Source of the DNA: Sphaerisporangium krabiense
GTDB lineage: Bacteria; Actinomycetota; Actinomycetes; Streptosporangiales; Streptosporangiaceae
Direction: 5' to 3'
Assembly: GCF_014200435.1 (NCBI RefSeq)
Contig: NZ_JACHBR010000001.1
Coordinates: 5,894,001-5,958,000, forward strand
DNA: 64,000 nucleotides
Shown here: piece by piece, positions 1-64,000 of the stretch
Numbering within the stretch: the stretch's first letter is position 1
Layout: every line of letters starts with the position of its first letter
The notes under the pieces: generated by a model
The model's input: the letters and a program-made list of their open reading frames with translations, nothing else
Database searches by the model: none
What the model was told of the DNA's origin: nothing
Position numbers and translations under genes: made by a program

Positions 1-194
1 ATGATGTCCGTCTCGACCGCGGGATCGCTACACGAGATGGACAGATGAGACCCGCCGCCCAGGTAGCTACAGGAGACGTACGACGCCCCTTCCCAGAACG
101 CGCTGAACCCGGTAGAACTCCCGTTCGCCCCGCCCAGCACCATCACCACTATCAGAGCGCCCGATACCAGGCGGAGCCCTCGAAACTTGATCAC
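1..194 (-). CDS. Secreted small protein, 3' end cut by window edge
   Basis: An open minus-strand frame from GTG at 194 runs off the left edge. The first about 25 residues are a basic start (IKFRGLRL), a hydrophobic core (ALIVVMVLGG) and small residues, i.e. a Sec signal peptide. The mature part seen so far is Ser/Gly-rich with two cysteines (YVSCSYLG and ISCSD). The start lies 10 bp after the DUF397 stop, so it is probably the third gene of the XRE-DUF397 unit. No family recognised. The start rests on the signal peptide; the GTG 4 bp upstream is in a frame that soon stops. Confidence 0.5.
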   Translation of the reverse strand, partial: MIKFRGLRLVSGALIVVMVLGGANGSSTGFSAFWEGASYVSCSYLGGGSHLSISCSDPAVETDI

Positions 195-204
195 TCACCG
201 CACG

Positions 205-426
205 CTAGCGGCGAACACCGACACCGGTGACGTCGAGCCGTCCCGCCTTGATGGCCTCGGTGAAGGCGCGCCATGCCCCCGGGGCGGTCAGGACGGCAGG
301 AACGCCGGTGTCCTTGCTGTCGCGAACCGCGACCACTCGAGGCAGGTTGCTCGCCACCTCGACGCACTGTCCGCCGTTGTCGGATGAACGAGATGACTTT
401 CGCCATTCCGCAGCGTTCAGGTCCAT
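205..426 (-). CDS. DUF397 domain protein
   Basis: 73 aa, typical of DUF397: WRKSSRS near the N-terminus, a GGQCVEVA-like strand, VRDSKD, then an FTEAIKAGRLD-like end. DUF397 proteins in actinomycetes are usually encoded right after an XRE/DUF5753 regulator and are thought to work with it, BldB/WhiJ-style. The ATG lies inside the 3' end of the XRE gene (10 bp overlap), so translation is probably coupled. Molecular function unknown. Confidence 0.88.
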   Translation of the reverse strand: MDLNAAEWRKSSRSSDNGGQCVEVASNLPRVVAVRDSKDTGVPAVLTAPGAWRAFTEAIKAGRLDVTGVGVRR

Positions 427-1244
427 TCCCGCCTCGCTTCCTCGATCATTCGTCGCGATACGTGCTCAGGGTATGCCCACGCTCGTACCGATTCATATCG
501 ATTGCGGATGGATGTAACGAATTCGGAATCGCTGGTAATCAGCCCTTGGACCGGGGAATCCGCGTGGATCGTGTCCGGTTGGCCGTGTGGCAGTTCGGCG
601 ATCATGAATGCCCCCGCCAGCCCGGCGAGACATTCGGGATCGACGACTTGAATGGTCACCTTGGGGCGCCGCGACATCTCCAGAAGGTGGTCGAGCTGTT
701 CACGCATCACCTCTGGGCCGTCCACGCGGCGCCGCAGCACTCCCGCGTCCATGAGCACGAGTACCAGGGGGGCGGGCTCTCTGTTCAGGACCTGCTGACG
801 GCGTAGGCGGGCCTCGACCCGTCGCTCGACTTCTTCGGAGCTGATTCCGGGGCCACGGCTGAAGAGTTCGTGAGCATAGCGTTCGGTCTGGAGAAGGCCG
901 GGGATCAGGAGTGGGTCCCAAGAGCGGAGGACCAGGGCGTTCGGCTCGATCTCTTCCGCCCAGCCCCTGAACCATATCGGCCCGCCCCGGCGCGTGCCGA
1001 TGCGCCGGTACAAGCTCGCGAAATGGGTGCCGCCCGCCGACGCGAACAGGCGGTCCAGTCTTTCCGCGTCGGACTTCGACGGGGTGCGCGTGGCGGCCTC
1101 CAGGCGGCTGACCTGGGTCTGGGTGCAGCCGAGGCGGGCGGCCACGGCGGCCTGGGACAACTGGGCGGCCTCGCGCAGGCGGCGCATCTCGGCGCCGAAG
1201 AGCGCGCGGGGGGAACCGGGGTCGGGAAACGGTTCGACGCTCAT
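417..1244 (-). CDS. XRE-family regulator with DUF5753
   Basis: 275 aa DNA-binding regulator. Residues about 14-68 form a Cro/C1-type helix-turn-helix (LRRLREAAQLSQ, then TQTQVSRLEA). The rest is the DUF5753 domain, with the usual LIPGLLQTERYA segment near 110-125 and a VQGLITSDSEFV-like region late. The ATG at 1244 has a GGAGG 7 bp upstream. Paired with DUF397. Such pairs control development or antibiotic production in streptomycetes; the target here is unknown. Confidence 0.9.
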   Translation of the reverse strand: MSVEPFPDPGSPRALFGAEMRRLREAAQLSQAAVAARLGCTQTQVSRLEAATRTPSKSDAERLDRLFASAGGTHFASLYRRIGTRRGGPIWFRGWAEEIEPNALVLRSWDPLLIPGLLQTERYAHELFSRGPGISSEEVERRVEARLRRQQVLNREPAPLVLVLMDAGVLRRRVDGPEVMREQLDHLLEMSRRPKVTIQVVDPECLAGLAGAFMIAELPHGQPDTIHADSPVQGLITSDSEFVTSIRNRYESVRAWAYPEHVSRRMIEEARREWT

Positions 1245-1550
1245 TGCCTTTCCTCCCGAAACAGCGAAAAACGGGCCATTCGTATGCGGCTCGGTGATGT
1301 CGAAAGGCGGTTTCGATATACCGGAGTTCGGTATCGCGGGTCATCTTATGGATCGCCGATCGGTCGTGGATTCACCGGTCACGAGAGCAATCTAAGCACA
1401 CGCCTTCTTTATTCGAACGCGAAATCAAAGCGGAGTGCGTGCCGCCGTAGCGAGGGACGGATGCGTGTGATGCCTCATCGAAAAGACGATCCTTTCCCGC
1501 CCGGTCGTGCCCTGTCCGGGTCGGGAGAAATGCGGCCTCAGGGGGATGAC
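1245..1550. other. Intergenic region between divergent genes
   Basis: 306 bp between the XRE regulator (minus) and an ATP-binding protein (plus). It contains an inverted repeat TACCG-N5-CGGTA at 1319-1333 inside an AT-richer stretch about 80 bp before the XRE start, a plausible autoregulatory site. Otherwise no gene or RNA seen. The plus reading frame stays open across it but has low-quality composition and lacks a good RBS. Confidence 0.4.
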
Positions 1551-2000
1551 ATGACCACGGGCGACCAGGTCGTGCGGCACGGCGGGGAGGTGGCGGCGGG
1601 AGGGTGGCGCAGGGCGTTGCCGGCGGTGGAGGCGTCGGTGCCGGTGGCCCGGGCCTGGGCGCGGGACCTGCTCGCGGTGTGGATCGTCGCGCCCGCGCTC
1701 GACGACGTGCTCCTGCTGCTGAGCGAGGTGGTCACCAACGCGGTGACCCACTCGGACTCGGGTCGTTCGCCCGACGGGCGGGTGAGGCTGCGCGTCGCCT
1801 TGCTGTCGCGGGTCCGGGGGGTGCACGTCGAGGTGGCCGACGACGGGGCGGCGGGAGAAGCGCCGGTCGCCCGTCCTGCGGAGGTCGGTAGCGCCGGTGG
1901 CCGGGGACTCTGGCTGGTCAGCGAGATCGCGTCGGCCTGGGGATCGTCGCCTCGGGACGACGGGCCGGGCCGGTCGGTGTGGTTCCAGGTGGTGGAGTAG
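1551..2000 (+). CDS. ATP-binding anti-sigma-like protein (HATPase_c_2)
   Basis: 149 aa GHKL ATPase of the RsbW/SpoIIAB type. It shows the N-box LLLSEVVTNAVTH, the ADDG motif and a G-rich GRGLWLVSEIASAWG segment, ending in a VWFQV strand. Such single-domain proteins act as serine kinases or anti-sigma factors. The ATG at 1551 was chosen because AGGGGG lies 5 bp upstream; ATG at 1530 is the alternative. It is monocistronic, so its sigma factor or antagonist is not obvious from context. Confidence 0.8.
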   Translation: MTTGDQVVRHGGEVAAGGWRRALPAVEASVPVARAWARDLLAVWIVAPALDDVLLLLSEVVTNAVTHSDSGRSPDGRVRLRVALLSRVRGVHVEVADDGAAGEAPVARPAEVGSAGGRGLWLVSEIASAWGSSPRDDGPGRSVWFQVVE

Positions 2001-2010
2001 GAAAGCGAAA

Positions 2011-2036
2011 GCGGGGCCGGTGGAGGCCGGCCCCGC
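2011..2036. terminator. Bidirectional terminator hairpin
   Basis: Perfect 10-bp stem GCGGGGCCGG / CCGGCCCCGC with a 6-nt loop, between convergent genes (stop at 2000, stop at 2048). No T-tract, as is usual in actinomycetes. Confidence 0.7.
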
Positions 2037-2047
2037 ATGGTGCTGTG

Positions 2048-5000
2048 TTACTGAACGGTGATCTTGTCTACTTCGACGGTGATGCCCTTCACCTCGGCGG
2101 TGGAGGTCGCCGTGGTGAGGGAGCCGACGCCGGGGGAGACGCCCTTGACCTTCAGGGTGTAGGTGAGCTTGCCGCCGGGGGCGCCGGGGGTGCTCTGGAC
2201 GCGGTAGTCCTCGGTCGGGGGACCGGAGATCTGGCCGCCGGCCGTGCCTTCCGCGTTCTCGGCGCCGACGGTCAGGCCGTAGGAGGGACCGGGGTCACCG
2301 GGCAGGGCGGTGGGGTCGTAGGCGTAGGTGATGTCCTCGGACCCGTTGACGCCGATCCACTGCTGGAAGACCTTCAGGCCGGTCTGCCCGTACAGGTGGA
2401 CGCGCCATTCGAGCACGAGCCAGGTGTCCACGCCGTCGGTGAGCGTGCCGGCGAGGATGCCCGGCGCGCCCGTGCCGTCCAGGTCGGTCCAGTAGGACGC
2501 CAGGACGTTGTTCGGCGGGGAGACGTTCGGCAGGGTCTGCGGCGTGAGGCTGACGTCGCCGGACCCGGAGCTGCCGCCGGGGATGCTGTAGCCGTTGGAG
2601 ACGACGCCGATGCGGTTGTACGACTTGCCCGCGTAGACGAAGGGCGGAACGGTGAAGTTGATCGCCTCCTCGTCGCCGATCGGGGTCGGCGCGATGCCGA
2701 ACACGTCGAGCGGGATGTAGCCCGCCGGGCCGACTCCGGGGGCGATGCCCGGCGTGTCGGGCTGGCGTGCCGCGAGCGTGGTCTTGGTCGTCGCGATCTG
2801 GGTGCCGACCTTGGTCGCGCCCGTCACGCTGTTCAGGCGCAGCTTGGCGTCGAGCGTGGTGAGCGCGGTGACCTCGGTGTTCTTCAGCGTGGTGTTCTCG
2901 ACGGTGACCGTGCAGGTGGACTCGCCGGTGTTCCGCTGGATGGTGGCCGGGGCGCAGGTCTGGTCGACCGGCACCACGCCCTCCTTGCGGTAGAACGCCA
3001 CAGGCAGGTGGAGGTCACGGGCGCCGCCGACCTGCTTCAGGTCGACCTGGCCGAAGTACTGACCGTCCGGCAGGTCCGCCGCGGTGATCACGACGCTCAG
3101 CTCGGCGGTCTTGCCGGGCTTGACGGTGAACAGCGGCGGCAGCACCGTCACCGAGGCGCCCTTCGGGGCGGTGCCGGTGGCGGTGTAGACGAGCGTCTTG
3201 TCGCTGACGTTGGTGACCTTGCGCTTGGCCGTGATGATGCCCGGCATGACCGGCGCGTTCACCGACGGCACGTTCAGGTCGATCCGGTTGAGCGGGTCGT
3301 TCGAGCTCGCCGCGTAGTTGGCCGCGGTCTCGTCCAGGGTCAGGCCCGGGTCGCCGGCCTTGGTGAGGTCGATGCGCCCGCCGCCGTAGTCGAACGGGTC
3401 GGCCGGGGTCGTGCGGTCCTCCTTGGTGACCCCTGCCGTCTTGGCGGTGGTCTCCAGCGCGGACTTGACCTGGCCCGGCGTCCAGTCGGGATGCAGCGCG
3501 AACAGCAGCGCGCCGGCCCCGGCCACGTGCGGCGCCGACATCGAGGTGCCCGCGATGACCTGGTAGTAGTTGCCCGGAGGGCCTTCGAGCGGCGACTCGG
3601 GCGTGGGCGTCGTGCCGGCGAGGATGTGCAGGCCGGGCGCGGTGACGTCCGGCTTGAGGAAGTCGCCGCCGGGACCGCGCGAGGAGAACGAGGTGATCAC
3701 GTCGCCCTGCCACGTGGTCTTGGTGCCCTGGGTGAACTTCGCGGTCGCGGTGGGGTTGGCGGCGAGGAAGTTCAGCAGGGTCGTGCTGTCCGGCTGATCG
3801 ATGTGGACGGTCGGCAGCCAGTGGTTGTCGGTCATCACGTCGAGCGGCGTCGAGTTGTAGAGGATCATGCCGGCCGCGCCGCCCTGCCGGACGGCGAAGC
3901 TCTTCAGGACCCGGTTCGGGCCCCGCTGGCATGCGACGATCTTGCCGGAGAACAGGCCCGGGGGAGCCGGGTTCTGGCACAGCGGGTCGGAGTACGGCGG
4001 CGCCGCGGCCGACACGATCCGCAGCGGGGAGTCGAGGCCCGCCGTGATCGAGGCGCCGGAGACGGTGGCCGTGGCCCCGCCCGTGCCGGTCAGCGTGACG
4101 GTCGACCGGTACGTCCGGGTCTGGGAGGAGGCGGCGACCGTGGTCACCCACGGGCCGCGGTGGTCGGTCGTGCCCGCGCCGGGGCCGGAGTTGCCCGCGG
4201 AGGCCGACACGAACACCCCGGCCGCGTACGCGTCGAGGAACGCGAGCTCGACCGGGTCGCTGTAGGGGTCGCCGCCGCCGGAGATCGAGAAGTTGATCAC
4301 CCGGACGCCGTCCAGGATGGCCCGGCCCACGGCCGCGGCCGAGTCGGACGGGAAGCAGCCGTCCGCGCCGCACACCTTGTACACCGAGACCGCGGCGGCC
4401 GGGGCGATGCCGTGGATCGGTCCCCGGCTGATGCCGAGCGGGTTCGCGTCGGCCACGGGGCCGCCCGCGGTGGTGGTGGCGGTGTGGGTGCCGTGCCCGT
4501 TGGAGTCACGGGCGCTGTCGGGGTACACCTCGCCGCCGAACACGGCGTTGTAGGTGTCCAGGAACGGCCTGCCGCCGATCAGCTTGTTGTTGCAGACGAA
4601 GACGTCGGTGGCGGGGGTCAGCGGGTTGTCGCCGAAGTTGCAGACGCGCGGCGTGCCGTCCTTGGTGGGCGGCGGGGCGGGCAGGTTGCCCGGATCCTTG
4701 AACGACGGGTGCTCGGGCCACGCGCCGGAGTCCAGGCTGCCGAAGATCACGCCCTTGCCGGAGGACGGGCTGCCGCCCAGCTTGTTGTAGATCGTCGGAG
4801 CGCCGATGAAGTCGGGGCTGGAGTCGGTCAGCGGCTGCTGGAGTCTGTCCTCCTGCACCGCGGCGACGCCGGGCAGTTTGAGCAGTTGCACGGCCTTGTC
4901 GGCCGGCACCTTCAGCGCGATGCCGCCGTACACCGTGCGGAGACGCTGGCCCGCCTTCGCGCCGGGAACGTTCCTGGCCAAGGCGGCGAGGAACTCGTTC

Positions 5001-5434
5001 TCGACGCCCTCGATGTGCTTTTCGTACTTCTTCGCGGCGTCGCTCTTGACGTCCAGGCTCTTGCCGGTCACCGACGGGCTCGTGCCCTTGAGGCCGTCCA
5101 CACCGCCCTTGTAGGCGGCCAGTGAGTCGTAGTCGAGCTTGACCACCACGTTCACCGGTGCGCTTCCGGTGGCCTTGAACAGCGCGGTGTCGCTCTTGGC
5201 CAGCTTGCCGCTCGGCGACTTGGCGCCCTGGACGCGGTCGGCCGGCGTCAGCGCGGTGGCCTTCCACTTGCTGGTGGACGCGGTCGCCGGCCCGGGGGTC
5301 GGGGCCGCGGAGGCCGGGACGGCGGGGCTGATCGTGCCGACGACGACGAGGCTCGCTGCGACGGCCAGGGCCCGGCGCGTACGGGATGACCGGTGTGTAC
5401 GGGATAAAGGGGTGGGCGGGGGATTGCTTGGCAC
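2048..5434 (-). CDS. Secreted S8 family serine peptidase (subtilase)
   Basis: 1128 aa subtilisin-like exoprotease. Catalytic residues by eye: Asp in SLDSG (about 235), His in NGHGTHT (about 314) and Ser in GTSMSAP (about 631). A protease-associated (PA) domain sits between His and Ser (FSGKIVACQRG, then GGAAGMILYN). An N-terminal inhibitor-like propeptide follows the signal peptide (RRALAVAASLVVVG to ASAAP). After the peptidase come an Fn3-like domain and a long C-terminal beta-rich region. GTG at 5434 was chosen over longer starts because AGGAGG lies 4 bp upstream and the signal peptide then has normal length. The PA insertion and overall size suggest the cucumisin/lactocepin-like branch. 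Confidence 0.93.
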   Translation of the reverse strand: MPSNPPPTPLSRTHRSSRTRRALAVAASLVVVGTISPAVPASAAPTPGPATASTSKWKATALTPADRVQGAKSPSGKLAKSDTALFKATGSAPVNVVVKLDYDSLAAYKGGVDGLKGTSPSVTGKSLDVKSDAAKKYEKHIEGVENEFLAALARNVPGAKAGQRLRTVYGGIALKVPADKAVQLLKLPGVAAVQEDRLQQPLTDSSPDFIGAPTIYNKLGGSPSSGKGVIFGSLDSGAWPEHPSFKDPGNLPAPPPTKDGTPRVCNFGDNPLTPATDVFVCNNKLIGGRPFLDTYNAVFGGEVYPDSARDSNGHGTHTATTTAGGPVADANPLGISRGPIHGIAPAAAVSVYKVCGADGCFPSDSAAAVGRAILDGVRVINFSISGGGDPYSDPVELAFLDAYAAGVFVSASAGNSGPGAGTTDHRGPWVTTVAASSQTRTYRSTVTLTGTGGATATVSGASITAGLDSPLRIVSAAAPPYSDPLCQNPAPPGLFSGKIVACQRGPNRVLKSFAVRQGGAAGMILYNSTPLDVMTDNHWLPTVHIDQPDSTTLLNFLAANPTATAKFTQGTKTTWQGDVITSFSSRGPGGDFLKPDVTAPGLHILAGTTPTPESPLEGPPGNYYQVIAGTSMSAPHVAGAGALLFALHPDWTPGQVKSALETTAKTAGVTKEDRTTPADPFDYGGGRIDLTKAGDPGLTLDETAANYAASSNDPLNRIDLNVPSVNAPVMPGIITAKRKVTNVSDKTLVYTATGTAPKGASVTVLPPLFTVKPGKTAELSVVITAADLPDGQYFGQVDLKQVGGARDLHLPVAFYRKEGVVPVDQTCAPATIQRNTGESTCTVTVENTTLKNTEVTALTTLDAKLRLNSVTGATKVGTQIATTKTTLAARQPDTPGIAPGVGPAGYIPLDVFGIAPTPIGDEEAINFTVPPFVYAGKSYNRIGVVSNGYSIPGGSSGSGDVSLTPQTLPNVSPPNNVLASYWTDLDGTGAPGILAGTLTDGVDTWLVLEWRVHLYGQTGLKVFQQWIGVNGSEDITYAYDPTALPGDPGPSYGLTVGAENAEGTAGGQISGPPTEDYRVQSTPGAPGGKLTYTLKVKGVSPGVGSLTTATSTAEVKGITVEVDKITVQ

Positions 5435-5742
5435 GGCACCTCCTGGAGGACCATTGGGACGTGCCGCCGCAAAAGGGCATGGAGAAGCCGTGCCGCCCGC
5501 GTACGACGACACGGGAAGGTGACCTCACCCTCCCCGTTGGGCGACACGTGCCGGCCGTCCGGCCGCCGCCGGATGGCCGAACACAGGGGGAGTCTAAATG
5601 CCAGCGGATGTCCGGCCTAGATCGATTTACAGACTGATCTGCGGCAATATCTGACCAAAAGCGGACAGTTCGCGGTTAGTTCGTGCGATCGGCGCAGTTG
5701 AAAGAACGTTCCAACGCCGGAGACGTACGTAGAATCACGATC
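5435..5742. other. Divergent intergenic region with hairpin
   Basis: 308 bp between the subtilase (minus) and Smr (plus). An 11-bp hairpin (one G-T wobble) lies at 5553-5578, arms GGCCGTCCGGC and GCCGGATGGCC, loop CGCC. It falls in the likely 5' leader of the protease mRNA. The stretch 5600-5700 is clearly AT-richer and probably carries the promoters. No gene seen. Confidence 0.45.
5730..5735 (+). promoter_or_regulatory. -10 element of the smr gene, leaderless start
   Basis: TAGAAT lies 7 nt before the GTG at 5743, so transcription should begin at or next to the start codon. No Shine-Dalgarno sequence is at a useful distance. The palindrome GAACGTTC (5704-5711) occupies the -35 zone. Confidence 0.45.
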
Positions 5743-5997
5743 GTGAAGCTGAAGCTCGATCTCCACGACATCTACAACAGGGGCGCCGAGATCGACCGCG
5801 CGCTGCACGGCATCATCCAGGAGGCGATCCGGAAGAAGGCCACCGAGGTCGAGATCATCCCCGGCAAGGGCTCGGGCCAGCTCAAGAAGAAGGTCCTGCG
5901 CTTCCTGGACCAGAAGGAGATCAAGGCCCTGTACCACCGCATCGACAAGGACGCCAAGAACCACGGCCGGCTGTTCGTGTACTTCCGGCACAAGTGA
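5743..5997 (+). CDS. Small Smr/MutS2-type domain protein
   Basis: 84 aa, essentially a lone Smr domain: LDLHDIYNRG at the start and IIPGKGSGQLKKKV in the middle match the LDLHG and HGxGxG signatures of Smr nucleases. Smr domains nick DNA or cleave RNA; in this single-domain class the substrate is not established. GTG at 5743 is favoured by the -10 box and because it begins directly at the domain. Convergent with the next gene. Confidence 0.82.
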   Translation: MKLKLDLHDIYNRGAEIDRALHGIIQEAIRKKATEVEIIPGKGSGQLKKKVLRFLDQKEIKALYHRIDKDAKNHGRLFVYFRHK

Positions 5998-6016
5998 TCG
6001 GCGGGCGCGTCCGGGC

Positions 6017-6652
6017 TCAGGAGCTGTAGAGGCGGGTGGCGTACTGTGCGCCGTAGTACTTCTCCAGCTCTTCGAGGGTCTCCTCGGTCTGCTGCACGCT
6101 CTTGACGATGGTGGCGTGCGACGGCAGGGCGTCGGGGTTCCAGGTCTCCGGCTTCCACAGCGACGAGCGCATGAACGACTTGCCGCAGTGGAAGAAGATC
6201 TGCTCGATCTCCACGACCAGCGCGAGCGCGGGGCGATGGCCCTTGACGATCATCTCGTCGAAGTACGGCGCCTCGCGCACCAGCCGGGCGCGGCCGTTGA
6301 CGCGCAGCGTCTCGTTGCGCCCGGGGACCACGTAGAGCAGGCCGACGTGCGGGTTGGCCAGGATGTTCAGGAACCCGTCCACCCGCCGGTTCCCCGGGCG
6401 GTCCGGGATCGCGATCGTGGTGTCGTCGATCACGTGGGTGAAGCCGGGAGGGTCGCCCTTGGGGGAGACGTCGCACGCGCCGTCCGCTCCGGAGGTCGCC
6501 ACCAGGCAGAACGGGGACGCCGCCAGCCACTCGCGGTCCCGCGCGTGCAGCGCCACCCGCTCCTTCGCCAGGGCCCGGGGAATCGGCGCGCCGAGCAGCG
6601 CCCGCAACTCGGCCTCCGAGGTGACCTCCACGACCGCAGGTCCCTCCGTCAT
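6017..6652 (-). CDS. PPOX-fold flavin protein, MSMEG_1061-like
   Basis: 211 aa pyridoxamine 5'-phosphate oxidase-like split-barrel protein. Diagnostic parts: FCLVATSGADGACDVSPKGDPPGF, IPDRPGNRRVDGFLNIL and the GRARLV strand, which match the subfamily of about 200 aa flavin enzymes known as MSMEG_1061. Probably binds FMN (or F420); substrate unknown. Single gene. Confidence 0.85.
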   Translation of the reverse strand: MTEGPAVVEVTSEAELRALLGAPIPRALAKERVALHARDREWLAASPFCLVATSGADGACDVSPKGDPPGFTHVIDDTTIAIPDRPGNRRVDGFLNILANPHVGLLYVVPGRNETLRVNGRARLVREAPYFDEMIVKGHRPALALVVEIEQIFFHCGKSFMRSSLWKPETWNPDALPSHATIVKSVQQTEETLEELEKYYGAQYATRLYSS

Positions 6653-6802
6653 GACGACTCCTCACCTCGCCCGATGATCATTCGCCGAATCAGCATACTT
6701 GCCACATTTCCCTCACCGAAGCCCACCTCCGGGCACGGCACTTCCCAACGACGCCCCAAGCCCCTTTCAGTCCGGCCTGGGCGGTCGAATGGGTGGGTGG
6801 GG

Positions 6803-7075
6803 TCAAGGAGGCGGGGGTTGGTCCTGGTGAGAACGCCGGCGGGCTCTGTGGCGGATCACCATGAGGTCTGTGGCGGCGATGAGGGCGACGGCGAAGGCCA
6901 CGGCGGCCTCGGCGTACCAGATGCCGGCGCCGGTGCTGTTCCCCGCCACGATGAAGGCGACGCCGACGGCCATCGCCAGGGGCAGGGTCACGCCGGAGAG
7001 GATGGCGCGCAGGCCGAGCGGGCTGCGCGCCGTTCTCGGCTCGGTTCCTGATCGGTTCCCCCACATGGCTCTCAC
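6803..7075 (-). CDS. Small membrane protein, DUF6343-like
   Basis: 90 aa with an N-terminal GTEPRTARSPLGLR segment and two predicted transmembrane helices (about 27-45 and 51-72), followed by a basic tail. The TARSPLxLR motif before two helices is typical of the actinobacterial DUF6343 family of unknown function. ATG at 7075 preceded by GGTGAG. Family assignment is from memory of the pattern. Confidence 0.6.
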   Translation of the reverse strand: MRAMWGNRSGTEPRTARSPLGLRAILSGVTLPLAMAVGVAFIVAGNSTGAGIWYAEAAVAFAVALIAATDLMVIRHRARRRSHQDQPPPP

Positions 7076-7182
7076 CTCGCCCGTGGCCGACGTCGTCGCT
7101 GGGCTCCGCCTTCGCGCCCTTCCTCCTCAGGGGCCCTACCCGCTGCGTCGAACGCGATTCGGCGGGCGGTCGGAAGGGTGTT

Positions 7183-8457
7183 TCAGACGGGTTCGGTGGC
7201 GGGGGCGGCCTGGGGCAGGGATTGGTCGGCAGTGGGGAGAGGGCGCTTCAGGAGGGGGCCGGCGGCCACGGCGACGAGGGCCAGGACGATGATCAAGACG
7301 CTGTACGCGGTGGCCGTCGTGGCGAGTCCGAGGACGGGGACGAGTTCGCCCGCGAGGACGGCGGGGAGGCTGAAGGCGAGGTAGCTGACCACATAGACGG
7401 CGGCGAACAGCTCCGCGCGCTCGCGGGGGGCCGCGAGGGCGGCGAGTGAGCGCAGGGTGCCGAGGAACGAGGCGCCGAAACCGGAGCCCGCGACGGCGGC
7501 GCCGGCGAAGAACAGCGGCGGCGACGTCAGGGCCAGGCCGGTCAGGGTGATGATCGTGCCGGCCGCCAGGGCCGCCGAGCCGCCGATCATGACCCGCCGC
7601 GGCGCGAGGTCGCGGGCCAGCACCGAGGCGACGGCCCCCGCGCCCGTGATCACGGTCACCAGGAGCCCGCCGACCAGACGGCCGGGGACGTGCAGGACGC
7701 CGACCACGAGCGAGGGCCCGAGCGACAGGTACAGCCCGCCCAGGGCCCAGGTGGCGATCAGGCACGGGACGGCCCCGAGGAACGCGCCCCGTGCCTGCCG
7801 GGGGACCCGCGCGCGGGGGCGCAGCGAGGCCAGGGCGCCCGGGCGCGGCGTGACCGTGTCCGGGAGCAGGGCGATCGCGGCGGTGATCAGCACGAAGACG
7901 GCCGTGAGCAGGGCGAACACGAGCGTGGTCGGCGCGGGCGCGTACTGGGCGAGCAGTCCCGTGCCGAGGGCGCCGATGGCGAGGCCGGTGGTCGGCGCCG
8001 CGGTGTTCACCAGCGGGCCGAGCCGCGAGCCGGGGGAGGGCTGCAGGTCCACGAGTCCCGCGCTGATGGTGCCGGTGGCCGCGCCGGTCGCGAGCCCCTG
8101 CAGGACGCGCGCCGCCAGAAGCTGCCCGACCCCGTCCGCCGTCAGGAAGGTCACCATGGCCACGATCTCGCCGATCAGGGCGGCCAGCAGCACCGGGCGG
8201 CGTCCCACGAAGTCGGAGAGCCCTCCGACCGTGAGCAGCGCGACCAGCAGGGCGAGGGCGTAGACGGCGAAGACGGCGGTCAGCGTGCCGGAGGAGAAGG
8301 CCCATCGCGCCTGGTACACGACGTAGAGCGGCGACGGCGCGCTGGACGCGGCCATGAACGCCAGTAACGTGCCCCCGAGCGTCCAGAACCCCGCGCGCCG
8401 TGACATTCGCGGCACGGGCCTGGCCCCCGGTGCGCGCTCGTTCCGTCTGGTCCTCAT
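7183..8457 (-). CDS. MFS transporter, probable drug exporter
   Basis: 424 aa major facilitator with about 12 hydrophobic helices. The loop 2-3 signature GGLSDFVGRRPVL and the motif RVLQGLATGAATG in helix 4-5 fit the drug:H+ antiporter families. The ATG at 8457 has GGGGG upstream; the frame is open further upstream but reads into the neighbouring regulator. Divergent from an ArsR-type regulator, with two identical operator-like dyads between, so it is probably repressed by that protein until an inducer binds. Confidence 0.87.
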   Translation of the reverse strand: MRTRRNERAPGARPVPRMSRRAGFWTLGGTLLAFMAASSAPSPLYVVYQARWAFSSGTLTAVFAVYALALLVALLTVGGLSDFVGRRPVLLAALIGEIVAMVTFLTADGVGQLLAARVLQGLATGAATGTISAGLVDLQPSPGSRLGPLVNTAAPTTGLAIGALGTGLLAQYAPAPTTLVFALLTAVFVLITAAIALLPDTVTPRPGALASLRPRARVPRQARGAFLGAVPCLIATWALGGLYLSLGPSLVVGVLHVPGRLVGGLLVTVITGAGAVASVLARDLAPRRVMIGGSAALAAGTIITLTGLALTSPPLFFAGAAVAGSGFGASFLGTLRSLAALAAPRERAELFAAVYVVSYLAFSLPAVLAGELVPVLGLATTATAYSVLIIVLALVAVAAGPLLKRPLPTADQSLPQAAPATEPV

Positions 8458-8471
8458 AGAAGCCCCCAATC

Positions 8472-8537
8472 GTTCCAGAATTTTCGAACGGTTAGAGGCT
8501 ACGCCCGCCCGGGCGCACTGTTCAACTATTATCGAAC
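8472..8537. promoter_or_regulatory. Pair of GTTC-N10-GAAC dyads (probable ArsR operators)
   Basis: Two copies of the same inverted repeat, GTTC-N10-GAAC, at 8472-8489 and 8520-8537, centres 48 bp apart. One abuts the MFS start region; the other ends 1 bp before the ATG of the ArsR gene. Two matching dyads in one divergent intergenic region is strong sequence evidence for regulator sites. Confidence 0.65.
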
Positions 8538-8538
8538 C

Positions 8539-8871
8539 ATGGTGTCCTCGACGCGGGAACTGGCGCACCCCGAAGCCGCCGACCTGGTGGTGACCGACGT
8601 GCTCTTCGCCCTGAGCGACCCCGCGCGGCTCGCGCTGGTGCGGCGGCTCGCCGAGGGGCCACTCGAAGTGGCCGCCTGCCAGCCCATCGAGGGCGAGATC
8701 CCCAAATCGACCCTCTCCCACCACCTCAAGACGCTCCGCGAGGCGGGGGTGATCCGCAACGTCCCGGCGGGCCGACAGCGCTACGTGAGCCTGCGCCGTG
8801 ACGACCTGGAGGGGCGCTTCCCCGGCCTGCTCGCCGCCATCCTCGCCACGCCCGCGCCCTCGGACGTCTGA
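8539..8871 (+). CDS. ArsR-family winged-helix repressor
   Basis: 110 aa. Winged-helix fold: VLFALSDPARLALVRRLAEGPL, the recognition helix IPKSTLSHHLKTLREAG and a wing VPAGRQRYVSLR. No metal-binding cysteine pair (only one Cys, in VAACQP), so it is probably not a metal sensor. The HLKTL pattern matches the MarR/ArsR-like group that controls adjacent MFS pumps. The ATG directly follows a GTTC-N10-GAAC dyad, consistent with autorepression and control of the divergent MFS gene. Confidence 0.85.
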   Translation: MVSSTRELAHPEAADLVVTDVLFALSDPARLALVRRLAEGPLEVAACQPIEGEIPKSTLSHHLKTLREAGVIRNVPAGRQRYVSLRRDDLEGRFPGLLAAILATPAPSDV

Positions 8872-9137
8872 CGGGCCCACCGGCGACGTCCCGCGCGGGC
8901 CGTCGATCGTGCCACGCTGGGCCGGGTGACCAGGGGTTATGCTCGGAGGGAGGAAGCGATCGAACGCCTGAACGCCTTTGGCCTCGCCGCACTCCTCCTC
9001 GCCGAGTTGTGCACGGACCCGGCCCTGCGCATGGCCGACCGCTTCCTCCCCTATGCCGTGAGGCTCCTCTCCCGTGATGTCGCACGCTTCACGGCCGTAC
9101 GGCTCGAGGCCCCCGCGGGCTCACCTCCGGTCGCGGC

Positions 9138-10562
9138 TCACAGGCCGTACGCCTCCAGCAGGTGCAGCCAGAACTCGCTCATCGTCGGGAACACCGGGAC
9201 GGCCTGCCAGAGACGGTCCAGGGGGACCTCCGCGGCGACCGCGACCGTGGCGGCGTGGAGGTGGTCCAGGACGGCGGGGCCCACGATGGTGGCGCCGAGA
9301 AGGACGCGGCGCTCCTCGTCGACGACGATCTTCACCCGGCCACGGTAGTCGGCGGCCTGGAGGCGCGCGGCCGCCACCGTGGCGAGGTCGTCCTCCACGA
9401 CCCGCACCGGCAGGCCGGCCTCGCGCGCCTGCGACTCGGTGAGACCCACCGCGCAGACCTGCGGGTCGGTGAAGATGACCTGCGGGGCGCCCGCGTGGTC
9501 GGCGGTGTCGCGCGCCGGGTCGCCGGGCAGGTCCCGGGCGCGGGCGGCGATCGCGTCCCCGCACACCCGGGCCTGATATTTGCCCATATGGGTGAGTAGG
9601 TTCAGCCCGTTGACGTCCCCGGCGGCGTAGAGCCAGCCGTCCGGGACGGCGGTCGCCCGCATGGTCGCGTCCACCTCGATCGGACCGTCCGCCGGCACGC
9701 CCACCGTCTCCAGGCCGAGGTCGGCGACGGCGGGCCGGCGCCCGGTCGCCACGAGGATCTCGTCGGCCTCGATCCGCCCGCCGTCGTCGAGGTGGACGGT
9801 CACCGGGCCGTCGGGGAAGGGGCGTTCGACGCGGACGGCGGAGCGGCCGAACCGCACGTCCAGGCCGTCCCGCCGCAGCGAGTCCGCGAGAAGCTCCCCG
9901 GCGAACGGCTCGAACCGGCTCAGCAGGCGGTCGCCGCGCACGAGCATCGTCGTCTCCAGCGCCCCGAGCGCGTACAGGGCCTGCGCCATCTCGCAGCCGA
10001 CGGCGCCGCCGCCGATCACGACCAGCCGCTTCGGCACCTGCTCGGCGACCGTGGCCTCCCGGTTGGTCCACGGCCGCGCCTCGCGCAGCCCGGGAACGCC
10101 GGGGACGCGGGGGTCACTGCCGGTGGCGACGACGACCGCGTGCCGGGCCCGGAGCGTCCTGACGTCCCCGTCCGGCCCGGTCACCTCGACGCGCAGCGGC
10201 CCCGCCAGGCGTCCCCGGCCCCGGAGGAACGTCGCCGGCACGTCCTCGATCCAGCGCACCTGGCCGGCGTCGTCGAGGTGTGACACGACCTCGTCCCTGC
10301 GGGCCAGCACCGCCGCCGCGTCGATCGGGCCGCGCAGCTCCACGCCCGGCAGCCTGCGCACCTCGGCGGCCAGCTCCACCGGCCGCAGCAGGGCCTTGCT
10401 CGGGATGCACGCGTAGTAGGCGCACTCGCCGCCGGCCAGGCGCTCCTCGACGACGGCCGCCGTCAGGCCGTCCCGCACGGCCCGCTTGGCGGTGATCTCC
10501 CCGACCGGGCCCGCGCCTATCACGATCACGTCGAACGCGTCGCCATCGTCAGCCATGGACAC
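9138..10562 (-). CDS. FAD/NAD(P)-dependent disulfide-reductase-like enzyme
   Basis: 474 aa class I pyridine nucleotide-disulfide oxidoreductase fold. FAD-binding VIVIGAGPVGE at the N-terminus, redox motif GGECAYYACIPSK (Cys-X4-Cys intact), NAD-binding VIGGGAVGCEMA at about 190 and an AAGDVNG FAD motif late. The C-terminal dimerisation domain has FPTMSEF where active reductases have HPTxSE, so the general-base His is replaced by Phe. That argues against plain lipoamide dehydrogenase or glutathione reductase activity. Substrate unknown. Confidence 0.86.
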   Translation of the reverse strand: MSMADDGDAFDVIVIGAGPVGEITAKRAVRDGLTAAVVEERLAGGECAYYACIPSKALLRPVELAAEVRRLPGVELRGPIDAAAVLARRDEVVSHLDDAGQVRWIEDVPATFLRGRGRLAGPLRVEVTGPDGDVRTLRARHAVVVATGSDPRVPGVPGLREARPWTNREATVAEQVPKRLVVIGGGAVGCEMAQALYALGALETTMLVRGDRLLSRFEPFAGELLADSLRRDGLDVRFGRSAVRVERPFPDGPVTVHLDDGGRIEADEILVATGRRPAVADLGLETVGVPADGPIEVDATMRATAVPDGWLYAAGDVNGLNLLTHMGKYQARVCGDAIAARARDLPGDPARDTADHAGAPQVIFTDPQVCAVGLTESQAREAGLPVRVVEDDLATVAAARLQAADYRGRVKIVVDEERRVLLGATIVGPAVLDHLHAATVAVAAEVPLDRLWQAVPVFPTMSEFWLHLLEAYGL

Positions 10563-10653
10563 GCGGCCCCCCGTCGTCGCAGGTCGAACGCCTACGGGTG
10601 GCCTGCCCAGTCTTCACGCCGCCGACACGGGAGAACGAGGCCGGGGCGGCTCG

Positions 10654-11046
10654 TCAGAGCTTGCGGTAGACGCGGGCGTCCTCGGCGGCGGCCAGGACGT
10701 CCTGGAGGGTGCCGCCGATCCCGGCCTGGACGGCGGCGGCGATCGCGCCCTCGACGAAGGGGACGTCGGCGATGGCGACCCGGCCGGGCGATTCGAGCAG
10801 GCGGGCGGTGAGCACCGAGCTGCCGAGGTCGGGGATCAGCACCACGCCGGCCCCCTGGTCGACCGCTTCGATGGCCGCGGCGACCTTGTCGGGGCTGGTG
10901 CCGAGGCCGCCGTCCTCCGTGCCGCCCGCCGGGGCCACGCGCACGTCGGGCCCGGCGATCTGCACGGCGAGGGCCGCGGCCGAGGACGCGAGCGTGTCAC
11001 TGTGCGAGACCAGGACGATTCCAACCAGACGCTGAGGGGTGCTCAT
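10654..11046 (-). CDS. dhaM: DhaM, dihydroxyacetone kinase phosphotransfer subunit
   Basis: 130 aa EIIA-mannose-like domain. The phosphorylatable His is in LVSHSDTLA near the N-terminus; GTEDGGLGTS and the DLGSSVLTA segment are typical of DhaM, which passes phosphate from HPr/EI to ADP bound on DhaL. Here only the EIIA domain is present, as in Gram-positive DhaM. It lies 5.5 kb from dhaL and dhaK on the same strand; a plus-strand operon separates them. ATG at 11046; the open frame further upstream has no DhaM similarity. Confidence 0.88.
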   Translation of the reverse strand: MSTPQRLVGIVLVSHSDTLASSAAALAVQIAGPDVRVAPAGGTEDGGLGTSPDKVAAAIEAVDQGAGVVLIPDLGSSVLTARLLESPGRVAIADVPFVEGAIAAAVQAGIGGTLQDVLAAAEDARVYRKL

Positions 11047-11888
11047 CGGCGGAGGGTCTCCCGCTGTTTCGCTCCGGACCTGCCGGCCTCGTCTTCGAGG
11101 TCGCGCCGACAATACCCCGTGATCTCCGGCCGAACCTTGTGCCTGGTACCGGGCACGCGAGGCGGCCGCGCGCCGGCGAAGGGCGCGGACCCCGTTCCGT
11201 CGTGCCACCCGAGTCCGGCGGGCGGGTGCCACCCCTGTCCGCCGGGCGGGCGGCGATGGTTCGACTTTCAGAAGCTCGATGACTGTAACTTCTTGTTTCC
11301 GGACAGGTTATAAATTCATGACCTACGTGCCGCCCCTGTACCCGAGCCGTTGATCCATCCGGTCCGGCACCGGAGGTGGTGGCCGATTTCGCCGTGCCAT
11401 AGGTGTCTCCGCCCGACGGCGATCGTCCGCTTTCCAGGGTCACGTACGCGTTTTCCGGATGTCCTCATCGGCTATGAAAGGCGTCCGGAAAATCCGCGCA
11501 GGTCAGACTCGCCCCATAGGGGTCGGCAACTTGGGGTTTGACATACATTACCTACCTGTATTACATGTTATTCGCGCATCGCGTTAAGTCCGGCCGCGCT
11601 CCTCCCGGCACCCCCTCACGACAAGGAGTGGTCGATTGCCCTGAGTGCGGGCGTTTCTCACCGGTGACACCCCATTCGCCGCGCACAGACCATTCCGCCG
11701 TGTGACCCCCCTCGACACCCCCTCGACCGCCATTCCCGCCTTTTCTCGTCTTGCGCCCGCACGGGCGGCCACGCCGTGACCCGGCCATCGCGGCCCCCTG
11801 TGGAAGGCGAGCATTCCCGAAATCCGGCGCGAAGGACGCACCCCCGTCCCGCGCTCGTCCATTCCCGGATCCAGAGAAAAGGAATGCC
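11047..11888. other. 842-bp intergenic region
   Basis: Between dhaM (minus) and the chorismatase gene (plus). Stretches 11270-11345 and 11520-11585 are markedly AT-richer than the surroundings and probably carry promoters for the two directions. A TTGACA box lies at 11538. From 11590 to 11880 there is a long leader with no convincing gene; the overlapping frames have no family resemblance. Its length leaves room for cis-regulation of the chorismatase operon. Confidence 0.4.
11538..11566 (+). promoter_or_regulatory. Promoter-like TTGACA box with dyad, chorismatase operon
   Basis: Consensus -35 TTGACA at 11538-11543. A weak -10, TTACAT, follows at 11561 after 17 bp. The spacer is AT-rich and has an imperfect dyad (ACAT ... 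ATGT, and TAC-N6-GTA in the centre), which could be a repressor site. It is the only consensus -35 in the region, 320 bp before the chorismatase start. Confidence 0.4.
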
Positions 11889-12905
11889 GTGCGTCAATCA
11901 CTCCATGCCTCCGATCGTGGCCTGCGGTGCTTCTTCGACAAGTCCCTTTCCTCCGGCGTCGGCCACGCCGCGGGGAACGTGCTCGGGCGCGTCCACTACG
12001 GGCACGGCAGCGCATCCGCGCTCGACCAGGGCACCCCCCTGCTGTCCGTCCACATGGCCGGCCCCGGCACCGACCCCTTCACCGAGGTCTGGGTCACCGA
12101 CCGGCCCGTGCGCGCCGGCGCCAGGGGAGACCTGCTCTACGCCGAGGACGGCGAGCACATCTTCTGCGCCACGCGCGTCCCGGCCAGGGACGTCTACCGG
12201 GACGCGGTCCACGAGGCGTACCACGAGGCCTTCGCGCTGATCGCCGGGCTGGGCTACACCCGGCCGTTCCGCATGTGGAACCTCGTCGGCTCGATCACCG
12301 GCGGCAACGCCGACGACATGGAGATCTACCAGGACTTCTGCGTGGGCCGTGCCAAGGCGTTCGAGGAGTGGTCGGACCGGATCGGCCCGATGCCCGCCGC
12401 CACCGGCATCGGCACCCTGAGCCCCGGCATCGACCTGTACTTCCTCGCCTCCCGCGACGGCGTGCCCCAGCACCTGGAGAACCCCCGGCAGACCCCCGCC
12501 TACAACTACCCCGACCGGTACGGGCCCAAGTCGCCGAGCTTCGCCCGGGCCACCTACCTCAGGGGGACCGGCGGCGACCCGGACACCCTCTACGTCTCCG
12601 GGACCGCCAGCATCGTCGGCGACGACACCGTGCGCCACGGCGACATCGCCGGGCAGTGCGAGGTCACGCTGGCCAACATCGAGGCGCTGATCGGGGCGGA
12701 GAACCTGCGCCGGTACGGCGTCGAGCACGGATTCCGGCTCACCGACCTCGACCACGTCAAGGTCTACGTCCGCGACGCCGAGCACCTGCCCGCCGTGCGC
12801 GCCCGATGCGCCGAGGCCTTCGCGGGCCACGCCGAGGTCGCCTACCTGAACGTCGACGTGTGCCGCCGCGACCTGCTGGTGGAGATCGAAGGGATCTGCC
12901 GATGA
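11889..12905 (+). CDS. Chorismatase, FkbO/Hyg5 family
   Basis: 338 aa. Matches the FkbO/Hyg5-type chorismatases, which cut chorismate to dihydroxycyclohexadienoate or to 3- or 4-hydroxybenzoate plus pyruvate. Visible hallmarks: RPFRMWNLVGSI, GIDLYFLAS, the RidA-like C-terminal VSGTASIVGDDTVRHGD and YVRDAEH. Which product is formed depends on a few active-site residues I cannot resolve by eye; the adjacent benzoate-CoA-ligase-like gene favours an aromatic hydroxybenzoate over the FkbO product. GTG at 11889 has AAAGGA upstream. It overlaps the ligase gene by 4 bp (ATGA), so they are co-translated. Confidence 0.88.
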   Translation: MRQSLHASDRGLRCFFDKSLSSGVGHAAGNVLGRVHYGHGSASALDQGTPLLSVHMAGPGTDPFTEVWVTDRPVRAGARGDLLYAEDGEHIFCATRVPARDVYRDAVHEAYHEAFALIAGLGYTRPFRMWNLVGSITGGNADDMEIYQDFCVGRAKAFEEWSDRIGPMPAATGIGTLSPGIDLYFLASRDGVPQHLENPRQTPAYNYPDRYGPKSPSFARATYLRGTGGDPDTLYVSGTASIVGDDTVRHGDIAGQCEVTLANIEALIGAENLRRYGVEHGFRLTDLDHVKVYVRDAEHLPAVRARCAEAFAGHAEVAYLNVDVCRRDLLVEIEGICR

Positions 12906-14476
12906 CGGCGCGGCCGGCGACCCTTCGCCCCCTCCCCGAGCGGCCCGCGGGCCACCCCACCCCTGAGCGGCCCACCGGCCCGAGCGCCAACCTCGTCGAA
13001 CGCCTGGAGGAGGCGGCACGGGACGGCGGCCGGCTGGACCGGCCCGCCTACATCGTCCAGGGCCGCGTCTTCCGGCACGCGGACGTCTACGAGGGCGCCG
13101 CGCGGGCCGCGGCGGCGTACGCGGCCCGCGGGCTCGGGCGCGGCTCGCGCATCCTGATCGCCCTGCCCGACGGCGTGGACTTCGTGTGGGCCTTCCTCGG
13201 GGCGCTGCGCGTCGGCGCGGTCGCCGTCCCGGTCAACTCGCTGCTGCATCCCGACGAGCTGCGGCGCGCCGGGGAGATCGCCGAACCGCACGCCGCCGTG
13301 GCCACCCCCGAGCTCGCCGGCCACTTCGCGCCGCCCGTCGTCCTCACCCCGGACGACCTGGACGCGGACCCCGCGCGGGCCGGCTCGGCGCCGCCGTACG
13401 CCGCGTGCTCCCCGGACACGCCGGCGTTCGCCGTGTTCACCTCCGGGACCACCGGCGACCCGCGGCTGTGCTTCCACACCCACGGCGACCCGGAGGTCTT
13501 CGACCTCGCCATCGGCACCGCGGTCGGCGTGGGCCCCGGCGACGTCTGCTTCTCGGTGTCGCGCCTGTACTTCGCCTACGGCCTCGGCAACTCGCTGTTC
13601 CTCCCGCTGCTCCGCGGCGCCACCACGATCCTGTCCCCGCCGAGGGCCACCGAGGACGACGCGGTCACCGTCATCAAGGAGCACGGCGTCACCGTCTTCT
13701 ACGGCCAGCCGAGCTTCTACGCCCGGCTGCTCGGCCACCCCGGCCACGACGTGCTCGGCACCCTGCGGACGGCCGTCGTCGCCGGGGAGGTGTTGCCGGA
13801 GGCGCTGGAACGGCGGCTGCGCGGCATACTCGGCGAGCGGCTGCTGAACGTGTTCGGGACCACCGAGATCGGCCACGCGATGCTGGCGAACGGCCCCGGC
13901 GTGGTGCGGGAGCACACCCTGGGCAGGGTGCTGCCGCCCTACCGGGTGAGGGTCGTCGACGACGACGGGCGGGAGGTCCCCGCGGGCACCGAGGGAAGCC
14001 TCCAGGTCGCCGGGCCGACGATCGGCCCCGGCGTCGCGCGCGGCGGCGACGCCCCGGCGCGCCTCACCCCCGACGAGTGGTACACCACCGGGGACGCGGC
14101 CACCGTGGACGGCGACGGCTTCGTCCGCGTGCACGGCCGGCTCGACGACATCGAGATCGTGGGCGGCGCCAACGTGCACCCGTCCGAGATCGAAGATCTC
14201 CTCCTGGAGCATCCGGGCGTCCGGGAGGCGGCGGTGTGCTCGGTGCGGCGCGGCGCGGGCGTGTCGGGCCTGCGCGCCTTCGTCGTCCCGGCCGAGGGCG
14301 CGGGCGACCCCGAACGCCTGCGCGCCGAGCTGCTCGACACCGCGCGGGCCAGGCTGACCTGGTACAAGGCGCCGGAGGACGTCGTCTTCGTCCCGGAGCT
14401 GCCGCGCAATCCCACCGGCAAGCTGCTGCGCCGCAAGTTGCGGCTGATGGCAGGAAAGGAAGGGCTTCGTCCATGA
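12902..14476 (+). CDS. Benzoate-CoA-ligase-like adenylating enzyme
   Basis: 524 aa ANL-superfamily enzyme, expected to activate an aryl acid with ATP. Motifs in order: FTSGTTGDPR (A3), SRLYFAYGLGNSLFLP (typical of benzoate-CoA ligases), NVFGTTEIGHAML (A5), WYTTGD (A7), GRLDDIEIVGG (A8) and NPTGKLLR (A10, catalytic Lys). In A3 the usual PKG is PRL. No carrier protein is encoded nearby, so CoA is the likely acceptor. Start overlaps the chorismatase stop and its stop overlaps the transporter start. Most likely substrate: the hydroxybenzoate made by the preceding gene (inference). Confidence 0.86.
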   Translation: MTARPATLRPLPERPAGHPTPERPTGPSANLVERLEEAARDGGRLDRPAYIVQGRVFRHADVYEGAARAAAAYAARGLGRGSRILIALPDGVDFVWAFLGALRVGAVAVPVNSLLHPDELRRAGEIAEPHAAVATPELAGHFAPPVVLTPDDLDADPARAGSAPPYAACSPDTPAFAVFTSGTTGDPRLCFHTHGDPEVFDLAIGTAVGVGPGDVCFSVSRLYFAYGLGNSLFLPLLRGATTILSPPRATEDDAVTVIKEHGVTVFYGQPSFYARLLGHPGHDVLGTLRTAVVAGEVLPEALERRLRGILGERLLNVFGTTEIGHAMLANGPGVVREHTLGRVLPPYRVRVVDDDGREVPAGTEGSLQVAGPTIGPGVARGGDAPARLTPDEWYTTGDAATVDGDGFVRVHGRLDDIEIVGGANVHPSEIEDLLLEHPGVREAAVCSVRRGAGVSGLRAFVVPAEGAGDPERLRAELLDTARARLTWYKAPEDVVFVPELPRNPTGKLLRRKLRLMAGKEGLRP

Positions 14477-15414
14477 CAGGAACCGCGGCCTCGGACCGCG
14501 TGATCGATGTGAAGGCCGCGCTGGCGGTCGGCGTCACCATGGTGCTGTGGTCCTCGGCCTTCGTCGCGATCCGGTACGCCGGGGCCGACCTGCACCCCGG
14601 CTCGCTCGCGCTCGGCAGGCTGGTGATCGGCGCCGTCGCGCTCGCGGCCCTGCTCGTGGTGCGCGGCGAGGGGCTGCCGCCGCGCGCCGCCTGGCCCGGC
14701 ATCGTCGCCGTCGGCCTCTTCTGGTTCGGCGTCTACACCGTGGCCCTGAACTGGGGCGAGCGGCACGCCGACGCGGGCACGGCCGCGCTGATCGTCGGCA
14801 TCGGCCCCATCCTGGTCGCGCTGCTCGGCGGGCGGCTGCTGAACGAGGGCTTCCCCCGGCCGCTCCTGGCCGGGCTCGCCATCGCCTTCGCCGGGTCGGC
14901 GGTGGTCGGGCTGGCCGGCGGGGGAGGGGAGAGCTCCCTGTGGGGCGTGCTGCTCTGCCTGGTCGCGGCCGTGGGGTACGCCATCGGGGTCGTCGGGCAG
15001 AAGCGGGCGCTCGCCCACGCCTCGGCCCTCCAGGTGACCACGTTCGGCTGCGCGCTCGGCGCGGCGGCCTGCCTGCCGTTCGCCGGGCAGCTCGTCTCCG
15101 ACGTGCGCGCCGCGCCGGGCGGGGCCACCCTGGCGATGGTCTACCTCGGCCTGCTCCCCACCGCCGTGGCGTTCTGGACGTGGGCCTACGCGCTGACGCG
15201 CATGACGGCCGGGAGGCTCGGCGCCACCACCTACGTGGTGCCCGTGCTGGTGGTGCTGCTGTCCTGGGCGCTGCTGGACGAGGTTCCCACCCCGCTCGCC
15301 CTGGCGGGCGGCGCCCTGTGCCTCCTCGGCGTCGCGGTGTCCCGGCGGCGCCCGCGGCCCCCCGCGCCCACCCCGGCGGCGACCGTCCCGGCGACCGGCC
15401 GAAGTTCCGTCTAG
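14473..15414 (+). CDS. EamA/DMT-family transporter
   Basis: 313 aa with ten hydrophobic helices in two EamA repeats (WSSAFVAIRYAGADLHPGSLALGR in the first, then LPTAVAFWTWAYALTRM in the second). Drug/metabolite exporters of this family export amino acids or small aromatic compounds. Start overlaps the ligase stop (ATGA), so it belongs to the chorismatase operon. Inference: exports the pathway product or an aromatic intermediate. Confidence 0.86.
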   Translation: MTGTAASDRVIDVKAALAVGVTMVLWSSAFVAIRYAGADLHPGSLALGRLVIGAVALAALLVVRGEGLPPRAAWPGIVAVGLFWFGVYTVALNWGERHADAGTAALIVGIGPILVALLGGRLLNEGFPRPLLAGLAIAFAGSAVVGLAGGGGESSLWGVLLCLVAAVGYAIGVVGQKRALAHASALQVTTFGCALGAAACLPFAGQLVSDVRAAPGGATLAMVYLGLLPTAVAFWTWAYALTRMTAGRLGATTYVVPVLVVLLSWALLDEVPTPLALAGGALCLLGVAVSRRRPRPPAPTPAATVPATGRSSV

Positions 15415-15440
15415 GCACCCACGTCAGGAGACTCGCCGAC

Positions 15441-16520
15441 ATGCTGCAAGACCTCGACACCCGCATCGACCGCCCCACGCGGCGGGCCACCCTCCCGCGG
15501 ACCGTGGCCCTGCCGGCCCCGGGGCGGCTCGGCGCCGAGATCCCGCTGCCCCCGGCCGCGGCGGACCGGGTCCTGGCGCACCGCGCGGCTGCCGGGCGGA
15601 TCCTGGACGGCGCCGACGACCGCCTGCTCGTCATCGTCGGGCCCTGCTCGATCCACGACCCGGTCGCCGGGCTCGACTACGCGCGCCGCCTGGCCGACGC
15701 GGCCGCCGGCCACGACCGTGACCTGCTCGTCGTCATGCGGGGGTACCTGGAGAAGCCGCGCACGGTGCTCGGCTGGAAAGGGCTGGTCCACGACCCCGCG
15801 CTCGACGGCAGCGACGACCTCCCCACCGGCCTGCGCGTCGGACGGCGCTTCCTCAGGGACGTGGCCGCGCTCGGGCTGCCGCTCGCCGCGGAGTTCGTGG
15901 ACCCCTTCCTGGCCCCCTACTTCGCCGACCTCGTCACCTACGGCGCCCTCGGCGCCCGCACGGTCACCAGCCAGCCGCACCGGCAGCTCGCCTCCTGGCT
16001 GCCGTTGCCGGTGGGATGCAAGAACGCGGTCGACGGCGACCTCACCACGGCGGTGGAGGCGATCCGCGCGGCCCGGGCGCCCCACGTCTTCCCGGGGGTG
16101 ACGGAGGAGGGGACGCCGGGCGTGCTGCGCGGCGCGGGCAACCCCCACGCCCACCTGGTGCTGCGCGGCGGAGCCTCGGGACCGAACTACGACCGGGAGT
16201 CGGTGGCCGGGGCGCTGCGGCGGCTCGGCGAGGCGGACCTGCCCGGCCGCGTCGTCATCGACGCCTCCCACGGCAACAGCGGCAAGGACCACCGCAGGCA
16301 GCCGCACGTGGTCGCCGACATCGCGGCGCAGGTCGCCGGCGGTGGACGCGGCGTCGCCGGCGTCATGATCGAGTCCTTCCTGGAGGAGGGCCGTCAGGAG
16401 GCGCCCCTGCGGTACGGGGTGAGCATCACCGACGCCTGCGTCGGATTCCCCGACACCCTGGCCGCGCTCGACCTGCTCGCCACGGCGGCGCGCCGCCGCC
16501 GGCTCACCGGCTCACCGTGA
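15441..16520 (+). CDS. Type I 3-deoxy-7-phosphoheptulonate (DAHP) synthase
   Basis: 359 aa, first enzyme of the shikimate pathway (PEP plus erythrose 4-phosphate). Class I AroF/G/H motifs: IVGPCSIHDP, MRGYLEKPRTVLGWKGL, VGCKNAVDGD, DASHGNSGK and MIESFLEEG. Most actinomycetes use a type II DAHP synthase for primary metabolism, and type I copies often sit in secondary-metabolite clusters. As the last gene of the chorismatase operon it would raise chorismate supply. Its 3' end overlaps dhaL by 9 bp on the opposite strand. Confidence 0.92.
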   Translation: MLQDLDTRIDRPTRRATLPRTVALPAPGRLGAEIPLPPAAADRVLAHRAAAGRILDGADDRLLVIVGPCSIHDPVAGLDYARRLADAAAGHDRDLLVVMRGYLEKPRTVLGWKGLVHDPALDGSDDLPTGLRVGRRFLRDVAALGLPLAAEFVDPFLAPYFADLVTYGALGARTVTSQPHRQLASWLPLPVGCKNAVDGDLTTAVEAIRAARAPHVFPGVTEEGTPGVLRGAGNPHAHLVLRGGASGPNYDRESVAGALRRLGEADLPGRVVIDASHGNSGKDHRRQPHVVADIAAQVAGGGRGVAGVMIESFLEEGRQEAPLRYGVSITDACVGFPDTLAALDLLATAARRRRLTGSP

Positions 16521-17147
16521 GCCGCAGGACGCCGCCGCGCGCAGGGCGGTGACGATGAGGACGGAGGACGCGGCGCCGGGGTCCTCGTGGCCGGCGCTGC
16601 GTTCGCCGAGGTAGCTGGCGCGGCCCTTGCGCGCCCGGAGCGGGATCGCCGCGCGGGCGCCCTCCTGCGCGGCGGCCACGGCCGCGTCCAGCGCCTCCTC
16701 GAACGCGGACCCGGCGCGCACGGCGTCGGAGAGCGCCCGGGAGGCGGGCGCCAAGGCGTCGATCATGGTCTTGTCGCCTTCACGGGCGCCGCCGAGCCGC
16801 TCCACGGCGGCCACGGCGGCCGCCAGGGCGTCGGCGAGCGCGTCCGGGGTGGTCTCTGCGTCGGACCCGAGAACGGCGCCCATCTGCCGGAACACGGTGC
16901 CGTACAGGGGGCCGGACGCGCCGCCGACCTTGCGGATCAGCGTCGTGCCCGTGAGGGTGAGCGCCCGTCCCGGCGTGGCGGGCGGATCGGCGGCGAGGGC
17001 CTCGCGCACGGCGGTGAAGCCGCGGTCCAGGTTGACCCCGTGGTCGGCGTCGCCGATCGCCGCGTCCAGCTCGGTCAGACGCTCCCGCCCGGCGGCGACG
17101 GCCCGCGCCGCCGCCTCGATCCAGGCGACGAAGAAGCCGGTGTCCAT
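16512..17147 (-). CDS. dhaL: DhaL, ADP-binding subunit of dihydroxyacetone kinase
   Basis: 211 aa all-helical subunit. The Mg-nucleotide site is seen as AIGDADHGVNLDRGF, with GGASGPLYGT and GDKTMIDAL following in normal order. Phosphorylated by DhaM, it transfers phosphate to dihydroxyacetone on DhaK. 37 bp after dhaK, clearly co-transcribed. Confidence 0.93.
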   Translation of the reverse strand: MDTGFFVAWIEAAARAVAAGRERLTELDAAIGDADHGVNLDRGFTAVREALAADPPATPGRALTLTGTTLIRKVGGASGPLYGTVFRQMGAVLGSDAETTPDALADALAAAVAAVERLGGAREGDKTMIDALAPASRALSDAVRAGSAFEEALDAAVAAAQEGARAAIPLRARKGRASYLGERSAGHEDPGAASSVLIVTALRAAASCGSR

Positions 17148-17184
17148 GGTCAGCGGCCCCGGGCGAAGAAGCCGTCGTCCATGG

Positions 17185-18177
17185 TCAGCGGCCCCATCGG
17201 AGGGCGGGGGTGGCCACGGGGGCGTCCCACAGGGCGGTGAGGTCGCCGGTCAGCCGGCAGACGGTGACCGAGAAGCCCTGCATGTCCAGGCTGGTGACGT
17301 AGTCGCCGACCAGGGACCGGGCCGGTGTGGCGCCCTTCTCGCGCAGGAAGGCGGCGACCTCGGCGAACACGATGTACAGCTCGGCCAGCGGGGTGCCGCC
17401 CATGCCGTTGACCATCACCAGGACGTCGCCGGACAGCGGCATGTCGGCGTGGACGGCGTTCATGGCGACGCGGGCCAGCTCGCGCGCCGGCGCGGCGGCG
17501 GCCCTGGCACGGCCCGGCTCGCCGTGGATGCCGATGCCGAGCTCGACCTCGCCGGGCCCGAGCTCGAACGTCGGCCGTCCCGCGGCGGGGACCGTGCAGG
17601 GGGTGAGGGCCACGCCGAAGGACCTGCTGCGCGCGACGACCTCCTCGCCCGCCTTGGCGACCTCGGCCAGCGGCGCGCCCGCCTCGGCCAGGGCTCCGGC
17701 GATCTTCTCGGCGAACACGGTCGCGCCGGTGCCCCTGCGCCCGGCGGTGTGGAGGGAGTCGGTGACGGCGACGTCGTCGTCCACCAGCACCGACGCCACC
17801 CGCACGCCCTCCTCGGCGCACAGCTCCGCGGCCATCTGGAAGTTCAGCACGTCGCCGGTGTAGTTCTTGACGATGTGCAGCACGCCCGCGCCGCCGTCCA
17901 CGCCCTTGGTGGCCTCGACCACCTGGTCGGGGACCGGCGAGGTGAAGACCTCGCCGGGGCAGGCGGCGTCGAGCATGCCGTGCCCGACGAAGCCGCCGTG
18001 CAGGGGTTCGTGGCCGGATCCGCCGCCGGACACCAGCCCCACCTTGCCCCGGACGGGCGCCGCGCGCCGGTAGACGATCCTGTTCGCGGCGTCCACCCGC
18101 AGATCGGGGTGGGCCAGGGCCATCCCGGCGAGCGCCTCGGTCACCACGTCGCCCGGGTCGTTGATCAGCTTTTTCAT
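17185..18177 (-). CDS. dhaK: DhaK, dihydroxyacetone-binding subunit
   Basis: 330 aa. [10 protein letters not shown] near residue 50 and GIGIHGEPG near 215 contain the histidines that bind dihydroxyacetone. [11 protein letters not shown] and [14 protein letters not shown] are also characteristic. ATG at 18177 has GGAGG at 18186-18190. The C-terminus [21 protein letters not shown] is normal. First gene of a dhaK-dhaL unit whose dhaM partner is displaced. Confidence 0.94.
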
Positions 18178-18217
18178 GATCTGGTCCTCCGGCGGTCGGC
18201 GGTCCCCCGGCCAATCT

Positions 18218-18230
18218 CTCCTGCCAGGAG
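18218..18230. promoter_or_regulatory. Palindrome CTCCTG-C-CAGGAG upstream of dhaK
   Basis: Perfect 6-1-6 palindrome about 40 bp before the dhaK start in the divergent interval with the cyclase gene, flanked loosely by CCAA and TTGG. Candidate operator or mRNA hairpin; no regulator gene adjoins. Confidence 0.35.
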
Positions 18231-18351
18231 GGTGTTGGCAAGTTCGACTCCTCGCGGTGAAGTGCCGTTCGGTACGCCCGGGTGGTGGCGGACCGCCCGG
18301 TGGGCGCGGGAGGATCGAGGCCGAACGACCCGAGAACGTGAGGTGCGGCAG

Positions 18352-19125
18352 ATGTCGGTGTTGAGCAGTCTCGTCGAGAGCATCAGGAACGGGGCCATCG
18401 AGGTGGTCGACCTCACGGCGCCGCTGAGTTCCTCGACGCCGGTCCTGCGGTTGCCCGAGCCGTTCGGGAACACCGTCCCCTTCCGGCTCACCGAGATCAG
18501 CCGCTACGACGACCGCGGCCCCGCCTGGTACTGGAACGACATCACCACCGGCGAGCACACCGGCACCCACTTCGACGCCCCCGTCCACTGGGTGACCGGC
18601 CGGGACGGCGAGGACGTCGCCGCGGTCCCGCCCGCCCGCCTGATCGCGCCCGCCGTGGTGCTCGACTTCGCCGCCCACGCGGCCGCCGACCCCGACTTCC
18701 TCCTGCGGATCGAGCACGTCCAGGAATGGGAGAAGGCCAACGGGCCGCTGCCCGAGGGCGGCTGGCTCCTCTACCGCACCGGCTGGGACGCGCGCGCCAA
18801 CGACCAGGAGGGCTTCCTCAACGCCGACGAGACCGGCCCGCACACCCCGGGCATCTCCGTCGAATGCGCCAGGTGGCTGGCCGAGGAGACGCCGATCGTC
18901 GGCATCGGCGTGGAGACCGTCGGCACCGACGCCGGGGCCGCCCACTCCTTCGACCCGGCGTTCCCCTGCCACTCGTTCCTGCTCGGCGCCGGCAAGTACG
19001 GCCTCACGCAGCTGCGCAACCTGGACCGGCTGCCCGTCACCGGCGCCGTCGTGCTGGCCCCGCCGCTCCCGATCGTGGGCGGCTCGGGCAGCCCCGTCCG
19101 CGTCCTCGCGCTCGTCGAGCGATGA
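18352..19125 (+). CDS. Cyclase family (kynurenine-formamidase-like) hydrolase
   Basis: 257 aa metal-dependent hydrolase of the cyclase/KynB fold. The metal-binding signature [12 protein letters not shown] is intact (HxGTHxDxPxH) near residue 65; [13 protein letters not shown] opens the protein. GAGGTG precedes the ATG by 7 bp. Overlaps by 4 bp the next gene for a ThDP enzyme, so the two probably act on successive intermediates, one hydrolysing an amide, ester or lactone. Substrate unknown. Confidence 0.85.
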
Positions 19126-20768
19126 TCGTCGCGCGGGCCGTCGGCGCCGTGCTGGCACGGCTCGGCGTGACGGCGGCGTTCGGCGTGGTCGGCAGCGGCA
19201 ACTTCCACGTCACCTACGCCCTGGCCGAGCACGGCGTGCGGTTCGTCGCCGCGCGCCACGAGGGCGGCGCGGCCACCATGGCCGACGCCTACGCCCGCGT
19301 CAGCGGCACGGTCGGCGTGCTCAGCGTCCACCAGGGGCCGGGGCTGACCGGCGCGACCACCGGCATCGCCGAGGCCGCCAAGAGCCGCACGCCGCTGATC
19401 GTGCTCGCCGGCGAGGCCATGGAACCGAGGTCCAACTTCCACATCGACCAGTTCCGGCTGGCCGAGGCCGTCGGCGCCGTGCCCCTGCGCGTTACCTCCG
19501 CGGAGACCGCCGTCGCCGAGACCGTGCGGGCCTTCCGCCTGGCCGTGGACGAGCGCCGCACGGTCGTGCTCAACCTGCCCCTGGCCGTGCAGCGGCTGAC
19601 GCTCGCCGAGGACATGCTCGCCGTCCCCGCCCCGACCGAGCGCGTCTTCCCGGACCCCTCGCCGCAGCGGGCCGCCGAGCTCGCCGGCGCCCTGGCCGCC
19701 GCCCGGCGCCCCGTCTTCGTCGCCGGGCGCGGGGCGCGGCACGCCCGGCGCGAGCTGGAGGCGCTCGCCGACCGCACGGGCGCCCTGCTGGCCACCTCGG
19801 CGGTCGCCCGCGGCCTGTTCGCGGGCAGCCCCTGGAACCTGGACGTGAGCGGCGGGTTCGCCTCGCCGCTCACCGCCGCGCTGATCCGCGAGTCCGACCT
19901 GATCGTGGGGTGGGGCTGCGCGCTCAACATGTGGACCATGCGCCACGGCAGGCTCGTCGGCCCGTCCGCCATGATCGCCCAGGTCGACCTGGAGCCGGGG
20001 GCGCTCGGCGCGCACCTGCCCATCGACATCGGCGTGGTCGGCGACGCCGCCGCCACCGCCCGCGCCGTGACCGCCCTGGTCGAGGGCGAGAAGCGTCCCC
20101 CCGCCGGACACGGCAGGCGCACGCCCGCGCTGGCGGAGCGGATCGCCCGCGAGGTCTCCTGGCGCGACGTCCCCTACGCCGACGAGTCGGCCGCGGGCCG
20201 TATCGACCCGAGGACGCTGACGATCGCGCTGGACGGCCTGCTGCCCGCCGAGCGGATCATCGGCGTCGACTCGGGGAACTTCATGGGCTACCCGTCCATG
20301 TTCCTGTCCGTCCCCGACGAGAACGGCCTCTGCTTCACCCAGGCGTTCCAGTCCGTCGGCCTCGGCCTCGCCACGGCGATCGGCGCGGCCGTCGCCCGGC
20401 CGGACCGCCTGCCCGTGGCGGCCCTCGGCGACGGCGGCGCGCTCATGGGAGCCTCGGAGCTGGAGACCGTCGTCCGGCTCGGGCTGCCCATGGTGATCGT
20501 GATCTACGACGACGAGGCGTACGGCGCGGAGGTCCACCACTTCGGGCCGGACGGCCATCCCCTGGACCAGGTGCGGTTCCCGCCCGTGGACTTCGCCTCG
20601 ATCGGGCGCGGCTACGGGTGCGCGGCGGTCACCGTACGGGAGCCGGGCGACCTCGCCGCGGTGACGGAATGGCTGGACGGGCCGCGCGACCGGCCGCTGC
20701 TCGTCCACGCCCGGGTGACCCGCGAGCGGGGCGCGTGGTGGCTGGAGGAGGCGTTCCGCGGCCACTGA
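19122..20768 (+). CDS. Thiamine-diphosphate-dependent enzyme, acetolactate-synthase-like
   Basis: 548 aa with the usual three ThDP domains. Catalytic Glu in [15 protein letters not shown] (about 47). The ThDP/Mg motif [14 protein letters not shown] ends in a YDDEAYGAE segment, where Asp replaces the common NN of NNxx[14 protein letters not shown] at the N-terminus is typical. It could be a decarboxylase or carboligase. Translationally coupled to the cyclase gene. Substrate unknown; not a canonical IlvB because the small subunit and IlvB-specific context are missing. Confidence 0.84.
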
Positions 20769-20820
20769 CGCCCGCCCCCCGCCGGGTGGGGCGCCGGTGG
20801 CGGTGCCGTAGCGTGACCTC

Positions 20821-21246
20821 ATGAAACGGATGAGTGACGACGAGTGGCGCCGGTTCGTGCGGGAAGGCACGCGCACCGGCAAGATCGGGGTCACGCGCGC
20901 GGACGGCCGCCCGCACGTCACCCCCGTCTGGTTCACCTTCGACGGCGACGACTTCGTGTTCACCACCGCCCGGAGCGGCCAGAAGGCCCGCAGCATGCGC
21001 CGCGACCCCCGGGTGTCGATCTGCGTCGACGACGAGCGCCCGCCGTACGCGTTCGTCATGATCGAGGGCACGGCCACGCTGTCGGACGACCTGGACGAGC
21101 TCAGGAAGTGGGCCACCGTCCTCGGCGGCCGCTACATGGGGCCGGACCTGGCCGAGGAGTACGGCCGCCGCAACGGCGCACCGGGCGAGGTGGTGGTGCG
21201 CGTCCGCCCGGGACGGGTGATCGCGGCGAGCGACATCGCGATCTGA
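20821..21246 (+). CDS. PPOX-class F420-dependent oxidoreductase, Rv1155-like
   Basis: 141 aa split barrel. GKIGVTRADGRPHVTPVWF, FTTARSGQKARSMRRDPRV and VMIEGTATL match the F420-binding Rv1155 group, usually involved in reduction with F420H2. 52 bp after the ThDP gene, same strand, so possibly the third gene of that operon. Substrate unknown. Confidence 0.86.
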   Translation: MKRMSDDEWRRFVREGTRTGKIGVTRADGRPHVTPVWFTFDGDDFVFTTARSGQKARSMRRDPRVSICVDDERPPYAFVMIEGTATLSDDLDELRKWATVLGGRYMGPDLAEEYGRRNGAPGEVVVRVRPGRVIAASDIAI

Positions 21247-21274
21247 CCGCCGCGCCGTTTCACCCGCCGGGCCG

Positions 21275-22018
21275 TCAGCCGCGGGGGCCGTGCGCCGTCA
21301 TGCCGTCGAGAAGGTAGCCGAGTCCCAGGGCGAAGGTGGAGTCCCAGTCGGCGGCCGTGGGGTCGGTCGCGGCGAGGGTCGGGTAGCGGTCCGCGTTCTC
21401 GCGCAGGTGGCGCGCGGTCGCCTCGCGGGTGCGCGCCTCGTCGCCCGCCTGCGCGATGACCTGCATCACCGTGGAGCCGATGACGTAGTTGAACAGCCCG
21501 TAGGCCGCCGCGGTGAGATGGGGCTCGCGAAAGCCCGCCCCGGCCAGGGTGGCGTGCAGGAACTCGGTCCTGCCCAGGACGTTCGGCCCGAGGAGCGGAC
21601 GGCCCAGCGCGGCCGTCGACCACGGATGCGCCAGCAGGACGGCCCGCCAGCCGTTGATCAGGACGGTGATCCGGTCCCGCCAGCTCGTGTCCCTGGCCGC
21701 CGGGGGCGGCGCGCCGCCGTCCGAGCCGGGCCGCTCGGGTTCCGTCGCGGGGAGCGGGACCGCGGCGAAGATGGTGTCCAGCGCCAGGTCAAGGACGTCG
21801 TCCTTGGTCTTGACGTGCCAGTACAACGTCGTCGAGCCGGTGCCGAGGCGCTCGGCCAGCCGCCGCATGGTCAGCCCGCCGATGCCCTCCTCGTCCAGCA
21901 GCGCGACGGCCTCGGCGGCGATGCGCTCGGGGCTCAGCGGGGCCGCCGCGCGCCGCGCCCTCGCCGGGCGCAGCCACACGTTGCCCGCCGTGTCCGAGCC
22001 CGTCGTGTTCGCGTTCAT
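21275..22018 (-). CDS. TetR-family repressor with TetR_C-type ligand domain
   Basis: 247 aa. HTH: IAAEAVALLDEEGIGGLTMRRLAERLGTGSTTLYWHVKTKDDVLDL. The long ligand domain (WRDRITVLINGWRAVLLAHPW) resembles tetracycline-repressor-type C-termini. ATG at 22018 chosen because upstream codons run into a strong operator dyad. Divergent from the ABC-F gene and very likely controls it and itself through that dyad. Confidence 0.88.
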   Translation of the reverse strand: MNANTTGSDTAGNVWLRPARARRAAAPLSPERIAAEAVALLDEEGIGGLTMRRLAERLGTGSTTLYWHVKTKDDVLDLALDTIFAAVPLPATEPERPGSDGGAPPPAARDTSWRDRITVLINGWRAVLLAHPWSTAALGRPLLGPNVLGRTEFLHATLAGAGFREPHLTAAAYGLFNYVIGSTVMQVIAQAGDEARTREATARHLRENADRYPTLAATDPTAADWDSTFALGLGYLLDGMTAHGPRG

Positions 22019-22036
22019 GGACGCACAGTCTAGTAT

Positions 22037-22077
22037 GACGTTCCGGTACCGGACCAACGATCCGGTACCAGAACGTC
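22037..22077. promoter_or_regulatory. 41-bp nested operator dyad (TetR site)
   Basis: Nearly symmetric 41-bp sequence: outer arms GACGTTC and GAACGTC, inner GGTACCGGA and TCCGGTACC, with only the centre and two positions mismatched. Two GGTACC cores lie 20 bp apart. It lies midway between the divergent TetR and ABC-F starts and overlaps the probable promoter of the TetR gene. The size fits two TetR dimers. Confidence 0.75.
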
Positions 22078-22106
22078 GGTCCAGTCGGGAGTGAAGGCGG
22101 GCGGTC

Positions 22107-23879
22107 ATGGGACATGTGGAGGTGGACGGCCTCACCTACGTGCTGCCCGACGGGCGGCTCCTGCTCCACGAGGTGTCCTTCCGCGTCGGCGAGGGCGTCA
22201 CCGCCGGGCTGGTCGGCCCCAACGGCGCGGGCAAGACCACCCTCCTCGGCCTGATCGCCGGCGACCTCACCCCCGCCACGGGCCGGGTGGCGCGGTCCGG
22301 CGGGCTCGGCGTCATGCGGCAGTTCATCGGGGCCGTCCGCGACGGCCGCACCGTCCACGACCTGCTCCTGTCGGTCGCGCCCGAACGGCTGCGCGGCGCC
22401 TCCGCCGCCCTGCGCGCGGCGGAGGCGGCGCTGGCGGCGTGCGACGACGAACCCGCGCAACTCGCCTACGCCCACGCGCTGGCCGAATACGGCGACGCCG
22501 GCGGGTACGCCATGGAGGTCGTGTGGGACACCTGCGCGACCGAGGCCATGGGGCTGCCGTACGACGCGATCAGGGAGCGGCCGGTGGTCACCTTGTCGGG
22601 CGGCGAGCAGAAGCGGCTCGTGCTGGAGGCGCTGCTGCGCGGCCCCGACGAGGTGCTCCTGCTCGACGAACCGGACAACTACCTGGACGTCCCGGCCAAG
22701 CGCCGGCTGGAGGAGGCGCTGCGCGCGACCGCCAAGACCGTGCTGCTCGTCTCGCACGACCGGCAACTCCTGGCCACCGCCGCCGACCGCATCGTCACCG
22801 TCGAATCCCGTGGCGCGTGGGTCCACGGCGGCGGCTTCGCCACCTACGCCCAGGCCCGGCGCGACCGCGTCGCCCGCCTTGATGAGCGCCGCCGCCGCTG
22901 GGACGAGGAGCGCGCCAAGCTCGCCCGCCTCGTCCAGACCCTCCGCCAGACCGCCGCCAACAACGACGCCCTCTCGTCGGCCTACCGCGCGGCACGCACA
23001 CGGCTGGAGCGCTTCGAGCAGGCGGGTCCGCCCGAACAGGCCCCCAGGGAGCAGAACGTGCGCATGCGCCTGCGCGGCGGGCGCACCGGCAAACGGGCGG
23101 TCATCTGCGAAGGGCTGACCATCACGGGCCTTACCCGCCCTTTCGACACCGAGATCTGGTACGGCGAACGCGTCGCCGTCCTCGGCGCCAACGGCTCGGG
23201 CAAGTCCCACTTCCTCCGCCTCCTCACCGAGGCGTCCCTCGAAGGCACCACGACACCGGCCACGCCGGCACTGGACGGAACCGTGCGGTCCGAGGAGGCG
23301 GCGCCGTATCAGCGCGCGGTGCGGTACGAGGGGGCGACGCGGCATCAGCGCGCGGTGGGGTCTGAGGGGGCGGCGCGGCCTCAGCACGCGGTGGGGTCTG
23401 AGGGGGCGGCGCGGCCTCAGCGCGGGGTGCGGTACGAGGGGGTGGTGCGGCTCGGAGCCCGGGTCGTCCCGGGGCACTTCGCCCAGACGCACCTACGCCC
23501 CGACCTGCACGGCCGCACCCCCGCCGACCTGATCACCGAACGGCACGGCCTCACGCTCAACGAGGCCATGGCCGCCCTGGCCCGCTACGAACTGGCCCCC
23601 GCCGGCCGGCAGCGCTTCGAGACACTGTCCGGCGGCCAGCAGGCCCGGCTGCAGATCCTGCTCCTCGAACTCCAGGGCGCGACCCTGCTCCTCCTCGACG
23701 AACCGACCGACAACCTCGACCTGGCCGGCGCCGACGCCCTCCAGCGCGGCCTGGAGGGCTTCTCCGGTACGGTCCTCGCCGTCACCCACGACCGCTGGTT
23801 CGCCACCGACTTCGACCGCTACTTGATCTTCCACCCCGACGGAACCGTCCACGAATCCCCCCAACCGTCCTGGGACTGA
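22107..23879 (+). CDS. ABC-F family ATPase with repeat insertion
   Basis: 590 aa soluble protein with two nucleotide-binding domains and no membrane segment. Domain 1: GPNGAGKTT, LSGGEQKR, LLLDEPDNYLD. Domain 2: GANGSGKSH, LSGGQQARL, LLLDEPTDNLD. The linker between them is Arg-rich and coiled (about 250-320), as in ribosome-acting ABC-F proteins that give antibiotic resistance or act in translation. Residues about 393-452 of domain 2 hold a 5 x 12 aa repeat right after Walker A, in a place where relatives have a short loop. Divergent TetR suggests induction by a drug-like ligand. Confidence 0.9.
   Translation: MGHVEVDGLTYVLPDGRLLLHEVSFRVGEGVTAGLVGPNGAGKTTLLGLIAGDLTPATGRVARSGGLGVMRQFIGAVRDGRTVHDLLLSVAPERLRGASAALRAAEAALAACDDEPAQLAYAHALAEYGDAGGYAMEVVWDTCATEAMGLPYDAIRERPVVTLSGGEQKRLVLEALLRGPDEVLLLDEPDNYLDVPAKRRLEEALRATAKTVLLVSHDRQLLATAADRIVTVESRGAWVHGGGFATYAQARRDRVARLDERRRRWDEERAKLARLVQTLRQTAANNDALSSAYRAARTRLERFEQAGPPEQAPREQNVRMRLRGGRTGKRAVICEGLTITGLTRPFDTEIWYGERVAVLGANGSGKSHFLRLLTEASLEGTTTPATPALDGTVRSEEAAPYQRAVRYEGATRHQRAVGSEGAARPQHAVGSEGAARPQRGVRYEGVVRLGARVVPGHFAQTHLRPDLHGRTPADLITERHGLTLNEAMAALARYELAPAGRQRFETLSGGQQARLQILLLELQGATLLLLDEPTDNLDLAGADALQRGLEGFSGTVLAVTHDRWFATDFDRYLIFHPDGTVHESPQPSWD
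23285..23464 (+). repeat. In-frame 36-bp tandem repeat, 5 copies, inside the ABC-F gene
   Basis: Units begin at 23285, 23321, 23357, 23393 and 23429. Units 3 and 4 are nearly identical; units 1, 2 and 5 have diverged. Each encodes 12 aa of the pattern xSEGAARPQxAV / RYEGATRHQRAV. Length is a multiple of three, so copy changes keep the frame. Confidence 0.9.
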
Positions 23880-23899
23880 ATCCCACCTCGAACAGCGCC

Positions 23900-24424
23900 T
23901 TCTCCATTACGGCTCGCTCGGCGTTCGCGTACCTGCCGGGTGGGCTCACGACGGCCCGCCACGACGGTGCCGCACGGGTGGGCCAGGTCACTTCGATCGT
24001 TCTGCGGTGTCGTCCAGATGATCTGCTGCACGGCGAGGGCAGGGTGAATGGTGGTTTGTGTCGGCTGAGGTGTGTTGAGCCCACCCGTGCGGCGCCGTCG
24101 TGGCCGGGCGCCGTGATCCCACCCACAACCGCGCGCCGGCGAGCCGGCGTTGGTGGTCGCAGATGTGCCTCCTGCGTCGTTCATTGCGGCTCGTTCTGGG
24201 GTTGCGTACCTGTCGGGGTGGGCTTACGGCGGCTCGCCACGACGGTGCCGCACGGGTGGGCTCGATCACTTCGATCGTTCTGGGGAGTCCCTAGATAAGC
24301 GGTTGCAGGGCGAGGTCAGGGTGGATGGTGGTTTGTGTCGGCTGAGGTGTGTTGAGCCCACCCGTGCGGCGCCGTCGTGGCCGGGCGCCGCGATCCCACC
24401 CACAACCGCGCGCCGGCGAGCCGC
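23900..24424. repeat. Tandem duplication of a ~278-bp element with inverted arms
   Basis: Two diverged copies, about 23900-24177 and 24178-24424. Each holds a pair of 25-bp inverted arms with one mismatch: CCACGACGGTGCCGCACGGG and onward at 23959-23983 facing 24079-24103, and 24237-24261 facing 24356-24380. The left arms are 278 bp apart and the right arms 277 bp. Between the arms both copies share CACTTCGATCGTTCTG and GGTGGTTTGTGTCGGCTGAG. No ORF of known family. It could be a MITE-like or structural intergenic repeat. Confidence 0.75.
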
Positions 24425-24427
24425 GCG

Positions 24428-24547
24428 GCCCGGAGACCTTCGTGCCGTGCAGTCCGGAGACCTTCGTGCTGCGCAGGCCGGAGTTCTCCGTGCCGTGCAG
24501 GCCGGAGACCTTCGTGCCGTGCAGCCTGGAGACCTTCGTGCCGCGCG
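24428..24547. repeat. 24-bp tandem repeat, 5 copies
   Basis: Units at 24428, 24452, 24476, 24500 and 24524, consensus GGCCGGAGACCTTCGTGCCG followed by TGCA. Intergenic, directly after the 278-bp duplication. Contiguous with no spacers, so not a CRISPR. The translation is low-complexity in every frame and no start is evident. Confidence 0.88.
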
Positions 24548-24575
24548 GTAAGGGCAGCCGGGACGCCCGATGCCC

Positions 24576-24608
24576 GACGCCCGGTCCCTCGCGTGGGAGC
24601 CGGGCGTC
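24576..24608. terminator. Terminator hairpin of phoD
   Basis: GACGCCCGG pairs with CCGGGCGTC, with an inner TCCC/GGGA extension. Lies 26 bp after the PhoD stop. The same stem sequence recurs after pruA at 27168-27199. Confidence 0.65.
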
Positions 24609-24633
24609 GTCGCCAGGGGAGTGGAGGAGATGG

Positions 24634-26316
24634 TTACGGGCGGTCGGTTTCGAGTCGCACGGTGTCTTCGATGGTGGGGGCGCCGGTGGTTCTGAGGGCC
24701 GGGTCGGCCGGGCGGAGGTAGGTCTGGCGGACGCCGGGGACGCGGTCCTCGACGACGAAGGTGGCCTTGGTGTGGACGGCGGCGCCGGGCGTCTGGACGT
24801 GGGGGACGACGCGGAAGTCGGCGGTGAGCTGGTCGCGTTCGACCTTGGTGAGCACGTAGCCGCGCTGGTTGTTGTAGAACTTCAGGTGCGGGTTGATCTT
24901 GAGGAAGGGCTGGGTGGCGGGGTCGGAGTCGGCGCCGTCGCCGCCCGTGCTGATCGAGGTGGCGACCAGCTCGGAGCCGACCACGCGGCCGTCGGGGTCG
25001 TCGTAGTCGAGCTTGAGGTCGCCGGCCCAGTGCGCGTGCACGTCGCCGGTGAGGACGACGGCGTTGCGGACCTTGGCGTCCACCCAGCCCTGGGTGATCC
25101 TCTGGCGGGAGGCGACGTAGCCGTCCCAGGCGTCCATGCTGGTCACCTTGGCGGGGCCGGCGTTGTTGTCGCGCTGGCCGAAGAAGACCTGCTGGCCGAG
25201 GATGTCCCACTGGGCGCGGGACTGGCGGAATCCGTCGATCAGCCACGCCTCCTGCTCGGGCCCGGTGATGGAGCGGGCGGGGTCCAGGGCGGCCGGGCAG
25301 TCGCGGAAGCCGTCGCCGCAGGCCTGGTCGTCGCGGAACTGGCGGGTGTCGAGCATGTGGAAGGTGGCCAGGCGTCCCCAGCGGATCCGCCGGTAGAGCT
25401 GCATGTCGATGCCGCGCGGGACCGAGGTGCGGCGCAGCGGCATGTTCTCGTAGTAGGCGCGGAAGGCGGCCTCGCGCCGGGCCAGGAAGTTCGGCTGGGG
25501 GATGTCGGGCCGCTCGGGCACCTCGTCGGCCCAGTTGTTGTCGAGCTCGTGGTCGTCCCAGACGACCAGCCAGGGGGCGGCGGCGTGCGCGGCCTGCAGG
25601 TCGAGGTCGGCCTTGTACTGGGCGTGCCGCTGCCGGTAGCCGGCCAGCGTCTCGGTCTCGGGGCCCTCGTGGTCGCGGACGTTGCCGCCGGGGATCGTGT
25701 AGGTGTCCTTGGTGTACTCGTACTGGTAGTCGCCGAGGTGCAGCACGAGGTCGGGGTGGTCCTCGGCCAGGCGCCGGTAGGAGGTGAAGTAGCCGTGCTC
25801 GTACTGCGCGCAGGACACGAACGCCATGGACAGCGGCCCACCGAGGGTCAGCGGGTGGGGCGCGGTCCTGGTACGGCCGGCGGGGGAGACGTAGGAGCCG
25901 AGGCGGAAGCGGTACCAGTACTCGCGGCCGGGCTGCAGGCCGCCGACCTCCACGTGGACGCTGTGCCCCCACTCGGGCGAGGCGATCGCCACGCCGGCGC
26001 GCACGACGTGGCGCAGGCGCTCGTCGGCGTACACCTGCCACAGGACGGTGAAGGGGCGGGACGGCATGCCGCCGGCGCCGTCCTCGGCGAGCGGCTGGGG
26101 TGCGAGGCGCGTCCAGATCACGAAGCCGTCGTGGTCGGGGTCCCCGGAGGCCACTCCGAGCTGGAACGGGTCGGTGCGCAGCCCGCGGGAGGCGAGGCTC
26201 AGCGCGGTCTCGGCGGCGGGGTCGGGCTCGGCGAGGGCCGAGGCGGCGGGGACTGTGGCGATCGCTCCTGCGGCCAGTCCGGTGACGAGGAATGATCGTC
26301 GGTCGAGACGCTGCAC
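24634..26316 (-). CDS. phoD: Alkaline phosphatase D (PhoD), Tat-exported
   Basis: 560 aa secreted phosphodiesterase/phosphatase. Twin-arginine signal LDRRSFLVTGLAAG at the start. Metal-site motifs: SCAQYEHGYF, LHLGDYQYEY, VWDDHELDNNW and LTGDVHAHW, as in Bacillus PhoD (Ca/Fe-dependent). An N-terminal Fn3-like domain precedes the catalytic part. GTG at 26316 was chosen: GGGAGA lies 4 bp upstream and RR then falls at positions 5-6; a longer frame starts at 26349. No clear PHO box was recognised. Confidence 0.9.
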   Translation of the reverse strand: MQRLDRRSFLVTGLAAGAIATVPAASALAEPDPAAETALSLASRGLRTDPFQLGVASGDPDHDGFVIWTRLAPQPLAEDGAGGMPSRPFTVLWQVYADERLRHVVRAGVAIASPEWGHSVHVEVGGLQPGREYWYRFRLGSYVSPAGRTRTAPHPLTLGGPLSMAFVSCAQYEHGYFTSYRRLAEDHPDLVLHLGDYQYEYTKDTYTIPGGNVRDHEGPETETLAGYRQRHAQYKADLDLQAAHAAAPWLVVWDDHELDNNWADEVPERPDIPQPNFLARREAAFRAYYENMPLRRTSVPRGIDMQLYRRIRWGRLATFHMLDTRQFRDDQACGDGFRDCPAALDPARSITGPEQEAWLIDGFRQSRAQWDILGQQVFFGQRDNNAGPAKVTSMDAWDGYVASRQRITQGWVDAKVRNAVVLTGDVHAHWAGDLKLDYDDPDGRVVGSELVATSISTGGDGADSDPATQPFLKINPHLKFYNNQRGYVLTKVERDQLTADFRVVPHVQTPGAAVHTKATFVVEDRVPGVRQTYLRPADPALRTTGAPTIEDTVRLETDRP

Positions 26317-26485
26317 GGGATCTCCCAGGTGTGATCTTGGGGTGGTCACCCGTAGCCTTACCGACGATCATGACAACGTAGTTAACGCCGACCATCATGA
26401 AAAGGGCATGGTTGCTGCCTCAGGTAGAGACGAGCACCAACCCGGCAGTCGATCCCAGACCTCCTGCGGCCTCGACCTGCGACCC

Positions 26486-27076
26486 TTACGCGTTGTCGGC
26501 GGCGTTGACGTACGGTGAACGACGCTCTAGAAGCCGGCCGACGCGGGCCAGGGTCTCGCGCAGGTTGTCCTCGGTGGTCAGTTCACGCGCCTCCGCGACG
26601 GACGCCCACCGCAGCCGCGCCTCGGGGTTCTCCGGCCGTACGGCCTCTGGCGTGGCGGTGGCGAGGACGAAGCGCAGGTCGGCGTGCTCGTGCGCGGGCT
26701 CGGCGGCCCCGGCGGCGACCGGGACGATGACGAGGTGGACGAGCGCCGCGTCCGGCCAGGGCGCGAGGTCGGCGAGCCCGGTCTCCTCGGCGCCCTCGCG
26801 CAGCGCGATCGCCAGCGGAAGCTCCTCGTGCGGGTCGGCGTGCCCGCCCACCTGCAGCCACGCCCGCTGCCGCGGGTGCCAGCGCAGCAGCACGCGGCGG
26901 GTCGGCGGGTGGACGATGAGGGCGGACGCCGTGAGGTGCAGCGGCGTGGACCTGTCCCAGGCGTTCTCGCCGGAGGCCAGCGCGCGGACCCGCCGCAGCT
27001 CGGCCGTCTCGCTCTGTGACGCCGGCGCGTACCCGCCGAGGACCTCCGCCAGTGTGGTGTGCGCGGCCGCGCTCAT
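26486..27076 (-). CDS. NUDIX hydrolase
   Basis: 196 aa. The Nudix box is complete: GGHADPHEELPLAIALREGAEETGL (GX5EX7REUXEEXGU) starting near 77. N-terminal LTASALIVHPPTRRVLLRWHP is the usual strand. Hydrolyses a nucleoside diphosphate linked to another group; the exact substrate is unpredictable from sequence. Confidence 0.88.
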   Translation of the reverse strand: MSAAAHTTLAEVLGGYAPASQSETAELRRVRALASGENAWDRSTPLHLTASALIVHPPTRRVLLRWHPRQRAWLQVGGHADPHEELPLAIALREGAEETGLADLAPWPDAALVHLVIVPVAAGAAEPAHEHADLRFVLATATPEAVRPENPEARLRWASVAEARELTTEDNLRETLARVGRLLERRSPYVNAADNA

Positions 27077-27167
27077 GTCGCTCCCCCTGTCGTCACCCGT
27101 ACCCGGGTGATTCTGTCAGGAGCCGCGACCCCGCCGGGACCGCCGCACGCCCGGCCCTGGTGACGAG

Positions 27168-27199
27168 GACGCCCGGCCACGCCATTGGAGCCGGGCGTC
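27168..27199. terminator. Terminator hairpin of the pruBA operon
   Basis: 9-bp stem GACGCCCGG / CCGGGCGTC with 14-nt loop, 30 bp after the pruA stop. Confidence 0.65.
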
Positions 27200-27228
27200 C
27201 ACGACAGGCGCCGCACGGGAACCGGATG

Positions 27229-28908
27229 TCACTCCGTGAAGCCGAGCGCCTCCAGGCCGGGCTGCTGCCAGCCGGTCTGGGGGATGTCGCCCCGGTAGGG
27301 CGGCGCGACGACCGGCGGCACGAACGTCTCCTTGATGGCGCGGGCGTTGACCCAGCGGATCAGGTTGAAGATCGAGCCGGCCTTGTCGTTGGTGCCCGAG
27401 CCGCGGGCGCCGCCGAACGGCTGCTGCCCGACGACGGCGCCGGTGGGCTTGTCGTTGATGTAGAAGTTGCCGGCCGCGAAGCGCAGCCGCTCGGTCGCCT
27501 CGGCGATCGCGTACCGGTCGCGGGCGATGACCGCGCCGGTCAGCGCGTACGGCGACACGCCCTCCAGCTGGTCGAGGACGGTGTCGTAGTCGCCGTCGTC
27601 GTAGACGTGCACGGCGAGGATCGGCCCGAAGTACTCCTTGACGAACACCTCGTCCTCGGGGTCGGCGCCGACCAGCACGGTGGGCTTGACGAAGTAGCCG
27701 GTGGAGTCGTCGTAGGAGCCGGTGAGCACCTCCACCGAGCCGGTGGCCCTCGCCCGGTCGATGGCCGCCTTGTTCTTGGCGAACGCGCGCGCGTCGATGA
27801 CCGCGCCCATGAACGTCGACAGGTCGGCGGCGACGTCGCCCACGGTCAGGGACTCGGCGGTGGCCACGAAGTCGTCGCGGATGCCGTTCCAGACCGAGCG
27901 CGGCACGTACGCCCGGGAGGCGGCCGAGCACTTCTGGCCCTGGTACTCGAACGCGCCGCGGATCAGCGCCGTGGTGAGCGCGGCGGGGTCGGCGGAGGGG
28001 TGGGCGAGCACGAAGTCCTTGCCGCCGGTCTCGCCGACCAGGCGCGGGTAGCCGCGGTAGCCGGCGATGTTGGCGCCGACGGTCGCCCACAGGTGCTGGA
28101 AGGTCGCGGTGGACCCGGTGAAGTGGATGCCCGCCAGCCGCGGGTGGGTCAGCGCGGCCTCCGAGACGCCGGCGCCGTTGCCGGTCACCATGTTGATGAC
28201 GCCCGGCGGCAGCCCGGCCTCCTCCAGCAGGCGCATCGTGAAGTGCGCGGCGAACTGCTGCGTCGGCGACGGCTTCCACACGACCACGTTGCCCATCAGC
28301 GCCGCGGAGGTCGGCAGGTTGCCGGCGATGGCGGTGAAGTTGAACGGCGTGATCGCCAGCACGAAGCCTTCCAGCGGCCGGTACTCCATGCGGTTCCACA
28401 CGCCCGGCGAGGAGCTCGGCTGCTCGGTGAGGAGCTGCCGCGCGAAGTGCACGTTGAACCGCAGGAAGTCGATCAGCTCGCAGGCGGCGTCGATCTCGGC
28501 CTGCTGCGCGGTCTTGGACTGGCCGAGGATCGTGGCCGCGTTGAGCGTCGCCCGCCACGGGCCCGCCAGCAGGTCTGCGGCCCGCAGGAAGATCGCGGCC
28601 CGCTCCTCGAACGGCAGCGCCCGCCAGGCGGGGGCGGCCCGCAGCGCGGCGTCGACGGCGGCGCGCACGTCGGCGGCCGAGGCGTCGGCGGTGTGCCCGA
28701 GCACGTGGGCGTGGTTGTGCGGCTGCACGACCTCGATGGCCGGGCCGTCGGCCATGCGGCGCTCCCCGCCGATCGTCATCGTCAGGTCGATCGCCGTGCC
28801 GGACAGCTCCTTGACACGGCCCTCCAGCGCCGCCCGTTCGGCGCTGCCGGGGGCGTAGCCGTGGACCGGCTCGTTGGCCGGGACGGGGACGTTGGTGACG
28901 GCATCCAT
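27229..28908 (-). CDS. pruA: 1-pyrroline-5-carboxylate dehydrogenase
   Basis: 559 aa aldehyde dehydrogenase, NAD-dependent oxidation of glutamate semialdehyde to glutamate, second step of proline catabolism. Motifs: ITPFNFTAIAGNLP, FTGSTATF, catalytic Glu in VGETGGKD, catalytic Cys in YQGQKCSAASR and a late GQQPFGGARGSGTNDKAG typical of P5CDH. Begins 8 bp after the proline dehydrogenase stop. ATG at 28908 chosen; the longer open frame reads into pruB. Confidence 0.94.
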   Translation of the reverse strand: MDAVTNVPVPANEPVHGYAPGSAERAALEGRVKELSGTAIDLTMTIGGERRMADGPAIEVVQPHNHAHVLGHTADASAADVRAAVDAALRAAPAWRALPFEERAAIFLRAADLLAGPWRATLNAATILGQSKTAQQAEIDAACELIDFLRFNVHFARQLLTEQPSSSPGVWNRMEYRPLEGFVLAITPFNFTAIAGNLPTSAALMGNVVVWKPSPTQQFAAHFTMRLLEEAGLPPGVINMVTGNGAGVSEAALTHPRLAGIHFTGSTATFQHLWATVGANIAGYRGYPRLVGETGGKDFVLAHPSADPAALTTALIRGAFEYQGQKCSAASRAYVPRSVWNGIRDDFVATAESLTVGDVAADLSTFMGAVIDARAFAKNKAAIDRARATGSVEVLTGSYDDSTGYFVKPTVLVGADPEDEVFVKEYFGPILAVHVYDDGDYDTVLDQLEGVSPYALTGAVIARDRYAIAEATERLRFAAGNFYINDKPTGAVVGQQPFGGARGSGTNDKAGSIFNLIRWVNARAIKETFVPPVVAPPYRGDIPQTGWQQPGLEALGFTE

Positions 28909-28916
28909 GACTGACC

Positions 28917-29843
28917 TCACTTGGAGCGGAGTGAACGCAGGAAGAAGGCGACGTTGGCGGGCCGCTCGGCCAGGCGGCGCATGAAGTAGCCGTACCAGTC
29001 GTCGCCGTAGGGCACGTAGACGCGGACGGTGGAGCCGGCGGCGGCGAGCGCCTCCTGCTTGTCGGTCCTGATCCCGTAGAGCATCTGGTACTCGAAGGTG
29101 TCGCGGCTCCTGCCGGCCCGGTCGGCGAGCAGCTCGGTGATCGAGATGAGCCGGTCGTCGTGCGTGGCCACCATGGGGTATCCCTTCCCCTCCATGAGGA
29201 CCCGCAGGCACCGCACGTACGCCCTGTCCACCTCGGCCTTCTTCTGGTGGGCGACGGAGGCGGGCTCGCGGTAGGCGCCCTTGACCAGCCGCACCCGGGA
29301 GCCCTCCCGGGACAGCTCCCGCAGGTCCTGCTCGCTGCGGTGCAGGTACGCCTGGATCGCCACGCCGGTGGAGGGGTAGTCCTCGCGCAGGGCGCGCAGG
29401 ATCGACAGCGTGGAGTCGACCGTGGTGTGATCCTCCATGTCCAGGGTCACGGTGGTGGCGGCGTCCCGCGCGGCGGCGCAGATCTCGCGGGCGTGGTCCA
29501 GGGCCATGCGGCCGTCCAGCATCTGGCCGACGGCCGAGAGCTTGACCGACACTTCGGCGCGGTCGCCGAGGCCGAGGGGGCGTAGCGTGTCCAGCATCGT
29601 GACGTACGCCTTCACCGTCTCGGCGGCGGCCCTGGCGTCCTTGGTCTCCTCGCCGAGGTGGTCGAGGGTGACCGTGAGGCGCGCGTCGGTGAGGCGGCGC
29701 ACGGCGCGCAGCGCGTCCCCGGCGTCCTCGCCCGCGACGAACCGGTCCACCACATGCCGGGTGACCGGGAAACCCGATACGGCGCGGCGCGCGAGAGGGC
29801 TGCGCGATACCGCGAGAAGTAGGGAACCGAGCATGTCAACCAC
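28917..29843 (-). CDS. pruB: Proline dehydrogenase
   Basis: 308 aa monofunctional flavoenzyme (FAD), proline to pyrroline-5-carboxylate. Visible motifs: VTLDHLGEETKD, SVKLSAVGQ, LDMEDHTT, RLVKGAYREP, ATHDDRLI and FEYQMLYGI. First gene of pruB-pruA; both are divergent from a PucR-type regulator. Methionine at residue 4 is an alternative start. Confidence 0.93.
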   Translation of the reverse strand: MVDMLGSLLLAVSRSPLARRAVSGFPVTRHVVDRFVAGEDAGDALRAVRRLTDARLTVTLDHLGEETKDARAAAETVKAYVTMLDTLRPLGLGDRAEVSVKLSAVGQMLDGRMALDHAREICAAARDAATTVTLDMEDHTTVDSTLSILRALREDYPSTGVAIQAYLHRSEQDLRELSREGSRVRLVKGAYREPASVAHQKKAEVDRAYVRCLRVLMEGKGYPMVATHDDRLISITELLADRAGRSRDTFEYQMLYGIRTDKQEALAAAGSTVRVYVPYGDDWYGYFMRRLAERPANVAFFLRSLRSK

Positions 29844-29903
29844 CCTAAGAGCTGCTCTTCAGCGGCCTCCATGGACATCCGCCACGGGCGGCGTCTACCC
29901 GGT

Positions 29904-29919
29904 TCATACAGATGTATGA
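29904..29919. promoter_or_regulatory. Perfect palindrome overlapping the PucR-type start codon
   Basis: TCATACA-GA-TGTATGA, 7-bp arms. The ATG of the regulator lies at 29912, inside the repeat, and the site is 61 bp from the pruB start. Probable regulator operator for the divergent pair; binding there would block its own start. Confidence 0.6.
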
Positions 29920-31015
29920 CAATGTGCGGGTGGATCTGCAGGAAACAGTCGATGAGATCGCGGGGATCCTGGACGCCTCCGCGACGCTGGAGGACCGCTC
30001 GTTCCAGATGCTCGCCTACGCGGCGCAGAGCGGGGACATCGACACCGTGCGCCGCGAGTCCATCCTGCGCAGGCGCGCCTCCGACGAGGTCCGCGCCTAC
30101 TTCGAGGGGTACGGCATCGCCACGGCCGCGGGCCCGGTCCGCATCCCGGCCGACCGGGGTCTCGGCGTGCTGGCCCGCGTCTGCGTCCCGCTGCGCCACC
30201 GCGGCGTCACCTACGGCTACCTGTGGCTGCTGGACTCCGGCGCGCTCGGCGACGAGCGGCTGGCCCGGGTCGCGCCCCTGGTGGAACGCGCCGCCGCCGC
30301 CCTGGCCAGGGAGGCGCGCAGCCGCCAGGACCTCGGCGCCCGCCTGCGCGACCTGCTGTCGGCAGACCCCGAGCTGCGCGCCTCCGCCGCGATCGACCTT
30401 CCCGGGCCGTGCGCCGCGATCGCCGTGCAGAGCGGCACGGGCGGCGTCGTGCCGCTGTGGACGCTGCCGCGCGGCGTGATCGCCGACGCGGGCGACCCGG
30501 TCACCGCCGTCCTCGCCCCGGCCGCCCAGGCCGAGGCCGTCGCGGCCCGGGTCATCGGCATGTACGGCACGGCGGCGGGCGTCGGCGGCGTCCGGGACGA
30601 CGTCGGCGAGGCGTGGCGGAGCTGGCGCGAGGCGACGCTGGCCCTGCGCGTCGCCCAGCGGGTGCCCCGGCACGCGCCCGTCGCCTGCTGGAGCTCGCTC
30701 GGCGTCCACCGCCTGCTCGCCCGGCTCTCCGCCGCCGAGCTGGCCGACCTCGCCGCCGAGGCCGCCATGCTGGACGGCGAGCTGGCCCACACCGTCGGCA
30801 CCTACCTCGACCACGCCGGGCACGCCGGGGAGACCGCGGCGCGGCTCGGCGTCCACCGTCAGACGCTCTACTACCGGCTGGCCAAGGCCGAGCGCGCCAC
30901 CGGGCTCGACCTCGCCGACGGAGAGGACCGCCTCGTGCTGCACCTCGGGCTCAAGGCGGCCGAGCTGCTGGACGGGCCCGCCCGCGCCCGGGTCAGGGCG
31001 CCCGGTAGATCTTGA
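29912..31015 (+). CDS. PucR-family regulator, probable proline-catabolism activator
   Basis: 367 aa. N-terminal sensory region and a C-terminal PucR-type HTH (YLDHAGHAGETAARLGVHRQTLYYRLAKAERATGLDL). In Streptomyces and other actinomycetes, a regulator of this class (PruR) next to pruB-pruA activates them with proline; the divergent layout here supports the same role. No conventional RBS before ATG, and the palindrome covers the start, so it may be leaderless. 3' end overlaps the GH16 gene by 23 bp on the other strand. Confidence 0.82.
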   Translation: MYDNVRVDLQETVDEIAGILDASATLEDRSFQMLAYAAQSGDIDTVRRESILRRRASDEVRAYFEGYGIATAAGPVRIPADRGLGVLARVCVPLRHRGVTYGYLWLLDSGALGDERLARVAPLVERAAAALAREARSRQDLGARLRDLLSADPELRASAAIDLPGPCAAIAVQSGTGGVVPLWTLPRGVIADAGDPVTAVLAPAAQAEAVAARVIGMYGTAAGVGGVRDDVGEAWRSWREATLALRVAQRVPRHAPVACWSSLGVHRLLARLSAAELADLAAEAAMLDGELAHTVGTYLDHAGHAGETAARLGVHRQTLYYRLAKAERATGLDLADGEDRLVLHLGLKAAELLDGPARARVRAPGRS

Positions 31016-32054
31016 CCCAGTCCACGAACATCGACACGGTGGCGGGCGTGGTGGCGTCCCGGCACGGCGACCACTGGTTGCAGACGACGTCGTTCTGCAG
31101 GGTGAGGTGCATGGGCCGCGCCGCGGGGACGTTCGGCCCGGTGTAGTCCCAGGTCCGCCTGCCGTCGAGCCAGAACGTCAGCCGTCCGGGCGTCCAGTCG
31201 ACGGCCGCCGTGTGCCAGCGCGTGAAATCGGCGCGCACCAGGCTCTGCGCCTGGGGCGACTGGCCCCGGTGGACGTAGATCCCCGCGCTCCGGCGGGTCG
31301 CGTCGATCACCTCGGCGAAGTCGACCTCGGCGTACTCGGGGCTCTGGCTCTCCGGCCACAGCAGCGTGACCAGCGAGTACCCGCGGCCCGGCTCGCCGCG
31401 GAACCGGACCTCCCAGCGGCCGTAGGTCTGCGACATCCGGCTCGCGACGCCGCCGGACAGGTCCTTGCCGTCGTAGAAGCCGCCGGTCATGTGGAGCATG
31501 CCGTCGTGGACGGTGGTCGCCTCGGCGGTGCGCGGGTTCACCGCGGCGCCGGGGGAGTGGTAGACCTCCCACCTGCTCTGGTCGATCCGGTCGCCGTCGA
31601 AGTCCTCCACCAGCACCGGCGCGCCCCACCGGGCGTCGGTGCGCTCGGGCACGGCGCCGCCCGGCGTCTCGGCGGGGCCGGGCGCGGCCGGCGGGGCGGG
31701 CGGACCTGGCGGGTCGCCGTCCCGGCCGGGCGAGGGGATCGGGACGGACGGCGCGGGGGCGCCGCCGTACCGGTGGTCGTAGACGGGAGGCGGGGGACGG
31801 TCGGGGCCGGAGCCGGCCGCACGGGCGGGCGGGGGAGCGGGGCGGCTCACCACCGGCGGGGCGTGGGGCGGGTACGACGGGGACGGCGTCCCCCGGCGGA
31901 CCACCGGCGGGGACGGCACGGGAGGCGCGGGGGGCGTCTCGGGGCGGACGGCCGGCGGGGGAGCCGCGGGGGAGTGCCGGGCCGCCGGCTGCGGGACCGG
32001 GCAGAGGGTCAAGGTCGCCGCCGCCACGATCAGGTACGCGCTACGGATCGACAT
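30993..32054 (-). CDS. Secreted GH16-family glycoside hydrolase
   Basis: 353 aa. Signal peptide at the start, a roughly 100 aa Pro-rich linker (about 28-130) and a C-terminal concanavalin-type GH16 domain. Active-site signature: YAEVDFAEVID, i.e. ExDxxE with EVDFAE. LVEDFDGDRIDQSRWEVY opens the domain and MFVDWVKIYR closes it. Probably cuts beta-1,3/1,4-glucan or a related polymer. The Pro-rich region could span the cell wall. Confidence 0.88.
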   Translation of the reverse strand: MSIRSAYLIVAAATLTLCPVPQPAARHSPAAPPPAVRPETPPAPPVPSPPVVRRGTPSPSYPPHAPPVVSRPAPPPARAAGSGPDRPPPPVYDHRYGGAPAPSVPIPSPGRDGDPPGPPAPPAAPGPAETPGGAVPERTDARWGAPVLVEDFDGDRIDQSRWEVYHSPGAAVNPRTAEATTVHDGMLHMTGGFYDGKDLSGGVASRMSQTYGRWEVRFRGEPGRGYSLVTLLWPESQSPEYAEVDFAEVIDATRRSAGIYVHRGQSPQAQSLVRADFTRWHTAAVDWTPGRLTFWLDGRRTWDYTGPNVPAARPMHLTLQNDVVCNQWSPCRDATTPATVSMFVDWVKIYRAP

Positions 32055-32164
32055 GCGCCCATGAAAACAGCCATCTGTCCGTGATCCCAGTGTTATGCCG
32101 AATTCGCGCCACGTATGTCAGGTAGGTATTCACCTATTCCAGGCTTCACCGCACACTTGGCGGT

Positions 32165-33568
32165 GTGTCCGATTTCGAGATCCTTGTTCTGGGGTCCGGC
32201 CCCGGCGGGCAGAAGGCGGCCATCGCGGCGGCCAAGCTGGAGCGCACGGTCGCCCTCGTCGAGCGGCGCGACATGGTCGGCGGGGTGTGCATCAACACCG
32301 GCACGATCCCGTCCAAGACGATGCGCGAGGCCGTCCTCTACCTCACCGGCCTCAACCAGAGGGAGCTGTACGGCCAGAGCTACCGGCTGAAGGAGGACGT
32401 CACCGTCGCCGACCTCACCATGCGCACCGCGCACGTGGTGGGACGGGAGATCGACGTCGTCAGGAGCCAGCTCTCCCGCAACCACGTCACCATGCTGCTC
32501 GGCTGCGGCCGTTTCCTGGACCCGCACACGGTCGAGGTGACCGACGAGCGCGGCAAGACCACCAAGGTCACCGCCGACAAGATCATCATCGCCACCGGGA
32601 CGCGGCCCGCGCGCCCCGACAGCGTGGACTTCGACGACCGCACGATCATCGACTCCGACGGGATGCTGCGGCTGGAGCACGTGCCCGACTCGATGGTCGT
32701 CGTCGGCGCCGGGGTGATCGGCATCGAGTACGCCTCCATGTTCGCCGCGCTCGGCACCAAGGTCACCGTGGTCGAGCGGCGCGAGCGCATGCTGGACTTC
32801 TGCGACCTGGAGATCGTCGAGGCGCTCAAGTACCACCTGCGCGACCTCGCGGTCACCTTCCGCTTCGGCGAGACCGTGGCCTCGGTCGAGCGCCGGGCGC
32901 GCGGCTGCGTCACGGTGCTGGAGAGCGGAAAGAAGATCCCGGCCGAGACCGTCCTGTACTCGGCGGGCCGCAACGGCGTGACCGAGGGGCTCGGCCTGGA
33001 CGCCGCCGGGCTGACCGCCGACGCCCGGGGGCGCATCGCCGTGGACGAGTTCTACCGCACGGCCGTGCCGCACATCTACGCGGTCGGCGACGTGATCGGC
33101 TTCCCCGCGCTGGCCGCCACCTCGATGGAGCAGGGCCGCATCGCCGCCCACCACGCCTGCGAGGAGCCGCTGCGGGGCATGTCGCACCTCCAGCCGATCG
33201 GCATCTACACGGTCCCGGAGATCAGCTTCATCGGCAGGACCGAGGACGAGCTGACCAAGGCGCTCATCCCGTTCGAGGTCGGGGTGTCGCGCTACCGGGA
33301 GCTGGCGCGCGGCCAGATCATCGGCGACACCTACGGCATGCTCAAGCTGCTGGTCTCGCCCGAGGACCACGCCCTGCTCGGGGTGCACGTCTTCGGCACC
33401 GGCGCCACCGAGCTGCTGCACATCGGGCAGACGGTCATGGGCTGCGGCGGCACCGTGGACTACCTGGTGGACGCGGTGTTCAACTACCCGACCCTCTCGG
33501 AGTCCTACAAGGTCGCCGCGCTGGACGCCATGAACAAGATCCGGAGAATGGCGCGCTTCGCCGACTGA
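32165..33568 (+). CDS. sthA: Soluble NAD(P) transhydrogenase
   Basis: 467 aa. FAD motif [14 protein letters not shown]; the redox region is [11 protein letters not shown] with Thr where disulfide reductases have the second Cys, as expected for SthA, which lacks the redox disulfide. NAD motif [21 protein letters not shown]-terminal [14 protein letters not shown]. Transfers hydride between NADPH and NAD. GTG start (VSDFEI). Confidence 0.92.
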
Positions 33569-33578
33569 GGCCCGGTTC

Positions 33579-33603
33579 CGGGCGGGCGATAAGGTTCCGC
33601 CCG
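33579..33603. terminator. Weak hairpin after sthA
   Basis: 7-bp stem CGGGCGG / CCGCCCG with 11-nt loop, 11 bp after the sthA stop. Confidence 0.45.
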
Positions 33604-33664
33604 ACATGTGACGCAACATCATTTGATATCCGACATGCCGCTCGGTTCCCTATGATGCGCGATC

Positions 33665-34531
33665 ATGCGCCGCATCCTCGCCGCGTTCAGCGTGTGCGTC
33701 TTCCTGGCCGCCTGTACCGCGCAGCCGCCGCGCGACGAGGTGCCTCTGGGCGTGGGACGGTGGCACGCCGCGCCCGCGCCCACACCCACGCCCTCCGGGG
33801 CGCGGGCCCCGGCCAGGACACCGGATCGCGTCATCCCGCCCCAGGGCCGGGACGCCGCCGTCAGGAGCCCCCTCTACGCCGCGCCGAAGACGCCGAGGAC
33901 GGCCTGCCGCCTTCCCACGGTCCGATCGGGAAGCCTGGCCTCGATGCGGCGGTACGGCAAGGCCCTGTCCGCCTGCCTCGACCGGGTCTGGGCGCGGCAG
34001 TTCAGGGCGGCGAGGACGTACTTCACGCCCCCGCGCCGGGTCTTCGTGCCGCGCCCGGTCAAGGACCGCGAATGCGGGACGATGCCCGCCCGCGGCGCCG
34101 ACGGCACCTACTGCCCGGACACCCGCGTCTACTACGTCCTGCTGGAGCCGGACGACCTGTCCCCGGACGCGACCTCCTCGGTGGCCGACATCATCGCCCA
34201 CGAGTACGGCCACCACGTCCAGCACATGGTCAACATCCTCGACTGGGAAGGGGAGGCCGAGTACGGCGCCAAGCGCGCCGTCAGAGAAGCCCTGAGCCGG
34301 CGGCTGGAGCTCCAGGCGACCTGCCTGGGCGGGGTCGCGCTCCACGCCGTACGCGAGGCGCTCCCGCCGTGGAGCCGGTTCCAGGAGTCCTATCAGGGCA
34401 CGCTCGAGGCGCGGTGGGTCCGCGACCACGGGCAGCTGGACACGCAGATGCGGTGGCTCGAACGGGGATTCTCATCGGCACGGCCCAAGGCGTGCGACAC
34501 CTGGACCGTCCCCGCGCGCGCCGTCATCTGA
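33665..34531 (+). CDS. Lipoprotein neutral zinc metallopeptidase (YpfJ-like)
   Basis: 288 aa. Lipobox FLAACT within the first 18 residues, then a Pro/Ala-rich linker. The zinc motif HEYGHHVQ (HExxH) lies near 180; a downstream Glu in LSRRLELQATC is the likely third ligand. Matches neutral zinc metallopeptidase (PF04228) with YPYCPDTRVYY-like region. Membrane-anchored on the outside. Substrate unknown. Confidence 0.86.
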   Translation: MRRILAAFSVCVFLAACTAQPPRDEVPLGVGRWHAAPAPTPTPSGARAPARTPDRVIPPQGRDAAVRSPLYAAPKTPRTACRLPTVRSGSLASMRRYGKALSACLDRVWARQFRAARTYFTPPRRVFVPRPVKDRECGTMPARGADGTYCPDTRVYYVLLEPDDLSPDATSSVADIIAHEYGHHVQHMVNILDWEGEAEYGAKRAVREALSRRLELQATCLGGVALHAVREALPPWSRFQESYQGTLEARWVRDHGQLDTQMRWLERGFSSARPKACDTWTVPARAVI

Positions 34532-34555
34532 CCCCCCCGGCGCGGGAACGACGAA

Positions 34556-34583
34556 GCCCGTGCCACCCGGGGGTGGCACGGGC
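34556..34583. terminator. Strong bidirectional terminator
   Basis: Perfect 12-bp stem GCCCGTGCCACC / GGTGGCACGGGC with CGGG loop, between convergent genes. Confidence 0.8.
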
Positions 34584-34596
34584 CCGGCGGGAGTGG

Positions 34597-35772
34597 TCAG
34601 GCGGCCTCGGCCTCGGCCTCGTCCAGCTCGGCGGGGCGGGCGCGGCCGGTCACGTTCTCGTACACGCGGACCAGCTCGCGGCCGATGCGCTCCATCGAGT
34701 ACCGGGACCCGGCGCGGTCGGCGCCGGCGAAGCCCAGCGCCGTGCGGCGGGTGAGGTCGCCGAGCAGGGCCCGGGTGCGGCGGGCCAGGGTCGCCGGGTC
34801 CTGGGGACGCACCAGCAGGCCGGTCACGCCCTCGACCACCGAGTCCAGGTGGGCGCCGACCGCCGAGGCGATCACCGGGACGCCGCAGGCCATGGCCTCC
34901 AGCGCGACCTTGCCCTTGGGGGCGGCGACCGGCAGCGTGAGGACGACGTCCGCGCCGCGCATCAGCTTCGGCATCGCGTTGTGGGTGACGTGGCCGAGCA
35001 GCGTGACCCGGTCCTCCACGCCGGCCTCCTTGGCCAGCAGGGTCAGGCGCTCCAGGTCGCGCTCGGCCTCGGGGGCGTTGGGAAGGGGGCCGCCGGCGAT
35101 CACCAGCTCCGCGCCCGGAATGCCGTCCAGCGCCCGGATCGCGATGTCGGCGCCGCCGCCCCGGCCGATGTGGCCGACGTGCAGCAGGCGGGGACGGTCG
35201 CCGCGGGCCCCGGCCGGGCCCTGGCGGCGGAAGCGCTCGACGTCCACGCCGTGCGGGACGACCGCGATGTTCCTGCGCGGCACGCCCAGCCGGATCAGGT
35301 CCGCCGCCTCGCTCGCGCAGGCCGCGACCACCGCGCCGGCCCGCCGCCCGATCGCCCGCTCCAGCTTGGTGCGCGCCGCGGCCTCGCGGTCGCCCGGACG
35401 GGCGCCGAGCGGGGTCCCGGCGTGGAAGGTCTGCACGATCGGCACGTCCAGGCCGTCGATCGCGGCGACCGCGGCCAGCCCGCCGGTCCAGGAGTGGGCG
35501 TGCACGACGTCGGGGTGGTCCTTGGCCCAGCGCTCGCGCAGGTGGGCGCTGAAGGCGGAGATGTGCGGCATGACCGCGCTCTCGGGGAGCGGCCGGGCCG
35601 GGCCCGCCTCCAGGTACTCGATCGCCACGCCGGTGGCCACCTTGCCGCGCGGCTTGCGGTCGGCGGCGTCGCGGCGCGTGTAGATGGTGACGCGGTGGGC
35701 AGCGCTCAACTCACGGGCGACGGCCAGGAGGTCGGAGGAAAGTTCGTGCACGGAGACGAAGGCGATTTTCAC
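34597..35772 (-). CDS. Glycosyltransferase family 4
   Basis: 391 aa GT-B enzyme. N-terminal domain: IAFVSVHELSSDL, DVVHAHSWTGG. C-terminal domain: LLHVGHIGRGGG, and the nucleotide-sugar site KGKVALEAMACGVPVIAS with the second Glu of the family EX7E motif. It ends with an acidic Glu/Ala-rich tail. No other cell-wall or exopolysaccharide genes next to it, so the acceptor is unknown. Sole gene of its transcript. Confidence 0.88.
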   Translation of the reverse strand: MKIAFVSVHELSSDLLAVARELSAAHRVTIYTRRDAADRKPRGKVATGVAIEYLEAGPARPLPESAVMPHISAFSAHLRERWAKDHPDVVHAHSWTGGLAAVAAIDGLDVPIVQTFHAGTPLGARPGDREAAARTKLERAIGRRAGAVVAACASEAADLIRLGVPRRNIAVVPHGVDVERFRRQGPAGARGDRPRLLHVGHIGRGGGADIAIRALDGIPGAELVIAGGPLPNAPEAERDLERLTLLAKEAGVEDRVTLLGHVTHNAMPKLMRGADVVLTLPVAAPKGKVALEAMACGVPVIASAVGAHLDSVVEGVTGLLVRPQDPATLARRTRALLGDLTRRTALGFAGADRAGSRYSMERIGRELVRVYENVTGRARPAELDEAEAEAA

Positions 35773-35951
35773 GGCACACCTCAGGGAAGCCGGGTCACGA
35801 CGGACCCGCGAACGTACTGAGTTGTGCCTGCGTCTTAGGCACGAAATCTGTATGTCAGTGTACCGATGTCAGTTAAGCGGCAAACCCCTTTCGCGAAAAA
35901 ATCTTGCAAACCCCTGCCCCGGATCCGCCCGGGCAGACCCCGCGGCGGGGA

Positions 35952-37853
35952 TCAGCGGGCACGCCGCAGGGCCAGGACCGTCGTCTCGTCCAGCACCTGA
36001 CCACCGGAGAAGGCCAGGTGGTCGTCCTCGACGGCCTTGACCACCGACGTCGCCGGCTGCCCCGCGCACCGGGCCAGCACCTCGGTCAGGCGGCCCTCCC
36101 CGTAGGCCAGCTCGGCCTGCCCCGACCTGCCGCGCGAGCCCGCGAGACCGTCGGAGTACAGCACCAGCGTGTCGCCGATCGCCAGCGCGACCTCCTCGAC
36201 GGGGAACTTCGCGCCGGTCTCGATGCCGAGCGGCATGCCGCCCCCGGAGGTGTAGCCGACCTCGCCGTCCGCCTTCAGCACCGCGGGCGGGTGGTTGCCC
36301 GCCGAGGCCAGGCGGACGCGCCCGCCGCGCCGGCCCGGCGTGACGAAACCCGCGGCCACCATGACGAACATGCCGGTGTCCTGCACGACCAGGGCGTCGT
36401 TCAGCCGCGCGACGACCTCGGCGGGGTCGTCCTCCCAGACGCTGAGCGTGCGCAGGCCGCCGCGCACCAGCGCGGTCACCGACGCCGCCTCCTCGCCCTG
36501 GCCGACCACGCCGCCGAGCGCGAACCCCCAGCCGTCCTTCACCCGGAAGACGTCGTAGAACTCGCCGCCGATCGCCCGCGGCCCCGCGCCGGTGTGGTAG
36601 GCCGCCGCCGTGTCGTACCCGGGGATCTCCGGCAGCGTGCGCGGCAGCACGCCGGTCTGCAGGGTGTCGGCGGCCTGCGAGCGGTCCTGGAAGGTGCGCT
36701 GGGCGCGCAGGGCCAGCCCGATGTGCGCGCCGGCGTCCTCCATGAGCGCGAGGTCGGCCAGGCCGAACGAGGGACGCTCGCGCAGCCGCAGCAGCGTGAG
36801 CACCCCGGCCGTCTCCTCGCCCGCGCCGATGGGCACGCTCAGCACCGAGCCCGCCCGCGCCGCCTGCAGGACGGGCACGCCGTCGGGCAGGGCGCCGAGC
36901 AGTGAATCGTCCTCGACCATCTCGTGGACCACGCCCGTGCCTCTCTCCAGCACGTGCGAGATCAGCGGCGCCGCGGCGGGGGAGAGGCGCTCCAGCGTGC
37001 GGATCAGCCGCGACACCGGCTGGTTGGTCGGGCCGAGCACCAGCGACCGCCGCGCCACCCCCTCGCGCACGACGTCGGCGATGACCCAGTCGGCGGTGTG
37101 CGCGGCCAGCAGGCGGCCCGAGCGGATCAGCGCGACCGGCTGGCTCAGGCTCTCCTCGTCCAGCAGCAGGCGGGTGAGCTGCGACAGCAGCTCCTGGCGC
37201 CGGGCGCCGGCCAGGAGCTGCGGCTCGTCCGGCGTGGCGTCCTGCTCGACCGCGCGGCCCGGCTCGGGCGTGCGCGCCTCGACCGGCAGCGCGACCGCCG
37301 CGATCATCTCCTGGGGCTCCCCGGCCATGCGGAGCTGGGTCAGGACGAGCTGCACGTTGTGGGCGCGCCCCTGATGGGCCAGCCGCGTCGGGAACGCCGC
37401 CGTCTCACCGGTGTGCAGGACGGCCGTCAGGTGCGAGCGGAACGCCGCCCGCCGGGAGACGTCCACGAGCAGCGGGAACGCGCGGCCGGTGAGGTAGCCG
37501 TCGGGGCTGCCGAGCAGGCGGGACGCCTCGGCGTTCACCCGCCGCACGTTGCCGGAGGCGTCCAGCACGATCACCGGCACCGGCATCGCCCGGTAGAGCG
37601 TGCGCAGCAGCTTGAGCTCGCGGTTCGCGCCGTCCCTGCCGCCCGGCCCCGCCGGCCTGCGGCGCGACTTGCCGAGCTCTCCGATCGCCCCCCGCAGCAG
37701 GTCGCGGGCCGTGTCCAGCTCCACGAGCGCGGCGTCCAGCGTCGGCCCGGGGTCGGCGGGGTAGGCCGCGCGGGCCTGGCGCAGCGACGAGATGCGGGCG
37801 GTCAGCCCGCTGAGCGCCTGTTCCAGCGCGGGCAGGTCGGTAGGCTCGGTCAA
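35952..37853 (-). CDS. PAS-GAF-SpoIIE protein with altered metal site
   Basis: 633 aa regulator: N-terminal helical region, PAS (PVPVIVLDASGNVRRVNAEASRLLG), GAF (VLSVPIGAGEETAGVLTLL) and a C-terminal PP2C/SpoIIE domain. SpoIIE phosphatases dephosphorylate the STAS antagonist of an RsbW-like kinase; such genes lie 1-4 kb away. Here two metal-binding Asp are replaced: GGEFYD for GGDxxD and GGVVGQG for GDVxGxG; the last motif DETTVLAL keeps its Asp. TTG at 37853 chosen over TTG at 37907 because GAAGGA lies 9 bp upstream. Possibly an inactive or altered phosphatase. Confidence 0.85.
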   Translation of the reverse strand: MTEPTDLPALEQALSGLTARISSLRQARAAYPADPGPTLDAALVELDTARDLLRGAIGELGKSRRRPAGPGGRDGANRELKLLRTLYRAMPVPVIVLDASGNVRRVNAEASRLLGSPDGYLTGRAFPLLVDVSRRAAFRSHLTAVLHTGETAAFPTRLAHQGRAHNVQLVLTQLRMAGEPQEMIAAVALPVEARTPEPGRAVEQDATPDEPQLLAGARRQELLSQLTRLLLDEESLSQPVALIRSGRLLAAHTADWVIADVVREGVARRSLVLGPTNQPVSRLIRTLERLSPAAAPLISHVLERGTGVVHEMVEDDSLLGALPDGVPVLQAARAGSVLSVPIGAGEETAGVLTLLRLRERPSFGLADLALMEDAGAHIGLALRAQRTFQDRSQAADTLQTGVLPRTLPEIPGYDTAAAYHTGAGPRAIGGEFYDVFRVKDGWGFALGGVVGQGEEAASVTALVRGGLRTLSVWEDDPAEVVARLNDALVVQDTGMFVMVAAGFVTPGRRGGRVRLASAGNHPPAVLKADGEVGYTSGGGMPLGIETGAKFPVEEVALAIGDTLVLYSDGLAGSRGRSGQAELAYGEGRLTEVLARCAGQPATSVVKAVEDDHLAFSGGQVLDETTVLALRRAR

Positions 37854-38046
37854 TTGGACGTCCTTCGTGTCACCGGGCGGGCGTTCCCCTGCTAGACGGT
37901 ACGTCAACTACGGCGGCACGGCGCCCGCGCGTCGAAGAGCATCTCATGACGCGAATTAACCTGAGGCTTCGGGGAACCGAGACCCGCACATGAAGGCTGC
38001 TCACGACGCCCTTGGAGCCCTGCGTATGGAGACGGTGCTGTAGACG

Positions 38047-38778
38047 ATGGTAGAGACGATGCGCATGTTCAGCCCCGCCCTCGCCCGTGATCTCGCGGCG
38101 CTCGGCCGCGTCCACGAGGGCACCTCGATGGAGAGCGTGCTGCGCGGCATCACCGGCGCCGTCGCCGTCGGCGTCCCGGGGTGCGCCGGCGGCACCGTCG
38201 AGCTGCGGCGCGACGAGCGGCTCATGTTCTCCGCCTCCCACAGCGATCTGATCGCCCTGGTCGACCGCGAGCAGGCCCTCGGCGAGGGGCCCGCGCTGGA
38301 GGCCGTGGCCAGCCGCAGGAACGTCCTGGTCCCCGACCTGCTGCAGGAGACGCGCTGGCCCCGGTACGCCGCGACCGCCGTCCACTACGGCGTGCGGGCC
38401 GCGCTCGTGCTGCCGATCGCGATCGAGGACGCCACGCTCGTGCTCGGCCTCTACGCGGTGCGGCCGGGCGCGTTCACCGGCGGCTCGGCCGACCCGCTCG
38501 CCGCCCTGCTCACCGAGCACCTCACCGTGGCGCTGGCCAACATCTCCGACTACGACGAGGTGCTCACCGACGCCGCCCAGCTCCAGGAGGCGCTGGCGGG
38601 CCGCTCGGTGATCGACCAGGCCAAGGGCATCATCATGCACGCCAGCGGATGTTCGGCCGAGGCGGCCTTCGACGAGCTGCGCCGCCTGTCCCAGCACCAC
38701 CAGGTCAAGGTCGCCGACCTCGCGCGGCTGCTGGTCAGCGAGCACCAGAGCAAGCACGGCGGCGCCGCACCGTCCTGA
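38047..38778 (+). CDS. GAF-ANTAR RNA-binding antiterminator-like protein
   Basis: 243 aa. GAF domain 20-165 (GEGPALEAV, then VLPIAIEDATLVLGLYAVRPG). A C-terminal three-helix ANTAR domain (VIDQAKGIIMHASGCSAEAAFDELRRLSQHHQVKV). ANTAR proteins bind twin-hairpin RNA to suppress termination; GAF would sense a small ligand. Divergent from the SpoIIE-type gene, near sigma/STAS genes, so probably part of the same signalling locus. Confidence 0.88.
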   Translation: MVETMRMFSPALARDLAALGRVHEGTSMESVLRGITGAVAVGVPGCAGGTVELRRDERLMFSASHSDLIALVDREQALGEGPALEAVASRRNVLVPDLLQETRWPRYAATAVHYGVRAALVLPIAIEDATLVLGLYAVRPGAFTGGSADPLAALLTEHLTVALANISDYDEVLTDAAQLQEALAGRSVIDQAKGIIMHASGCSAEAAFDELRRLSQHHQVKVADLARLLVSEHQSKHGGAAPS

Positions 38779-38779
38779 G

Positions 38780-38821
38780 CCGTCCCCGGGGCGCCGCGGC
38801 TCAGGCGCGGCGCCCGGACGG
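38780..38821. terminator. Long hairpin between convergent ANTAR and STAS genes
   Basis: Inner stem GGGCGCCGCG / CGCGGCGCCC (38789-38815) extended by CCGTCC/GGACGG, with a small bulge. Confidence 0.7.
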
Positions 38822-38829
38822 CCGCGGGC

Positions 38830-39198
38830 TCACCCGCGGAAGGCGGCCAGCGCCTCCTCCAGCGTGTCGTACAGGGGGAGCCGCTGGGCCAGGCCCGTGA
38901 CCCACATCACCTTGGAGTTGGAGTACTGCACCCCGACCAGGGCGAAGTGGCCCTGCGCCGCCATCGTGCGCTGCCAGTGATGGACGATCAGGCCGAGGGC
39001 CCGGGAGTCCATGAACGTGACGCCCGCCAGGTCGAGCACCAGGTCGGGGCCGTGGTCGTCGGTGATCTCGGCCAGGCTGTCGGTGAACTGCTGGCGTGTG
39101 GTGGCATCGAGGATGCCGCTCACCCGGACCACCGGTACGTCCTCGGCAACCGCCGAGGTAAGGGTCAAGGCCGACTCGGCCTTGTCGGGAACGGTCAC
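38830..39198 (-). CDS. STAS anti-sigma factor antagonist (RsbV/SpoIIAA-like)
   Basis: 122 aa STAS domain. The phosphorylation site is VTFMDSRALGLI with the conserved Ser after Asp. VSGILDATTRQQF and the late HFALVGVQYS are usual. GTG at 39198 has AGGAGG 6 bp upstream. It should bind the RsbW-like kinase when dephosphorylated and free the sigma factor. Divergent from the sigma gene. Confidence 0.88.
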   Translation of the reverse strand: MTVPDKAESALTLTSAVAEDVPVVRVSGILDATTRQQFTDSLAEITDDHGPDLVLDLAGVTFMDSRALGLIVHHWQRTMAAQGHFALVGVQYSNSKVMWVTGLAQRLPLYDTLEEALAAFRG

Positions 39199-39255
39199 CA
39201 CGCGCCTCCTCACCGCATCCTGGCGCATGGCGCCAACCCCATCGGGGGGTCAATC

Positions 39256-39285
39256 GCAACATTACTGTTGCCCAGGGGGTAGCAA
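39256..39285. promoter_or_regulatory. GCAAC palindrome array between STAS and sigma genes
   Basis: GCAAC-ATTACT-GTTGC (39256-39271) is a perfect inverted repeat; a third half-site GCAA follows at 39282. It lies in the AT-richer divergent interval, about 60 bp from the STAS start. A GGGGGTA stretch at 39275-39281 may serve as a SigB-type -10. Candidate shared operator. Confidence 0.4.
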
Positions 39286-39423
39286 TACTCTTGATTTCTG
39301 GGGAATACTGGAGCCGAGGTCCAGCAGAGGGCCTCGTCTCGACCGTAGTACGCGAGGCGACGCCTGCTCTGCATGGGTTCAGGCGGCTCCCGCCTCGCTT
39401 GCAAGGCATACGAGGGAGCAGCA

Positions 39424-40209
39424 ATGGCTGCCGAAGACCGCAGCACTTCCCCCCAGATCGACGTCACCGCCGAAGACCTCCTCCGTGAGCTGGCCGAGCC
39501 CGCCATCACCGAGGATCGCGCGGCGCGGCTTCGCGAGATGATAGTCGAGATGCACCTTCCCATGGCGCGTGAGATCGCCCGCCGCTACCGCCACCGCGGC
39601 GAGCCCATGGAAGATCTGCTCCAGGCCGCGTACGTCGGCCTGATGAAGGCGATCAACGGCTTCGACGCCGAGCTCGGCCACAGCTTCAGGGGCTACGCCA
39701 TGGTCACGATGACCGGCGAGGTCAAGCGGCACTTCCGCGACCGCACCTGGGCCGTGCGGGTGCCGCGCCTCTACCAGGAGCGGCGCTCCGAGCTCAACCG
39801 TCTCGTCGCCGACTTCACCCAGGAGCTCGGCAGGTTCCCCACCGTCGCCGAGCTGGCCGAGAAGATGGGCATCTCGGAGGAGGACATGCTCCTCACGATG
39901 GACGCCTCCGCCGCCTACAGCACCCTGTCGCTGGACGCCCCGATGGGCGCCGACGACGACGCCGCCGCGCTCGGGGACGTCATCCCGGACGACGACGACG
40001 AGCTGGCCACCCTGGTCGACCGCGAGGCGATGAAGCCGCTGATCGACCGGCTCCCGGAGCGTGAGCGCAACATCCTGCTGCTGCGCTTCTACGGCAACAT
40101 GACGCAGGCGGAGATCGCCGCCGAGTTCGGCATCTCGCAGATGCACGTCTCGCGGATCCTCCGCAAGGTCCTCGACCAGCTCCGCGCACAACTTGTGGGC
40201 GCGAGCTGA
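39424..40209 (+). CDS. SigB/SigF/SigG-type alternative sigma factor
   Basis: 261 aa sigma-70 of group 3. Region 2: EPMEDLLQAAYVGLMKAINGFDAELGHSFRGYAMVTMTGEVKRHFRD; region 3: RLPT-like (GRFPTVAELAEKMGI); region 4: TQAEIAAEFGISQMHVSRILRKVL. ATG at 39424 with GAGGGA 6 bp upstream; a longer frame begins at 39373 without an RBS. Expected to be held by the anti-sigma kinase encoded 160 bp downstream. Role likely in stress or development. Confidence 0.92.
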   Translation: MAAEDRSTSPQIDVTAEDLLRELAEPAITEDRAARLREMIVEMHLPMAREIARRYRHRGEPMEDLLQAAYVGLMKAINGFDAELGHSFRGYAMVTMTGEVKRHFRDRTWAVRVPRLYQERRSELNRLVADFTQELGRFPTVAELAEKMGISEEDMLLTMDASAAYSTLSLDAPMGADDDAAALGDVIPDDDDELATLVDREAMKPLIDRLPERERNILLLRFYGNMTQAEIAAEFGISQMHVSRILRKVLDQLRAQLVGAS

Positions 40210-40368
40210 TTAGACGGGCGATCCCGGGGCACTCAATCGGGCGGAACGCGGCTTGCGTGCAGGCCATCACCATCGCGAAGGGGTGTCCCGGGGTATCTTC
40301 ATCGATGTATGACGGTATTCCCGGGCACAGGGTGACCTAGTCTGATCGCTCATGGAGGCGGTTATCGG

Positions 40369-40824
40369 GTGAACGAGGACGGTATCCCTCCTCCTCCCCG
40401 CTTCCTCGCGGACGGGGGCGGCACTTCGCTGTTCCCGTTGGGCGTGCCGGCCAGGGAGCTGACCTTCTGCGTCGCCGACCTGCCCGAGGTGCGGGACTTC
40501 GCCGCGCTCCAGGCCCGCAGGGCCGGAATGGCGGAGGAGAGCATCGGAGACTATCTCGTCGCCGTCAACGAGGTCGCCACCAACGCCGTGACACACGGTT
40601 CGGCCAAGGCGCGGCTGCGCGTGTGGTGCGAAGGCGGCGACCTCCTCATCGACATCCACGACGACGGCCACTGGATCGTCGAGGAGCAGCCCGGGATGAT
40701 CGCCCCGCACGATTATTCGACGAGCGGCATGGGCCTGTGGGTGGCGCGCAGGCTGACCAAGGCGCTGACGCTCCGCACCGGCGCCACGGGGACGAGCCTC
40801 ACCATGCGCTTCCAGATCCGATAG
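40369..40824 (+). CDS. RsbW-like anti-sigma serine kinase (HATPase_c_2)
   Basis: 151 aa GHKL ATPase. N-box YLVAVNEVATNAVTHG, HDDGHW, and G-box TSGMGLWVARRLTKALTL with TGTSLTMRF at the end. Binds the sigma factor and phosphorylates the STAS protein. GTG start; GGAGG lies about 11 bp upstream. Immediately downstream of sigma (160 bp) with its own probable promoter. Confidence 0.88.
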   Translation: MNEDGIPPPPRFLADGGGTSLFPLGVPARELTFCVADLPEVRDFAALQARRAGMAEESIGDYLVAVNEVATNAVTHGSAKARLRVWCEGGDLLIDIHDDGHWIVEEQPGMIAPHDYSTSGMGLWVARRLTKALTLRTGATGTSLTMRFQIR

Positions 40825-40910
40825 CTGGGATATACCCGGCAAAGCTGACAATTCTGGCAAAGCCGATAAAGCCTCTGTTCGGCGGCGTCGGACGGGGTAC
40901 GTCCGCAACC

Positions 40911-42248
40911 ATGAGGGAGCGAACCCCGCGCGTGCTCATCGTCGGTGGCGGCCACACCGGCATGTTCGCCGCCCTCCGCCTCCAGCGCAGGCTCCACCCC
41001 GGCGAGGCCGCCATCACCCTGGCCGACCTGGACTCCTACATGACCTACCAGCCGTTCCTCCCCGAGGCCGCGGCCGGCAACATCGAGCCCAGGCACGTCG
41101 TCATCTTCCTGCGCCGCGTCCTGCCCGCCTGCGCCATCCTCAGCGGCCGGATCCTGGACATCGAGCTCTCCTCGCGCTCGGCCGGGTTCCAGCCCTACGA
41201 GGGGCCGCCGCGCCGGCTGCGGTACGACCACCTGGTCTTCGCGCCCGGCTCGGTCTCCCGCACCTTGCCCATCCCCGGGCTCGCCGAGTGGGGGATCGGC
41301 TTCAAGAACCTCGAAGAGGCCATCCACCTGCGCAACCACGTGCTCGCCCAGCTCGACCTCGCCGCCTCGACCACCGACGTCCGAGTACGGCGCAGGGCCC
41401 TCACCTTCGTCTTCGTGGGCGGAGGCTACGCCGGCGTCGAAGCCCTGGCCGAGCTGGAGGACATGGCCGCCGACGCCTGCCGCTACTTCCCCTCCATCGA
41501 ACGCGAGGACATGCGCTGGATCCTCGTCGAGGCCACCGGCGAGATCCTGCCCGAGGTCGGCCCCGAGATGGGACTGTGGACCGCCCAGCAGCTCCGCGGG
41601 CGCGGCATCGAGGTGCGCACCCACACCCTGCTGAGATCGGCCGTGGACCGCCACATCGTCCTCAGCGACGGGGAGGAGTTCGACGCGGGCACCCTGGTGT
41701 GGACGGCGGGCGTCAAACCGAACCCGCTCGCCGCGAGCGGCGACCTCCCCCTCGACGAGCGCGGCCGCGTCAAGGTCGACGCCTACCTGCTCGTCGAGGG
41801 CACCCACTTCGCCTTCGCCGCCGGCGACAGCGCCGCCGTCCCCGACCTCCTCCACCCCGGCCAGACCACCCCGCCCAACGCCCAGCACGCCGTCCGCCAG
41901 GCCGCCCTGCTCGCCGACAACCTCATCGCCACCCTGCGCGGCAAGGAGCGGCGTCCGTACGTCCACCGCAGCGCCGGGTCGGTGGCCGGCCTCGGCCGCT
42001 ACCGGGGCGTGGCCAACGTGTACGGGCACCGGATCCGGGGCTACCCGGCCTGGCTCCTGCACCGCGCCTACCACCTGTCGAAGGTGCCGAGCTTCGAGAA
42101 GAAGTCCCGCATCATGGCCGACTGGATCATGGGTTTCTTCTTCCGCCGCGAGATCGTCTCCCTGGGCGCCATGCAGGACCCCCGCCAGGAGTTCGAATAC
42201 GCCGCCCGCACCACCCCCATCCGCGAACGCATGCTCGCCCGCGGCTGA
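40911..42248 (+). CDS. NADH dehydrogenase II-like FAD/NAD(P) oxidoreductase
   Basis: 445 aa. FAD motif VLIVGGGHTGMFAALRLQRRL, NAD motif FVFVGGGYAGVEALAELEDMAADACRYF, late AAGDSAAVPD. C-terminal FEKKSRIMADWIMGFFFRREI is an amphipathic membrane-binding helix as in type II NADH dehydrogenases, which pass electrons to quinone without proton pumping. ATG at 40911; two copies of GGCAAAGCYGA 18 bp apart (40838 and 40856) precede it. Confidence 0.86.
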   Translation: MRERTPRVLIVGGGHTGMFAALRLQRRLHPGEAAITLADLDSYMTYQPFLPEAAAGNIEPRHVVIFLRRVLPACAILSGRILDIELSSRSAGFQPYEGPPRRLRYDHLVFAPGSVSRTLPIPGLAEWGIGFKNLEEAIHLRNHVLAQLDLAASTTDVRVRRRALTFVFVGGGYAGVEALAELEDMAADACRYFPSIEREDMRWILVEATGEILPEVGPEMGLWTAQQLRGRGIEVRTHTLLRSAVDRHIVLSDGEEFDAGTLVWTAGVKPNPLAASGDLPLDERGRVKVDAYLLVEGTHFAFAAGDSAAVPDLLHPGQTTPPNAQHAVRQAALLADNLIATLRGKERRPYVHRSAGSVAGLGRYRGVANVYGHRIRGYPAWLLHRAYHLSKVPSFEKKSRIMADWIMGFFFRREIVSLGAMQDPRQEFEYAARTTPIRERMLARG

Positions 42249-42377
42249 CCCGCCCCCCACATCCCTCCCCGTCCGCGAACGCACGCTCGTCCGCGTCCGA
42301 CGCGTTCCGCACGTCCCTCCCCATCCGGTGACGCGTGATCGCGACAGCCGACCCGTCTCGTACATCCCTCTTGGAAC

Positions 42378-42416
42378 GACGACGAGGGGGCGCCGGGATG
42401 GCGCCCCCTCGTCGTC
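42378..42416. terminator. Very strong bidirectional terminator
   Basis: Perfect 17-bp stem GACGACGAGGGGGCGCC / GGCGCCCCCTCGTCGTC with GGGAT loop between convergent genes. Confidence 0.85.
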
Positions 42417-42432
42417 CGGTACTTACGCGCCG

Positions 42433-42621
42433 TCAGCGGCGGGTGCGACGGTAGCCGCCGCGCCACGAGCCGACGCTCGAGGTCCCGATGCCGGCCTGGT
42501 GCAGGGCCAGCAGGCACAGCCCGAGCGCGATCAGCGCGGTGGTCGAGATCCCGATGCTGGAGCCGATGAGCGCCAGCACGAAGGCGAGTCCGAAGACGAT
42601 CGCCGCGACGATGGCGAGCAT
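42433..42621 (-). CDS. Small two-helix membrane protein
   Basis: 62 aa with two hydrophobic helices (1-20 and 26-45) and a basic tail SWRGGYRRTRR. Begins 3 bp after the stop of the 407-aa gene, so it is the third gene of that operon. No family recognised; similar tiny proteins are often encoded alone in actinomycetes. Confidence 0.7.
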   Translation of the reverse strand: MLAIVAAIVFGLAFVLALIGSSIGISTTALIALGLCLLALHQAGIGTSSVGSWRGGYRRTRR

Positions 42622-42624
42622 GTG

Positions 42625-43848
42625 TTACCTCGATTCGTGACGTGCCGGGGAACCCGCCTGCCCGGCGTTCCCGTGGGTGAGTCCCACCAGCTCCTCCAGG
42701 AGCGAGCGGTAGTCGCGCAGCGCCAGCCGGAGCCGCTCGGTGTCGCCGTCGCCGCCGTTCTTCCAGCGGTCGGCGAGATTCTTCCTGCGCGTGGTCAGCG
42801 CGTCCACGGCCTCCTCGACGAGCCGGTCGGCCCGCTCCACGGCGTCCCGGGGGTCGTCCACGAACCCGGCCTGAACCTCGCGCCACCGCCCGAGGAAGTC
42901 CCCGTCCGCCGAGCCCCGCCCGTCACCCAGGCCGTTCCCCCCGGCCCGCACGCCCGCGCCCGGACCCAAGCCGACGCCATCCGTGGCGCCGTCCGCGGTC
43001 ACGCCGTCAGAAGCGCCGTGCGCGATCGCGCCACCGGGAGCCCCATGCGTGGTCACGCTGTCGGGAGCGCCGTGTGTGATCGCGCCACCGGGAGCCCCGT
43101 GCGTGGTCACGCCATCAGGGGCGCCGTCATGCGCGATCGCGCCGTCCGTAGCGCCGTCGCGCGCGGTCACGCCGTCGCGGTCCAGGTCGGCCGCGTGCGA
43201 GGACTCGTGCGCGGCGTCCTTCGCGACCGTGAGTCCCGCCCGGTCCTTCGTCGTCACCTCGTTCTCCCTCACCAGGTCGTCTCCCTTGTCGTGCTTGTCA
43301 TGGCCTGTGTCCGTGAGGCCGGGACCGGTCACCGGCCCGCTGGTCGTCGTCAGCTCGTCCGTCCCCGCCCGCTCCGCCGGCTTGGGGTACACGATCAGGT
43401 CGGCGGCCTCCGGAGGCTGACCGAGCCGCCCGGTCGGCTCGAAGTCGAGGACGGGATCAGGCGTGGGCCGCGCCTCACCGTGCGCCCCGGCCCCGCCGGC
43501 CCGTCCGGGCTGCGTGGGTACGGAGTCGGGGTCGCGCAGCGCGTCGTCCCGCTCCCGCCGCCGCTCCGCGTCCCGCGCCTCGGCCGGCTCGGCCAGGTCG
43601 GACCCGGGGGAGGTGGCGGTGTGCGCGGGGTCGGCCGTGCCGGAGGGAGCCCGGCCGTTCTCGGCGCGCGCGTCACGAAGCCCGCCGAGCCCCTCGTCCG
43701 CGAGCGACCCGCCCGCACGGTCATGGTCCGCCAGGTCCACCCGCTCGTCCGCGAACGGCCCGCCCGCACGGTCGTGGTCGGCCAGGTCCACCTGCGCCCG
43801 CCCGCGCGTCACCTCGTCGTCGGCCTTGTCTCGGCGATACGGTTCCAT
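42625..43848 (-). CDS. Repeat-rich cytosolic protein with shared C-terminal domain
   Basis: 407 aa, low complexity. N-terminus has a duplicated VDLADHDRAGG unit (about 20-50). The middle (about 218-300) is a Gly/Ala/His/Asp-rich array of 9-aa units like HGAPGGAIT. DNA there shows a 54-bp repeat (43010-43117). The C-terminal 90 residues form a likely helical domain, FLGRWREVQAGFVDDPRDAVERADRLV then LRLALRDYRSLLEELVGL, which resembles the middle domain of the upstream gene product (WTEVQERFVDAP ... ADHLV ... HYRALFEELL). Function unknown; pair is probably functional partners. Confidence 0.7.
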   Translation of the reverse strand: MEPYRRDKADDEVTRGRAQVDLADHDRAGGPFADERVDLADHDRAGGSLADEGLGGLRDARAENGRAPSGTADPAHTATSPGSDLAEPAEARDAERRRERDDALRDPDSVPTQPGRAGGAGAHGEARPTPDPVLDFEPTGRLGQPPEAADLIVYPKPAERAGTDELTTTSGPVTGPGLTDTGHDKHDKGDDLVRENEVTTKDRAGLTVAKDAAHESSHAADLDRDGVTARDGATDGAIAHDGAPDGVTTHGAPGGAITHGAPDSVTTHGAPGGAIAHGASDGVTADGATDGVGLGPGAGVRAGGNGLGDGRGSADGDFLGRWREVQAGFVDDPRDAVERADRLVEEAVDALTTRRKNLADRWKNGGDGDTERLRLALRDYRSLLEELVGLTHGNAGQAGSPARHESR

Positions 43849-43854
43849 CGCTGG

Positions 43855-44814
43855 TCAGCCTCCCTGAACGTCCTGGTCCCGGCCATCACGCCGACCGGGG
43901 ACCTCGACGGCCTCGTGCCGCCCGCGCTCCCCGCGGCCCGGCTCGGCGAGCCGATCGTCCGCCTCCCGGCGGACGCCCTCGTGACGCCCGTTCGCGTCGC
44001 GCAGGTACTCCTCGCGCACGTTCGTCTCGCGCAGGCCGTCGTGGCGCACGTTCGCGTCGCTCAGGTCCTCGCTGTGCACGTCCTCGCGTCGCACGTCCTC
44101 GCGGCGGGCGGCAGGAACGCCGCCGTCATGCGCCACCGCCCGGTCGTGGGCCGCCGTGCCATCGTGCGACGCCGTGCCGTTGTGGGCGGCCGTGCCGTCG
44201 TGCGACACCGTGCCGTCGTGCGACCCGGTGCCGTTGTGGGCGGCCGTGTCATCACGGTGCCGGGCCCGGCCGGTGAGGTTGCTCGTGGTGTCTTCCAGCA
44301 GTTCCTCGAACAGGGCGCGGTAGTGCACCATGGCCTGCCGCAGTTCCTCCGTCGAGGCCTCCTGACGGGCGGCGCGGCTGCTGATCTCGTGCGCCGCGCG
44401 GTAGTGGTCCAGCGCCCGCCCGTGGGCGACGGACAGGTCCGACACCTGCTGCTCGAAGCCCTCGGTCGGATACCCCCGGTCGGCCATCACGGCCGTCACC
44501 AGGTGGTCCGCCTCGGTGACCGCGAAGCCGGGAGCGTCGACGAACCGCTCCTGCACCTCGGTCCACTTCTTGGCGTAGGCGGAGCGGCTCTCCGGCGCGA
44601 GCGGCTTGATGTCCAGCTCGGCGTGCCGCTGCTCTCGTTCGCGTAGTTCCTGCTCGGCCTCGCGACGGCTCTCGCTCGCGCGGAGCGTCCTGTCGTACTC
44701 CGGTCCGAAGCGTTCCTGGAGCCGGTGCCTCCGCTGCCGCTGCGCCATGAGGTAGCCGACCGCCAGGATCGCCACCACCACGGCTAGGACGACGGCCACC
44801 CAGGCGATGGTCAT
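43855..44814 (-). CDS. Membrane-anchored protein with pentapeptide-like tail
   Basis: 319 aa. One N-terminal transmembrane helix (IAWVAVVLAVVVAILAVGYLMA), a coiled-coil-like charged region (25-75), then the helical domain shared with the next gene (about 80-180). Then six-residue repeats SHDGTx/AHNGTx (about 188-232) and about nine five-residue repeats with V or L at every fifth position (EDVRR EDVHS EDLSD ANVRH and on, about 239-285), which fits the A(D/N)LxX pentapeptide pattern. First gene of a three-gene operon. Function unknown. Confidence 0.72.
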   Translation of the reverse strand: MTIAWVAVVLAVVVAILAVGYLMAQRQRRHRLQERFGPEYDRTLRASESRREAEQELREREQRHAELDIKPLAPESRSAYAKKWTEVQERFVDAPGFAVTEADHLVTAVMADRGYPTEGFEQQVSDLSVAHGRALDHYRAAHEISSRAARQEASTEELRQAMVHYRALFEELLEDTTSNLTGRARHRDDTAAHNGTGSHDGTVSHDGTAAHNGTASHDGTAAHDRAVAHDGGVPAARREDVRREDVHSEDLSDANVRHDGLRETNVREEYLRDANGRHEGVRREADDRLAEPGRGERGRHEAVEVPGRRDGRDQDVQGG

Positions 44815-44926
44815 GTCTGCCTCCGGGTTTGTCTGCGTTTGTCAACCCCCCGACTGCCCCGCACGGCCACCCCAAAACGACCCGGTCCCACCTCCGCCCA
44901 CCCGCCCGCGTTCAGGCGGGCCGTCG

Positions 44927-45934
44927 TCACGGCGCGGCGGCGTGGGTGGCCCGGCGGACCAGGGTCGCCGCGTGCAGCACCCGGCGCTGCCCCAGGGCCG
45001 GATCGGCCAGGCGTTCCAGCAGGAGGTCCACGGCGGTGACCGCCATCGTCCGCAGGTCCGCGGAGACGGTCGTGAGGCCGATCTGGGCGAGCGAGGCCAG
45101 GGGGATGTCGTCGAAGCCGACGACCGACACCTGGGAGGGGACGTCCACCCCGGACGACCGGGCCCGGTGGAGGGCGCCGATCGCGAGGACGTCGTTGGCG
45201 CAGAAGATCGCCGTGGGCGGCCGGGGGGCGCCCATGAGCCGGTCGAAGCCGTCGCTTCCGGTGGCCAGGTCGAACGCGCCGTGCACGACCAGGCCGGGCG
45301 ACAGGGCGACGCCGGCGGCGGCGAGGGCGTCCCGGAACGCCTCGGTGCGGGCCCGGGCCGTGCTGGTGTCCGGCGGACCGCCGATCATGCCGATGCGCCG
45401 GTGCCCGAGGCCGAGCAGCAGCTCGGCGGCGAGCGTGGCCCCCGCGCGGTTGTCCGCGACGCTCACGTCCCCCCATTTCCCCGCCTGCTCGCGGTTGACC
45501 AGCACGAACGGCACGCCACGCCGGCCGAGTTCCTCCGGCGCCGCCGAGCCGGCGCGGACCGTGGCGAGGACGGCGCCGTCCAGCGACCCGTCCAGCAGCG
45601 GCTCGCAGTCCAGCTCGCTCACGTCGTCGTCGTGGACCACCACGGCCAGGTAGCCCCGTTCGTGCAGCCGCGCGATCAGGGGGTCGAGCAGGGCGGCGTA
45701 GAACGGGTTGCCCAGCTCGCCGATCACGACCCCGATCCGGCGGGTGCGGCTGGTGGCCAGTGAGCGGGCCGTCTGCCGCGGCACGTATCCGAGCTGCCGG
45801 GCGGCCTCCCGCACCCTGCGCCGGGTGGCCTCCGAGGTCCCGCGCATGTCCCGGAGCGCACGCGAGACGGTCGCCTGCGACACGCCCGCGAGCCTGGCGA
45901 CGTCGAAACTGGTGACGGACACGCGGTCAAGCAT
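44927..45934 (-). CDS. LacI-family repressor
   Basis: 335 aa. HTH SFDVARLAGVSQATVSRALRDMRGTSEATRRRVREAARQLGYVP, hinge TARSLATSRTRRIG, then a periplasmic-binding-protein-like ligand domain (IGVVIGELGNPFY, NDVLAIGALHRA, SVVGFDDIPLASL). ATG at 45934. Divergent from the HisD-like dehydrogenase, and ATACGTAT boxes lie at both ends of the interval, so it likely controls that gene and itself. Expected ligand is the substrate of the dehydrogenase. Confidence 0.9.
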   Translation of the reverse strand: MLDRVSVTSFDVARLAGVSQATVSRALRDMRGTSEATRRRVREAARQLGYVPRQTARSLATSRTRRIGVVIGELGNPFYAALLDPLIARLHERGYLAVVVHDDDVSELDCEPLLDGSLDGAVLATVRAGSAAPEELGRRGVPFVLVNREQAGKWGDVSVADNRAGATLAAELLLGLGHRRIGMIGGPPDTSTARARTEAFRDALAAAGVALSPGLVVHGAFDLATGSDGFDRLMGAPRPPTAIFCANDVLAIGALHRARSSGVDVPSQVSVVGFDDIPLASLAQIGLTTVSADLRTMAVTAVDLLLERLADPALGQRRVLHAATLVRRATHAAAP

Positions 45935-45974
45935 ACGTATTCCAGCACTTGGCGCAGTTGACGTGTATACGTAT
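45933..45974. promoter_or_regulatory. Two ATACGTAT boxes (LacI-type operator candidates)
   Basis: Palindromic 8-mers at 45933-45940 (touching the LacI start) and 45967-45974, 34 bp apart. The second sits in a wider near-palindrome TGTATACGTATGCA. LacI-family operators have a central CG like these. The spacing could allow dimer cooperation. Confidence 0.6.
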
Positions 45975-45992
45975 GCAATCCATGCTGCCAGC

Positions 45993-47306
45993 ATGCTCTC
46001 ACCAGCGACAACACGGCTCAAGACGCCCGCCGCGCCCCAGGGCGACGCCGCCGCCGCCGACGTCACGGACATCGTGCGGGGAATCATCGAGGAGGTCCGC
46101 CGGCGCGGGGACGAGGCGGTGCGCGAGTACTCCGAGAGGTTCGACGGCTGGAGCCCCGAGGACTTCCTGCTCGGCCCGGACCAGGTCCGCGCCGTCGTCG
46201 GCGGCCTGCCCACCACCTTGATCGACGACATCGTCACCGTGCAGCGCAACGTCAGGGAGTTCGCGCTGCGCCAGCGCGAGTCCATCACCGACTTCGAGGT
46301 GGAGACGAGCCCGGGCGTCCACCTCGGCCAGCGCAACATCCCCGTCGGACGGTCCGGCGCCTACGTCCCCGGCGGCCGGTACCCGCTGGTCGCCTCCGCC
46401 CACATGACCATCGTCACGGCCAAGGTCGCCGGGGTCGGATACGTGAGCGCGTGCACCCCGCCGATCCGCGGCGAGATCCCCGCGGCCACCGTCGCCGCGA
46501 TGCACCTGGCGGGCGCGGACGAGATCCGCCTGCTAGGCGGCGTTCAGGCGGTCGCGGCCCTGGCGCTCGGCACCGAGAGCATCCCCAAGGTGGACCTGAT
46601 CGCCGGGCCGGGCAACGCCTACGTCGCGGAGGCCAAGCGCCGGCTCTACGGCACGGTGGGCATCGACCTGTTCGCCGGGCCGACCGAGATCCTCGTCGTC
46701 GCCGACGAGCACGCCGACCCGTTCGTCGTCGCCGTCGACCTGCTCAGCCAGGCCGAGCACGGCCCCGACTCGCCGGCCATCCTCATCACGACCTCGGCCG
46801 GCGTCGCCGAGCGGACGATGCGGTGGATCGACGACCTGCTGCCCACCATGCCCACCCGGGACCTGGCCGGCCCGGCCTGGCGTGACCACGGGCAGGTCAT
46901 CGTGGTGGACGGCTCCGTCGACGCGGCGCTCGCGCTGGCCGACACCTTCGCCGCCGAGCACGTGGAGATCCTCACCGAGAACCCCCGGCGCGCGCTCGAG
47001 GTGATGACGAACTATGGGGCGCTGTTCCTCGGCGCCGGCACGTGCGTCTCCTACGGCGACAAGGTGATCGGCACCAACCACACGCTCCCCACCCGGGGCG
47101 CCGCCCGCCACACCGGCGGCCTATGGGTCGGCAAGTACCTCAAGACGGTGACCTATCAGGAGGTGACCGACCCAGCGGCCAGCGCCCACCTCGGCGAACT
47201 CTGCGCCCGAGCCTCCCGCGTCGAGCAGTTCGAAGGCCACGCCCGCAGCGCCGACATCCGCCACCTCGGCCAGAACGTCCCCTGGCTCCCCCCGGCCTCC
47301 CTCTGA
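45993..47306 (+). CDS. HisD-family dehydrogenase, HpsN-like (catabolic)
   Basis: 437 aa, zinc- and NAD-dependent alcohol dehydrogenase of the histidinol dehydrogenase fold. YVPGGRYPLVASAHM replaces the YVPGGxAxYPSSVLM of biosynthetic HisD; VDLIAGPGNAYVAEAKRRLYG, FAGPTEIL and SQAEHGPDSPA are kept. The former is characteristic of the HpsN sulfopropanediol-dehydrogenase branch. It is alone, next to a LacI repressor, not among his genes, so a catabolic role is inferred; the substrate could be a sulfonated or other diol. ATG at 45993. Confidence 0.85.
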   Translation: MLSPATTRLKTPAAPQGDAAAADVTDIVRGIIEEVRRRGDEAVREYSERFDGWSPEDFLLGPDQVRAVVGGLPTTLIDDIVTVQRNVREFALRQRESITDFEVETSPGVHLGQRNIPVGRSGAYVPGGRYPLVASAHMTIVTAKVAGVGYVSACTPPIRGEIPAATVAAMHLAGADEIRLLGGVQAVAALALGTESIPKVDLIAGPGNAYVAEAKRRLYGTVGIDLFAGPTEILVVADEHADPFVVAVDLLSQAEHGPDSPAILITTSAGVAERTMRWIDDLLPTMPTRDLAGPAWRDHGQVIVVDGSVDAALALADTFAAEHVEILTENPRRALEVMTNYGALFLGAGTCVSYGDKVIGTNHTLPTRGAARHTGGLWVGKYLKTVTYQEVTDPAASAHLGELCARASRVEQFEGHARSADIRHLGQNVPWLPPASL

Positions 47307-47313
47307 TGACCGG

Positions 47314-47736
47314 CTAGACGGCGCCGGACAGTCTGGCGAAATGCTGGACCACGGCGTGTGCGCCGGCGGCGACCTCCTCGGCCAAAGCGTGGCGGCGGGG
47401 GTCCGCCGGGTGATTCATGATCCACACCATGGAGATCTGGAGGATCGGGCCGGTCTCGCTCGGGCGGAGGAGGATGGCGTCGCCGCCGTTGAGACGTTCG
47501 GGCCGCCGGCCCTGCCACAGTCGATACCAGTGACCACGCTTGTCGTCGAACGCCAGGTGTCTGTCCCCTTGCGGATTGAGCAGCGTGAAGCCGAAGGGGG
47601 AGTCGTGAGGGCCAGGTGTCCAGGCTCTTCCCGCATCTTCATGAACTGTCCTAACTGCATGGGTGAGAGTCTTGTCCGCATGGCCGGATGGTGTAGCGGG
47701 TTGATCGAATCGTTGTATTCCCTGACATATGGCCAA
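47314..47736 (-). CDS. Hypothetical protein, start uncertain
   Basis: 140 aa from TTG, the most upstream codon available. The well-composed part is about residue 30 on: SPFGFTLLNPQGDRHLAFDDKRGHWYRLWQGRRPERLNGGDAI, ISMVWIMNHPADPRRHALAEEVAAGAHAVVQH. No family recognised. Only 5 bp past the HisD-like stop (convergent). A second frame (47415-47891) reads well up to about 47600 and could be the true N-terminus joined by a frameshift. The region 47620-47930 is unusually AT-rich for this window. Confidence 0.45.
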   Translation of the reverse strand: MAICQGIQRFDQPATPSGHADKTLTHAVRTVHEDAGRAWTPGPHDSPFGFTLLNPQGDRHLAFDDKRGHWYRLWQGRRPERLNGGDAILLRPSETGPILQISMVWIMNHPADPRRHALAEEVAAGAHAVVQHFARLSGAV

Positions 47737-47934
47737 TCGGCATAGACCGATCGAGAGAAAAGGCTGGCGGCCGACCGGAAGCCAGGATTAGCCTGAGCAC
47801 ACAATCCCATATGCTGATTATTCGGCCGATCTTTTACCTGCAAACGGCGGCATAGTCTGACATCGTCTGCATACATCCTGATTTCGGACATTTGCCGCGA
47901 AGTAGCGTCCAGTTCCGGCTGTCAGGGGAAAACC

Positions 47935-50616
47935 ATGCCGACTCCCGCCTCCGCCCCCATTCCCGCCGCGGGCCCGCCGAATCCGCCGCCGCCCTCGCCT
48001 CCCACCGCGCCCGTCCTGGACAACTCGGCGCGGGAGATCCTGAAGGGCACGCTCGTGCCGGTGCAGGTCACGGTGGCGGCCGGCGAGCCGGGCGGTGGCA
48101 TCGCCAAATCCGGCGCCATCCGACAACTGGCCCTGAACCCCGGCGAGACCGCGGAGGTCCGCGACCGGCTGCGGGACGCGGCGGCGCGGGCCGGCTCCGA
48201 CGCGGCCGGCGTCTCCGAGGCGACGTTCGAGCTGCTCCAGGCGTTCGAGGAGCCGGCCGTCCCCGCCCTGCGCCCGAGCCTCGCCGCGATCTCGCGCGTG
48301 CCCGCCGGTGAGCTGACGGCGTTCGCCGAAACCCTGCTCGGCCGGCGCGCCGAACGGCTGAAGGCGACGGACGCGGCGCGCGAACCGGAGGCGAGCGGCC
48401 GTGCCGCGCAGGCGGTCAACACCGCGGCGGTCGCGCTGCGCGGGCTGCTCGCCGTGACCGCGCCGCCGGTCGGCATGCTCAACCTGGAACGCATCGAGAT
48501 GGTCCCGGTGGGAATCCAGCGCGGCGAGCTCGTGGCGACCATCCCGCTGGCCCCCGGCGAGGAGACCGCGGTCACGCACACCGAGTGGTCGGTCACGTCC
48601 CGGGAGTTCACGACCATCGTCACCGACTCGCTGGAGGAGGTCAGCGAGACGGGCGTCACCGACAACACCGACCTGGCGCAGTCGACGTCGTCGCAGAGCC
48701 AGCACTCCAACCAGTTCAACATCACCGGAACGGTGCAGGGCGGCATCCCCATCATCTCCGGCTCCAGCACCACCGGCTTCACCGCCCAGGGGTCGGAGTC
48801 GGCGTCCGCGAGCGAGAGCGTCAAGCACGCCCGGACGACCACCCAGAAGGCCGCGTCCCGGTCGCGGCGGGAACACAAGGTCACCATCTCGACGAAGACC
48901 GAGACGGGCGCGTCCGAGACCTCGACCCGCATGCTGCGCAACCCGGGCAAGGACCCCATCCGGGTCGACTACTTCAGCCTGATGCGCAAGTGGCGCGTCC
49001 GGCTGTACCGCTACGGGCTGCGTCTCACCTACGACATCACGGTGCCGGAGCCGGGCGCGGCCATGCGGCGCGCGTACGCCGAGCTGGAACGGCTGCGCGC
49101 CCAGCAAGGGCCGTTCGAGTTCGACGTGAAGTACTCCGACATCACGACCGACAAGGTCGACCAGAACGGCAGGCCGGACCCGGGCGGGGTGCCCAAGTAC
49201 CGGTGGCTCGCCGACCGGCACGGCGTGGCGGTCCGGCCGTACCCGGAGGAGCCGACGCCGCTGACCGTCAGCGCGCACGTCAGCACGGGCGGCGGCTGGT
49301 ACTTCCTGGACCTGGAGTTCGAGGTGCCCGGGGGGACGCGCGTCCGCGAGATGCGGCTGGACGCGCAGATCGGCAAGGACGATTCGGACGACAGGATGAA
49401 CTTCGACGTCATCGGCGCCCACGCCGAGCCGGGGTGGGGCGGCCTGAGCGGGCCGCTGATCATCCGCGACCACAAGATCATGTCGGTCGGGTCCGGCGTG
49501 CCGTACATGGCCGGCTTCACCGGCCGACACAAGGTCACCTTCTTCTTCCACCACTCCGAGCAGGTGTTCGCCGGGCTGACCGTGCTGCGCGAGCTGACCC
49601 CCGAGGCCGTCGAGCAGTGGCGTACCGACGTCTGGAACACCCTGTACACCGCCGCCCAGACCAGGTACTTCGCCCAGCAGCAGGAGATCGCCGCCCGCAT
49701 CGCCGCCATCGAGGAGCGGCTGGAGAGCGTCGACACGCTGACCCTGCGGCGCGAGGAGAACGACGAGCTGATGAAGTGCGTGCTGCGCTTCGTCCTCGGC
49801 CCCGACTTCGACTTCATGCCGGACGACGTGCTGGCCGCGTTCACCGCCGCCGGGGTCGATCTGCAGCACGGCATCGGCTTCGACGGGCCGGGCCTGGACC
49901 TGAGCCCTCAGCAGTGGTCGGTGCTGCGGCGGCACGAGGACGTCATCCGGTTCCTCAACCAGGCCATCGAGTGGGAGAACGTGGTCACGTTCCTGTACTC
50001 CTACTTCTGGGACGTCCCCCCGAGCTGGGACTTCGTCCGCCGGCTCCGGCACCCCGACCCGAGCCGGCAGGCGTTCCTGCGCGCCGGCAGCGCCCGCATC
50101 GTGCTCACCGTGCGCAAGGGCTGGGAGGAGCGGTGGATGCGCTTCGCCGAGGGCGGCGCGGTGGACGCGCAGATCCCGGCCCCCTACCTGTCGATCGCCA
50201 AGGAGATCGCCGCGTACGACGACCGCAACTATCCGGGCATCCCGCCCGCGAATCCGGGCCGGGCGGCCGTCCGCCTCCAGGACGCCGTCTTCACCACCTG
50301 TTCTGCGGACATCGCGCCGAGCCCCAACCCGGTGACGATCAAGGTCGAGAGCAGCGACGGCTTCGTCGTCGGGCTGCCGGTGGTCATCGACGTGGAGGAC
50401 GACCGGCGCCTGCAGGAGGCGCAGACGGTGACCGCGATCCCCGACGCGACGCGCATCACGGTCGCCCGGATCACCGTCGCGCACCGCGGCACCCAGTCCC
50501 CGGTGCCGATCCTGCAGCCGGGGGAGAAGGGCGCGCTCATCGCGGAGTGGGGCGACTACACCCCGTCCTCGGGAACGGACATCGCCATGACGTCCAACCT
50601 CACGACGATCTCCTAG
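47935..50616 (+). CDS. Large protein of unknown function, multi-domain
   Basis: 893 aa, no signal peptide. Pro-rich N-terminus (2-26). A helical region follows. Ser/Thr/Gln-rich segment at 225-330 (QSTSSQSQHSNQF, then SESASASESV). Next is a beta-rich part with KWRVRLYRYGLRLTYDITVPEPG. A short coiled coil lies near 580-605 (EIAARIAAIEERLES), then IEWENVVTFLYSYFWDVPPSWDF. The C-terminal 110 residues look like a beta-sandwich (VESSDGFVVGLPVVIDVEDD, VTAIPDATRITV), as on surface or tail proteins. AGGGGA precedes ATG. 16 bp before the next gene, so co-transcribed. No family identified. Confidence 0.75.
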   Translation: MPTPASAPIPAAGPPNPPPPSPPTAPVLDNSAREILKGTLVPVQVTVAAGEPGGGIAKSGAIRQLALNPGETAEVRDRLRDAAARAGSDAAGVSEATFELLQAFEEPAVPALRPSLAAISRVPAGELTAFAETLLGRRAERLKATDAAREPEASGRAAQAVNTAAVALRGLLAVTAPPVGMLNLERIEMVPVGIQRGELVATIPLAPGEETAVTHTEWSVTSREFTTIVTDSLEEVSETGVTDNTDLAQSTSSQSQHSNQFNITGTVQGGIPIISGSSTTGFTAQGSESASASESVKHARTTTQKAASRSRREHKVTISTKTETGASETSTRMLRNPGKDPIRVDYFSLMRKWRVRLYRYGLRLTYDITVPEPGAAMRRAYAELERLRAQQGPFEFDVKYSDITTDKVDQNGRPDPGGVPKYRWLADRHGVAVRPYPEEPTPLTVSAHVSTGGGWYFLDLEFEVPGGTRVREMRLDAQIGKDDSDDRMNFDVIGAHAEPGWGGLSGPLIIRDHKIMSVGSGVPYMAGFTGRHKVTFFFHHSEQVFAGLTVLRELTPEAVEQWRTDVWNTLYTAAQTRYFAQQQEIAARIAAIEERLESVDTLTLRREENDELMKCVLRFVLGPDFDFMPDDVLAAFTAAGVDLQHGIGFDGPGLDLSPQQWSVLRRHEDVIRFLNQAIEWENVVTFLYSYFWDVPPSWDFVRRLRHPDPSRQAFLRAGSARIVLTVRKGWEERWMRFAEGGAVDAQIPAPYLSIAKEIAAYDDRNYPGIPPANPGRAAVRLQDAVFTTCSADIAPSPNPVTIKVESSDGFVVGLPVVIDVEDDRRLQEAQTVTAIPDATRITVARITVAHRGTQSPVPILQPGEKGALIAEWGDYTPSSGTDIAMTSNLTTIS

Positions 50617-50632
50617 ACGGCGCCCGACGACG

Positions 50633-51910
50633 ATGACGATGAGGGACGTCGGCGCGGAGGTCCTGGGGCTCCAGCCGCTGCCGCTCTTCCGGCGCGGCCC
50701 CGCCGCGGAGGTGGAAACGGATCCCGGCGCGCTGCTGCCCGGCGGTGGCCTGCGCAAGTTCGCCTGGAAGGTGCTCGACAAGGCGGCGGCCGACGGGATC
50801 GCCTACCACGAGGCCGCCTACGGCCCGGGCCACGGGAAGGACGCCGCGGGGCGCGCGTTCGCGCTGGAACGCGACTCCGGCACGACACGGCTGTTCTTCG
50901 TCTGGCTGCCGGGCGCGCTGGCGGGCCGGCTGAGCCGCGGCGCGCTGACCGCGCCGCTGAACTTCCACGTCCTGTTCCACCCGCCCACGTACGAGACCGA
51001 GTACACCGGCTCACGGCCCTACTGGCGGGGCAGGCTGCGCGCGGACGGGGTGCCGTACTACGTGAAGCTGGGCATCCGGTACCTCTGCAACGACTTCAAA
51101 GGCGTGGCCCACCACGTCATGGCCGTCACCGAGCGCGACCCGAACCTCGCCTACGTCGTCCCGGTCGCCGACGTGGCCGGGAACTTCGCCGACCTGCTCA
51201 CCCCGGCCGGCATGCTGGGCGCCCTCGGCGACGTCTACCGTGCCCTGACGACGTCGCTGAAGGGCCCGGCCCAGTTCGACCGGATCGGCGCCGTGATGCT
51301 CTCCGCGTACAGCCGCAGCGGCGACCGGCTGGTCCAGCTCATGCGCCAGGTCGGCCGCACCCCGTTCTTCACCGAGCACCTCACCCAGTGGAACGGGTTC
51401 GACATCAACCTCGGCGACAACGACGCCCAGCGGCTGCCCGAACTGGCCCGGCTCTGGACGGCCACGCGCCAGTGGGCCCAGCTCAACCGCAGGGCCCGCG
51501 CCTACCTGTACACCTCCTATCGCAGCCACTACAACCAGTGCCTGGCCGACCCCGAGCCCGGCGGCCGCGGGTGGACCGATCGCGCCGACCTCGACCTGGA
51601 GGACGTCTCCTGGTCGGACGGCCCCGCCCAGAAGGTCCGCGGCCAGGCGCGGGGCGTCGCCTCGGAGGCGTACGGATCGGACGCGCGGTTCGGCCTGGTC
51701 TGCCTGCCGGTGTCCTTCTTCCGCTTCTACCTCCAGAACCATGACCAGAACGGCAACGTGGTCATCGTCGGCAACCAGCAACGCGGCTGGCACGACGGCG
51801 ACTACGACATCGGCCGCGCCCACGGCCACGGCCTGTTCCTCCGCGGAATGATGTCCCACGCCCTGGCCCACGCCGACCCGCTCTTCTTCACCCCCAAAGC
51901 CACGCGGTGA
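50633..51910 (+). CDS. Protein of unknown function, alpha/beta-hydrolase-like features
   Basis: 425 aa. No signal peptide. A strand-turn-helix GAVMLSAYSRSGDRLVQLM near 220 has the shape of a nucleophile elbow (small-x-Ser-x-small), and TRLFFVWLPGAL plus NFHVLFHPPTYE look like core strands. The C-terminal HDGDYDIGRAHGHGLFLRGMMSHAL has His candidates. A hydrolase role is only a guess. It pairs with the 893-aa gene (16 bp apart). Alternative ATG at 50639. Confidence 0.7.
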   Translation: MTMRDVGAEVLGLQPLPLFRRGPAAEVETDPGALLPGGGLRKFAWKVLDKAAADGIAYHEAAYGPGHGKDAAGRAFALERDSGTTRLFFVWLPGALAGRLSRGALTAPLNFHVLFHPPTYETEYTGSRPYWRGRLRADGVPYYVKLGIRYLCNDFKGVAHHVMAVTERDPNLAYVVPVADVAGNFADLLTPAGMLGALGDVYRALTTSLKGPAQFDRIGAVMLSAYSRSGDRLVQLMRQVGRTPFFTEHLTQWNGFDINLGDNDAQRLPELARLWTATRQWAQLNRRARAYLYTSYRSHYNQCLADPEPGGRGWTDRADLDLEDVSWSDGPAQKVRGQARGVASEAYGSDARFGLVCLPVSFFRFYLQNHDQNGNVVIVGNQQRGWHDGDYDIGRAHGHGLFLRGMMSHALAHADPLFFTPKATR

Positions 51911-52009
51911 CCCCGCGCCCGGCGTGGAGCCGGCCCCGGGGCGGATCGCCCCTGGGCCGGCTGATCCTCACCTACACGCCGACAAGAGATGCCACCGGTC
52001 GTACGCCCA

Positions 52010-53683
52010 TCAGGCGCGGATGAAGCCGTTCACGACCAGCGGCAGCGAGGCGTCCAGGCCGGCGATGTTCAGCACGCCGTCGTCGCGGGGGTCGCCGATC
52101 GAGTGGCCGGTGGCGGTCATGGACGCCACGATCACCCGGGCGGCCGCGCTCACCGAGTGCCGGTAGGCGGTGAGCGCCTGTGAGGCGTGGGCGCGGCCGG
52201 CCCAGGTCTCGTTGTCGGTGAAGAGCACGACCCCGTCGACCTCGAGGTGCTCGTCTAGGGCCCAGCTGAAGGGGAGCGACAGGTCGGTGCCGCCGCCGGA
52301 GGGCTCCCAGCGTGCGATCTCGCGCAGGTTGGTGCGCGGGGTGATCTTCGAGGTGTGGACGCGGGTGTCGACCTCGATCACGTGGACGTTCCCGTTCTCG
52401 ATCCGCGCGAGCATGACGGCCATGGCGCAGCCGGCCTCGTAGGCACTGGCGATCACGGATCCGCCCACGACGATCTGCCCGCCGCCCCAGCGGCCGCTCA
52501 TGGAACCGGAGGAGTCGACGGCCACCAGGAGGCGCTTGCCGGACGGCTCGACGGTGCCGAAGGCGAGCTCGTAGGTCTGCTCCAGGGCGTCGAGGACCGC
52601 CGGGACCGGCTTCCAGGTGTGCGCGTCGGCGCGCGGGTTCGGCCGGGAACGCCCGGACGCGTAGACGCGCATGGCCAGCCAGGCGTCCATCGGATGGATC
52701 CGCGCCCGGCGAACGGCGTCCGCGTCCGTGAGCCGCGCGACCGCGCGCCGGGTGGCGTCGCCCATGGGCTTGAGCGTGCCGATGCGGGTCATACGGGCCA
52801 GGTTGCGGATGAGCGCGGTCATGCCGACCGTGTCCACCAGGGCGTCCCACACGCCCGGCTCGCGCAGCATCGCATCCGGCAGGAACTCCCACGGCACCCG
52901 GGCCTCGGTCACCACGCGCACCGCCTGCTCCGCCGAGGTGACGGCCTTGGCGGTGAGGAATCGGTCGACGGCCGGCAACTCATCGCGGGCCTCGTCGTCG
53001 GTGACGTTCCCGGCGATCCAGCCGAACAGCGCCTTCCGCTGCTCTGTGTCAGCGACCGGGTGGGCGATGCGCAGCACGTCACGCACGTCGAACGCCTCGC
53101 CCTGCGGCGTCCTTCGCTGCCGGGCCTTGCAGACTCGGAACGCCACGTCGTCCGCGCCGCCCTCCAGGAACCACGAGCCGAGCGCCGTGCGCAGGCTGCG
53201 GCCCACCACGGGGGCGGTGCCGCGGCCGGTGGCCTTGCCGCCGAGGTTCTTGTAGTAGCCGAAGAACGCCGCCAGGTGGTCGGTGGTGCGGGCGACCTTG
53301 GGCAGCGCGAGCTTGGCGGCCTGGCGGGTGTCGGCGTCACCCTTGGCGTAGGCGGCGGCGAGCGCGAACAGCGCCGGGCGGTTCTTCGGCGCGCGCGGCG
53401 GGCGCGCGGTGGAGATGTCGGTCAGCGCCCGGACGACGCGGGGGCCGTCCTCGGCGATGGCCTGGAACAACACGCCGGCGTTGTCGGCGGTGAGCCTGCC
53501 CTCGCCGACGTAGTAGGTGCCGCCCGTGGTGCCCAGGATCAGGAAGTCCTCCAGACGCGTCCACAGATCCTTCGCGAACACGTATCCGTCGGCGGCGTTA
53601 CGGACCTGGTCGGCCCGGCCGGGGATGCGCCGCGTCTGCGGGGTGGCGTGGGAGGTGACCGCTGCGAGAGGGTCACGCGACAT
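52010..53683 (-). CDS. rsr: Rsr, bacterial Ro60 (TROVE-vWA) protein
   Basis: 557 aa. HEAT-like TROVE ring (1-360; IPGRADQVRNAADGYVFAKDL, LEDFLILGTTGGTYYVGE at the start) and a C-terminal von Willebrand A domain with a full MIDAS: VAVDSSGSMSG, GGGTDLSL and LFTDNE. Ro60/Rsr binds Y RNAs at the outer surface and ends of misfolded RNAs in the central hole; in Deinococcus and Salmonella it works with PNPase or RNase in RNA decay and stress. ATG at 53683, GGAG 8 bp upstream. Four Y-RNA-like units lie just upstream on the same strand. Confidence 0.93.
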   Translation of the reverse strand: MSRDPLAAVTSHATPQTRRIPGRADQVRNAADGYVFAKDLWTRLEDFLILGTTGGTYYVGEGRLTADNAGVLFQAIAEDGPRVVRALTDISTARPPRAPKNRPALFALAAAYAKGDADTRQAAKLALPKVARTTDHLAAFFGYYKNLGGKATGRGTAPVVGRSLRTALGSWFLEGGADDVAFRVCKARQRRTPQGEAFDVRDVLRIAHPVADTEQRKALFGWIAGNVTDDEARDELPAVDRFLTAKAVTSAEQAVRVVTEARVPWEFLPDAMLREPGVWDALVDTVGMTALIRNLARMTRIGTLKPMGDATRRAVARLTDADAVRRARIHPMDAWLAMRVYASGRSRPNPRADAHTWKPVPAVLDALEQTYELAFGTVEPSGKRLLVAVDSSGSMSGRWGGGQIVVGGSVIASAYEAGCAMAVMLARIENGNVHVIEVDTRVHTSKITPRTNLREIARWEPSGGGTDLSLPFSWALDEHLEVDGVVLFTDNETWAGRAHASQALTAYRHSVSAAARVIVASMTATGHSIGDPRDDGVLNIAGLDASLPLVVNGFIRA

Positions 53684-53765
53684 GACGGCCTCCGTATGGT
53701 TCGACCCGCCGGAGCGGCGGATGTAAGGGGGCGGGGGAGCGGATGTGGTGGTGCCTGCCGGTGTT

Positions 53766-53870
53766 GAGCCGGTGTCCTGGACCGCTGGACGACGTCCCGC
53801 GCCGTGCGGGGCGGCAGGATTCGAACCCGCGTTGCCGGCGCCGGATGACCGGCTCGACTTCGACCCGCTC
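53766..53870 (-). ncRNA. Y RNA-like unit 4 with permuted tRNA module
   Basis: 5' part: CGGGTCGAAG (53867-53858) and CGGTCATC (53851-53844). Then a T-arm GCGGG-TTCGAAT-CCTGC (53830-53814), an acceptor-like hairpin (53813-53793; 7 of 8 pairs, loop ACGGC) and a D-arm GTCC-N9-GGAC with GG in the loop (53790-53774). Ends are closed by GAGC/GCTC. The order T-arm, acceptor helix, D-arm is that of a tRNA cut open at the anticodon. It lies 82 nt before the rsr start. Confidence 0.72.
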
Positions 53871-53907
53871 TCCCCATGGCGGTGGCCGGCTCTATGGGCG
53901 GCACGGA

Positions 53908-54010
53908 GGTGCCGTATCGACCGGTTTCGTTACGGGCCGCGGACGGCCCGGCAGGATTCGAACCCGCACCCACCATGAGTGATGACCGACCAGCCTCGAC
54001 CCGTACCACC
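53908..54010 (-). ncRNA. Y RNA-like unit 3, T-arm and acceptor helix
   Basis: CGGGTCGAGG (54003-53994) and CGGTCATC (53988-53981), then T-arm GCGGG-TTCGAAT-CCTGC (53967-53951) and a perfect 7-bp acceptor-like stem CGGGCCG/CGGCCCG with TCCG loop (53950-53933). No clear D-arm follows. Ends may pair GGTGGTA with TAC..CACC. A hairpin CGGCAC-CTCC-GTGCCG (53914-53899) at the 3' edge could terminate it. Confidence 0.62.
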
Positions 54011-54038
54011 GACAGGACCGACGAACGATCAGGTCGGG

Positions 54039-54180
54039 AACCGGCACGGATATGGGTACGCCCACCGGCCTTTTTGGTGCTCTGCCAACTGAGCTACACA
54101 GGCGAACCTGTGGCGGGACTCGAACCCGCGACCGCCCCATTAATAGTGGATAACCGATGAGACTTCGACCCGTGCCGATT
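54039..54180 (-). ncRNA. Y RNA-like unit 2 with complete permuted tRNA module
   Basis: Ends form an 11-bp helix AATCGGCACGG / CCGTGCCGGTT (54180-54170 with 54049-54039, one wobble). Inside: CGGGTCGAAG (54172-54163), CGGTTATC (54156-54149), T-arm GCGGG-TTCGAGT-CCCGC (54129-54113), acceptor stem CACAGG-TTCG-CCTGTG (54112-54097), TA, D-arm GCTC-AGTTGGCA-GAGC (54094-54079). Every part a tRNA finder uses is present but in permuted order, so it is not a tRNA gene. The 5' motifs GTCGAAG ... GTTATC match animal Y RNA Ro-binding strands. Confidence 0.78.
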
Positions 54181-54206
54181 CCGGACCTGACCGGTCCACC
54201 GCGCCG

Positions 54207-54290
54207 GGAGCGGACACGGATGTGTTAGTGGCCACCGGCGGGTATCTATGGGAAAGATGACCGATGCCCTTCGACCCGTGCTCCTCCAAG
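54207..54290 (-). ncRNA. Y RNA-like unit 1, no tRNA module
   Basis: Carries CGGGTCGAAG (54278-54269) and CGGTCATC (54263-54256) at the same 5-nt spacing as the others. Closing helix CACGG/CCGTG with neighbouring pairs. The T-arm and acceptor hairpin of the other three are absent; the loop (54255-54222) is short. TAATGT at 54309-54314 (minus strand) may be the -10 box for the array. Confidence 0.55.
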
Positions 54291-54469
54291 CGCGACGAAC
54301 TGATCTCCACATTAGCGAGTGAACGTGAATCGCACACATGGATTTCCCTCACACGGGCCATTCCCACATTCGGCCGCTTTCGAGCCGCGAAGACCACGGC
54401 GGTCGCTTCGCCGCCCCGGGCACCGGTATCGCCGCGCACCGCAGGGCGACCCGCGACATGGGCAGCGCT

Positions 54470-54695
54470 CCACTGATGAGAGGCACCCACCAGTACAGGG
54501 CGTTGGCGACGTCGTAGATCCTGGTGGTGGGCCGGGCAAGGCCGAAGTCGATACCGAGCGGGATCGGAGCGTCGGCGCAGCCGGCATCGTGCAGGTGGCG
54601 GAGGAACGCCTGAATCGTCGCGGTCAACCGACGCGCCGCCGGCGAACGGTCTCCCCGACGCGCACGATACCGGCCGTGACGCCGTCTCCGATAAG
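54470..54695 (-). pseudogene. Remnant of an aminoglycoside-phosphotransferase-like gene
   Basis: Two frames give consecutive pieces of the same family. Frame 1 (54695-54627) ends GIVRVGETVRRR; frame 2 (54627-54478) reads AFLRHLHDAGCADAPIPLGID then FGLARPTTRIYDVANALYWWVPL. In intact APH-type kinases these are the N-terminal region and the part after the catalytic loop; the intervening 100 or so residues with the HGDxxPxN loop are missing. So: a frameshift plus an internal deletion. The region 54315-54469 downstream shows no gene. Confidence 0.55.
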
Positions 54696-54988
54696 CGGTT
54701 CAGTGCGGCTGTCGCGATCGGCAGGCGTCACCGAGTGCCTCCAACTGCGCGGATATCGATAGCGGACCATCGGCTGACGCCGGCGACCCAGGCGATCCAG
54801 TCGCCGCACGGGCGCACACTGCCAAGCGGCGGCATCCGATCACAGCCTGACCCGGAAAAAGGCATGATCCTGCGATGGCCGATCCGCCTCCGGACCGCAG
54901 AGTCAGCCGTAGATCTCGACGCTACCGATCGCGCAGGGCAGACAGGGCCTGTAGCTCAGCAGTCTTCGCCGGTCCGCCGCCTCCGCCC
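54696..54988. other. Gene-free stretch with a tRNA 5' fragment
   Basis: No gene seen. At 54945-54962 GGGCCTGTAGCTCAGCAG reads as the acceptor 5' strand plus the first half of a tRNA D-arm, followed by unrelated sequence, so it is a fragment rather than a tRNA gene. Confidence 0.4.
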
Positions 54989-55432
54989 CTACCCCCGTCC
55001 CTCTTCGTGTTCGTGTTCGTGTAGGGCCGACAGTGCCGCGGTCAGCACGGTCTCGATGTGGGACGTGCCCTCGGCCGGTCTCTCGTAGAACCCGTCCTCG
55101 TAGCTGTAGCCGACGTCCAGACCGCTGTCGGTGAGCCTCCGTGCCCACCTGAGCGCCGTATTGATCTTCGTCTGCGGTACCTGCCCGCCCTGGGCGATCG
55201 CCGAGAGGTTCCTGAGGTTCGTCGCGGGCCCGCTCTGGTTGTGCGCCCGGTTGAGCTTCCAGGGAAGCGCGCGCCCATGATCCATCATCGGCTTGGCAAG
55301 CCCCGCCAACCGCTTGGCCTGCAGGATCCCCGACTCGGTCACCCCGAAGTGCGCGGCCAGCTCCGCATTGGACCGCCCCGACGCCACCAGCCGCCGCAAC
55401 TCCTCGCGATCGATATGAGCCTTACGCCCCAC
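54989..55432 (-). CDS. Hypothetical HTH protein
   Basis: 147 aa. N-terminal HTH-like segment DREELRRLVASGRSNAELAAHFGVTESGILQAKRLAGL (about 6-45), resembling phage-type sigma-like HTH; then a Trp/Asp-rich part with GYSYEDGFYERPAEG and an acidic His/Glu-rich end. GTG at 55432 with GAGAGG upstream; a longer frame exists to 55633 but overlaps the tRNA. Function unknown. Confidence 0.6.
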   Translation of the reverse strand: MGRKAHIDREELRRLVASGRSNAELAAHFGVTESGILQAKRLAGLAKPMMDHGRALPWKLNRAHNQSGPATNLRNLSAIAQGGQVPQTKINTALRWARRLTDSGLDVGYSYEDGFYERPAEGTSHIETVLTAALSALHEHEHEEGRG

Positions 55433-55590
55433 CCTCAACCTCTCCTTCCACCCGCGAACGCCCCCGGCCCCCATGTTCCCGCCACGTTCCACCCCGGCGC
55501 CACCCGCACCGCCCTCCCACCCCCGCCAGGCACGCGTACGCAGGACTCCTGGATCTGCGCTAAGGTTGTTCTTGCTCACCCAGTGAGCAC

Positions 55591-55664
<74 letters not shown>

Positions 55665-55671
55665 CAGACGA

Positions 55672-55717
55672 AAAGGTCTGTCGAGCTGAGGGAAACCTCA
55701 GGTCAACAGACCTTTCT
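55672..55717 (+). terminator. tRNA-Pro terminator, nested hairpin with T-tract
   Basis: Outer stem AAAGGTCTGT / ACAGACCTTT (55672-55681 and 55706-55715), inner stem CTGAGG-GAAA-CCTCAG, then TTTCTT. An alternative stem GACAGAC/GTCTGTC (55663-55682) overlaps it. Also serves the integrase gene from the other side. Confidence 0.75.
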
Positions 55718-55744
55718 TCATGTCGGCCAGATCGTCGGGCGTCT

Positions 55745-56956
55745 CTAGACCGCCCGCAGCCGGGGACCACTTGGGGACCGGCGCACCGAGAGATGAGCGC
55801 TCAACGCCTCTCCCGCATCGGCGATCGAGCGTGCATCCGGGTGAAGGTAGCGCTGCGTCGTACTCAGCGAGCCATGACCGGCGATCTTCCTGAGCACATG
55901 CACCGGCACGCCGGCATCCGCCATCCAGGTCAGGCCCGTGTGCCGAAGATCGTGGCGCCGAAGATGCTCGAACCCCAGCTTGGTCACCACCTCGTCCCAA
56001 TGGGTCGCGTCCCGGAGAACCGCGGTGGTGATCCGACCGCCGCGCGGCCCGGTGAACAGCCTGCCCGCCGGGTCCGAGCCGAGCGCATCGAGCCGACGAG
56101 CTACCAGGTCTCGAACCTCTGCGATCAACGGGACCTTACGAGCCCGCTTCCCTTTCGTGCCCTTGTCCGCCAGGCCGCCGGGACTGGGCGTGGTCTGGCG
56201 GCGAACCGTCCAGGTCCACGAGGCACGGTCGATGTCACCGGCCCGTACCCCGGACACCTCGCCGATCCGAGCAGCGGTACAGGCGGCAAAGATGACCACC
56301 TCACCCCACCCCTGATAGGCGCCGGCCGAGCGCTCCACCAACGCCGCGGCAAGCCGGGTCAGCGTCTCCCAGTCAGGCAGCGCCAGCGCGCGAGGATCAT
56401 CCAACTCGTCTTCCGCCCGCTGGTACTCCCTGCGCCAGCCGGTCACCCGGGCGGGGTTGCGATCGATGATGCCGTCACGGACGGCTTGTTCCATGACGCG
56501 CACGAGCACAGCCAAGCTGTTCTTCACGGTCGACTGGCCACATTCATCGGCGATCCAGCCATGGACGGCACGGTCAACCACCCCGTTGGAGATCAGCCGT
56601 ATGGGCAGGTGGCCAAGTGTCGGCACCACCCGCCTACGCCAGCCAGCAAGGTAAGGGTCCAGGGTCTTGCTCTCCAGACCGCGAAGCGCCAGGGGCATCA
56701 CATTCCCGCCATACTCGGCGAGCGTCGCCGTAGCCGCGAGGGGATCGATGCCGCCGCGGGCGGCGTCCTCCATCTCCTTGATCCACGCTTCCGCGGCTTC
56801 CAACGTGTCCACTGATTCGGACTTGGACTTGCGTCGTTTGGTGGCCGGATCGAACCAGCGAACCCGGGCGCGATACGGGTTGGGTCGTCCAGGCCGATGC
56901 TCCACGTCCGATGACAGGGCGATGCCGACCGGCAGTGATTGCTTCAGATCGCGCAT
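55745..56956 (-). CDS. int: Tyrosine site-specific integrase of the AICE
   Basis: 403 aa lambda-type recombinase. SAM-like N-terminal domain (ATATLAEYGGNVMPLAL region). Catalytic motifs: first Arg in CTAARIGEVSGVR, HDLRHTGLTWMADAG with H-x-x-R, GHGSLSTTQRYLHPD with His and nucleophile Tyr. Start overlaps the xis stop (ATGA). It ends 81 bp from the tRNA-Pro gene. Catalyses integration into and, with Xis, excision from the tRNA. Confidence 0.94.
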   Translation of the reverse strand: MRDLKQSLPVGIALSSDVEHRPGRPNPYRARVRWFDPATKRRKSKSESVDTLEAAEAWIKEMEDAARGGIDPLAATATLAEYGGNVMPLALRGLESKTLDPYLAGWRRRVVPTLGHLPIRLISNGVVDRAVHGWIADECGQSTVKNSLAVLVRVMEQAVRDGIIDRNPARVTGWRREYQRAEDELDDPRALALPDWETLTRLAAALVERSAGAYQGWGEVVIFAACTAARIGEVSGVRAGDIDRASWTWTVRRQTTPSPGGLADKGTKGKRARKVPLIAEVRDLVARRLDALGSDPAGRLFTGPRGGRITTAVLRDATHWDEVVTKLGFEHLRRHDLRHTGLTWMADAGVPVHVLRKIAGHGSLSTTQRYLHPDARSIADAGEALSAHLSVRRSPSGPRLRAV

Positions 56957-57198
56957 CAGGCGACCTTGCCCGGGTCGATGCGACGACTGGCCAGCCACTG
57001 CCGAACGTCCCGCACGTCGTAGAGCGTCAGGCGTGAAGAGACTTGCACGAACGGAGGCCCCTGGAGAGGGCGCGCGGTGCGCCATCGGCGAAGCGTCGAA
57101 GGGTCCACCTTCAGCACCCGCGCCAATTCCTCCGTCGTGTACCAGCCTTCCTCGAAGAGGATCACCGCCTCATTGGAAATCGTCACGGGGGTGGACAT
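56956..57198 (-). CDS. xis: Excisionase (MerR-type HTH)
   Basis: 80 aa. WYTTEELARVLKVDPSTLRRWRTARPLQGP is a winged HTH of the phage Xis/MerR group; SSRLTLYDVRDVRQWLASRR is its wing and end. ATG at 57198 has AAGGAGG upstream. Overlaps int by 1 nt and rep by 29 nt. Confidence 0.88.
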   Translation of the reverse strand: MSTPVTISNEAVILFEEGWYTTEELARVLKVDPSTLRRWRTARPLQGPPFVQVSSRLTLYDVRDVRQWLASRRIDPGKVA

Positions 57199-58597
57199 TC
57201 GAAGCCTCCTTTCCTTCGTGTGCTGACACGTTGCGCGACCCGGAGAGACCTGTAGCGAGCACTGATTCGCCAGCGGTGTAGCCCTGTCCGGCGTACCTCC
57301 AGTGGGCGACGACGAGGGTTGTCTCATCGCTGTGAGGACCGGTGCGGCGATTGGTGCGGTAGTCGATGCGGGCTTGGCGGAGCCGTCCCAGGGTGGTGGA
57401 GTAGGCGCGGGATTTGGTGGAGAAGTGGCCGCGGAAGCCGAGCATGTGCGCCCACTTGCGCAGCTTCAGCGGGAGCAGTCGCGGGTGTACGTCGAGGTCG
57501 CCGAGGTTCCAGGCGGTTCGGATCAGGCGTGCGGCGTGGTCGGTCACATCGAGCTTTTCCAGGCGTGGCAGGTCGCAGGGGCGGATTCGGCGGTCCAGGG
57601 TGCCGGAACTCTCGGCGGCTTTGGTGGCGTACTTGGCGATGTAGCCGGCGACCTTCTGTTCGTTCAGCTCGCCCGCTTGGTCGTCTAGTTCGCCGAGGTC
57701 GATGGGTTTGACGTCGATCTGTTCGCCCCAGACCAGCTCTGTGGTTTCTTGCCCGAGGTGTGGCGCGTCCAGTGTCGAGGCGCGGGCAGCGGTGTGGATG
57801 GCGTCGGTCAGCAGCTCTACCGTGGCCCAGGGCGGTGGTGGGATGACGTCGGCGGGATCGTCGGTGCGTCCGTCGATGCGGATGACGGCATGGAAGTGCA
57901 CCACGCCGCGGGCCTGATACTCGGCGACTTTGGCGAAGCTGACCCGCGCGCAGCGGTTGAAGGCGGCATGCGTCAGCCCGGTGGCGGTGGCCAGGTGACG
58001 GCGCAGGTAGATCGTGAAGCGGCGCCACAGGTCACCGGCGTGCGCGTTCCACAGCACGTGCCCGATGTAGTCGTAGCTGGCCGGGTCGAGGGGTTGCCCG
58101 ATCGCGGGATCACCGGGGGCGTGATTCTTCCAGCAGGCCGGCCCGGTCCGCCGAGGGCGACAGGTGACGGGCTTGCCGCTCTTGTCGGGGCCGCGGTGCA
58201 CAGGCCCGAACGACGGCGCGGTGAGCGTGGCCAGCACCCGCGGATGTGTGCGCACTGTGGCGGGAACGTCTTTGCTGCCGCCGAGAAGCCCGGCGCGGAT
58301 CAGGTGGTAGGTATCGCGGCGGTAGGTCTCGGCGCAGGAGGGGCAGCGGGAGGCGCGACGGTTGCCGCAGCGCACCAGCAGTTGCCCGTGCGGTTCACCG
58401 ATGGTGCTGTAGTGGTCGAGGATCTGCCCGGTACCGGCGTCGATGGTGGCGGTTTCCCCGGACAGGCGTACCGGTTCGGCGCAGCCGCCCAGCCGGGCGA
58501 CCTGGTCAAGCCAGCGGGTGAGGTCTTTGCCCGAGCGGCGGGCCAGGTCACGAATGACCGGCCCGACCAGATCGGCGAGCGGCGCGGGGGCGCTCAA
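57170..58597 (-). CDS. repSA: Replication initiator, RepSA-like
   Basis: 475 aa. CPSCAETYRRDTYHLIRAGL, ATLTAPSFGPVH, CRPRRTGPACW, GVVHFHAVIR (His motif of rolling-circle initiators), AKYATKAAES. Matches RepSA of pSAM2, which starts rolling-circle replication of excised AICEs. TTG start at 58597 overlaps the stop of the upstream gene (TTGA), with GGAG 9 bp upstream, so coupled. The C-terminus overlaps xis. Confidence 0.88.
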   Translation of the reverse strand: MSAPAPLADLVGPVIRDLARRSGKDLTRWLDQVARLGGCAEPVRLSGETATIDAGTGQILDHYSTIGEPHGQLLVRCGNRRASRCPSCAETYRRDTYHLIRAGLLGGSKDVPATVRTHPRVLATLTAPSFGPVHRGPDKSGKPVTCRPRRTGPACWKNHAPGDPAIGQPLDPASYDYIGHVLWNAHAGDLWRRFTIYLRRHLATATGLTHAAFNRCARVSFAKVAEYQARGVVHFHAVIRIDGRTDDPADVIPPPPWATVELLTDAIHTAARASTLDAPHLGQETTELVWGEQIDVKPIDLGELDDQAGELNEQKVAGYIAKYATKAAESSGTLDRRIRPCDLPRLEKLDVTDHAARLIRTAWNLGDLDVHPRLLPLKLRKWAHMLGFRGHFSTKSRAYSTTLGRLRQARIDYRTNRRTGPHSDETTLVVAHWRYAGQGYTAGESVLATGLSGSRNVSAHEGKEASNVHPRDDFQ

Positions 58598-58851
58598 CGA
58601 ACGTTGCTCCCTTCGTGGGCGGTGATCTTTTCGGTGTGGGTGATGACGATGACCGAGGCGCAGGCGGGGCACTGTCGCTCGGAGGGAAGGCGCCCGCCGC
58701 AGGCGATCCGGCGATGACGTCTGGCCAAGTGGACCAGGACTGGGGCCAGGCACGGCCCGGACTTGACCGCTGTGACGCTGCGGGTGGTGTCGTGGGGGTA
58801 GGTGGCGCTGGGCCGGTAGGTCTCGGTGACTTGTACCTGGTAGGTGGCCAT
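58594..58851 (-). CDS. Small putative zinc-ribbon protein
   Basis: 85 aa. CGGRLPSERQCPACASVIVIT has CX9-CX2-C, plausibly a zinc site. Start overlaps the DpdA-like stop (TGATG), stop overlaps the rep start. Part of the rep transcription unit. No known family. Confidence 0.65.
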   Translation of the reverse strand: MATYQVQVTETYRPSATYPHDTTRSVTAVKSGPCLAPVLVHLARRHRRIACGGRLPSERQCPACASVIVITHTEKITAHEGSNVR

Positions 58852-59609
58852 CACAGGCCGTCCAGGGTGGGTTGTTGCCATCGCAGAGTTGCGAGTAAGC
58901 GGGCGCGCCAGGTTTCGGCGAAGGTGCGGCAGTTGGCTTCGTTGATGTGCCCGGGGTGGGCTGAGGGGGTACGGCGGCCTTGGTAGCTCCAGGCGAGGGA
59001 ATCGGCGGAGGCCAAGGAGGCTGCGTAGCACTGTAGGCCGCGGGTCTTGACGCCGAACCCGTGCAGACGTAGTCCGCCAGCGGCCAGAGTGGTCACGATT
59101 GTGTGGATCTGAGTGCTGTGTTGGCGACGGCAGACGCTGCCGAGTCCGACCAGGGGTTGTGCAGTCAGGTCGATGCCGGCGCGGTCGTACAGGGTGACGC
59201 AGTGCAGGTAGTCATTCAGGCTCCAGCCCTGTACCACTGGAACGATTGGCAGGTCAGGAAAGGCGCTGCGTAGATCGAGGTAGTTGCCCACGGTACGGTG
59301 TTGGTGTTCGCGTAAGGTAAGCCCGGTTTTGGTGAGCATGAAGGGCTCGCACATCCAGTCCTGGGGAGCTGCCCAGGCGACGTTGCCGATTTCGTCGACG
59401 TAGCGGCGGATGGCGTTGCCGTAGGTACGGGGTGAGGCGGTCCAGGTGCCGTGTAGCGAAAGTTCGGTGAAGCCGCCTGAATCAATCGCGACCTCGCCGA
59501 TTGCTCGGGGCAGGGTCTTGTAGCTGGATAGACGACGGTGACTGACAAACAGCGGGAAAGGGCACAGACGAAGCCACCCTGGATGGTGGGTGCCCAGGTA
59601 GAACTTCAC
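58851..59609 (-). CDS. TGT/DpdA-like enzyme (deazapurine modification candidate)
   Basis: 252 aa. FYLGTHHPGWLRL; the TGT-type acid motif VAIDSGGFTEL; AWAAPQDWMCEPFML; PVVQGWSLNDYL; PLVGLGSVCRRQ; LRLHGFGVKT. This is the queuine-tRNA-ribosyltransferase-like fold as in DpdA, which inserts 7-deazaguanine bases into DNA. The TGT zinc site CXCXXC is absent. No queC/D/E-like precursor gene in the window. GTG at 59609 overlaps the preceding stop. It sits in the rep operon of the AICE, so DNA is the more likely target than tRNA (inference). Confidence 0.78.
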   Translation of the reverse strand: MKFYLGTHHPGWLRLCPFPLFVSHRRLSSYKTLPRAIGEVAIDSGGFTELSLHGTWTASPRTYGNAIRRYVDEIGNVAWAAPQDWMCEPFMLTKTGLTLREHQHRTVGNYLDLRSAFPDLPIVPVVQGWSLNDYLHCVTLYDRAGIDLTAQPLVGLGSVCRRQHSTQIHTIVTTLAAGGLRLHGFGVKTRGLQCYAASLASADSLAWSYQGRRTPSAHPGHINEANCRTFAETWRARLLATLRWQQPTLDGL

Positions 59610-59800
59610 AGGCGGCTTCCGCTGACGGTCTCGGTTTCGGCGCAGACTTTGTGGCAAGCAGTTCCGTGGCTATCGCACAGAAACGTGAGCCGACCGCAGA
59701 TGCGGCACGGCAAACGGCGTCCGCCCATCCAGTGGTTGACCGCCTTGGAGTTGCGTCGCTTGTCTCCGCTCCAGTCCAGGCCGTGAGGTGTGCCGCTCAT
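59606..59800 (-). CDS. Small zinc-ribbon protein
   Basis: 64 aa. NHWMGGRRLPCRICGRLTF then CDSHGTACHKVC: two Cys pairs suit one zinc. ATG at 59800 overlaps the preceding stop; its stop overlaps the DpdA-like start (GTGA). Possible accessory of the TGT-like protein. Confidence 0.68.
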   Translation of the reverse strand: MSGTPHGLDWSGDKRRNSKAVNHWMGGRRLPCRICGRLTFLCDSHGTACHKVCAETETVSGSRL

Positions 59801-59928
59801 CGGCCGCACCTGCCGCATGTGGTTGTGGTGCGGAGGTTGATGCCGCCGCAGCGGCATACCCATGTGGATGGGGTGCCAGGTGGCAGCCACGGCCCGGACA
59901 GTGCCGGACCGGGGCGGTTTGCGGGCAT
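59797..59928 (-). CDS. 43-aa zinc-ribbon micro-protein
   Basis: Frame from ATG at 59928 to TGA at 59797: a Pro-rich half, then WVCRCGGINLRTTTTCGRCGR with CxC and CxxC. GGAGAC precedes ATG. Overlap ATGA with the next gene supports it as real. Confidence 0.65.
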   Translation of the reverse strand: MPANRPGPALSGPWLPPGTPSTWVCRCGGINLRTTTTCGRCGR

Positions 59929-60025
59929 ACTGGTGTCTCCTTTGCTGTGTGCGAGGGAGGCGCCCCACGAGGCGGCGAGCTGCCAGGCTTTGAGCCGCCC
60001 CGTGGAGGCGTTGAAGATTGCAGGG

Positions 60026-60178
60026 TCAGGAGCGGGAACGCTTGCGATAGGCGTTCAGGTCGGTCACCGAGGCGTCGGGGCCGCGCAGTCGCGCGTTCTC
60101 CTCACGCAGCTCGATGAGTTCACCGAGCAGTTCCTCGATCAGAGCTTCTTCCTCGTTCGGGCCGGTGTTTCGCGGCAT
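60026..60178 (-). CDS. 50-aa coiled-coil micro-protein
   Basis: EEEALIEELLGELIELREENARL is a leucine-zipper-like heptad run (about 9-31), then a basic end YRKRSRS. ATG at 60178. Could be a dimeric DNA-binding or adaptor peptide. Confidence 0.62.
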   Translation of the reverse strand: MPRNTGPNEEEALIEELLGELIELREENARLRGPDASVTDLNAYRKRSRS

Positions 60179-60222
60179 GGCGATCACTCCTGGGGCAGGG
60201 GACGGGGAGCAGGTTTCGCGGG

Positions 60223-60369
60223 TCAGCGGTGGTTGTCGATGCCGGTGCCGCTGCAGTCGCGGCAGCAGGCGTCGTCGTGGTCGATGCCGGTTCCGTGGCA
60301 GGTGGCGCACCGGTAGGCGCGCGGCTCGATGTCCTCGAAGGGGTCGAAGTCCTCGTCGTTCTCGATCAC
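60223..60369 (-). CDS. 48-aa CxxCxGxG zinc protein
   Basis: Acidic N-terminus DEDFDPFEDIE, then CATCHGTGIDHDDACCRDCSGTG, two CXXCXGXG motifs as in the DnaJ zinc domain. GTG at 60369 overlaps the upstream stop. Confidence 0.68.
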   Translation of the reverse strand: MIENDEDFDPFEDIEPRAYRCATCHGTGIDHDDACCRDCSGTGIDNHR

Positions 60370-60551
60370 GCGGGAACCTCTCCGTTCGGGGCGTGGCCGG
60401 TACCGCCGCAGGTGAGGCACAGCGCGTAGCCCTCGATGGTGCGGCGGCGCAGACCGCGGCCGACAACTTGGGCGGTGAGTACCTGGCGCCGTCCCTCGCA
60501 GTCGGGGCACAGCTCAGGCGTGGTCGTGGTGGTCGGGCCGTTGGAGGTCAT
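60366..60551 (-). CDS. 61-aa CxxCxGxG-like zinc protein
   Basis: CPDCEGRRQV ... CLTCGGTGHAP, the second half-site being CXXCXGXG. Overlaps both neighbours by 4 bp. Confidence 0.68.
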   Translation of the reverse strand: MTSNGPTTTTTPELCPDCEGRRQVLTAQVVGRGLRRRTIEGYALCLTCGGTGHAPNGEVPA

Positions 60552-60685
60552 CGGGTGCCGGTGCCGTGGCAGGTGGAGCAGGTCTGGCGGGTCTCGATGA
60601 TCAGGATGCGGCCGTTGCGCAGGACGGACTTGAGCAGGCCGACCGTGCGGTAGCCGCGGCAGGTGGTGCACGTCTCGCGGGACAT
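60548..60685 (-). CDS. 45-aa CxxCxGxG zinc protein
   Basis: Frame from ATG at 60685 to TGA at 60548: CTTCRGYR near the start and CSTCHGTGTR at the end, both CXXCXG. CACCTCCC precedes. First of three coupled zinc micro-genes. Confidence 0.66.
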   Translation of the reverse strand: MSRETCTTCRGYRTVGLLKSVLRNGRILIIETRQTCSTCHGTGTR

Positions 60686-60722
60686 GGGAGGTGTCCTTTC
60701 TGTGCGGTCTGACGTTCCGCAA

Positions 60723-60746
60723 GGCCGCCCCTCCTTGTAGGCGGCC
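60723..60746 (-). terminator. Hairpin after the Pycsar-effector-like gene
   Basis: 7-bp stem GGCCGCC / GGCGGCC with 10-nt loop, 40 bp past that stop and before the zinc micro-genes. Confidence 0.5.
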
Positions 60747-60786
60747 AGGGCGCAGCGTCAGCGCCGAGCCAGGCAGGAAAAGGGGA

Positions 60787-61311
60787 CTACAGGCGGCTGA
60801 GAGGCAGGGCGGCGACCAGGGCGGCCAGCGCCACAAGCAGCACGTCCACCGCCAGTCGCAGTCGGCGGTACTTGGTCACCGCCAGCCGTGACAGGATGTG
60901 CACCTCTTCAGCGGCGATGGTGACCCGGTCCCCGCGGAAGGTCATCAGTTCGCGGAGAACTTCGTGGGCGGTGGTGGCGCGGGCGTACAGGATGAATCCG
61001 GTGCCGCCGGTGCGCGGCACGCGGGGGCGGACCGCTGCCAGTAGCACGCCGATCGCGCAGGCCAGCAGTCCCGCCGAGGTGATGAGCGCGGCTGTCGCTG
61101 GCGCGGGCAGGTCGGTGGCAGTGGATGCGGTGATGGTCAGGCCGGCGATCACGGCGAAGGCGCCACCGGCCCAGGACAAAAGGCCCGAGGCTTTGCCGTC
61201 GATACGGACCAGTTCGGCGCGGGCGTTAGCGGACTGTCCGGCAAGGTCGGCCAGGATCTCCCGATCAGCGTTGGGGACACGGGGGACGAAGGGCGGGGGC
61301 GTGGTCGTCAT
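60787..61311 (-). CDS. Pycsar effector-like membrane protein (PycTM/DUF5706-like)
   Basis: 174 aa. N-terminal helix ARAELVRIDGKASGLLSWAGGAFAVIAGLT leads into two hydrophobic segments (about 44-92), then GTGFILYARATTAHEVLREL, and YRRLRLAVDVLLVALAALVAALPL at the end. This matches the Pycsar effector PycTM family, membrane proteins that disrupt the membrane when a cyclase makes cCMP or cUMP. No PycC-like cyclase is seen in the window, so it is an orphan. On AICEs related proteins may have another role. Confidence 0.72.
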   Translation of the reverse strand: MTTTPPPFVPRVPNADREILADLAGQSANARAELVRIDGKASGLLSWAGGAFAVIAGLTITASTATDLPAPATAALITSAGLLACAIGVLLAAVRPRVPRTGGTGFILYARATTAHEVLRELMTFRGDRVTIAAEEVHILSRLAVTKYRRLRLAVDVLLVALAALVAALPLSRL

Positions 61312-61326
61312 GGCGGGGTCCTGTCT

Positions 61327-61482
61327 TCAGTTCAGGCCGGACACGAAACCGGCGATGTTGTCGGCCAGGGCGTCCAGCGCGTTCACGGTGTGGCCGACCA
61401 GTTCGGCGGCTGAGGCCGGTTGGGTCAGCAGGTAGAAGACGGCGAGCACCAGCAGGGCGCGACCGGTCAGCTTGCGCAGCAT
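61327..61482 (-). CDS. 51-aa membrane or secreted peptide
   Basis: ATG at 61482 to TGA at 61327. RKLTGRALLVLAVFYLLTQPASA looks like a signal peptide or anchor; the rest is LVGHTVNALDALADNIAGFV. 15 bp before the PycTM-like start. Possibly an Spd-like peptide. Confidence 0.6.
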   Translation of the reverse strand: MLRKLTGRALLVLAVFYLLTQPASAAELVGHTVNALDALADNIAGFVSGLN

Positions 61483-61503
61483 GGCGACGACTCCCGGCCG
61501 AGG

Positions 61504-61821
61504 TCAGGCGGTGACGGAGCCGTCGTAACTCATCAGCGCTCGCCATTCGCGGGCGACGTCGTCCCAGACCGCGACCGCGCGGTAGGTGATCGGCCCGAAG
61601 TCGCGGCAGGTCTCGTAGTGCGTGCCCTCGCTGACCGGGCGGTCGATCAGCGAGCCGATCCGGTCGATCTGCGTGCGCTTGTCGTCGTCGGTGCCCGAGG
61701 CGAACACGTTGATCTCGCTGCCGTGGCCGGGGACGGGGACCTTGGGGTTGTCGGCCAGGAACGCGGCCAGGCGGCGCAGACCGGCGATGAACTCGGCGCG
61801 GGTGGTGGTGTCGGTCGTCAT
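61504..61821 (-). CDS. AICE-borne hypothetical protein
   Basis: 105 aa: FIAGLRRLAAFLADNPKVPVP, VFASGTDDDKRTQIDRIGSL, VAVWDDVAREWRAL. No recognised family. Similar proteins occur near rep/tra genes on actinomycete plasmids in my recollection. Confidence 0.65.
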   Translation of the reverse strand: MTTDTTTRAEFIAGLRRLAAFLADNPKVPVPGHGSEINVFASGTDDDKRTQIDRIGSLIDRPVSEGTHYETCRDFGPITYRAVAVWDDVAREWRALMSYDGSVTA

Positions 61822-61848
61822 GACGGCGATGCCCTTTCAGGAGTGGAT

Positions 61849-62571
61849 TTACGGGGTGGTCAGCAGGGCCAAGACGCGGTTGGCCATCTGCGGGGAGATG
61901 CGCAGCCGGCGGTGCAGGTCATCTGCGCTAATCGGGGTCTTGCGTAGCCGGGCGTGTTCGGCCGCCAGGTATCGGGCGTCTTCCAGCAGCGAGGCGCTGA
62001 CCTCGGATGGGTCCGCAGTGTGGTTGCCCGTGTGGCCGGTGGAGGTCAGTGCGGCATGTGCCGGTTCTGCCAGTTCGGAACGCGGTTGCTCCGCCGGTCC
62101 GGAGTCGAGGCCGGTGCGGTCGGGGACCAGTTCGGCATCAAGCACCGCCACCGCAGCGGGAGACTCGGCAGGGGCGGGAGTGTGGCCGGCGCGACGCTCC
62201 AGCATGGACATCGCGATCAGGAACGCCCCCGCGGGGGTGGCGGCCAGGATCCACCCCCAGGGGTTACGGTCGGCTTCGGCGAGGTTGGCGGCCAGGGTGA
62301 GCACGATCCCGCCGGTCAGGACCAGGGACGGCCACGACAGCAGGCCACGGCGCAGACGGCCGGTGCGTTTGTCGCGCTGGATCTCCCGGGCGGCCATGAC
62401 GCACATCAGGTCGATGCACACCGCGACCGCCCAGGCCCGCCACTCGGTTTGACCATGCTTGGCCGCAAGCTTGCTGATGTGGTCGAAGGACCCGACCGCG
62501 GCGATACCGGCAAGTACCATGACCGGGCCGTTGTCCATCAGCGCGGCTTTGATCCGGCGCATGGCCGACAC
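61849..62571 (-). CDS. DUF2637 membrane protein, Spd-like
   Basis: 240 aa. Four likely N-terminal helices within 1-122 (VMVLAGIAAVGSFDHISKLA, AWAVAVCIDLMCVMAAREIQRD, LVLTGGIVLTLAANLAEA, GWILAATPAGAFLIAMSM). The C-terminal 115 residues are acidic/Ser-rich with an HTH-like end ISADDLHRRLRISPQMANRVLALL. DUF2637 proteins accompany tra on actinomycete plasmids and are linked to spread between mycelial compartments. Confidence 0.82.
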   Translation of the reverse strand: MSAMRRIKAALMDNGPVMVLAGIAAVGSFDHISKLAAKHGQTEWRAWAVAVCIDLMCVMAAREIQRDKRTGRLRRGLLSWPSLVLTGGIVLTLAANLAEADRNPWGWILAATPAGAFLIAMSMLERRAGHTPAPAESPAAVAVLDAELVPDRTGLDSGPAEQPRSELAEPAHAALTSTGHTGNHTADPSEVSASLLEDARYLAAEHARLRKTPISADDLHRRLRISPQMANRVLALLTTP

Positions 62572-62651
62572 TGCTCCTTTCCGGTTTTCGGCATGGCTCA
62601 GCTAGGGAGGTGGCGCGATCGGGGCTCACGCCAGGCCCGTACGGCGGGAGA

Positions 62652-63818
62652 TCAGACCGGGAGGTCTTCCAGGTCCGGGATGGTGAACTCGTCCATCTCG
62701 GAGTCGTCCACGTCACCGGCCGAGCCGGCGCCCCGAGTGAGATCGGCCCAGGACGGGGTCAGGTGGGCGTACTCGGCGGCGGCAGCTTCGGCCTGTTCCT
62801 CGGTGACGTGCACCGAGCGCATCCGATGCCAGCGCCCTTCACTGCCGATGACGATGGCGGTTCCGGGCATGGCGGGGGAGATCTGCCGCGCGGCCACCAG
62901 GGCGCCGGCGTCCATGTCGCCAAGTGCCATCTTGGCGGTCTCGTCATCGTTGACCATGTGGCAGATCCGCCCGGTGAGCTGCGCACGCAGCGCGGTCACC
63001 CCCGGACCGAGGTCCGAGCCGACCCGTTGCCCGCAGATCTTCAAGTAGATCCCGAACGCCCGTCCGAGCTGAGCGATACGCAGCAGGCGCGTGGCGACCG
63101 CCGCGACCTCTTCCTTCTCCGACTTCGGATCGGCCATCAAGAACAGTTCGGCGACCTCGTCCACCAGCACCACGATCGGCATCGGCCGCGCCGACTCCGG
63201 CAGACGCGGGTGCCAGATGTTCTTCACTCGGTGCGCCCGGCACAGAGCCATCCGGGACTTGATGATGCCGATCAAGTCGGCCAGCAGCTCGGCGCACTCA
63301 GCACGCTCGGTGGCCAGCGCCGACATGCGTGCCTGGTACGGGGTGAATTCGACTCCGCCTTTGAGGTCGAAGCCGACCAGCGCCACCGGTTGCGGGGCAA
63401 GCCCCACGATCAGCACATTGGCCAGGTTCGACTTTCCCGACTGGGTGGCGCCGACGTTCAGCCAGTGCGGCACCGCGCGGAAGTCGATGGCGAACGGCGT
63501 CCCGGTGTCCAGCAGCCCGACCCGCACCCGCAAGAGCCCGTCCGACAGCACCGGGATCGACACCCGATCAAGCGGATCGGACAGCGTGGCGACGAGCGTG
63601 ACCTTTCCCGGACGCCAGGAGACCAGGCGCACACTGTGCACCTTCCAGGCGTGCGCCAGCTTGTCCAGCACCCGCGCATAGTCCTCGGGAGTCTGGCCGT
63701 CGTGCAGCCGTACCGATACCCGGAAACCGAGCTTGGTCGGCCGGATCAGCCCCAGCCGGGGCGCGCGTTCGACCTCCACCCGGCGGATCCGGCGCTTCTG
63801 CTTGAGGATCAGCGTCAC
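62652..63818 (-). CDS. traSA: FtsK/SpoIIIE-type DNA translocase, Tra of the AICE
   Basis: 388 aa. Walker A GATQSGKSN, Walker B IVVLVDEVAELFLM, LLRIAQLGRAFGIYLKICGQRVGSDLGPG. Belongs to the TraB/TraSA group, which alone moves double-stranded plasmid DNA between mycelia. N-terminal part RVSVRLHDGQTPEDYARVLDKLAHAW is normal. GTG start at 63818. Acidic C-terminus. Shorter than SpoIIIE, as expected. Confidence 0.9.
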   Translation of the reverse strand: MTLILKQKRRIRRVEVERAPRLGLIRPTKLGFRVSVRLHDGQTPEDYARVLDKLAHAWKVHSVRLVSWRPGKVTLVATLSDPLDRVSIPVLSDGLLRVRVGLLDTGTPFAIDFRAVPHWLNVGATQSGKSNLANVLIVGLAPQPVALVGFDLKGGVEFTPYQARMSALATERAECAELLADLIGIIKSRMALCRAHRVKNIWHPRLPESARPMPIVVLVDEVAELFLMADPKSEKEEVAAVATRLLRIAQLGRAFGIYLKICGQRVGSDLGPGVTALRAQLTGRICHMVNDDETAKMALGDMDAGALVAARQISPAMPGTAIVIGSEGRWHRMRSVHVTEEQAEAAAAEYAHLTPSWADLTRGAGSAGDVDDSEMDEFTIPDLEDLPV

Positions 63819-63821
63819 CGC

Positions 63822-63998
63822 TCAGCCCCCCAAACCGGGGAACGTCCAGCGGAACCGGCGACGCCGACGAGCCAGGCCACAGCCGGCCGCCACCGCACGC
63901 CAGGTGGCGTAGATACCGATCAGCCGCAACGGGTACCCGACCAGCAGCCAGTACGACACCGGATGGACCTTGCGCCATCCCCAGCGCACCACGCTCAC
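63822..63998 (-). CDS. Small membrane protein before tra
   Basis: Frame from GTG at 63998 to TGA at 63822 (58 aa), 3 bp before the tra start. VSYWLLVGYPLRLIGIYATWRAVA is one helix, followed by a basic ARRRRRFRW stretch. The frame is open to the window edge, so the true start could be further upstream. Confidence 0.55.
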   Translation of the reverse strand: MSVVRWGWRKVHPVSYWLLVGYPLRLIGIYATWRAVAAGCGLARRRRRFRWTFPGLGG

Positions 63999-64000
63999 GA

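Follow-up and report, generated by a model that had tools for sequence, protein, structure and literature searches.

A tandem array of Y-RNA-like units upstream of rsr in Sphaerisporangium krabiense and a leader hairpin with the Y-RNA site in swapped strand order

Are the four tandem units that precede a TROVE-protein gene in Sphaerisporangium krabiense Y RNAs, do they belong with that gene, and what might link their supply to that of the protein? The units lie in a window of 64,000 nucleotides (the whole stretch of DNA that was analysed, to which all positions below refer unless a locus is named). We know of no account of how the levels of Ro60 or Rsr are matched to those of Y RNAs. Deletion of the Ro60/Rsr protein is reported to lower Y RNA levels (PMC4726728).

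The rsr gene and the units in front of it

The product of the gene matches Pfam PF25045 (vWA_Ro60, 2e-40) and PF05731 (TROVE, 2.8e-20), and its best match among solved structures is Rsr (PDB 2nvo, 1.7e-74, residues 5-555). With both the TROVE and the Ro60 vWA domain present, the open reading frame is, as judged from its product, Rsr, the bacterial Ro60; its nearest relatives among named genomes are found in Sphaerisporangium and Nonomuraea. The first-pass annotation had placed the units upstream of a gene for a TROVE protein and on its strand, and this is confirmed, the gene being a true rsr by all three matches. Two long adjacent open reading frames of 893 and 425 aa (47935-50616 and 50633-51910, plus strand), both without Pfam match, converge on rsr. 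The array itself is adjoined by a pSAM2-type integrative element (55591-62571; for its parts see Table 1), within which a protein with a PycTM (Pycsar effector) domain is encoded (60787-61311, minus strand) that may represent phage-defence cargo.

Table 1. Features of the rsr locus and its surroundings in the window
Feature	Position	Strand	Basis or remark
rsr (Ro sixty-related), 557 aa	52010-53683	-	TROVE and Ro60 vWA; ATG at 53683
Shine-Dalgarno GGAGG of rsr	53689-53693	-	read directly in the sequence
Leader element (LE), permuted Y-RNA site UACAUCCGCC-GCUCC-GGCGGGUCGAA	53700-53725	-	alignments, model R1, genome scan
U4, Y-RNA-like unit	53734-53875	-	GGG at 53866; 3' CACATCCG at 53747-53740
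U3, Y-RNA-like unit, deviating 3' site (CACCTCCG)	53897-54010	-	sequence reading, detector
U2, YrlA-type unit with long outer stem	54024-54195	-	RF02553 (47.1 bits), inverted repeat, covariation
U1, minimal Y-RNA-like unit without tRNA module	54209-54287	-	detector, U1-type covariation
Candidate single array promoter, GTGTGC-17 nt-TAATGT	54309-54337	-	consensus match only
tRNA-Pro(GGG) of pSAM2-kind element	55591-55665	+	
Phage-type integrase of pSAM2-kind element	55745-57085	-	
HTH_17 protein of pSAM2-kind element	56956-57327	-	
RepSA replication initiator of pSAM2-kind element	57170-58753	-	5.4e-159
DUF2637 protein of pSAM2-kind element	61849-62571	-	

The units had been described by a shared CGGGTCGARG followed, after 5-6 nt, by CGGTYATC. 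Reading of the minus strand bears this out with spacers of 5, 6, 5 and 6 nt: the 5' strands are CGGGTCGAAG-GGCAT-CGGTCATC in U1, CGGGTCGAAG-TCTCAT-CGGTTATC in U2, CGGGTCGAGG-CTGGT-CGGTCATC in U3 and CGGGTCGAAG-TCGAGC-CGGTCATC in U4. A partner strand CAYATCCG (CACCTCCG in U3) is found 53-119 nt past each of them. When the whole window is searched with a detector that combines GGGYCGAR, CGGTYATC and the partner CAYATCCG within 42-170 nt (at most one mismatch per block), four matches appear on the minus strand (at 54277, 54171, 54002 and 53866) and none on the plus strand. Elsewhere in the loci of relatives (752,141 nt) the same detector matches four times, and two of these matches look like a real second array. 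As for the extent of the region, the range of 53766-54290 given earlier is slightly off (the 3' strand of U4 reaches about 53734 and so lies outside it), and its list of elements misses a related element at 53700-53725.

The folding energies of the single units in the window (z of -0.66, -2.29, -1.04 and -0.94) are weak evidence, and the case rests on comparison. Ahead of the first unit, a TAnn[GT]T hexamer is present at a distance of 37-38 nt in 23 of 52 loci, and the two-hexamer promoter pattern fits 14 of the 52.

Y-RNA stem, tRNA-like modules and the tie to rsr

For the comparison, rsr loci were fetched from named genomes (46 loci, L025-L070) and from other genomes. Left out were L065, L069 and L070 (cut short, distant or a fragment) as well as the weak TROVE matches L017-L021 and L023; once duplicates and seven loci repeating others with shifted ends had been taken out, the set counted 53 loci. 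L052 and L082 appear to represent a single species. The U1-type alignment (33 loci) contains 21 consensus pairs, 11 of them with changes on both sides. For the U2 type (29 loci) both-side changes are seen at 21 of 49 pairs and span the outer, lower and upper stems, the T arm and the acceptor stem, with the D-arm pairs nearly invariant. The window's own U2 row lost its 3' end in the alignment, and its outer stem was judged from an inverted repeat of 27 nt (85% complementary); the family alignments cover the U1 and U2 types.

Central to both alignments is a near-invariant core of CGGGU paired with AUCCG, flanked by CGAA and CAY, in which a G.U wobble occurs in 31 of the 33 U1-type rows and in all 29 U2-type rows. 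These alignments support the view that the paired ends form a Y-RNA stem with a conserved core in U1 and U2, which Rsr would presumably contact. The likeness of the 5' strand to the Ro-binding strand of animal Y RNAs, which the first-pass annotation had put forward, is plausible.

That the units carry different modules, also claimed before, proved correct. The whole tRNA module is absent from U1; U2 is a permuted tRNA mimic of the YrlA type, with T arm, UUCG-capped acceptor stem and D arm TAGCTCAGTTGGCAGAGC; U3 has the T arm and the acceptor hairpin and no D arm; U4 combines T arm and acceptor hairpin with a tRNA-Glu-like D arm, TCGTCCAGCGGTCCAGGACACC. Only U2 and U4 thus have all three parts of the module. 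The D arm of U4 resembles TCGTCTAGCGGCCTAGGACACC of the genome's tRNA-Glu, and the D arms of the other tRNAs found differ from it (30 of 59 tRNA loci compared). In relatives the Glu-like D arm is located in U3 or U4, varying by species, and 33 of 41 loci have more than one D-arm class under a rough classing that misfiles some units (e.g. U2 of L040 as 'no T').

By their predicted structure, the Y RNAs of the array are of the known kind, with U2 being of a near-standard YrlA type. YrlA (Rfam RF02553; Salmonella YrlA and the Mycobacterium smegmatis Y RNA) shares with U2 a long end-paired stem and a permuted tRNA module, and is encoded beside rsr as well; its module is described as a tRNA mimic (PMC8394870), circularly permuted relative to tRNA (PMC11472068). 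Unlike YrlA, the present locus has four units in tandem, among which U1 lacks the module, U3 lacks the D arm and U4 has the Glu-like D arm, and U2 scores just 47.1 bits (along the whole model) against a gathering score of 69. The Salmonella rsr-yrlBA-rtcBA operon likewise contains more than one Y RNA (PMC7790460), but there the RNAs follow rsr, together with rtcBA under RtcR, whereas here up to four precede it.

U3 matches RF02553 with 21.3 bits, again below the gathering score, and in U1 and U4 no match to the model is found. Consequently, an Rfam scan alone would miss the array: at gathering score, the scan of the window returns the tRNA-Pro and none of the four units. None of 296 genomes of the class passes the gathering threshold of RF02553, and sub-threshold matches occur in 72 of these 296 as well as in 6 of 14 controls, for which reason we do not lean on the E-value of U2. 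Out of 30 fetched RF02553 loci (L091-L120), an rsr frame lies within about 1.5 kb at the window's own locus only. Sub-threshold matches at the rsr-free places go down to 1.4e-11 and are spread over many actinobacterial genomes; adjacent tRNA genes or orphan Y RNAs are possible explanations.

A search for the exact 5' pattern covered 249 genomes of the order. With a cut-off of at least 700 bits, 35 of these are rsr-bearing (33 with a full-length gene, one with a gene split between contigs and one with a truncated gene); genomes with an rsr fragment (G239 and G240) or a distant TROVE match were counted among those without rsr. The pattern is found at 74 places in 34 of the 249 genomes, and 68 of the places are beside rsr; a reversed control pattern has no match in the same genomes. 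Expressed per genome, the pattern is present in 32 of the 35 with rsr and in 2 of the 214 without. In those two (G106 and G258) the spacers measure 2-3 nt, unlike at the remaining places. Four second places in G256 and G269 belong to partial arrays, with no rsr frame in the 5.5-6 kb fetched. The one in G256 (C15; L164, about 2380-2960) comprises U1-U3 and a cut U4, the one in G269 (C1; L165, about 2560-2960) comprises U1-U3 with a changed U3, and rsr is not directly behind either.

Genome G262 lacks the beginning of rsr together with the leader, U4 and some of U3. Both of its remaining units, U1 and U2, read CGAGTCGA instead of CGGGTCGA, which places an A opposite a C in the helix. The base lost is the G beside the wobble G, which normally pairs with C and is present in all of the 145 units compared (1.00). 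Decay in this direction would fit a site that is maintained for Rsr, though it is seen in a single genome and gene conversion may be involved. The truncated rsr and the two leftover units are found in L133 (G262:C1:6667000-6671500) at about 2150-2600.

Four units at one locus had been called unusual, a claim that the relatives contradict: 13 of the 53 related loci also carry four by the strict detector, 13 have three, 26 have two and one has none. A looser count (up to two mismatches) yields 15 loci with four units, spurious T-arm matches included. Decayed copies of U1 are seen in L034 and L043. Counted by eye, G310 has three units and G457 one, and among phages there are two in Gordonia Cashline, three in Mycobacterium Breeniome, two in Sparky and one in Streptomyces CeilingFan. 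Judged from these loci, the array is a normal feature of the clade that grows and shrinks. Spongiactinospora sp. TRM90649 has three rsr paralogues (L037, L041 and L063) with none, two and two units according to the strict detector, and in Actinomadura sp. WMMA1423 a two-unit array (L068, 1460-1760) is located about 2.5 kb upstream of rsr.

A strand-swapped Y-RNA site in the rsr leader

The element at 53700-53725 (LE) consists of the blocks of the Y-RNA site (CAYAUCCG and CGGGUCGAA) in swapped strand order, arranged as a hairpin with a helix of 7 bp (53722-53716/53710-53704). It ends 6 nt ahead of the Shine-Dalgarno sequence of rsr, where the window reads UACAUCCGCC-GCUCC-GGCGGGUCGAACC. LE and the Y site share the AUCCG/CGGGU helix with CAY and CGAA on its flanks; the loop of LE closes the outer end of the helix, which is where Y RNAs have their free ends. 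Taken alone, the hairpin is not unusually stable (z of -0.60).

Alignments were made of 31 leaders, and 29 of these entered model R1 (L056 and L063 were left out as badly aligned). The 31 had been preselected for CGGGYCGA and TCCG, and their invariance at these positions, including the G.U pair, is partly imposed. Free covariation within the 29 is slight, with one double change (L052, A-U to G-C) that 55 of 500 shuffles reach as well. Scanning the 249 genomes with R1 results in 25 best matches (44.2-31.9 bits) that are all just upstream of rsr, and the next match, away from rsr, scores 28.4 bits. Eighteen of the 25 are loci in the model or of the same species; seven are outside it (G198, G234, G238, G246, G252, G267 and G276). 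Ten of the 35 genomes with rsr have no such R1 match: seven of one genus (corresponding to Herbidospora), G141 (where the array is reduced to U1 and U2), G221 (degenerate) and G262.

Positions free of the preselection can be compared between LE (34 loci) and the Y sites (145 units, collected with a detector permitting one mismatch per block). The C is kept in 91% of leaders vs 99% of Y sites and the A in 97% vs 100%; the following C/T is divided 56/44 in LE vs 58/42 in Y sites, and the A after CGA is present in 88% vs 99%. Directly outside the site the two differ, CGAA being followed mostly by G or T in Y units and mostly by C in leaders. A partner-strand test without fixed TCCG put U opposite G in 26 of 39 loci; in most others it fell on a CCG in the loop, and it decides little. 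Differences in the loop length of LE do not come in multiples of three, so LE is not coding sequence. In 33 of 34 loci an SD-like match follows CGA at a distance of 4-10 nt. When leader and last unit are folded together, the median probability of the LE helix is 0.88. Overall, the leader shares the conserved nucleotides of the Y site and sits at the predicted ribosome site.

Beyond the order, 20 leaders (6 cellular, 10 from Streptomyces phages and 4 from Mycobacterium or Gordonia phages) were scanned for RYCY-loop-GGGY-CGR within 65 nt of the rsr start. The pattern is present in 14 of the 20, which are not independent events as the phages are related (the Amabiko leader equals that of CeilingFan), at a control rate of 0.012 per 65 nt (26 occurrences in 142,334 nt, a control that includes the complete reverse strand as well as the genes in those stretches). 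It was written after two positives had been seen (G310 and CeilingFan); 12 of 14 later-fetched loci fit it.

Among the cellular loci, four of six have the permuted hairpin. G310, whose Rsr is 42% identical to that of the window, reads CAUGCCCGG-AUA-CCGGGCCGAG with a GCCC/GGGC helix; its own Y stems are mostly GGGC/GCCC, and the leader helix has changed in step. Three of four relatives of G310 with rsr contain the hairpin too (G676, G647 and G688). The pattern scan did not find it in the leaders of G622 and G457, and in the family of G457 no further rsr locus was found.

All ten Streptomyces phage leaders have the hairpin at the start of rsr, as in the window, with an Rsr that is about 31-34% identical to the window's. 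The forms are UGCCC-loop-GGGC-CGGA (CeilingFan, Genie2, Naboo, LukeCage and Amabiko), UGCCC-loop-GGGC-CGAA (SparkleGoddess and Gilson), UGCCU-loop-GGGC-CGGU (NootNoot and Riptide) and AUCC-loop-GGGU-CGAA (EGole, L171 650-680). The helix is shorter than that of the window, and upstream there is one Y unit in CeilingFan. The records of these phages have no feature annotated at the hairpin, that of Naboo carrying no annotation. As a side observation, the AUCC/GGGU leader of EGole resembles the actinomycete one, the other Streptomyces phages having GCCC/GGGC or GCCU/GGGC. With the same scan the hairpin was found in none of the other four phages (Gordonia Cashline and GMA2, Mycobacterium Breeniome and Sparky). 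Like the window, Cashline, Breeniome and Sparky have tandem units upstream of rsr, which in Breeniome and Sparky are by eye a mixture with and without tRNA-like part; they differ in the sequence of the lower stem as well as in the leader.

Putative self-control of Rsr and its alternatives

The comparisons show that the structures are conserved and linked to rsr, and that in several lineages the ribosome-binding region holds a copy of the site with its strands exchanged. Based on these sequence comparisons, it is quite likely that the array yields Y RNAs together with Rsr and that Rsr represses its own mRNA via the permuted leader mimic. It also seems reasonably likely that such self-control operates in several actinobacterial lineages and phages, with Y RNAs serving as titrators too. 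The four Y RNAs and the message would derive from one transcript starting upstream of U1, possibly at the candidate promoter 37 nt before it, with RNA processing in the outer stems. The paired ends of the units, in a fold backed by covariation, would present the CGGGU/AUCCG helix beside CGAA and CAY, and by analogy to known Y RNAs Rsr is expected to bind that helix; the differing modules probably give Rsr different handles (e.g. PNPase tethering or substrate gating). Rsr that is free of Y RNA would bind the leader site CAYAUCCGCC-loop-GGCGGGUCGAA, located a few nt ahead of the Shine-Dalgarno sequence, cover the ribosome site and thereby repress its own translation. With repression setting in when Y RNA is short, Rsr would be made only as fast as Y RNAs absorb it.

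Leaders of ribosomal-protein and aminoacyl-tRNA-synthetase genes, such as those of S15, L20 and ThrRS, mimic the RNA target of the protein. The leader described here imitates such a target at the ribosome site as well; it differs in that the protein is Rsr, that the mimic is a strand-swapped Y-RNA site and that repression is predicted from sequence. In titles and abstract openings among the matches listed by our literature search, with subscription journals largely outside its scope, no description of a Y-RNA mimic in an rsr leader was found, and within this literature the permuted leader is apparently an undescribed variant. If the model is true, the same site has been built twice (in Y-RNA order in the non-coding RNAs and in swapped order in the message) and Y RNAs are titrators in a feedback loop besides being tethers and gates. 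The recurrence of the hairpin in soil actinomycetes and Streptomyces phages makes the matching of Rsr and Y RNA levels directly testable, and LE, if bound, would provide structural studies with a minimal natural ligand of Rsr of about 26 nt. The arrays, for their part, combine one RNP stem with varied tRNA-mimic modules in one locus (one of them Glu-like, and one unit having no module), where the role of the module can be tested.

Other readings of the leader accept the units as Y RNAs. It might be argued that Rsr does bind the leader but affects stability or decay of the mRNA, through recruitment of PNPase or protection of the 5' end, rather than translation. Rsr-Y RNA complexes are reported to act with PNPase in Deinococcus (PMC8394870 and PMC4726728), and after removal of the last unit by processing, LE would be close to the start of the message. 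The observations here are compatible with both outcomes, the short spacing between LE and the Shine-Dalgarno sequence fitting occlusion better, and we regard an effect on decay as unlikely. Still less probable is that LE is a functionless remnant of a lost unit or of a junction between two units, beside ordinary Y RNAs. A tandem array places the 3' strand of one unit before the 5' strand of the next, a deletion could thus yield a permuted site, and arrays do gain and lose units (as in the decayed U1 copies and the partial rsr-free arrays mentioned above). A remnant should drift, however, whereas hairpins of this design, with matched base changes, are found again ahead of rsr in Streptomyces phages, in G310 and in three relatives of the latter; several of those phages have a protein gene annotated directly upstream of rsr, and strong R1 matches occur at rsr only.

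Repression by bound Rsr can further be set against an RNA switch independent of Rsr, in which the strands of the last unit and LE swap partners. The 5' strand of the last unit is indeed complementary to AUCCGCC of LE, but the pairing probabilities do not support the exchange: cross-pairing stays below 0.5 in all 34 loci (highest 0.18, median 0.0), with the LE helix above 0.5 in 28 of the 34 and the stem of the last unit in 30, which renders a switch very improbable. The array as such could also be read as tRNA-derived repeats or a broken tRNA cluster instead of Y RNAs, given that T-arm sequences recur and that weak RF02553 matches exist away from rsr in other genomes. This reading is hardly credible, being largely refuted by the co-occurrence of the units with rsr. 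U1 keeps the same stem without any tRNA part, and the core of the stem, where conservation is highest, goes together with rsr.
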